In this document: positions 1-24,748 of the stretch, piece by piece
How the letters are laid out: every line of letters starts with the position of its first letter
Position numbering within the stretch: position 1 is the stretch's first letter
Virus record (IMG/VR): IMGVR_UViG_3300025849_000210
Location: 1 to 24,748 of that record
Length of the DNA stretch: 24,748 bases
Reading direction: 5' to 3' (one strand)
From: a virus
Notes under the pieces: model-generated
Seen by the model: the letters and a program-made list of their open reading frames with translations, nothing else
Told to the model about the DNA's origin: nothing
Databases searched by the model: none
Made by a program: the position numbers and the translations under genes

Positions 1-383
1 AAAGAGTTAAAAACTTCTTCCATTAATGTTTTTTCGTTTAAAAACATAGTGGGTCTTAACCGCGTGTGACCTGATTTTATTGACGGATCATCACCTCGAC
101 AAAAAAATATCTTCTCAATATCTAAGGCTACAAACGCCCAAATATCTGATCTTTTTTGTTTTGATAGATTTCTTGTGTGAAAACTGTAGGATTTATAATT
201 TAATGGAATAAAGCCTGCTGTTTTTATTTGCAGGGTTAGCAGCAAATTATTTGTTGTTTTAATGTAAGCGTCATCAACATTATTGTTGACAAGCGTACAT
301 TCGTGGCCAGCCCTAGAAATTCTGCTTAATGCTAAATACTCACCAGCCCGCCCAACACTTGCGCGGGCCAATTGATCGTGCAT
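1..383 (-). CDS. PD-(D/E)XK nuclease-like protein, C-terminus cut off by window edge
   Basis: The frame is open for 127 codons from an ATG at 383 to the left edge with no stop, so the gene is partial. The pattern fits the PD-(D/E)XK nuclease fold: G14-E15 in an N-terminal helix (GEYLALSRISRAG), D37/D38 after a beta segment, then Q52-I53-K54 in the strand LTLQIKTAG as the (E/Q)xK element. The later stretch SDIWAFVALD followed by IFF resembles the next strand-helix of these nucleases. Members cut or resolve DNA; phage examples include resolvase-like and housekeeping nucleases. The ATG abuts the TAA of the endolysin gene, with GGAG nine bases upstream, so it is probably co-translated with the lysis cassette. 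The fold is inferred from motifs only; the substrate is unknown. Confidence 0.66.
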   Translation of the reverse strand, partial: MHDQLARASVGRAGEYLALSRISRAGHECTLVNNNVDDAYIKTTNNLLLTLQIKTAGFIPLNYKSYSFHTRNLSKQKRSDIWAFVALDIEKIFFCRGDDPSIKSGHTRLRPTMFLNEKTLMEEVFNS

Positions 384-1004
384 TTAAACACTCTCCAACC
401 AAGTATGGATTTTTGTGGTTTGGTGTATTCTATCGTCGATGCCGTGATACCCACCGTTCACCCGCTTCGTTATTTTGCGGATAACCTCGCCATCGACACC
501 AGTGTCTGCAATTTTATACAGACCGTTGTTAGAAAAAAACCACATAGCTGTTTCAAACGCGTATTCTTCTTCCAGCAATGAAGGATCTTCTATAACCTCC
601 GGCAAGCCCATATCAGAAGCAAATGCTTTGACGTTGTTGTATCCCGTCAATTGTAAAAATCCGCGTCCCAAATATAGGCTGGCTTTTTCTTTCGTATCAT
701 TACCCATACGCCCAAAATACACGTTCTCAGCTAACGCTTTTGGGTTACGCGCAAATGGCTCTGCACTTTCCTTAGTCGGAAATCTGCTAGGCCAAACCCG
801 CATCATCGCCTCGACAGAGTAACTCAGGTTTTCTTTTGTTAATTTAAACCCGCCGGATTCGTGGTGGGCCTGCCCCATCAAATGCGCGGCGCGCTTGTTA
901 GATAATTTGTAATGCTTGGCGATTGCGCGCGCCGTATTTGGCCCAAACGATCCATCAGCAGAAACGCCAATCTTCGCCTGCAATTTTCGCATTGCATTAC
1001 TCAT
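384..1004 (-). CDS. Endolysin, GH19 chitinase-like with N-terminal peptidoglycan-binding segment
   Basis: This 206-residue protein should cut cell-wall glycan at the end of infection. Residues about 5-35 (LQAKIGVSADGSFGPNT) look like a PG_binding_1 repeat. Residues about 38-205 look like a glycoside hydrolase family 19 domain: the HHESGGF motif supplies the probable catalytic Glu49, ENLSYS gives the second acidic residue Glu58, and GRGFLQLTGYNN (113-124) and NGGYHGIDDR (183-192) are family signatures. There is no signal peptide or membrane segment, so it probably needs the holin encoded two to three genes upstream to reach the wall. Its ATG overlaps the TGA of the preceding small basic gene (ATGA), which suggests translational coupling. 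Confidence 0.93.
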   Translation of the reverse strand: MSNAMRKLQAKIGVSADGSFGPNTARAIAKHYKLSNKRAAHLMGQAHHESGGFKLTKENLSYSVEAMMRVWPSRFPTKESAEPFARNPKALAENVYFGRMGNDTKEKASLYLGRGFLQLTGYNNVKAFASDMGLPEVIEDPSLLEEEYAFETAMWFFSNNGLYKIADTGVDGEVIRKITKRVNGGYHGIDDRIHQTTKIHTWLESV

Positions 1005-1144
1005 TTTCTCTTCTTCGCCGTTTTAGCAGCAGCTTTAAATGCGCTGGCTTTGGGCGCGCCCTTAGTGCCAACCTTGCGCATTTTCTCACCGCTTCCAGCC
1101 TTAATTCTCTCACGCTTTTTATGAATATTTGAATACAAACTCAT
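1001..1144 (-). CDS. Small, very basic 47-aa protein in the lysis cassette
   Basis: A complete 47-codon frame starts at an ATG at 1144, preceded by a purine-rich GGAAGGGAAAG Shine-Dalgarno, and ends in TGA at 1001-1003 overlapping the endolysin start. Its own start overlaps the stop of the upstream membrane gene (ATGA). The product begins MSLYSNIHKKRERIKAGSG and ends FKAAAKTAKKRK. About a third of its residues are Lys or Arg, and there is no hydrophobic segment. From memory, similar short MSLY-N-I-type basic proteins occur in marine phages, but no function is known to me. A nucleic-acid-binding or minor virion role is possible. The tight overlaps on both sides and the composition make it a credible gene. 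Confidence 0.75.
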   Translation of the reverse strand: MSLYSNIHKKRERIKAGSGEKMRKVGTKGAPKASAFKAAAKTAKKRK

Positions 1145-1341
1145 TTGCTTTCCCTTCCGCTAATATGCCCCGCAACAATGCCTATGACGCCCGTCAAGCT
1201 CATCTGGAGCAGTTCAATGATGTTTTGATCTACCGGCCCACCTTGCTCTCGCGCTAACGCAAACTCATCGTAAACTATGAAACCAAGCAGGCAGATCAGT
1301 CCGGCGCCCATGATAAATACTGTTAAATCTTTTATCCTCAT
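1141..1341 (-). CDS. Small two-TM membrane protein, possible holin or antiholin partner
   Basis: The 66-residue product has a hydrophobic stretch at about 6-24 (DLTVFIMGAGLICLLGFIV) and a second at about 44-60 (LLQMSLTGVIGIVAGHI), joined by a polar acidic loop. Two short TM segments, a charged tail and position next to the endolysin fit a class II holin-like or lysis accessory role. I chose the ATG at 1341, which overlaps the preceding stop as TAATG and has AAGGTG eight bases upstream. A GTG at 1347 is in frame but sits only two bases from that ribosome site. Since a clearer 3-TM holin lies upstream, this could be a second holin, an antiholin or an unrelated membrane protein. Confidence 0.8.
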   Translation of the reverse strand: MRIKDLTVFIMGAGLICLLGFIVYDEFALAREQGGPVDQNIIELLQMSLTGVIGIVAGHISGRESK

Positions 1342-1601
1342 TACCACTTCACCTTATTTGCCCAATACGCCGCAGACATTTTGCCCTTCGCAATATTACT
1401 TGCGTGGCGCGCTTTAAATGATTTGTTTCGGGCCGTTCCATCTTTCGAGCCAGATACACCCTGCTGGCCAAACCTAATTGTTTTTACCTCGTCGCCTGCT
1501 TTGGCCACGACAACGTGTGACTTTGTTTTGTGGCTAGGTGTGCGCTTGGGTTTGTTAAAACCAGACACACCAGCCCGCGCTAATCTAGGATCTTCTTTCA
1601 T
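1341..1601 (-). CDS. Basic 86-aa protein of a conserved phage type, function unknown
   Basis: The product is 86 residues, soluble and strongly basic, with no membrane segment. It starts MKEDPRLARAGVSGFNKPKR, has a middle beta-like stretch SHVVVAKAGDEVKTIRFGQQG, and ends with ARHASNIAKGKMSAAYWANKVKW. I recognise the DPRLARAGVSG-N-KPKRTP and KARHA-NIAKGKMSAAYWA patterns as recurrent in marine phage genomes, usually near late genes, but know of no assigned function. The Lys-rich C-terminus suggests nucleic acid contact. Its start overlaps the holin stop by one base (TAATG) and its stop overlaps the next gene's ATG in the same way, so it is probably translationally coupled within the lysis cassette. 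Confidence 0.86.
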   Translation of the reverse strand: MKEDPRLARAGVSGFNKPKRTPSHKTKSHVVVAKAGDEVKTIRFGQQGVSGSKDGTARNKSFKARHASNIAKGKMSAAYWANKVKW

Positions 1602-1978
1602 TACTTGCTTACCTTCTTAACTTTTTCGAAACTTCTCATTCCAGCCAGACCTAACATACCCGTTAAGATCGGCATCATAACCGACATTTCTGCCTGCGGG
1701 ATTATAAAACCAAAGCCCGCACAAATTGGAGATATAAGAAAGTTAACCATCAAGCCTAGCACACACACATAGCCACACAGAGGGCGCCACGACGCCTGAA
1801 ACCAGTTTCCCTTAGCCTCTGCTGTATTAACCGCTATCTGCGCTAACATGGCCTCCTGTGCGTGCCTGTCAGCCATCGTACTCAATTCATGGCTCAACGC
1901 TGCGGCTTTGTCTTTGTCTTCTATGAATTTTCCAACGATCTCCGTGGCTGGGCCAATCAAGCTTGCAATAATACTCAT
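1601..1978 (-). CDS. Holin, 3-TM (gene-transfer-agent holin family) type
   Basis: This 125-residue protein resembles the Pfam family of 3-TM holins first described for gene transfer agent release. Seen directly: an amphipathic N-terminus (MSIIASLIGPATEIVGKFIE), a charged helical middle (about 20-55), the characteristic W-x-x-x-S-WRPLCGY motif (59-70), and hydrophobic segments at about 67-85, 85-95 and 99-114, followed by a basic tail (EKVKKVSK). Holins accumulate in the inner membrane and open it at a set time, releasing the endolysin. The start overlaps the stop of the upstream EF-hand protein (ATGA) and the stop overlaps the next start. The endolysin lies three genes downstream. Confidence 0.88.
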   Translation of the reverse strand: MSIIASLIGPATEIVGKFIEDKDKAAALSHELSTMADRHAQEAMLAQIAVNTAEAKGNWFQASWRPLCGYVCVLGLMVNFLISPICAGFGFIIPQAEMSVMMPILTGMLGLAGMRSFEKVKKVSK

Positions 1979-2274
1979 CTCTTAGATCCCAGCGCAGAGA
2001 ACCCAAAGAATGCAGCGACAAGTCCCGATATAGCTATGAAATACGTAGGGGCAATATCCGCCAACAACTGACCCGTGGTGTCATACCCAATGAGATCCGC
2101 AGCAACAATGCCAAGCGGGTAAATCAGCAGGCCAAATAAGGCAAACCACGTCATTTTGAGTTGTGCATCTCGCTTGTGATCTGCGTCTTCCATTCGCAGG
2201 CGGCGATCCTCTAGCATAAGCTCGCGCTCATCTGGATCAATCTTGCCGTTACTGTTTAGGTCATATTCAGTCAT
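1975..2274 (-). CDS. Small membrane protein with an N-terminal EF-hand-like calcium loop
   Basis: The 99-residue product starts with a near-canonical EF-hand/dockerin loop: D5-L-N7-S-N9-G-K-I-D13-P-D-E16, with acidic or amide ligands at the expected spacing and the invariant Gly10. A charged helix (about 17-40, LEDRRLRMEDADHKRDA) follows, then two TM segments (about 42-62 and 75-95) and a short basic tail. A single EF-hand fused to two TM helices directly upstream of a holin suggests a membrane protein responsive to divalent cations, perhaps a lysis regulator; that is inference. The ribosome site AAGGAG precedes the ATG by eight bases. Similar proteins occur, as I recall, in other marine phages without a known role. 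Confidence 0.88.
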   Translation of the reverse strand: MTEYDLNSNGKIDPDERELMLEDRRLRMEDADHKRDAQLKMTWFALFGLLIYPLGIVAADLIGYDTTGQLLADIAPTYFIAISGLVAAFFGFSALGSKR

Positions 2275-2386
2275 CTGTTAAACTCCTTGCGTATCCTTTT
2301 GCTATATTTTTATGACTTGTTATTATAACAACTTTTCCACGTTTGCCATATACAACGTACTTTTTGCCTTTTTGAACTAATATCAC
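2267..2386 (-). CDS. Putative 39-aa basic protein with GTG start
   Basis: The 112 bases between two clear genes hold an open frame on the coding strand that starts with GTG directly after the TGA of the upstream gene and ends in TGA inside the start of the EF-hand gene (8-base overlap). The product is MILVQKGKKYVVYGKRGKVV followed by IITSHKNIAKGYARSLTDD: a predicted beta hairpin then a helix, rich in Lys and Gly. An AAGGG lies ten bases before the GTG. Exact fit between neighbours, protein-like alternation and lack of any competing frame support it; the weak start and small size argue for caution. I do not know a function. Confidence 0.58.
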   Translation of the reverse strand: MILVQKGKKYVVYGKRGKVVIITSHKNIAKGYARSLTDD

Positions 2387-2860
2387 TCACCATTTACCCT
2401 GTGATCTTCCGACAAACCAAATAACTCCGCCCGCGATTGCTAAACCAACTGAAATTATCAATGTAATTATAATTCCGTTTATAAGATTGTCTATTGCCTC
2501 TTTTTTTGCGTAAACCAAGTCCCGTTGCTCTTTGCGCTGTTGTGCTTCGATAGCTACAATCTCACGCCAAGCAGATGGCCCATAAACGAATGAAATATAA
2601 TCCTTTAATTCTTCACGCATTTCTTTCAGCTTTTGTTTTTGAGTCCACAATTCTAAAGCGTGACTTTGAGTGTCCGAAAAAATTTTATAAAGTGGAGGTT
2701 TTTTAGATTTCTGCTCTAAGAAATCAATGTCAGCAGATGCTTTTGCAAACTGAGAAATTGCGCCTGTGAAACTTGAAATTTCCTTGCCGACCTCACAAGC
2801 CTTTTTTATTCCTTTGTATGCGCTTGTGGCGAGTGTTATCGCACTGATAGGATCAATCAT
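2387..2860 (-). CDS. C-terminally membrane-anchored, helical 157-aa protein
   Basis: The product begins MIDPISAITLATSAYKGIKK, contains long charged helical stretches (about 45-115), and ends with one strong TM segment (about 127-150, LINGIIITLIISVGLAIAGGVIWFVG) and a short basic tail. It thus looks like a tail-anchored protein with a helical soluble part, Lys-rich around 50-85. Phages with a similar order carry proteins starting MIDPISA near their late genes, but I know no function. Position in a run of small membrane genes before the holin suggests a lysis accessory or membrane-adapting role. AAAGG lies seven bases before the ATG. A virion protein is an alternative. Confidence 0.82.
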   Translation of the reverse strand: MIDPISAITLATSAYKGIKKACEVGKEISSFTGAISQFAKASADIDFLEQKSKKPPLYKIFSDTQSHALELWTQKQKLKEMREELKDYISFVYGPSAWREIVAIEAQQRKEQRDLVYAKKEAIDNLINGIIITLIISVGLAIAGGVIWFVGRSQGKW

Positions 2861-2877
2861 GCCGGAGCCTTTTTAGT

Positions 2878-3099
2878 TTATCTGTCGAGCATCCTGTCCA
2901 TCTTTAAATCTAACGCGTCCAATCGTGCTATGACACGATCCATTGCTGTGTTGTTGTCAGGTTTAGTTACATATTCTTCTCTCGTTTTATTGATTAAAAT
3001 TTGGAGCCGTTGAAGCTCCAAAATATAACCACGTAAAACGAAACCAACAAAGGCTATGCCCAAAGTTAAAATTGCACTCCAGATCATATCCATTTCCAT
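2878..3099 (-). CDS. Small protein with N-terminal TM and coiled-coil tail
   Basis: The 73-residue product has one TM segment near the N-terminus (about 6-25, IWSAILTLGIAFVGFVLRGY), then a charged helical region (ELQRLQILINKTREEY, later DRVIARLDALDLKMDRMLDR) whose Leu/Ile spacing suggests a coiled coil. This shape is seen in inner-membrane lysis accessories and i-spanin-like proteins, but no outer-membrane partner with a lipobox was found nearby, so a spanin call is not supported. The ATG overlaps the stop of the upstream gene by one base (TAATG). Function unknown; it may be oligomeric and membrane-bound. Confidence 0.8.
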   Translation of the reverse strand: MEMDMIWSAILTLGIAFVGFVLRGYILELQRLQILINKTREEYVTKPDNNTAMDRVIARLDALDLKMDRMLDR

Positions 3100-3404
3100 T
3101 AGTAACTGCCCTGCCAGACGCGTAAGTTGCTAAATTCGCTACTCATCAACTTCCTTTTTAACACATCTTTGACTGCTTGGGTATCCGTCCACTCAACACC
3201 AGCTTCTTTTAGCCAAACAGATAGCATCCCCATATCTACATTTCCGACGTGCTTATAATCAGAGCCGAAACTGTTTTGCGTAACTTCGCGCGCGTGGGCC
3301 GCGTCTTTGAGCATTTGAGAACCGTCAAAGGTTTTCTTAATGACCACGTTGTCACCTTCAAAAGAAACCTTTTCTGAAATTTTAGTTGATGTATTAAGAC
3401 TCAT
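3099..3404 (-). CDS. Conserved 101-aa phage protein downstream of the capsid gene
   Basis: The product starts MSLNTSTKISEKVSFEGDNV and ends MSSEFSNLRVWQGSY. It has an N-terminal beta-like part (to about residue 30) and a helical part with the segment DMGMLSVWLKEAGVEWTDTQAVKDVLKRK. I recall similar proteins beside capsid genes in marine phages but no assigned role. I prefer the ATG at 3404 because GAGG lies six bases upstream; an ATG at 3416 would add four residues. The gene overlaps the end of the upstream gene by 11 bases and its stop overlaps the next start. A virion or head-completion role is possible from position only. Confidence 0.83.
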   Translation of the reverse strand: MSLNTSTKISEKVSFEGDNVVIKKTFDGSQMLKDAAHAREVTQNSFGSDYKHVGNVDMGMLSVWLKEAGVEWTDTQAVKDVLKRKLMSSEFSNLRVWQGSY

Positions 3405-3696
3405 CCCAAGCCTCATTCACATTTGGCGTTGATGGATCATCACCCTTCAGAGTGCCGTCTGCATTGCGCGCACGTTTGCGTTTCGTGCCAATTTTTTCAG
3501 TGGCTTTGCTGGCAACCTTTTTAACTGCCTGCGCAACCTTCGGCGCCTCACTCACAGTTTCTAAGATTGTTACCGTATCGCCGCGCAGTGAGTTTAATTG
3601 CTCAACTTCGCTTTCCGGCAGAATGACAGTTTCACCCTTTTCTATTCTACCCTTGCTGCACAGAATTTTGATTCTGTTAACTATAACTTTCTGCAT
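3394..3696 (-). CDS. Small head-proximal protein, possible head-completion factor
   Basis: The 100-residue product has a compact N-terminal beta-rich part (VIVNRIKILCSKGRIEKGE then VILPESEVEQLNSLRG), a Lys/Ala-rich linker (about 52-75, VAQAVKKVASKATEKIGTKR) and a polar tail (RNADGTLKGDDPSTPNVNEAW). Short proteins with this KGRIEKGE-type start and DDPSTP-VNEAW-type tail often follow capsid genes in phages, as I recall; a capsid-associated or neck role is inferred, not shown. It is the first gene after the hairpin that follows the capsid gene. A strong AGGAG lies six bases before the ATG, which would help translation of read-through transcripts. Confidence 0.82.
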   Translation of the reverse strand: MQKVIVNRIKILCSKGRIEKGETVILPESEVEQLNSLRGDTVTILETVSEAPKVAQAVKKVASKATEKIGTKRKRARNADGTLKGDDPSTPNVNEAWDES

Positions 3697-3718
3697 AAAT
3701 AACTCCTAAATTGAAAAT

Positions 3719-3740
3719 AGGGGCGACATGAGCCGCCCCT
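3719..3740 (-). terminator. Hairpin terminator after the major capsid gene
   Basis: A perfect 7-bp stem (AGGGGCG with CGCCCCT) closes an 8-base loop. In the minus-strand transcript it starts 13 bases after the capsid stop and is followed by the U-rich stretch AUUUUCAAUUU. The U-tract is interrupted, so partial termination is likely, allowing reduced expression of the genes beyond. A 22-base copy with one difference lies at 16145-16166. Confidence 0.75.
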
Positions 3741-3752
3741 AAAGTTATTATA

Positions 3753-4712
3753 TTATGAAGTTGTGTTGTCTGCAATAATTCCAGACGCAGCCTCATTCTT
3801 ACAAACCAATGTAAGTTCTGTCACCACTTGGCGAGTTGTGTTATCACCAGTTTTTGCAAGTGCAACATTTTTGGTTGGACGCAGCATTGCGACTTCCCAC
3901 ATATTGTCCTGCATGATGAAAACGTCACGCGAACGATTTTCCCGTGATGGCATGAACTCCACAGTTCCCCAAGGTGTCACGTAAACAGCCAATGACTTAA
4001 CAACACGCTCGTCGCCAGCTTGCACTGATGAACGCTGGTTGTTGTTACCAGTGAAACCTAGAGCAACGTTCATCTGGAACGCTGATAGATACACTGTGTC
4101 TGGCTTGCCGCCCTCTTCCCAAATTGACTGCATAACTGTGTCAAATTTAGCCTGAGTAAACGCTGTAGGAGCGCCTGAGTCGGTACGTGCGTTGCTGCCT
4201 GTGCCGTTAGGATTGGCACCAGAACTTGCAGAAACAAAGTTCACGTTGGTGGTCATCCAAGCTGGAGCGCCTGCAAGTTCCCTCGCAGTTGTAGCATTAC
4301 CAGCGACTTTAGCGTTATTGTCGAAAAGTGCTTTTTCGATGTCTAACTTTTGCTCTTTTGCAATTAGCAAAGTCTGGTAAGCAATTTGCTTGTTCTTGGA
4401 TACGTGGTCTAATCCCTCATCCGTATCGGGAACCACGACTGCATTTTTAAAGATTTGAGTTGAATTGTTCAATCTTGTTGTTGCAGTACGAGCTTCAGCA
4501 GTTGTTGCGTCACCCTCAATATGTGCGTTAGCCGCACTCGCGCGTAGCGATTGAGTGTTCCACTCTACCAAAGTATTTTTGGCAGAACTTTTTGAGCTTT
4601 TGCTGTAAAATGGAGTTTCCTCCGGCGACACGTTATAAATTACTGAAGATAAATCTTCACGTATTGTATTGACAGAATCATAACTGTCAAAGGTATTGGA
4701 TGGCTGTGCCAT
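3753..4712 (-). CDS. Major capsid protein, SU10 / DUF5309-like
   Basis: The 319-residue product builds the head shell. It matches what I know of the SU10-type capsid family (DUF5309): a start with MAQPSNTFDSYDSVNTIRED, the segment YNVSPEETPFYSKSSKSSAKNT in two adjacent pieces near residue 28-48, the central ALFDNN and an E-rich N-arm-like region, and a late ETPWGTVEFMPS-type strand (here TPWGTVEFMPSRENRSRDVF) followed by RPTKNVALAKTGD. Such proteins adopt the HK97 fold. The scaffold gene precedes it by 19 bases, AAAGGA stands before the ATG, and a hairpin terminator follows, an arrangement expected for the most abundant virion protein. No cleaved pro-domain is evident; the separate scaffold supplies that job. 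Confidence 0.9.
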   Translation of the reverse strand: MAQPSNTFDSYDSVNTIREDLSSVIYNVSPEETPFYSKSSKSSAKNTLVEWNTQSLRASAANAHIEGDATTAEARTATTRLNNSTQIFKNAVVVPDTDEGLDHVSKNKQIAYQTLLIAKEQKLDIEKALFDNNAKVAGNATTARELAGAPAWMTTNVNFVSASSGANPNGTGSNARTDSGAPTAFTQAKFDTVMQSIWEEGGKPDTVYLSAFQMNVALGFTGNNNQRSSVQAGDERVVKSLAVYVTPWGTVEFMPSRENRSRDVFIMQDNMWEVAMLRPTKNVALAKTGDNTTRQVVTELTLVCKNEAASGIIADNTTS

Positions 4713-4731
4713 TATTTTGTCCTTTCAAAGA

Positions 4732-5712
4732 CTACTGGTTTAAGATCAGGCTCAATGCATCATCGATTGAGCCAGTTTTCTGCAAGCGCGCTTGCGCCTT
4801 ATTGCGAGTTACAGCATCTCCGTCTTTACGCTTGGCCGCACCAGCCTTCACAACGGGACGAACATTCTCGCCCTTCTTCTGCGCTTGTTTGCGCTTCGCA
4901 ACCAGTTGCTTATATTTACGTGCGTCATTTAACGCCCGCACATATCTGCTGTCCGTAACCATTTGCATCTCCTCGGCAGTGAAGCCATATTCGATGCCAG
5001 TTTCTACGAGAGCCGACTTAACTTTATCGCTGCTCTCAGGGTTACCCAATTCTGGAATATGTTGAACAAGAGACTCAGCCTGCTGTTGCAGATACGCTTG
5101 ATGCGCCTGCGCCTGCTGCTGATGCTGTTGATTTTGCATATGTTGAACCTGTTGCATTTGGGAGTCATATTGCACCTTGTCCTCATCGTATTTAAGTTTT
5201 TGCTCCATGAACCCAATGGGATCATTTTCAAATAACTCTCTAGATGGTGGGACGGGTGCCTGCACTCCGTTTTGTTGTGCTTGTTGGTATAGCTGCATAA
5301 ATTGTTGTTGCTGCTGTTGCAATGCGGCTTGAGTTTGCTCAGTGTGCTTACGCATCTCAGCAACCTCTTGGAACCGCTTATTAATTGCCGCTTGTCCCGC
5401 AGCAGATTGCTTGAGCTGATCCAGTGTCCAATTCTCTACTTTTCCATCGACTTTGACGGGGATAAAATTGGTGTCTTCAGTAGCTTCTACTAGGTCTTCG
5501 CCGTCAATTTCAACATCATCAAGATCATCAAGATCTTCGCTGGATGCTTCAACGTCATCTTCGCTTTCAGTTGCAGCCTCAACTTCCTCAACCTGATCTT
5601 CATCGGGTGCGGTAATTGCTTCTACAGCTTCACTTAGATTATTTTCTCCAGATTGTTCTGGAGCCGTTGCGAGCAGGCTTTCTGCTGCTGCTTCTAGGGT
5701 AGTCGATTCCAT
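4732..5712 (-). CDS. Capsid scaffolding protein
   Basis: The 326-residue product sits between portal and capsid genes, the usual place for a scaffold, which directs head assembly and then leaves. The N-terminal 85 residues are very acidic (runs such as DDVEASSEDLDDLDDVEIDG). Residues about 86-120 include VKVDGKVENWTLDQLKQSA, a motif I associate with phage scaffolds. The middle (about 125-215) is Gln-rich and helical, consistent with a coiled coil, and the C-terminal 70 residues are basic (KRKQAQKKGENVRPVVKAGA), as in scaffolds whose basic C-terminus binds the capsid protein. The gene starts five bases after its neighbour, with AAAGGAAG upstream. No protease motif was seen. Confidence 0.87.
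   Translation of the reverse strand: MESTTLEAAAESLLATAPEQSGENNLSEAVEAITAPDEDQVEEVEAATESEDDVEASSEDLDDLDDVEIDGEDLVEATEDTNFIPVKVDGKVENWTLDQLKQSAAGQAAINKRFQEVAEMRKHTEQTQAALQQQQQQFMQLYQQAQQNGVQAPVPPSRELFENDPIGFMEQKLKYDEDKVQYDSQMQQVQHMQNQQHQQQAQAHQAYLQQQAESLVQHIPELGNPESSDKVKSALVETGIEYGFTAEEMQMVTDSRYVRALNDARKYKQLVAKRKQAQKKGENVRPVVKAGAAKRKDGDAVTRNKAQARLQKTGSIDDALSLILNQ
4749..4773 (-). promoter_or_regulatory. Perfect 8-bp RNA hairpin at the scaffold/capsid boundary
   Basis: Within the last codons of the scaffold gene the transcript can form GGCUCAAU paired with AUUGAGCC around a 9-base loop. It lies about 37 bases before the capsid start. No U-tract follows, so it is unlikely to terminate. It could mark an RNA processing or stabilising site that raises capsid mRNA over scaffold mRNA; that is inference. 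Confidence 0.45.
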
Positions 5713-5717
5713 CGGTA

Positions 5718-5960
5718 CTACTTCCTTTGTTTGCGATCTAAAAGCGCCTCTGCCATAACGGCGGCGTCGAGGGTTGCTTCGATCTGGTCTAGCGCGCGCA
5801 TTATTGCGTGTGCCTCTTCGCGCACGTCCACTTCGGACGCACTACTGCCCGCAAAAATCGACATTTGATTTTCGCGTACACTCTGCATGAAAGTCTTGAA
5901 CGCGGTATCGTTTTTTAAACGGCGCGCTTCATCAGCTTCTATGCGGATTCCCGTACTCAT
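5718..5960 (-). CDS. Small helical protein between portal and scaffold
   Basis: The 80-residue product is almost entirely helical and charged (MSTGIRIEADEARRLKNDT then FKTFMQSVRENQMSIFAGSS), with a C-terminal helix REEAHAIMRALDQIEATLD. Short proteins of this kind commonly sit next to portal genes in phages; some have been proposed as assembly or packaging helpers, but I cannot name the family. It has no membrane segment or metal motif. The ATG overlaps the portal stop (ATGA), and the scaffold starts five bases after its stop, so the three genes are likely translated together. Confidence 0.8.
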   Translation of the reverse strand: MSTGIRIEADEARRLKNDTAFKTFMQSVRENQMSIFAGSSASEVDVREEAHAIMRALDQIEATLDAAVMAEALLDRKQRK

Positions 5961-8035
5961 TGTGGCTGCTGGCCTTGAGCCATTCCACCAATCATTCTCA
6001 TTTTATCTTGCTCCGCTTGTATCCTAGCAACGTCTACCGCAGTTCCGTATTCACCGTAAACCTTTGCGGCGTCTACCAGAAGATCTTGCGCCATTTGATC
6101 TCGCTTCAAATCGTCGCTGGCAGCAGCTTTTTGTGCGTCAAGTTGCAGCTTGGCCATGTCTGATTGCATCTTAGACTGAGCCTTCATTTGCTCTGCCTGC
6201 AAGAATGCAGCGTTTGGATCGGATGCTTGCCCCTGCTGGGCTTGCGCCTGCTGCTGCATTTGCAGCATTTGCGCCTCAATCTCTGGCGTTATTGGCGCAA
6301 AATATCTGTCAGCATTGCGTATGCCGGAAACACTTAATTGATCCGCCAATGTGTTTCTAATGTTTGTGAGTGAAACCAAACCATTCTGCGGGCCGTAGGT
6401 TTGGTACACCATCGTTTGCATTTGCAGGGCTTGGCCCAGCGCGGCAACCTTTTCCGCCTCGCGCCCAGTGCCAAGACCCACATTAATGGCAACGTCCATA
6501 GACTGATCCCAAACGCGTGGGTCAACGGGAACGAACATACCATTCATTCTCATCATCTTTTCTTCGTCTACGTTCTTGCTCATTAATCTCAACATTATTC
6601 CGAATAGGTCTTTAACCCCATCGGCAAGATTTCTCACCATAACCTCAACCTGACCCGCAGCAGCCTCTACAGTCGCCTGCACAGCAGCCTTGGTTGTTGA
6701 CTGCATGGCGTCAGGGTTTAGGGCTACGTTCTGCGTAACACCTGTTTTCTGGTCTACTACACTGTCTAAGTAAGTGAGCGCGCTCAGTGTCTGTCCGGCA
6801 ACAAATGGCACTGACAAGTCTTGCACTGCGCCAGCGGTACGCATTCTGACAATGGCGCCAATTTCATTATTTAGCACATCGTCTATGTTTACCGAATCAC
6901 TGATAATACCAATTCTTGGATTATTCGTCATTGCTACGTTATCTAAAATGCCACGCATTATCGAAGTAGCTGCGTCTTGGTCATCCATGATTAAATCAGC
7001 TAATGACTTGCCGTAAAAAGTGTGTGGCTCTGGGTCAATCTCCATTTTGGCAAACGGCAACTCATCACACTGCTCAAAATCAAGCATTTCGTAACCCGTA
7101 CCGCCGCATATTATTTTGTGTAAAACTGGTATGCCAGTTCCGTCCACATCTATGCGCATATAGGCTTCCGTAATTGTCACATTTTTCATTGACGGGTCTT
7201 GCTCGTCTTCGTCAAAATCATTGCTAAAACCTTGGCGCTCGTATGTTTCAGCCTCAGTCATTTCTGAGCCGCTATCAAAGCTATCAAGCTTTGTAACCAC
7301 TTCAGGGTCAAAGCCCATTTCGATTACATCTCCGGCGCGCATTTCTGTGCGGTGCGCCACCACGTAGGCGTCGGATAACATACGCGCGGATCTATCTATG
7401 AAAAACTCTTCCGGCGGTATGCTTTCAATTACTAACTCGCCGTCTTCCTCCTGCCGACTAAGCTTGACACTGTGGGATGGCATCTCAACTTCCATACCCA
7501 TTTCGTCCATTGATAGTGACATTTCCATCGTATGCTCAAGAATGGTAACGTCATCGTCAGACACCAGAAAAGTGTACTCGTCATCAGATAAATCTGTGTA
7601 GGTGTGAATTTCTGCGCGTGGCGTTGTCTTCCAATATGCTTTCACGATGCCTTGCTTTTTAATTAACGCGTCGTGGAAAGCGTCATTTAAAACGCGATAA
7701 CCATTTAGCCTAGCAAATTCATGCTGCATAAACTCAGTGGCTTGCTCCGCCATCGCTACGTCTTCTGCACCGTTTGGAACATACTCCACTGGCTTTGCGG
7801 AACTAAGGAAAATACGCATCAGGCTTGGCTTTACCGCACGTACGGTATCGCGTACCTTTGTAGATACAACCTTACTGCGGCCATTCTCGTAACCCAAATC
7901 AACTTCGCCGTCGTAGTAACGTTGAGACTTTATTCTGATTTCGCTTATCTCAGATTCCACAAAATCCACGGCAGATGATATGGCGTCCTGCACAATGCCC
8001 TCAACCTCAGTGCGTGATTTTGGCTTTAATTCCAT
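5957..8035 (-). CDS. Portal protein, P22/SU10-like
   Basis: The 692-residue product should form the dodecameric channel at one head vertex through which DNA is packaged and ejected. The length and N-terminal pattern fit P22/SU10-type portals: KSRTEVEGIVQDAI near the start, VRDTVRAVKPSLMRIFLSSA (61-80), VEYVPNGAEDVAMAEQAT (83-100), ALIKKQGIVKAYW, IPPEEFFIDRSA and an NNPRIG clip-like region. The C-terminal 100 residues are Gln/Ala-rich and helical (QMLQMQQQAQAQQGQ), as expected for the barrel domain. AGGA precedes the ATG by seven bases, and the gene follows the ejection-type protein by nine bases. It lies far from the terminase genes (about 15 kb), unlike the common ter-portal adjacency. Confidence 0.93.
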   Translation of the reverse strand: MELKPKSRTEVEGIVQDAISSAVDFVESEISEIRIKSQRYYDGEVDLGYENGRSKVVSTKVRDTVRAVKPSLMRIFLSSAKPVEYVPNGAEDVAMAEQATEFMQHEFARLNGYRVLNDAFHDALIKKQGIVKAYWKTTPRAEIHTYTDLSDDEYTFLVSDDDVTILEHTMEMSLSMDEMGMEVEMPSHSVKLSRQEEDGELVIESIPPEEFFIDRSARMLSDAYVVAHRTEMRAGDVIEMGFDPEVVTKLDSFDSGSEMTEAETYERQGFSNDFDEDEQDPSMKNVTITEAYMRIDVDGTGIPVLHKIICGGTGYEMLDFEQCDELPFAKMEIDPEPHTFYGKSLADLIMDDQDAATSIMRGILDNVAMTNNPRIGIISDSVNIDDVLNNEIGAIVRMRTAGAVQDLSVPFVAGQTLSALTYLDSVVDQKTGVTQNVALNPDAMQSTTKAAVQATVEAAAGQVEVMVRNLADGVKDLFGIMLRLMSKNVDEEKMMRMNGMFVPVDPRVWDQSMDVAINVGLGTGREAEKVAALGQALQMQTMVYQTYGPQNGLVSLTNIRNTLADQLSVSGIRNADRYFAPITPEIEAQMLQMQQQAQAQQGQASDPNAAFLQAEQMKAQSKMQSDMAKLQLDAQKAAASDDLKRDQMAQDLLVDAAKVYGEYGTAVDVARIQAEQDKMRMIGGMAQGQQPQ

Positions 8036-8044
8036 TTTACTATC

Positions 8045-9970
8045 CTATTGTGGCTGGTTCATTCTATTATAATTATTGTAAACATCCATTGACATAATTG
8101 GTGCAGCGCGCTGTGGGCCAGCTTGAACGAAATTTGCTAAAGACTGAACTCTTGATTGGAGTTTCGCCCAGCCACTTTCATCTCTCAACGCTCGGCTCAC
8201 GAAGTCAGCATCTTCAGATATTAAAACATCTACAACTTTCTTTCTATCTGCGTCGGATAATTGCGGCGCGGCCTTCTTCGTAATTTTACCAAGTAACCTC
8301 AATAAATTCATTGGATTTGGAGACGAAATTGCTTCTGCTATTTCACCAGCGCCAATACCCATTCCCTGACGCGCTCTCTGTGTTCTTGTAACGTCAGTGA
8401 TAGACTGGCCTAAAATTGTAGTCGCCGCAGCTTGAGATCCAGCAGCACGATTAATTATAGACATAAGATCATCTAACTGATCTTCCGGCATAACAATTTT
8501 AAGTATTTTACTTTCTTTTCTCTCAGGGTTTGCCAAGGCTCCCATTAAGCTTTTTCTGGAACCCATGCCCATTTTATTCCTAAATGCCTGCATAACTCCA
8601 GCGCGGTATGCTTTCACAGCCGCTGGGCCATTTTTCATTACTTCTGCAAATTCAACCTCAACGGCATCAGCATTTTTAGATAATGCGGATTGTCCATTTT
8701 TAAATGCTTCGCGTGATAAACGCACAACACTTGCCTGCGCCCTCGTAGCTTGCAGCCCCTCGGCAGACTCATCAAGCCTAGTTCTCAAGCCACCTTCTAA
8801 TTCAGATATTGCTTCTCCAGAAAGACCCTGACCAGCCCTATATCTGGCTGACGCAACACCCTGCAAAGCCCTACGCACCGACTCAGCTTCTGACACAGTG
8901 GGCGATCTATCAAATGTAACTTCACCACTCTTCGACACTGAGAAGAAAGGCTTCTTACCAGTTTCGGCAAGGAAAGCTTCTTTAACCTCATCCGCAGCGG
9001 ATGGAACCCTGCGCAATGCTTCAGACAGTTCGTTCAAAACCCCCTGCGGCGCGTCTTGCGTTTTGAATGGTTCGTAAGCAACTTTCTCCGCCGCCCTCGC
9101 AGCTAAGTCATCTGCGCTCATAGCGCGCAACACGTTTGGATCATCAAATTGAGATAAGTTTTGCTGCATCCCCGTTAGCGCAGCTTTGCGTCCGGCCTCT
9201 GGGCGCCTTTCGAGTGATTCACGCAATGCCGTTGCTGCGGGGCCACCAGTTGATCTAAAACCTCTAATCGAGTCTGCGAGTGTGCTATTCTCTGCTATTA
9301 TAGTCCCGTTAGAAACGTCCTCAACAATTTCGTCGATACTTTTACCGCTTTCAAATGCTAAACGCTGCAATTCAGTTTCAACAATCTTTCCGCCACGCCC
9401 ACCTAACCTTCTGCGGGCAAAATCAATAACCCCAACTCCCAAACGCTTGATAGGCTCAGTCAAGGCAAAAGTTCCAGCGCCTAAAACTGCGCCAGCAGGC
9501 GCACCAATAATGCCACCAGTTAAGCGACTTCCAAAGTCTTCACCTTTACCCGCGCCAGTGAGTGCGCCCTGCGTAGCTCCAACAGCAGTTGCGCCAATAA
9601 GGCTTTTTGGCATTGTAGTTCCCGCAACTTTTGAAACTTTTGCAACGTTTGCAATAGTAGGATATTTTGCAGCTAAATTCGCAAACGTTGCTGCACCCGC
9701 AGTGCCGCCAGTAAATATAGCTCCTATGAGGGCTGGTAGCGCGGCCCCCGTAACTTCAAAACCTAAAGACTCCATTGGGTTATCTTTTTGGTAATCTTTT
9801 AAAGCACCCCTAACCTCAGTAACTAACTCATCATACTCTGCGCTTCCTATAGACCTAATTCTAGCTTCAATTTCGTCTGCAAAGCCAAATGTAACACCCT
9901 GCAAAAAAGTTCGAAAGCGTTGCGTTGGAGCTTCGGTTGATCTGTTAAGATATTTTGTAAAATCAACCAT
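8045..9970 (-). CDS. Large Ala/Gly-rich virion protein, probable DNA-ejection protein
   Basis: The 641-residue product opens with a GVTFGFADEIEARIRS motif (25-40), which recurs in large phage proteins thought to be internal or ejected. Hydrophobic Gly/Ala-rich stretches follow (74-95 ALPALIGAIFTGGTAGAATF, and about 123-170 with repeated GA/GAPAGAVLGAG), resembling membrane-inserting segments. The rest is helical and charged, with no enzyme motif that I can recognise; no lysozyme-like catalytic pattern was seen. In P22-like phages three ejection proteins lie near the portal, and this gene and its two upstream neighbours occupy that place. The start overlaps the upstream stop by one base (TAATG). 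The ejection role is inferred. Confidence 0.8.
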   Translation of the reverse strand: MVDFTKYLNRSTEAPTQRFRTFLQGVTFGFADEIEARIRSIGSAEYDELVTEVRGALKDYQKDNPMESLGFEVTGAALPALIGAIFTGGTAGAATFANLAAKYPTIANVAKVSKVAGTTMPKSLIGATAVGATQGALTGAGKGEDFGSRLTGGIIGAPAGAVLGAGTFALTEPIKRLGVGVIDFARRRLGGRGGKIVETELQRLAFESGKSIDEIVEDVSNGTIIAENSTLADSIRGFRSTGGPAATALRESLERRPEAGRKAALTGMQQNLSQFDDPNVLRAMSADDLAARAAEKVAYEPFKTQDAPQGVLNELSEALRRVPSAADEVKEAFLAETGKKPFFSVSKSGEVTFDRSPTVSEAESVRRALQGVASARYRAGQGLSGEAISELEGGLRTRLDESAEGLQATRAQASVVRLSREAFKNGQSALSKNADAVEVEFAEVMKNGPAAVKAYRAGVMQAFRNKMGMGSRKSLMGALANPERKESKILKIVMPEDQLDDLMSIINRAAGSQAAATTILGQSITDVTRTQRARQGMGIGAGEIAEAISSPNPMNLLRLLGKITKKAAPQLSDADRKKVVDVLISEDADFVSRALRDESGWAKLQSRVQSLANFVQAGPQRAAPIMSMDVYNNYNRMNQPQ

Positions 9971-10992
9971 TATTCAAAACTCCCCGTTTCCATAAAGTTT
10001 CTGCGCTCTTCCTCTGATGTTTGGCTCCATATCCTCTCCCAGACGGCTTGCGTTAATGGCTCCCCATCAGCACTGGCACCCTGTGGCATTGGAGGTATAG
10101 ACATAGGCTCAAACTTAGGCGCGATTTCTGCAAGTTCTCCACTGTACCCAAATTGAGGAATAACTTTTGCGGGGTCAAAGCCACGCGCTACTGCTACAGA
10201 TGAATATGTATCATAAATAGGTTGGGACAAATCCGCTTGGGCTTTATACAGCCTAGTTGCGCGATCAACAAAGTCTGCGCGCTGGCTTAAAGAAAGTCTA
10301 GTTCCCTTTTCAACTTGATCGACTGCTGCTTGAATGCGGGCGGTGAATGCACCTGATTTTGCAGCAGCTGCAAATTCGCTTTCACGAACCACTGATCCGG
10401 GGTCGAGAACCTTCATGTAGTTAAAGATTAATGAAAGATCACCAGCGGGGCTTGGATCTTTAGCGGAAGCCACAATACGAGTGTAAGCTTCTGACACATC
10501 TGAAAAGTTTTTAATTCTAGGTAAGCTTGTAAATTCTTTACGCAAAGCCTGAGCGTCTTTGAAATCACCCCCAACTGGTGGTGGCCCTTCCATTCTCTTT
10601 TTTAAAACTTCACTCATAACAGCCGGAGCCATTGCCGGATTATTTTCCACAACAGTAGCCAGTTCCGCGTATCCATTTTTACGAAGCCACTCAACAGTTT
10701 TATTAGCTTGAGACACAGACATCCTCTGAGCGCCACGCTGACGTATTGCCTCACCACTTCTCATTGATGGCATGATAAGGGGATCAAGAGCCGCAGCAAA
10801 ACCTTCCGCGCGGCTTAAACCCGTCTGCGGATTTTGTTGCCCCATGTAATCCAAAACTCCACCAAACATAGATTTAGATCTTGGCATTGTCGCTGGCGCT
10901 GCCATAGGCTGGTTAACTGGAGTGCCTAAAGAAAAATCACTGGCGCGCCTCATGGGATCATTTCTACCTAGATTCGGAAATCTTAATGCCAT
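9970..10992 (-). CDS. Virion-associated helical protein, possible ejection protein
   Basis: The 340-residue product has a disordered Pro/Met-rich N-terminus (to about 40) and a helical body. Residues 162-250 carry a pattern I know from many phage structural proteins: FSDVSEAYTRIVASAKDP, LSLIFNYMKVLDPGSVVRES (187-206), and later LSLSQRADFVDRATRLYKAQ. The KVLDPGSVVRE core is the recognisable part. These proteins are generally left unnamed; position between two other internal-protein candidates and next to the portal block suggests a virion or ejection role. The C-terminus is acidic (TSEEERRNFMETGSFE). The ribosome site is weak (AAGAAAG about nine bases upstream). The stop overlaps the next gene's start. 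Confidence 0.78.
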   Translation of the reverse strand: MALRFPNLGRNDPMRRASDFSLGTPVNQPMAAPATMPRSKSMFGGVLDYMGQQNPQTGLSRAEGFAAALDPLIMPSMRSGEAIRQRGAQRMSVSQANKTVEWLRKNGYAELATVVENNPAMAPAVMSEVLKKRMEGPPPVGGDFKDAQALRKEFTSLPRIKNFSDVSEAYTRIVASAKDPSPAGDLSLIFNYMKVLDPGSVVRESEFAAAAKSGAFTARIQAAVDQVEKGTRLSLSQRADFVDRATRLYKAQADLSQPIYDTYSSVAVARGFDPAKVIPQFGYSGELAEIAPKFEPMSIPPMPQGASADGEPLTQAVWERIWSQTSEEERRNFMETGSFE

Positions 10993-11012
10993 CTTATCGT
11001 CTTTCTTATCTA

Positions 11013-12512
11013 CTAAAATTTAGGTAATTGAGCGAAGGATTGTAAATAACTGAATAAGCCCGGATTATAATTTTCAGTTGTGCTAGTTGGCTTCGGCGCC
11101 TCACCAAGTGCAGCCAGAGGCGCCCCAAGTGCAGCCAAAGGCGCTCCAGTGTAACCCGCGTATTGGCCCTTCGCGGCGTCAATGAGCGCCTGCTGTATGC
11201 CCTGCTGCAATAATCCCTGATTTGCTTGGTCTTGCTGTATTGAGCGACCAATATTAAAAGCCTGCTGGCCGTATCCACCAAGTCGAGCGCCAGCGCCTTG
11301 ACGCATACTCTCCGCAGCCATTCTATTTGCCACATTCTGACGCTGTGCGTCCATCATGCTTTGCGCGCCAAATTGTGATGCACCAGTTCTAGCCGCAACG
11401 TTTGCAGCTTCGGCAGAGGCGCGCTGACCAACGTCAAACTGTGCGGCGCCAATTGCACGATCGAAGCCACCCTGACGTAAAGTCGCCGCCGTCCTAGCGG
11501 CTTGCTCATCATATGCCTTGCGAGTTTCTGCTTCAGCAACACCCTGCCTAGATCCGCCGAAGGCTCTCGCCGCCGTGGCTTGCGCACCCATTTGGTTTAG
11601 CGCACGTTCCTGCTGGCCGGAAATATCAGCTAAAGCCTGATTTACAACCTGAGTTTCATATGGATTTGTGTATGGTGATAAATCTGCACCAGCCACTTGC
11701 TGCGCAACTTGCTGGGCTGGGGTGTAGCCTACAGCGGAAAGGTCTTGTGGTTGGAAACCCATACCAGTTTGGGCGCCCATCATTGCCTGCTCTAATGCAC
11801 CCGCAGATGCTTGATTTACATTAAATCCCGCAGTAGGCGCTAGTGGTGAGGTTGGCGAAGGCATCGGTTGATATTGGGGCGGGTTTGCTTGGGGAGATGC
11901 CACAGGCTGAGAACCAGCAACGCCGCCCTTGTTTTGGGCCATTGGCGTTGCACCCATTTGTGGCAGAACACCCGCAACTCCACCCTTATTTGGAGCCATT
12001 GGCTGCCCTTGGGGTCTGGGCGTTGCAATTGGTGCCGCTACTGGCGCTGGCGTTGGTGCCGCTACTGGTGTCGCCATTGGAGTTGTTATTGGTGCCATTG
12101 GTGCCATTGGAGTTGTTATTGGCGCCATTGGAGCAGGGGGCGCCATTGGAGCAGGCGCCGGAGGTGGTGTCATTGGAGGGTCAACGTATAGATTTGGCGG
12201 CGGCGCCATCTGCTGCGCAACTTGTTGAGGTGGAGCCATAGGTTGAGAAACTGGCGCTGGCGCTGGCGCAGGAATTGTAGCTTGAGAAAAGGCGCTCGCG
12301 TGGCCAACCCCAGAACTCATTCCTTTTTGATAATTTAACGGATTAAAGTCATACGTTATTTTTTCGTTTGTGTCGTTATTATCTATTCTGAAAGTTCCAC
12401 CAGCAGATAGTGCGGGGTACGACTGTATCGCATTTTGGATTGCTTCCTCCAAGGTTGCGCCACCCGTGTTATAAGAATTAAATTTCTTATCTACAAAACC
12501 ATAAGAAGCCAT
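11013..12512 (-). CDS. Virion protein with long Pro/Met/Ala-rich linker and helical C-terminus
   Basis: The 499-residue product has three parts. Residues 1-75 are a small ordered domain (SYPALSAGGTFRIDNND). Residues about 80-225 are a low-complexity linker of Pro, Met and Ala with short repeats (PMAPITTPMAPMAPITTPMA, and two copies of NKGGVAG at 175-181 and 193-199). Residues about 278-440 are helical, Ala/Gln-rich, with the recurring phage pattern YTNPYETQVVNQALADI (281-297) and AFGGSRQGVAEAET (317-330). The latter is common in short-tailed phage virion proteins and resembles DNA-pilot-like proteins. The C-terminus carries a duplicated APLAALG. I infer an internal, ejected protein whose linker may pass the portal unfolded; no enzymatic motif is visible. 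Confidence 0.78.
   Translation of the reverse strand: MASYGFVDKKFNSYNTGGATLEEAIQNAIQSYPALSAGGTFRIDNNDTNEKITYDFNPLNYQKGMSSGVGHASAFSQATIPAPAPAPVSQPMAPPQQVAQQMAPPPNLYVDPPMTPPPAPAPMAPPAPMAPITTPMAPMAPITTPMATPVAAPTPAPVAAPIATPRPQGQPMAPNKGGVAGVLPQMGATPMAQNKGGVAGSQPVASPQANPPQYQPMPSPTSPLAPTAGFNVNQASAGALEQAMMGAQTGMGFQPQDLSAVGYTPAQQVAQQVAGADLSPYTNPYETQVVNQALADISGQQERALNQMGAQATAARAFGGSRQGVAEAETRKAYDEQAARTAATLRQGGFDRAIGAAQFDVGQRASAEAANVAARTGASQFGAQSMMDAQRQNVANRMAAESMRQGAGARLGGYGQQAFNIGRSIQQDQANQGLLQQGIQQALIDAAKGQYAGYTGAPLAALGAPLAALGEAPKPTSTTENYNPGLFSYLQSFAQLPKF
11104..11145 (-). repeat. Two tandem 21-bp units encoding APLAALG twice
   Basis: Two adjacent 21-base units differ at two positions and encode a repeated heptapeptide near the C-terminus of the 499-residue virion protein. 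The in-frame unit length shows a recent small duplication or slippage. Confidence 0.8.
12073..12122 (-). repeat. Direct 20-bp repeats, 30-bp period, in the Pro-rich linker
   Basis: Identical 20-base segments at 12073-12092 and 12103-12122 lie in a longer GCCATTGG-rich tract (about 12030-12180). They encode the repeated PMAPITTPMAPMAPITTP stretch. The spacing is in frame, so unit number can change without breaking the gene. Confidence 0.8.
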
Positions 12513-12546
12513 CTCTACGCCCTTTTTAAATTAATAATATGACCAA

Positions 12547-13587
12547 TTATCTTGGGCCATTTCTGTTAAACATTTCGCTTGCGCCAATAGTATATGTAGA
12601 ATCCGGCTTATCAAATGCATCTGCCGCCGTACTTAGAAGGCCAAGGAAAGGAATATCCGCAACAGTCTCGACTACATTTCCAAACACATCCTTAACGCCA
12701 CCCAGCAATCCAGTTGTTGGGTCATTCTGGTTGTAACCGCCGCCAATATTCTTAATGCCAGCGGCGCCCATAGTAGCTGCTGCTAACGCGCCGTGGTCTG
12801 CTTTATTAGCCGCATCAAAATCACTAGTAGTTATTTCACTTGCTAGTTTCGTAACAGGAACAGCCCCCAGATCGTCCTTTGTGGTATAAGTCACTGGCAT
12901 ACCCGCATATGCCGCAGCAACTTCTGCGTTATAAGCTGGGTTTGATGTTGCCCCAAGAGTTTGAATATTCTGCCCGTAATCTGAAAACGCAGTGTCGATA
13001 GCGTTGTGAGCAATATCCTGATGCCCGCCGTAAGTTGTGTAAGTCGGGTTATACATAATTGCAGGATCATTAACGCCGCCGCCAATACCACCGCCGCCTG
13101 CGCCCGCCTGCGCTATAGCTAATCTATTTGCGCGATCCAATGCAGCTTCATCTGACAGAGTGTTAAACTGGCTGTAATCAGTAAGCGGAGACGCATACTC
13201 ACCCGTGTATGGATTAATAAAGAAACTATCCATGTATGATTTTTGTGAGGGACGTTCGGCAGCGAGGCGATCTAATGAAGCCTGATACATCGGAGCCGAA
13301 GAGTAACCCTTGAGGCCGCCAGCATATTCAGTTGGCCTCTGCATACCGCCCATAATATCTGCCTGCGTGGCGGGAGCCGACAATCCAAATGCAGATGCAG
13401 TATCGGAAACGTTTTGAAACGCAGCCTCTTGCATGGGCGTAAAAGCAGCTACGTCTGGGCCGTAGTAAGGCACATAACCTAGTTGAGAAATTTTCTCAGC
13501 CTTGGTGAGATTGCGGCGCGCCGCTTCCTCAATGTACTCAGGTATCGTTACTGTTGATGACGTTGAACCGCCCTTGCCTCCAGACAT
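12547..13587 (-). CDS. Virion protein of the GYVPYYGPDVAA type
   Basis: The 346-residue product begins MSGGKGGSTSSTVTIPEYIE and carries GYVPYYGPDVAAFTPMQEAA (37-56), a pattern I recognise from structural proteins in many short-tailed and marine phages, without a settled function. The middle is Gly/Ala/Tyr-rich with low complexity (AGAGGGGIGGGVNDPA, YNPTYTTYGGHQD), and a weakly hydrophobic C-terminal part follows (DIPFLGLLSTAADAF). The gene pairs with the next one downstream; both look like non-enzymatic, flexible virion proteins. GGAG stands eight bases before the ATG, which overlaps the upstream stop (TAATG). A P22-like ejection or tail-hub role is inferred from context. Confidence 0.78.
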   Translation of the reverse strand: MSGGKGGSTSSTVTIPEYIEEAARRNLTKAEKISQLGYVPYYGPDVAAFTPMQEAAFQNVSDTASAFGLSAPATQADIMGGMQRPTEYAGGLKGYSSAPMYQASLDRLAAERPSQKSYMDSFFINPYTGEYASPLTDYSQFNTLSDEAALDRANRLAIAQAGAGGGGIGGGVNDPAIMYNPTYTTYGGHQDIAHNAIDTAFSDYGQNIQTLGATSNPAYNAEVAAAYAGMPVTYTTKDDLGAVPVTKLASEITTSDFDAANKADHGALAAATMGAAGIKNIGGGYNQNDPTTGLLGGVKDVFGNVVETVADIPFLGLLSTAADAFDKPDSTYTIGASEMFNRNGPR

Positions 13588-13949
13588 TACGCAAACTCCT
13601 TAACGTATGACGCGTGTTGGGCTTCCCAACCATGCGCCTTTAATGGTTTCTTCCATCCAAATCTTCCAGACATTGACAATGACGAACATCCTTGAACTTT
13701 TGCCCATTGTATCACATCGCTATGCATATCCAAAATTTGATCCAATTCGCCGCCGCCTAAGAAGACGTTTAATACTTTCTTTTTGGGATATACCACGATT
13801 TCTGTAACAATACACCCCCTTGGTGTAGGCCAAAGCTGCATGACGCCCTTATTAATACCATCCGCAACATCTTCAAAAGCGTGAGTGCCGCCGGAATACT
13901 CTAAAGCCGCCTCAATCCACTTCTTACATCTTTTTATTTCGTTAGGCAT
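13587..13949 (-). CDS. Small GNAT-like phage protein
   Basis: The 120-residue product has helix KWIEAALEYSGGTHAFEDV, then strands CIVTEIVVYPKK and VLNVFLGGGELDQIL, a helix SDVIQWAKVQGC, and SMSGRFGWKKPLKAHGWEA (93-110). The order strand-strand-helix with a final GR-x-GW-x-x-x-L-x-x-x-GW is reminiscent of a GNAT acetyltransferase core, as also seen in T7 internal protein gp13, but the acetyl-CoA loop (Q/R-x-x-G-x-G/A) is not clear. It may therefore be a catalytically dead structural version. I recall similar proteins among structural genes of other podoviruses. It overlaps the upstream gene by eight bases; GAGG precedes the ATG. Confidence 0.78.
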   Translation of the reverse strand: MPNEIKRCKKWIEAALEYSGGTHAFEDVADGINKGVMQLWPTPRGCIVTEIVVYPKKKVLNVFLGGGELDQILDMHSDVIQWAKVQGCSSLSMSGRFGWKKPLKAHGWEAQHASYVKEFA

Positions 13950-14604
13950 GAGTCCTCGTTATGGAAAGTGTAGAAGCTGGAAGCGCGGGCTTCGGAGATG
14001 ACGCCGCAGTGTAATTTAAAAATCCGCTAGTATTATCAATTAAGTAATTTACCTCAACATAATCTCCAGCAGATAATGTAAAAATTTGGGTGCGTGACAC
14101 AACTAAAGTAGCATTATTTTGATGCAGAGCCGTTGTCATTGCACCATTAGCGACGGCAGTTCCATTTATGCTTGGCCAAAAATAAAAATGTACCGTACTC
14201 GCGGAGGTAGAAGATATTTGCGCTGAGAAAGATAAGATATATTCTCCCGCTTCCTCAAAAACAATTCTCGTCGTGGGGCTTCCGCGCGTAATCTTACTAT
14301 TACCGCTAGGCGCATCGTAAGTGAGTTTATACGCAGTGTTAGCCTGCGAAGGAGTTACGTCAGCAGTTATGATAAAATTTGCGTGACCGCCCTCCAAAAC
14401 TATTTGGCGCCACTCGCCACCTTCGCTCACGACGGGGTACTTGCCACCCCTATCCCACATAATAGTTCCATCGTCGGCAGCATTCTCACCACCAGTTTGC
14501 TGGACTAAGGAGGAGCGCGTCTGAGACATGAATTGCATCATCCTGCGGCCCCAAGTCTTCCAATCCTCGCCGCGTGGCTCTGGTGGTCTATTCTGCTGGG
14601 TCAT
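13942..14604 (-). CDS. Tail or head fibre-like protein with beta-jelly-roll C-terminus
   Basis: The 220-residue product has a helical N-terminal anchor (RGEDWKTWGRRMMQFMSQTR) and, after a short beta region (WDRGGKYPVVSEGGEWRQI), a C-terminal domain of about 130 residues of alternating strands: RIVFEEAGEYILSFSAQISS, STVHFYFWPSINGTAV, and FTLSAGDYVEVNYLIDN. That succession (GEY-L-FS-Q, F-W--INGT, L-AGDYVE) looks like a C1q/TNF-type jelly roll used at phage fibre tips. It lies between the gp10-like tail protein and small virion genes. The start overlaps the upstream stop (ATGA). A decoration or fibre role fits; the exact location is unknown. Confidence 0.78.
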   Translation of the reverse strand: MTQQNRPPEPRGEDWKTWGRRMMQFMSQTRSSLVQQTGGENAADDGTIMWDRGGKYPVVSEGGEWRQIVLEGGHANFIITADVTPSQANTAYKLTYDAPSGNSKITRGSPTTRIVFEEAGEYILSFSAQISSTSASTVHFYFWPSINGTAVANGAMTTALHQNNATLVVSRTQIFTLSAGDYVEVNYLIDNTSGFLNYTAASSPKPALPASTLSITRTHA

Positions 14605-16082
14605 CTACGCCCGCCGGAAACAATATCTAATCTATTGACGCCAACCCGCCAATCGCCAAGAGAAACCGCGTTAATCCGCATTCTAAATTGACGCCCCGTA
14701 AATCGCATAGATGTTGGAGTTGACATATTAAATGGCCCGTAATCTCTTTCAGTTCCATTTGGATAGAAGCGCGTTTTAAACGTCACGTTAACGTCACCCT
14801 GCGTTTTCTCGTCGGGTATCATTTCAGTGACAGACACGACAGTATCACCAGAACCAATTACAATTGGGCCACTCTCAACAAACGGCGACAGGGTGCCGTA
14901 ATCAAAACCAATGTCATGCTCGTATATTTTATAGTTAGACGCGTCTGCCCAGATAGGACTTCTGAATGCGCCACGATCGACGCCAGCAGTTCGCGGCAGA
15001 GATCCTATGTACCAAGTATTTTCAATATAATTATATACGCAATATCGGTCATTCTCGGTTGCCTCGGCAGATGGATAAAACCAAAAGATCTCACCGTAAT
15101 TGCTGTTTGTAACTGCAAAGGCTTTACTGATTTGGGCGCGGTTCATATCGTTAAACACATGGTCAGCAACGTCACTTGGCACCTCTTGTACGAGGCTTCC
15201 CGTGTAACTGTAAAACGCGTGTGGCCCCATCCAGAAGGCACCAGCGTCAACCACCGCCACCGCCTCATTCGCAGCCAAGCCGCAAGACGTACCGACGCGC
15301 TCAATGCCATACACGTATGGCGGGCCAATATAATTAGCAGCGTGAGCGTCGGTGCTTGTCAGTATGAGAGTTTGACCTCGAACCTTGACGCCCTTCATAA
15401 TCTGCCCGCTTGTATTTAGCTCAAGATCTCCAGCCTCATTCGTGGCTGCGGGCGTCCAAGTTGTGTTATCCTCGCGGTCACACCACTGCACCTTTCTGGG
15501 ATTACCGCCCGCACCAAGAGCAAATAAAAATCTTTCCTCAGTGACAACCATTGACCTATTATCCGTCGGAGCATTGGCAATAACGGCAGCCGGATTAGAT
15601 GTATTCAATTGCCATTCATATAACTTGCCGTCATCCTCAGTGCATCCTACGAGGTATTCCCCCCACGTATCCAAAGCCCAAGACGTTGCTGGCTGAATGC
15701 GAACCGTGTCCGGCCTCGCCACGCCGTAAGCGTAACCACCGTAAAGACCCCCACCAAATCCAGTGAAGGCCACAGCATCCGCGCGACCAGCAGTAAAACT
15801 TGTGGGCGTTATGTCGTAACGCACACCAGTTTCATTCCACGCATATAATTTATTGTAAGTGCCACCAGCTATAAATCTCAGATTGTTATTTGTAACCCAA
15901 GTCTTCATGCCGCGTATCTGGGCGTTGGCGGCGTTGCTGGATCTTGTACGCCAGCCACCCATTGGGCGCATTGTATTATCAACCCAACGCACTAAATTGG
16001 CGTCACGCCATCGCCCATTAGATTGAAAATCAGTTCCGTTTCTGTAAATACCAGCGGGTATATCTAATGGGATTAATGGCAT
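14601..16082 (-). CDS. P22 gp10-like tail stabilisation (tail accessory) protein
   Basis: The 493-residue product starts MPLIPLDIPAGIYRNGTDFQ, with the usual family pattern IP-G--RNGT----GRW-D-NLVRW, and continues with repeated beta-rich units (LRFIAGGTYNKLYAWNE, GEYLVGCTEDDGKLYEW, FLFALGAGGNPRKVQWCDRE, FWMGPHAFYSYTG, IFWFYPSAEATENDRYCVYN). These fit the propeller-like P22 gp10 / Phage_stabilise family, which closes the portal-adaptor channel and attaches fibres and needle. The C-terminus (RQFRMRINAVSLGDWRVGVN, then GGRR) is typical of its relatives. Length is close to P22 gp10. GAGG stands five bases before the ATG. It is the first gene after a terminator and a promoter candidate. Confidence 0.87.
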   Translation of the reverse strand: MPLIPLDIPAGIYRNGTDFQSNGRWRDANLVRWVDNTMRPMGGWRTRSSNAANAQIRGMKTWVTNNNLRFIAGGTYNKLYAWNETGVRYDITPTSFTAGRADAVAFTGFGGGLYGGYAYGVARPDTVRIQPATSWALDTWGEYLVGCTEDDGKLYEWQLNTSNPAAVIANAPTDNRSMVVTEERFLFALGAGGNPRKVQWCDREDNTTWTPAATNEAGDLELNTSGQIMKGVKVRGQTLILTSTDAHAANYIGPPYVYGIERVGTSCGLAANEAVAVVDAGAFWMGPHAFYSYTGSLVQEVPSDVADHVFNDMNRAQISKAFAVTNSNYGEIFWFYPSAEATENDRYCVYNYIENTWYIGSLPRTAGVDRGAFRSPIWADASNYKIYEHDIGFDYGTLSPFVESGPIVIGSGDTVVSVTEMIPDEKTQGDVNVTFKTRFYPNGTERDYGPFNMSTPTSMRFTGRQFRMRINAVSLGDWRVGVNRLDIVSGGRR

Positions 16083-16113
16083 ACAGACCTCGATGCGGAG
16101 TTAAACTAATCGG

Positions 16114-16143
16114 ACTATAGCACAATAAGCAATAAAATAACAA
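16114..16143 (-). promoter_or_regulatory. Candidate sigma-70-type promoter with extended -10
   Basis: Reading the minus strand: TTGTTA, an 18-base spacer, then TATAGT preceded by TG one base upstream (TGCTATAGT, extended -10). It lies directly after the hairpin terminator at 16145-16166 and about 31 bases before the gp10-like start, so the second structural block may be separately initiated. Host sigma factor use is assumed. Confidence 0.55.
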
Positions 16144-16144
16144 C

Positions 16145-16166
16145 AGAGGCGACATGAGCCGCCCCT
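16145..16166 (-). terminator. Hairpin terminator, near-copy of the one after the capsid gene
   Basis: A 7-bp stem with one G-U wobble in the minus transcript closes the same 8-base loop as the element at 3719-3740 (21 of 22 bases identical). It follows the stop of the 23-aa gene by about ten bases and is followed by UGUUGUUAUUUUAUUG. Confidence 0.72.
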
Positions 16167-16176
16167 GAATTTATTA

Positions 16177-16248
16177 CTACTTTTTTTTGCCACCTTTTTT
16201 TGGTGGACGGCCTTTAGTGGTTCCGTAAGTTCCCATTCCTTTTGGCAT
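16177..16248 (-). CDS. 23-aa AT-hook-like basic peptide
   Basis: A complete 23-codon frame starts at an ATG at 16248 and ends in TAG at 16177-16179. AGGAG lies eight bases upstream, within the last codons of the preceding gene. The product, MPKGMGTYGTTKGRPPKKGG plus three lysines, contains a GRPPKK core like the minor-groove-binding AT-hook (GRP flanked by basic residues). I recall short MPKG-GTYG---GRPPKK peptides in marine phages, which supports a real, conserved gene. Binding to A/T-rich DNA or a role in the virion is inferred. It is the last gene before a terminator. Confidence 0.74.
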   Translation of the reverse strand: MPKGMGTYGTTKGRPPKKGGKKK

Positions 16249-16252
16249 TATT

Positions 16253-16480
16253 TTACTCCTCTTCCTCTGTTTCTTCTGCTTCAGAATCTTCAAGAGAGAT
16301 AGCTAACATTTTGCCAAACGCCTCGCTGCCCACTCGCAGTTGGTCTAAATTAAACTGAGAAGAAGTTATCTTTTGTCGCAAAGAATTTATGTGATTGATC
16401 ATCATCTTTTGCTCATCAGTTAAATCATCTTCTGTGTAGTCTACATCATTAATCGTAATAACCTTTTTTTCTTCAGTCAT
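16253..16480 (-). CDS. Acidic 75-aa phage protein, possibly DUF6447-like
   Basis: The 75-residue product starts MTEEKKVITINDVDYTEDDL, has a charged helix pair (MMINHINSLRQKITSSQFNL, then LRVGSEAFGKMLAISLEDSE), and ends in a run of glutamates. A short N-terminal hairpin with I-I-DV-Y---DL followed by two helices is a pattern I associate with a family of small phage proteins (perhaps DUF6447); the name is uncertain and no function is known. It follows the tail-fibre accessory genes with a 20-base gap. The next gene's ribosome site is embedded in its last codons. Confidence 0.8.
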   Translation of the reverse strand: MTEEKKVITINDVDYTEDDLTDEQKMMINHINSLRQKITSSQFNLDQLRVGSEAFGKMLAISLEDSEAEETEEEE

Positions 16481-16500
16481 TTTGATTTCCTTCTAGGTTG

Positions 16501-16803
16501 TTACCACGGAACCCCCGCAGCTTGGGTTGGCGCTTTAAGCACCTCTATCTGGGCAGCAAGTGCCGCCTCAGTATCGTCCTTACCAACATCAGCTTGCGCC
16601 CACGCTATGCAATTAGCTTCTGTCACACTGTCATAAGCGATGAAGTCAGATGCGTCTGGGTCAGGCGTACAGCCGACTGTGCCGTAGCTGCCTACTGAAT
16701 AATCACCGTCAACTGCATTGCAACGCCAGTGTATTGTGTCGATGCCACCTGTTGCGATTGTGTTTTCAACGGTTGGTATAGTCCAAGTGTATGTGATTGC
16801 CAT
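16501..16803 (-). CDS. Small tail-region protein, beta-rich, function unknown
   Basis: The 100-residue product starts MAITYTWTIPTVENTIATGG and ends EVLKAPTQAAGVPW. It has an N-terminal strand pattern (TIHWRCNAVDGDYSVGSYGT), a Asp-rich middle (PDPDASDFIAYDSVTE) and a C-terminal helix (AWAQADVGKDDTEAALAAQI). Small proteins beginning MAITYTWTI and ending in a P-T--A-G-PW-like tail are common next to fibre genes in marine phages, as I recall, and often occur in several copies. They may be virion decoration or fibre accessory proteins. It begins four bases after the stop of the upstream gene. Confidence 0.8.
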   Translation of the reverse strand: MAITYTWTIPTVENTIATGGIDTIHWRCNAVDGDYSVGSYGTVGCTPDPDASDFIAYDSVTEANCIAWAQADVGKDDTEAALAAQIEVLKAPTQAAGVPW

Positions 16804-16807
16804 TTAT

Positions 16808-17086
16808 CTATCCTATGCTGCCTGCTGCATCACGCTCAGTGCGTGTCTTGTAATCTGATCGTGCAGTAACCAATGCTACAAAGTCTGCTTGGTTAGATGG
16901 GATGCTATCAGTGAAGCTATCATCATTCATCAGCTTGGTAGTCCACTCCTGTTGCATACGCTTCCAACAGTTGTTCTTTTTGCCAAGCATTGCAGCTTGT
17001 AGCCAATCGTCTATGTTTAACAGATCGTTTAGCAAGATGGCTTGCTCTGTATCCGTTACGTCTACTGTTAATGTTATTGTTGCCAT
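16808..17086 (-). CDS. Small helical protein downstream of the tail fibre
   Basis: The 92-residue product starts MATITLTVDVTDTEQAILLN and is otherwise helical (DWLQAAMLGKKNNCWKRMQQ, EWTTKLMNDDSF). A similar MATITLTVD-type start followed by a helical region with an N-W-R-M-Q-like segment is found in short phage proteins beside fibre genes; a chaperone or assembly role is possible, but I see no family signature. A strong GGAG lies eight bases before the ATG. The fibre gene ends 40 bases upstream of the start, without an obvious terminator. Confidence 0.78.
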   Translation of the reverse strand: MATITLTVDVTDTEQAILLNDLLNIDDWLQAAMLGKKNNCWKRMQQEWTTKLMNDDSFTDSIPSNQADFVALVTARSDYKTRTERDAAGSIG

Positions 17087-17125
17087 TGTTTTATCTCCTT
17101 TAAGATAGGGTTATTTCGCCCGTGG

Positions 17126-18523
17126 TTATCCGACCAAGATGCCATTAAAGTATGATTCTACACTTACGTCTGTTTGTGCAGTACCACCAGATTGATACAA
17201 AGTTATGGCCGCAGTGTCATCTGCGTCCATATCTGCAAGACAATTCATTGCAATAGGCCAATAGGCCAAATCTGCGTTAAACTGGTTAGATGAAAATAAT
17301 GACTGATATTCTTCATTAGACGTTTTTATTCGTGCAATATAATAAGCGGCTGCTGAATCTACGTTCTGCAATCTTAGATGAACGTGAAGGCTATATTTGC
17401 CTGTTACTGGAGCTGTAAAAGTGCTGCTAGCAAAATTACCACCTACGTCAAACCTTTCTGCACCGAAAGCTACATCTATTTCTTGACCAAGAGCTATGTT
17501 ATTTTGATTAGCAGAAGGAACCGCACTGAACGCTGGCTGTAATGGCTTGGTGACTGCACCTGTGCCGTCTATACGCAGATGTACTGTACTATTTGCATCA
17601 TCCGCAAACAGATACCCTGCTGTTCCACCTACATATCTGAGCCTGTTACTACTGTCGTGATAAATTGATGCAGCTGATGCATTCTGCATATCATTAGCGC
17701 TAATGGATAAACCAGAGTTAAATATGGCTTTACCTAAATCAGACATATCAAGTCTAAGCGCAGTTACATTGTTTCCACCATCAACACCTTTAAAACGAAT
17801 GTCTGCATTATTAGTTGGACATCTAATATCAAAGTTGCCATTAGAATTATCAGACAACTCACCAAAAGGTGTACCACCTTCTTTAAGAAGTATATCCCCA
17901 CCAGCAGCATCAAGAGTAATATCTCCTGCTGAGTCTAGTGTTAGGTCACCAGAACTCAAAGCCAGAGTAGTCCCATCAAGCGTGAAGTTATCTACAGTCA
18001 GCCCATCAGAAGTCACTGTGCCTGTTATGTCAATTCCAGTGGCCGTGGTGGCGAGTTTCTTAGCGTTACTGTAATAAAGTTCAGCGGCTCCGTTTTCTAT
18101 AAACTTTGCCATGTCATCATTATCTGCTTGAGATTTGATAACGATATTATTTCCTCTGATGTGAAGGTTAGATGAACCGCTTTCTTCAATAAATGACACG
18201 TTATTAGACCCATCATGGTAAATCTGTAGGTCAGACCCAGCGCCAAATATGGCTTTGTCGTTGTCAGCAAACGTCATATTACCTGTGGAAACAAAAGACG
18301 TACCCGTGATGGTCGTACCAGTTATTGCCGCCGCAGAGCTACCACCGATAACCGCGCCATCAATCGTGCCTGAGTTAATATCAATACCAGTAACCGCAGT
18401 GGTTCCGTCGAGAAGATTATCAATATTATCAAGGTTAGTGTTGATCTTAGTACCCCAAGTATCCTCAGATGCACCAACCTCCGGCTTAACTAAGCTATAT
18501 GTGGTTGTCGTTGTATCAGCCAT
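17126..18523 (-). CDS. Tail fibre with C1q-like receptor-binding tip
   Basis: The 465-residue product has an N-terminal anchor ([20 protein letters not shown], 11-30), a fibre shaft of short repetitive beta units ([33 protein letters not shown] at 96-108; a second IYHDSSNR at 287-294; [19 protein letters not shown]), and a C-terminal globular domain from about 328. The latter, with [20 protein letters not shown] (358-377), [12 protein letters not shown] and [12 protein letters not shown], fits the C1q/TNF jelly-roll pattern F---FTAPV-GKY-. The N-terminal LVKPEVG-S-DTWG-K-N-NLD motif marks phage fibres anchored to the tail. The tip probably binds the host surface. AGGAG lies six bases before the ATG. 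Confidence 0.9.
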
Positions 18524-18568
18524 TTTAATCTCCTATGCGGCGTAAGCCTTGATTTAATCACCTAAATT

Positions 18569-19231
18569 TTAGGGGGAAGCAACAGACCAATCGGTTGATG
18601 CGTTGGATGCATATTGCCATACTTCACTCGCGGGATCAACATCAGTCCACGTTTCTGACGTTTCCAACTCTATTTCCCACTTCTCACGCGCGTTACACAC
18701 GACAGAAGAAGCAACAGAAATATTACTCGAACTAATCTGCACTAGGTTGCAAGTCGCGCCCACAGTCAAAGCAGTATCGATAACGGCGCCGCTGCTAAAC
18801 ACAACATTAGCATTGGATGCCGTAGACGCAGACGCAGCAATTACACTCGCGCCATCTCTCACGCGCTCAATAACCGCACTCGTAGATGCAACACCAGCTA
18901 TCGCACTGGCGCCACTTTGCACCCTAACGACACTCGCGGAAACAGACGCAGCGCCCGCAGAAGTTGCCGCGCTCTGCCTGACGCGCTGGCCGACAGAAGT
19001 TACCGACGCAGTAGACGCGGAAGTGGCTGCACCCTCACGAACACGTAGACCCGCAGCAGTCGTGCCGGAGGTTGTCGCAATTATAGAAGCCGTAAGCCTT
19101 ACGCGTACAGACGCAGCCGCCGTAGTGGTAGCCGTAATAATTGCGCCAGCGCCGTCAGTGACAAAACCATCAAGCCCAAAATTATATGAGCCGTATGTGC
19201 TTTGCCCGTATCCGCTGCGATACTCAGCCAT
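18569..19231 (-). CDS. Tail-region protein built from exact 20-residue repeats
   Basis: The 220-residue product starts MAEYRSGYGQSTYGSYNFGL, then carries repeats with a strict 20-residue period: RVR at 43-45, 63-65, 83-85 and 123-125 (RVQ at 103-105), each followed by a small-residue segment rich in Ala, Ser and Thr (for example EGAATSASTASVTSV). The C-terminal 45 residues are different, acidic and Trp-rich (REKWEIELETSETWTDVDPA). A regular 20-residue repeat suggests a beta-solenoid or repeated strand-turn shaft. Between a tail-fibre-family protein and the C1q-tipped fibre, it is probably part of the adhesion apparatus. I recall similar RVR-repeat proteins in marine phages, without an assigned function. 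The start overlaps the upstream stop (TAATG). Confidence 0.85.
   Translation of the reverse strand: MAEYRSGYGQSTYGSYNFGLDGFVTDGAGAIITATTTAAASVRVRLTASIIATTSGTTAAGLRVREGAATSASTASVTSVGQRVRQSAATSAGAASVSASVVRVQSGASAIAGVASTSAVIERVRDGASVIAASASTASNANVVFSSGAVIDTALTVGATCNLVQISSSNISVASSVVCNAREKWEIELETSETWTDVDPASEVWQYASNASTDWSVASP
18746..19165 (-). repeat. 60-bp-period coding repeat, seven 20-residue units
   Basis: Residues 23-162 of the 220-residue protein fall into seven 20-residue units, aligned by V at 24, 44, 64, 84, 104, 124 and 144 and by A at 28, 48, 68, 88, 108 and 128. DNA identity between units is limited, so the array is old and kept at the protein level. Confidence 0.75.
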
Positions 19232-19611
19232 TAGTCTAGCGTAATATCAAGATCACCTGATGGAAGCCTAAACACGTCACCAGTTGAAATAGTTTTGCTG
19301 GTTGTCAAAGCAGCGTATGCAATTAAATTTCCGCCGCTGGAAGCATCGAAGACCCCTACGTGCGAAACTGTGCCATAATTAGCAGTCGCAACATCCCACT
19401 CAATCGCCGCGTTGTTTGACGCAGTATTGCCGGAAATAGCAAACGCTACAGCCTGACGCCCGTAACCACCGCCGGAAACTTCCGTACCGCCGCCAGTGTC
19501 AGACGGAGCCGCAGTGTAAAGCGCGATATGCCAAGCAGTTGGCCGTGTCGCACTACCAGTAGTAAAAACCCAAGTTAATACTGTAGTTTCAAAAGTATTG
19601 GAAAAACTCAT
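19231..19611 (-). CDS. Phage tail-fibre-family structural protein (Gp80-like)
   Basis: The 126-residue product shows a pattern widespread in phages and usually annotated as tail fibre protein: MSFSNTFETTVLTWVF at the start, then WHIALYTAAPSDTGGGTEVS (28-47), GGGYGRQAVAF, IEWDVATANYGTVSHVGVFD, GNLIAYAALTTSKTISTGDV and a final strand RLPSGDLDITLD. Beta-rich, no enzyme motif. In related phages such proteins lie beside fibres or the neck; I infer a virion component of the tail or fibre attachment. The ATG starts one base after the adaptor stop, and its stop overlaps the repeat-protein ATG, so translation is likely coupled. Confidence 0.85.
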   Translation of the reverse strand: MSFSNTFETTVLTWVFTTGSATRPTAWHIALYTAAPSDTGGGTEVSGGGYGRQAVAFAISGNTASNNAAIEWDVATANYGTVSHVGVFDASSGGNLIAYAALTTSKTISTGDVFRLPSGDLDITLD

Positions 19612-19612
19612 T

Positions 19613-20233
19613 TTAATATGCCCTTATTTTCATACGACGGCCTGATCCGCCATATTTTGCTGCGTCACTTGAGGCGTTTATAGCATCAATTGCATTTTTA
19701 TACAAAGCCGCCCACGTTTGTATTCGTGCATCTTCCTTCAGGTATGGCGCAGAATGCATTAAGGCGCCATATAAATAAGCGTCTGGGAAATACTGCAACA
19801 GCCAATTTGATGTATTAGTATCACTCAATTCTGGGACGCGCGCGTAGTAATATAACTCAGCAGTGTATGTACTGTCGGGGACAGGATAAACTTCTATCTC
19901 GCCAGCAGTCAAAGCATAGTAGGCTGGCCGACCAGAGGTATTAGCCGTTTCAAACTTTCTCTGTAAAATTTCGGATTGGCTCATCTTCTCAAGCGGGCTG
20001 GTATCATTAGACGTAATGTAAAACCTAATGTCCTCAAGAAAATCAGCAGGGATTGCGCTATACTGCGTATCAATCTGAGCGTTGCTGCGCTTCTCCTGAC
20101 GCCAGTGCCGGACAAACCTTTGTATGTCAGCTTCGGCCAATGTAATAAAATCAGCAGCAATCGTACTTAGATCGTCACGGTTGAGAAAGTCAGCTATGCT
20201 CGACTTTAATTCTGCGTATGTTGTAATTGCCAT
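19613..20233 (-). CDS. Head-tail adaptor, SU10 / P22 gp4-like
   Basis: The 206-residue product should bind below the portal and connect it to the tail. It matches the SU10-type phage adaptor pattern: N-terminal TTYAELKSSIADFLNRDDLS, LAEADIQRFVRHWRQE (32-47), DFLEDIRFYITSND, GEIEVYPVPDSTYTAELYYY, SNWLLQYFPDAYLYGALMHS (141-160) and a helical end. Most phages keep this gene beside the portal; here it is about 12 kb away and opens the tail-fibre block. Its ATG faces the divergent plus-strand gene across 50 bases. The ribosome site (AAGGTT) is weak; the extended -10 candidate at 20275-20283 would give a leader of about 35 bases. Confidence 0.88.
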   Translation of the reverse strand: MAITTYAELKSSIADFLNRDDLSTIAADFITLAEADIQRFVRHWRQEKRSNAQIDTQYSAIPADFLEDIRFYITSNDTSPLEKMSQSEILQRKFETANTSGRPAYYALTAGEIEVYPVPDSTYTAELYYYARVPELSDTNTSNWLLQYFPDAYLYGALMHSAPYLKEDARIQTWAALYKNAIDAINASSDAAKYGGSGRRMKIRAY

Positions 20234-20261
20234 TGATTTAACCTTAAACCTAAGTTAGAAT
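20233..20261 (+). promoter_or_regulatory. Candidate sigma-70-type promoter for the 48-aa plus-strand gene
   Basis: TTGATT (20233-20238), a 17-base spacer and TAGAAT (20256-20261) match the consensus at 4 of 6 and 5 of 6 positions. A start near 20268 would leave about 16 bases before the ATG. The -35 box overlaps the start codon of the adaptor gene on the other strand. Confidence 0.5.
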
Positions 20262-20274
20262 TTTTTTCTGGGAG

Positions 20275-20283
20275 GATAATAAC
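20275..20283 (-). promoter_or_regulatory. Candidate extended -10 element for the adaptor operon
   Basis: The minus strand reads TGTTATTAT, that is TG, one base, TATTAT, an extended -10 match without a clear -35. It overlaps the ribosome-site spacer of the plus-strand gene and would fire toward the adaptor, about 40 bases away. Confidence 0.35.
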
Positions 20284-20430
20284 ATGATTGATGTAGATTT
20301 AGCTAGGGAACTAATTATTCTAAAAGCAAAAGACTTAGGCTTGGACGATGAAAAACTAGATAGCCTCGACGTATTGGTGTGCAGTCGGCTTGGCATTGAA
20401 GATCCAGATCCACTCATCTTTCCATCCTAG
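20284..20430 (+). CDS. Lone plus-strand 48-aa acidic protein, function unknown
   Basis: This is the only supported gene on the plus strand. The ATG at 20284 is preceded by GGGAGG with an eight-base spacer, one of the best ribosome sites in the window, and by a candidate promoter. The product, MIDVDLARELIILKAKDLGL then DDEKLDSLDVLVCSRLGIED and PDPLIFPS, is acidic and mainly helical, with no known motif. On the opposite strand this stretch has stops in all frames, so it is not a shadow of a minus gene. Its last 17 bases overlap the tail of the 743-aa gene in convergent orientation. It could be a small regulator or simply an uncharacterised accessory protein. Confidence 0.68.
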   Translation: MIDVDLARELIILKAKDLGLDDEKLDSLDVLVCSRLGIEDPDPLIFPS

Positions 20431-22645
20431 ATAGGTAACTTAAAATACCTTCAAGAACTTCTGGAGTTATTACTTGCGCAGGCATTTTTGTTTTTATTGC
20501 GTGAGTTTTATGTGCTTCGTTTAATGGCTGGCCAGATTTAGTTGCCTTGCCCGCCATTGATTTATAAACATCACTAAATAATAAACCCTGCGGCACGGGG
20601 GGAAGTGATCCAAGATAATCGCCAGTAATCTGCGTATTGTATGTAGAATGAGGAAAACTTTGTGGGGGCATATTCCCCCGTGGTTTTTGAAATAAAACTG
20701 GATTTAAATCACCTATTCTTGCGGCGCCTAAACCGAACATACCAGCCGGCATATCTCTTTGAGTAGGATCGGTAACACTATACCTAGCCTGCCCCGAACT
20801 TGGAAAGCCCAACTCTTGATACGGTTTAGTATCTATTAAACGAATAAAAGATTTTCTCTTAGGAGATGTGGTGCTTTCAGCCCACTTTCGTAAATCCGGC
20901 GATAAAATACCAACAAAGTCAGGGTCAAAACCCTTCATTTCTTTATCAAAACTTTTTGCAGCTTTTTTTGTAATTTTGGAGCCTTTGACTAATTCAGCCA
21001 TAGCCGCGCCCGTCATCGTAGCGAAATCATTTGCGTTTGGAGACATACTCCCCGTTACACCTAAAATATCTTTACCTTGAAATTTTTCTCTTGCTTTGGC
21101 AGCTTCTTTATCAATTCTGGTTATAATGTTTTGGTTAGATGCCCAGACTGCATTGTCTGCTTGCGCCGCTGGGCCAAGCATAAAATCAAAGCCGCCTTCG
21201 GTGTAAACTGGCTGGTCAAACTTTACATCATCGACACCCTCAACTAATAAGCCGCGAGAAGTTCTGTCGCCGTAAAAAGGTAAAACAACTTTACCTTCAG
21301 TTTCCTCCCAAGACATAGGCCTGCGCGCTAAGTTCTCTCCGGTATCAGTTAGGGCAACGTCAGTGTTACCCAAGTAATCCCGCATCTTTGTATTCTGATA
21401 ACCCAGCGGATCAAGATCTGCTTTATTAGCAGAAGAGGCCGCCAGCAAGCCGCCAAGCTTTGATCTATTGGCAGCAGAAATATTAGATAAATTAGAAAAC
21501 TCTGGGTCAAAACGGGCATATTGGGATCGAATATCTGCTGGATTATAATTAACTCTAACCCTGTTACCTAAAGCTTCGGCGCTTTCTAAACCGCTAAACC
21601 CAGACTTTTCCATTATCTCAGTAACGTTATTTTTACCAAAAACATTTTTTAATTTTTGAATAGTAACCATTGCTGGCTGGTAGCTATCTAAGTAAACACT
21701 TAAATTAGGATCAGACTTACTTTTAATAAATACCTGATCTCCGTTTCCACGGTACTCAACATTAAAATCTGGCCCCTCAAAAGCTTGGCCAATAGACCTA
21801 TTACTATTTATTCCCATTGGTTCATCTAAATTAAGAATATTATTATTCCGCGACATAATAGGAAGAACGTTGCCACCTTCAGCAAAAATCCTTTCACCCG
21901 CAATTTGAGATTGTTCCCAATCTTTTGGGACGTATGTTTCAGCCCTTTTAGGATTAGTTGTAGTATAAAAACCTTTGCCTAATTGATTTTGCTTACTGCC
22001 AAATTTTTCTTTATCAATTGCAGAGATATTAGCACCAGTGCCATGCATAGATCTTTGATCAAACCCAGCAGCATCAGCCCTAGCCATTCGTGCAGCTTGG
22101 CTCATATCAAGTGGCGTATTGGCAAACATATATTGATTGTCAGCCGCACCCATCATCTCATTCGTAACTTCGTTTGATCTACCAGCAGCGCGTAACTCTA
22201 GGATTTGCCTCGCCATAGCCTCAGACGCATTTGACGCCGGAGGTAAATCAGACTGAGTGCGAGACACGCCGGAACGTAAAGAATTTTTTGGTGTAGTGGC
22301 CAAACCACCGCCGCCCATTGCTAAAGCAGCAGCACCCATAACCTCCGGCACTAAATCGGCCTCTGGTATCAAACCTTGATACGCAGAATATGGCAAGTCA
22401 ATTGGCTTACCAATTGCGGAAAGCAATCCAACCAAGGCTGGCCCAATACCCTCCCATTCACGCGTAGAAACTCCCTCACTTCCAATTTCCTTAGACAGTA
22501 AACCGCCAAGAATAGGACGCCTGCCCTCACGCCATAAATCGTAAGCATCTTCACGCGCCATATCATACAGAAAAGAAAACGGGCTTGCCTGCTCTCTGTA
22601 GTAACGCGTTTCGGCTGGATCTGTTGAATATAAAACGGGCGCCAT
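20414..22645 (-). CDS. Large protein with ADP-ribosyltransferase-like domain (polyvalent-type)
   Basis: The 743-residue product has an N-terminal virion-like part (1-130, with the hydrophobic Gly/Ala segment VMGAAALAMGGGGLA), then a region typical of phage-borne ADP-ribosyltransferase domains: LDMSQAARMARADAAGFDQR (179-198), HGTG (201-204), LGKGFYTTTNPKRAETYV (222-239) and DIRSQYARFDPEF (371-383). H201 and Y227 would be the NAD-binding His and Tyr of an H-Y-E-type fold; the last catalytic residue is not certain. The C-terminal 340 residues (GLLVEGVDDVKF, YTEGGFDFMLGPAA, KFQGKDILGVTG) look like a further polyvalent-protein domain that I cannot name. If ejected with the DNA it could modify a host protein or nucleic acid on entry; that is inference. 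A non-enzymatic virion role is possible. Confidence 0.72.
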   Translation of the reverse strand: MAPVLYSTDPAETRYYREQASPFSFLYDMAREDAYDLWREGRRPILGGLLSKEIGSEGVSTREWEGIGPALVGLLSAIGKPIDLPYSAYQGLIPEADLVPEVMGAAALAMGGGGLATTPKNSLRSGVSRTQSDLPPASNASEAMARQILELRAAGRSNEVTNEMMGAADNQYMFANTPLDMSQAARMARADAAGFDQRSMHGTGANISAIDKEKFGSKQNQLGKGFYTTTNPKRAETYVPKDWEQSQIAGERIFAEGGNVLPIMSRNNNILNLDEPMGINSNRSIGQAFEGPDFNVEYRGNGDQVFIKSKSDPNLSVYLDSYQPAMVTIQKLKNVFGKNNVTEIMEKSGFSGLESAEALGNRVRVNYNPADIRSQYARFDPEFSNLSNISAANRSKLGGLLAASSANKADLDPLGYQNTKMRDYLGNTDVALTDTGENLARRPMSWEETEGKVVLPFYGDRTSRGLLVEGVDDVKFDQPVYTEGGFDFMLGPAAQADNAVWASNQNIITRIDKEAAKAREKFQGKDILGVTGSMSPNANDFATMTGAAMAELVKGSKITKKAAKSFDKEMKGFDPDFVGILSPDLRKWAESTTSPKRKSFIRLIDTKPYQELGFPSSGQARYSVTDPTQRDMPAGMFGLGAARIGDLNPVLFQKPRGNMPPQSFPHSTYNTQITGDYLGSLPPVPQGLLFSDVYKSMAGKATKSGQPLNEAHKTHAIKTKMPAQVITPEVLEGILSYLSRMER

Positions 22646-22648
22646 AAA

Positions 22649-22732
22649 TTACTTACCAAACTTCCGCATCAAACAAGTTCCGGCCCGCTTGCAAGCTTCC
22701 GGCGTGGGGCAACCCTTCAGTGGTTTCATCAT
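22649..22732 (-). CDS. 27-aa Cys-containing microprotein
   Basis: A 27-codon frame starts at the first of two ATGs at 22732, with GAGGAG upstream, and stops in TAA four bases before the 743-aa gene. The product is MMKPLKGCPTPEACKRAGTC followed by LMRKFGK: three cysteines at 8, 14 and 20, exactly six residues apart, between basic residues. I recall similar CPTP-ACKRAG-CL peptides in other marine phages. The even Cys spacing suggests metal binding, perhaps as a dimer, since three ligands are few. It sits between terL and the ADP-ribosyltransferase-like gene. Confidence 0.7.
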   Translation of the reverse strand: MMKPLKGCPTPEACKRAGTCLMRKFGK

Positions 22733-22771
22733 TTAACTTCTCCTCATACTGCCGCACCCTAACATATTTTA

Positions 22772-24172
22772 TTAGGCAATGCCACGTAGGTTTCTTTTAA
22801 TAGACTGTTTCCAACTCGATATTGCACCGGAAAGAGCCGTCGTTGCATCCGACGCCATAGTCAAACACAAAGCATCAGCCAAGTCAGGAGATTTCAATCC
22901 ACGCCTGCGCATCTCATCCTTACTCTCAGCCTTCATCTTACCAGAAGAAGTAAACGAATACCGTATGGCAGTCAATTCAGCCACAAGCTGATCACTGTCC
23001 GGCAACTTACAAGATCTATCCTCCAACCAACCCTTCGTCTTAAACCAAAGCTCAGACCTCAAATTCATATACGTGTCACCCATAGACGGAGACTCACTAA
23101 CATTCACGCCCCTCACGGGCGCACCCAACTCACGCAGGCGATCGACAACCCCGCCACCAAGGCCAATACTATCAACTAAAATTTCCTTCGGCTGCGCGCT
23201 GGGCGGCAAACCATTATACTCAGCCATGACGCGGCCAACAGTCTGCATCAAATCCAACCCCTGCCACGAATTAATATCCGTCACCACATTCCCATACCGC
23301 TTGCACAACGCAGTTTGATCGGTGCCAAACCGTGCAACGTCCAAACCCCAGATGGGCTTCTCATCCGGCGTCACCTCAATATCACGCCGTATCGCACTCT
23401 CAACCAAATGAAACGGAATAATAGTATCATCATCGGCCAGCGGAAATTCACCCAAAACACGCACACGAAATGCGTTGGAATCCTCACCATAACGCGCGCG
23501 CATCTCATCAACAAAATCATCAGATACGAGGGGGCTTTCCACGCAAGACCAACGCCGCGTCCACCAACTATTCGCCATGCGCGTCTGGCTCTCGTAAAAC
23601 GTACCACTAGAACGCGTCGGATTAGACAGTAGGATCGTCGTGGCGGAGTGACCCGACATAGAACCCGCAGCAGCCTCAAAAACCTTCTCAGGCACACCGG
23701 AAGCCTCGTCAACAACTAACAAAACATTCTCAGAATGCACACCAGCCAAAGCCTCCGGCGTTTCCGCCCTACTCGTCCTAGCCGAAATAAACGCCTCACT
23801 GGGAGCCGAAGACAACTCAATGCGATCAGACTTAACAACCAACATAGAACCCAACTGCTCCGGCAACTCATTAATCCAACGCTTTAACTCCGCAAAAAGT
23901 GCGTCAAACAACTGACCACTCGTCGGCGCCGTAACCACAACCTTATTCGGAAAACGCAACATCAAAAACCAAAGCATAGCCCAACTTGCAGACGTAGACT
24001 TACCCGTACCGTGGCCGGAACGCACACTAATCTTACGCTCGTTATTCGCAATGGCATTCAAAAACTCCGCCTGATACGGCAGAGGATCTGCACCCAAAAC
24101 CTCCTTAACAAATAAAACAGGATCGTCACGGTAGCGCGACACAAACTCAATAAAAGGATTATCTTCACTCAC
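22772..24172 (-). CDS. terL: Terminase large subunit
   Basis: The 466-residue motor pumps DNA into the head and cuts it. ATPase signatures: Walker A RSGHGTGKS (51-59), Walker B VLLVVDEASG (150-159) with the catalytic Glu156, and coupling motif ILLSNPTR (180-187). Nuclease acidic residues: D278 in GLDVARFGTD, D334 in ILVDSIGLGGG, and D430/D433 in SPDLADALCL. I place the start at a GTG at 24172, seven bases after GAGGAG, giving MSEDNPFIEFVSRY; a longer frame from 24271 would add a basic, Arg-rich 33-residue leader that is the terS gene in another frame. It overlaps the terS end by eight bases. Confidence 0.93.
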   Translation of the reverse strand: MSEDNPFIEFVSRYRDDPVLFVKEVLGADPLPYQAEFLNAIANNERKISVRSGHGTGKSTSASWAMLWFLMLRFPNKVVVTAPTSGQLFDALFAELKRWINELPEQLGSMLVVKSDRIELSSAPSEAFISARTSRAETPEALAGVHSENVLLVVDEASGVPEKVFEAAAGSMSGHSATTILLSNPTRSSGTFYESQTRMANSWWTRRWSCVESPLVSDDFVDEMRARYGEDSNAFRVRVLGEFPLADDDTIIPFHLVESAIRRDIEVTPDEKPIWGLDVARFGTDQTALCKRYGNVVTDINSWQGLDLMQTVGRVMAEYNGLPPSAQPKEILVDSIGLGGGVVDRLRELGAPVRGVNVSESPSMGDTYMNLRSELWFKTKGWLEDRSCKLPDSDQLVAELTAIRYSFTSSGKMKAESKDEMRRRGLKSPDLADALCLTMASDATTALSGAISSWKQSIKRNLRGIA

Positions 24173-24665
24173 TGGACAACTCCTCATACTCAACATCAAT
24201 CGCATTGGCCTCGCGCTGCTTATCCTCCGCATCAATCGCGGCAATCTCAGAGTTAACCTTGCGCAGCGCATCTAAATGCATATCAGCTACAGAAATCGTC
24301 ACATTAGTCTGCGGGCGATTGCCATACCTATCCTGATTGTAAGAACCCGCCATGAACTTACGCCACTGCACCTTCTCACGCGTGGCGGCAATCTCCGACG
24401 TTGTGCTACTGCCATCCAACGCGTCAACCATTCCCAACCCCTCCTCAACCAACGCGTCGGCAGACTCACGCTTCGCCTTGGCCAGCGCAGAAGCATACTC
24501 AGGAATCTGATTAACAGACGTGCTAAAATACGCGCGACTGCACCCATACTCCTCCGCAAGCTTTGTCATCGTCTTGCCAGAAGCAACCTCCTCAAACAAA
24601 AAATCTGCGCCGCCCTTACTCTTAATCTCACCTAAAATCCTGCGCCGTAAAGCCCTGCCTGCCAT
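24165..24665 (-). CDS. terS: Terminase small subunit
   Basis: The 166-residue product recognises the packaging site and loads the large subunit. An N-terminal helix-turn-helix is suggested by FLFEEVASGKTMTKLAEEYG and CSRAYFSTSVNQIPEYA, followed by a long helical oligomerisation region (ALAKAKRESADALVEEGLGM, and AATREKVQWRKFMAGSYNQD) and a C-terminal acidic tail that would contact the large subunit. The order fits Sf6-like small terminases. GGAG lies eight bases before the ATG. It is directly followed, with an eight-base overlap, by terL. It is the rightmost gene in the window. Confidence 0.88.
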   Translation of the reverse strand: MAGRALRRRILGEIKSKGGADFLFEEVASGKTMTKLAEEYGCSRAYFSTSVNQIPEYASALAKAKRESADALVEEGLGMVDALDGSSTTSEIAATREKVQWRKFMAGSYNQDRYGNRPQTNVTISVADMHLDALRKVNSEIAAIDAEDKQREANAIDVEYEELSSE

Positions 24666-24690
24666 TAAATTAACTCCAGTTTTTTTTAAA

Positions 24691-24720
24691 ATTTTACATT
24701 AAGCCTGCGTAGTAAGGCAA
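24691..24720 (-). promoter_or_regulatory. Candidate sigma-70-type promoter upstream of terS
   Basis: The minus strand reads TTGCCT, an 18-base spacer, then TAAAAT, matching 4 of 6 and 5 of 6 consensus bases. It would start transcription about 20 bases before the terS ATG, within an A-rich tract (TTTTAAAAAAAACTGG). Confidence 0.45.
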
Positions 24721-24736
24721 GGGGGGTGGCGGGGGG
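24721..24736 (+). other. G-rich tract beside terS at the window edge
   Basis: Two runs of six G (24721-24726 and 24731-24736) flank TGGC. The tract lies between a promoter candidate and the window end. It may be part of a packaging or terminal region, a possible two-tier G-quadruplex, or low-quality contig end sequence. Position next to terS is the only functional hint. Confidence 0.3.
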
Positions 24737-24748
24737 TTAAGCGTGTGC

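What the first reader, a model, noticed from the sequence alone, without database searches (positions are those of the whole stretch)
21497..22120. ADP-ribosyltransferase-like domain in a large phage protein between terL and the adaptor
Residues about 176-383 of the 743-aa protein show an HGTG, GKGFYTTTNP--A--YV and IRSQYARFDP succession. This is characteristic of phage and MuF/polyvalent-type ADP-ribosyltransferases. It is embedded between virion-like N-terminal and unknown C-terminal domains and sits in the late operon. That suggests a virion-borne effector delivered with the genome, similar in logic to T4 Alt but unlike it in sequence. Target and activity are unknown.
Basis: partly seen in the sequence, partly recalled or inferred. 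Interest (0 to 1): 0.6.

Follow-up and report, generated by a model that had tools for sequence, protein, structure and literature searches.

The report
Swappable ADP-ribosyltransferase cassette in phage protein
A marine podophage carries, between its DNA-packaging gene and its tail-adaptor gene, a multi-domain protein whose middle third is an ADP-ribosyltransferase-fold enzyme that near-identical phages have replaced as a neat cassette, so it is probably a host-modifying effector under arms-race selection, though no experiment here shows that it is injected or active.

Summary
Window 20414-22645 (- strand) encodes 743 aa between TerL and an SU10-type adaptor, with the HGT, GFYTT and RSQYARFDP motifs at the stated places. 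A 37-sequence AlphaFold2 model of residues 138-403 (pLDDT 84) has the ADP-ribosyltransferase (ART) fold: best solved match the cyanophage A4 pre-ejectosome protein (Z 9.4), then tankyrase, exotoxin A, cholix and PARPs. H201, Y227 and a third acidic candidate, E357, are invariant across the window's subfamily; dN/dS is 0.05-0.2 in close pairs.

A phage about 92% identical in the rest of this gene, and similarly alike in TerS, TerL and adaptor, carries an unrelated-looking ART core with sharp edges. Across 39 distinct TerL-slot-adaptor loci, pairs with TerL and adaptor >=95% identical have a median slot-protein identity of only 0.29. The slot holds 0, 1 or 2 ART modules, PBECR5 RNase, GNAT-like or unclassified domains. 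RSQYARFDP is the cassette's conserved 3' joint, not a catalytic motif.

Best reading: a virion-delivered ART effector of the polyvalent-protein kind. Injection and target remain inferred. The C-terminal module matches no family; its predicted fold resembles YTH m6A readers (inconclusive).

The parts
20414..22645 (-). Slot gene, 743 aa: N module - joint - ART core - joint - C module
   Evidence: architecture from relatives
22256..22645 (-). N module, aa 1-130 (GRRPxxGGLLSKE ... GLAMGGG ... LRSG); recurs with or without ART and C modules; no known family
   Evidence: no Pfam or PHROG match there
22073..22225 (-). 5' joint (pre-motif), aa 141-191, GRSNEVTNEMM...NTPLDMSQAARMARA; conserved in front of unlike ART cores
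   Evidence: Alignment A2; high identity ends at aa 192 in the window/L003 comparison
21533..22072 (-). ART core, aa 192-371; exchanged cassette
   Evidence: AF2 model, Foldseek and VIA-align; maximum-likelihood breakpoints at window 21532/22071, identity 0.365 inside against 0.924 outside
22043..22045 (-). H201 codon, strand beta1, candidate NAD-binding histidine
   Evidence: Invariant in all rows; in strand 58-66 of the model
21965..21967 (-). Y227 codon (GFY), strand beta2
   Evidence: Invariant; in strand 89-92 of the model
21575..21577 (-). E357 codon, candidate third (acidic) residue at the end of the strand before the last hairpin
   Evidence: Invariant; in other slot ARTs an E or D near the same place (alignment A2)
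21437..21532 (-). 3' joint (post-motif), aa 372-403, RSQYARFDPEFSNLSNISAANRSKLGGLLAA
   Evidence: Invariant or nearly invariant R, S, A, R, F, D, P columns across 37 diverse modules; identity resumes here
20417..21436 (-). C module, aa 404-743; conserved phage domain with no Pfam, PHROG or NCBIfam family; predicted fold partly YTH-like
22772..24271 (-). TerL, upstream border of the slot
   Evidence: phrog_2 E 6e-44
19613..20233 (-). SU10-type adaptor, downstream border of the slot
   Evidence: PF24175 E 3.5e-36
5957..8035 (-). SU10-type portal (identifies the phage lineage)
   Evidence: PF23899 E 4e-183

Best explanation
The gene is a modular effector protein of an SU10/phiEco32-lineage podophage, most likely of Rhodobacterales. 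It is made late with the packaging and tail genes, probably packaged in the head, and ejected with the DNA. Inside the host its middle domain, an H-Y-E type ADP-ribosyltransferase, would bind NAD+ (H201, Y227) and transfer ADP-ribose, with E357 the likeliest catalytic acid, to a host target in the first minutes of infection, to redirect host machinery or blunt a defence. Because target and counter-measure evolve, phages replace just the ART core between two conserved joints while keeping the N and C modules that would handle packaging, delivery or nucleic-acid contact. Shown here: ART fold of the model, invariance of H/Y/E, purifying selection, the cassette exchange and the hypervariable slot. 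Inferred: late expression, packaging, injection, catalysis, target.
For: ART fold: AF2 pLDDT 83.8, pTM 0.75; Foldseek PDB top 9k3a_B, cyanophage A4 pre-ejectosome, E 1.3e-4; VIA-align Z 9.4 to it, then tankyrase 7.9, exotoxin A 7.4, cholix 7.2, PARPs about 7; BFVD many 'ART-PolyVal-like' phage proteins, E down to 2e-9. Catalysis: H201, Y227, E357 invariant; dN/dS 0.05-0.2 in close pairs of the same core. Cassette: breakpoints aa 192/371, identity 0.365 inside against 0.924 outside, log-likelihood gain 342; flanking TerS, TerL and adaptor equally alike. Slot hypervariability: 41 pairs with TerL and adaptor >=95% aa, slot median 0.29, next gene g19231 median 0.97. Effector company: PBECR5 E 2e-21, GNAT-like, tandem ARTs. 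Delivery by analogy: a solved ejectosome protein carries a similar fold, and about 44% of phage ARTs lie in head-packaging contexts (PMC9503650).
Against: No virion proteomics. The nearest cultured relative with the ART module in the same slot (Octadecabacter Antarctic DB virus 2 gp6) is annotated only as hypothetical, and a term search of its paper for mass spectrometry found none. The third catalytic residue is not at the position used by the E-type relatives (V363 is there in the window protein), so E357 is an inference. The model rests on 37 sequences and I had no coordinates to measure the active site. The window protein is below every curated family cut-off. SU10's known ejection proteins are encoded elsewhere (gp20-24; PMC9509320).
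Confidence: 0.66

Rival explanations
1. ART fold, but made late and acting inside the producing cell (like T4 ModA/ModB, or superinfection exclusion, or late host shut-off), not packaged or injected.
For: Only the gene position suggests packaging; SU10 ejection proteins are encoded elsewhere; in some relatives the ART is a small separate gene (L044-L049, about 285 aa; L122/L198/L202).
Against: Fusion to large conserved modules and a recurring place between TerL and adaptor or portal in most relatives; a comparable fold in a solved ejectosome.
Confidence: 0.2
2. Catalytically dead ART fold kept as a binding or structural domain.
For: The acid is absent from the place used by the E-type relatives; several other cores in the slot replace Y by F/W or H by R/S.
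Against: H201, Y227 and E357 are all invariant across the window's subfamily, with strong purifying selection.
Confidence: 0.13
3. NADase or NAD-derived signal antagonist (counter-defence against NAD-depleting or cyclic-ADPR systems), not a macromolecule modifier.
For: ART superfamily members include NADases (PMC9503650); rapid cassette exchange fits an arms race with defence.
Against: Structural neighbours are protein-modifying ARTs, but a fold does not decide the acceptor.
Confidence: 0.18
4. The cassette exchange is an artefact of metagenome assembly.
For: All window-like loci are metagenomic contigs.
Against: Both alleles recur in independent samples: window type in 3300009497 and 3300025626, L003 type in 3300006737, 3300006921 and 3300006928, reading frame intact; slot divergence repeats in other TerL/adaptor clades.
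Confidence: 0.03

Closest known systems
Polyvalent proteins with ART (ART-PolyVal PF18760; Tox-ART-HYD2 clade; Iyer et al. 2017, PMC5512222)
   Same: Phage multi-domain proteins with ART of H-Y type, sometimes several ARTs per protein, beside PBECR RNase domains; proposed to be injected early. A relative in the slot family matches PF18760 above its cut-off (L156, 43.3 bits).
   Different: Window ART is below the cut-off; its third residue is probably E in a longer hairpin, not the D of the HYD clade; fixed TerL-adaptor slot with precise core exchange; C module not found in the libraries searched.
Cyanophage A4 pre-ejectosome protein (PDB 9k3a chain B, residues 1418-1600)
   Same: Best structural match of the ART module (Z 9.4), in a virion-internal protein.
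   Different: About 10% identity; a different, much larger protein; I could not read its paper.
T4 Alt
   Same: Logic: ART carried in the head and injected to modify the host early (PMC5512222).
   Different: Alt belongs to the R-S-E clade; here H-Y-E; packaging not shown here.
DUF3990 (PF13151)
   Same: GxGFYTT strand-2 motif; sub-threshold match E 0.0036.
   Different: Only about 42 residues match; below cut-off.
P1 Dar proteins
   Same: Multi-component internal head proteins co-ejected against restriction (PMC12810830).
   Different: No sequence relation seen in the searches made.

Membership tests
ART superfamily (PARP/exotoxin A-like, H-Y-E) | ART fold with NAD cleft | tested here: met
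   AF2 model with Z 9.4 to 9k3a_B and 7-8 to tankyrase, exotoxin A, cholix, PARPs; nearly all of 50 rows are ARTs. Cleft geometry itself not measured.
ART superfamily (PARP/exotoxin A-like, H-Y-E) | His in strand 1 and Tyr in strand 2 | tested here: met
   H201 and Y227 invariant, in strands 58-66 and 89-92 of the model
ART superfamily (PARP/exotoxin A-like, H-Y-E) | Acidic third catalytic residue in the cleft | tested here: inconclusive
   E357 invariant but one hairpin earlier than in the E-type relatives; no coordinates to measure
ART superfamily (PARP/exotoxin A-like, H-Y-E) | NAD+ cleavage or transfer | not testable with these tools
   Needs a biochemical assay
ART-PolyVal (PF18760) | Score over the curated cut-off (31.2 bits) | tested here: not met
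   18.9 bits for the window module; L156 in the slot family scores 43.3
ART-PolyVal (PF18760) | H-Y-D active site with D in strand 5 (PMC5512222) | tested here: inconclusive
   H and Y present; the D of the FxNxxDxG relatives is absent, E357 nearby
Polyvalent proteins (architecture class) | Several disparate domains in one phage polypeptide | tested here: met
   N, ART and C modules; slot relatives with two ARTs, PBECR5, GNAT-like
Polyvalent proteins (architecture class) | Encoded among packaging or morphogenesis genes | tested here: met
   Between TerL and adaptor
Polyvalent proteins (architecture class) | Packaged and injected | not testable with these tools
   Needs virion proteomics
MuF-ART fusion | MuF domain | tested here: not met
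   No MuF match at E<=1
T4 Alt family | R-S-E active site | tested here: not met
   Invariant HGT and GFY at strands 1 and 2
YTH/EVE modified-base readers (C module) | YTH fold | tested here: inconclusive
   Top 50 rows all YTH, best Z 7.7, below the tool's caution line of 8
YTH/EVE modified-base readers (C module) | Sequence profile similarity to EVE | tested here: inconclusive
   hhalign against 18 EVE sequences: probability 0.4%; one member hit EVE at E 0.015 but in a helical insert; YTH sequences themselves not compared

The most novel reading that the evidence does not exclude
The TerL-adaptor interval of these marine podophages is a dedicated effector-exchange slot: phages with otherwise near-identical packaging and tail genes swap only the catalytic core of an injected ADP-ribosyltransferase between two conserved joints, as polymorphic toxins swap their tips, and couple it to a conserved C module with a YTH-like fold that may read methylated nucleic acid.
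Probability: 0.3. Interest if true: 0.75.

Novelty: new variant of a known kind. Interest (0 to 1): 0.57.

Why it matters
Head-borne ARTs are proposed to be common in phages but few have known targets. A natural allelic series, the same phage backbone with different ART cores, and related phages with a no-ART version of the gene (N-C, 460 aa), is what is needed to ask what an injected ART does and which host pressure drives its turnover. It also gives a search rule: look between terL and the adaptor for candidate injected effectors.

Tried and rejected
Sequence search of PDB with the protein and with both profiles: nothing convincing. PHROGs and NCBIfam for the C module: nothing; Pfam only scattered weak hits. 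EVE match of one C-module member rejected as chance: it lies in a helical insert and hhalign gave 0.4%; a first EVE alignment picked a neighbouring gene by mistake. ART-PolyVal in 61 genomes of the host-like MAG's order: no match, but the controls did not ring either, so uninformative. The subfamily profile in 101 genomes of that order and in the GTDB contigs found only one MAG contig, which carries a phage portal gene, so the module is not a common prophage or host gene there. No open paper found for 9k3a. PhiGT1 paper: no ADP-ribosyl or polyvalent term in the main text. Profile comparison of the three ART core types gave over 99% probability, but part of that alignment is the shared 5' joint, so it is only weak evidence that the cores themselves are related.

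Full report
WHAT WAS CHECKED. The gene is 20414..22645 on the minus strand, 743 aa. It lies between TerL (22772-24271) and an SU10-type adaptor (19613-20233); the portal further on is SU10-type (PF23899 E 4e-183) and TerS is Sf6-like. The record is a 24,748-base virus contig. The closest cultured phage by portal and adaptor is Octadecabacter Antarctic DB virus 2 (47% and 57% identity).

ART OR NOT. Single-sequence profiles give only sub-threshold matches to ART-PolyVal (E 0.014) and DUF3990 (E 0.015). Diverse modules found in viral contigs raise this: 14 of 37 members match ART-PolyVal at E<=0.01, best 2.6e-8, and a slot-family relative, L156, scores 43.3 bits, over the 31.2 cut-off. The AF2 model of residues 138-403 (pLDDT 83.8, pTM 0.75) has as best solved match 9k3a_B, the cyanophage A4 pre-ejectosome (Foldseek E 1.3e-4; VIA-align Z 9.4, 152 residues, rmsd 4.4), followed by tankyrase 2, exotoxin A, cholix toxin and PARPs at Z 7-8. 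The rows below 9.4 are individually under the tool's caution line of 8, but nearly all are ARTs. In viral predicted structures 48 matches have E<=1e-3, many named ART-PolyVal-like.

ACTIVE SITE. In the window's own subfamily (the window sequence and 20 to 21 distinct relatives, mostly about 37-57% identical in the core) H201, Y227 and E357 are invariant, with G216, R234, Y238 and D320 also invariant. In the slot, three kinds of ART end occur: a D type (FxNxxDxG, fitting the H-Y-D clade described in PMC5512222), an E type (GEYTIFDP, which from my own knowledge resembles the PARP strand around the catalytic Glu), and the window's type, where that position is V363 and an invariant E lies one hairpin earlier. 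E357 as catalytic acid is therefore an inference. dN/dS is 0.05-0.2 between close pairs of this core, so the core is maintained.

THE CASSETTE. L002 (window allele) and L003 (from another sample) are about 94% identical in nucleotides in TerS, TerL and adaptor, and 92.4% in the gene outside the core. Within the gene, identity falls to 36.5% between aa 192 and 371, with a log-likelihood gain of 342 for these two breakpoints. The edges coincide with two joints conserved across otherwise unlike cores: GRSNEVTNEMM...NTPLDMSQAARMARA before, RSQYARFDPEFSNLSNISAAN after. Each core has its nearest relatives in other backbones: the window core at 57% in L043, L111, L112, the L003 core at 62-66% in L155, L163, L166-L168. 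Each allele is seen in more than one sample (two for the window type, three for L003), which argues against assembly error.

THE SLOT. Among 188 distinct proteins carrying an ART or C module there are about 50 module orders: N-C without ART, X-ART, ART-ART, N-ART-C, ART alone, C alone, and neighbouring separate C and ART genes. Of 39 distinct TerL-slot-adaptor loci, 41 pairs have TerL and adaptor at >=95% aa; their slot proteins have median global identity 0.29 (21 pairs under 0.3), while the next downstream genes have medians 0.97 and 0.95. The pairs fall in nine clades and 11 loci of one clade dominate them, so they are not independent; loci were collected by ART or C matches, so slots without either module are missed. 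Other slot content: PBECR5 (E 2e-21, L145) and a weak GNAT match (L097).

THE C MODULE. Residues 404-743 form a conserved unit found with and without ART, also in CRP-902, C72C1 and two Manatee Spring phages. No PHROG or NCBIfam family matches, and Pfam gives only scattered weak hits. The model is confident (pLDDT 91.7, pTM 0.88). All 50 VIA-align rows are YTH domains (best Z 7.7), but this is below the line at which the tool advises trust, and EVE profiles show no sequence relation. I report it as a lead.

MECHANISM. Shown: ART fold of the model, conserved H/Y/E, purifying selection, exchange of the core, slot hypervariability. Inferred: late expression with virion genes, packaging, ejection, ADP-ribosylation, target. 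The literature supports the logic: polyvalent proteins and head-context ARTs (PMC5512222, PMC9503650). Injection is the weakest link: SU10 virions release gp20-24, encoded elsewhere (PMC9509320), and no proteome of a slot-bearing phage was found.

VERDICT. A real ART-fold domain, a new variant of the polyvalent-effector kind. The part of most interest is not that an ART is there, which is common in phages, but that its core is exchanged as a cassette within a fixed slot.

Noticed in passing
window 20417-21436 (C module): Conserved phage module without a family in the libraries searched; predicted fold partly YTH-like, with a nearly invariant W (W501) in a WASN motif. May be a modified-base reader; inconclusive.
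   Followed up: partly
L145:1673-4111: Slot protein of a relative carries a PBECR5 RNase-like domain (E 2e-21) plus an ART module.
   Followed up: partly
L043, L054, L055, L108, L114, L125: Slot proteins with two ART matches; in L043 an E-type core is followed by a window-type core.
   Followed up: partly
L012:5457-6073: The adaptor gene appears split into two ORFs (82 and 80 aa), possibly a frameshift, an insertion or an assembly error.
   Followed up: no
L129, L185 downstream of the adaptor: The small gene after the adaptor (window 19231-19611) is repeated two- to three-fold in tandem.
   Followed up: no
window 17126-18523: Tail-fibre-like gene with a weak C1q-type C-terminal match (PF00386 E 0.0055); variable among relatives.
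   Followed up: no
L170 (Rhodobacterales MAG contig): The only genome-collection hit: a phage-like contig with portal, ART slot gene (567 aa) and adaptor; its N part holds a second ART-like or RES-like stretch.
   Followed up: no
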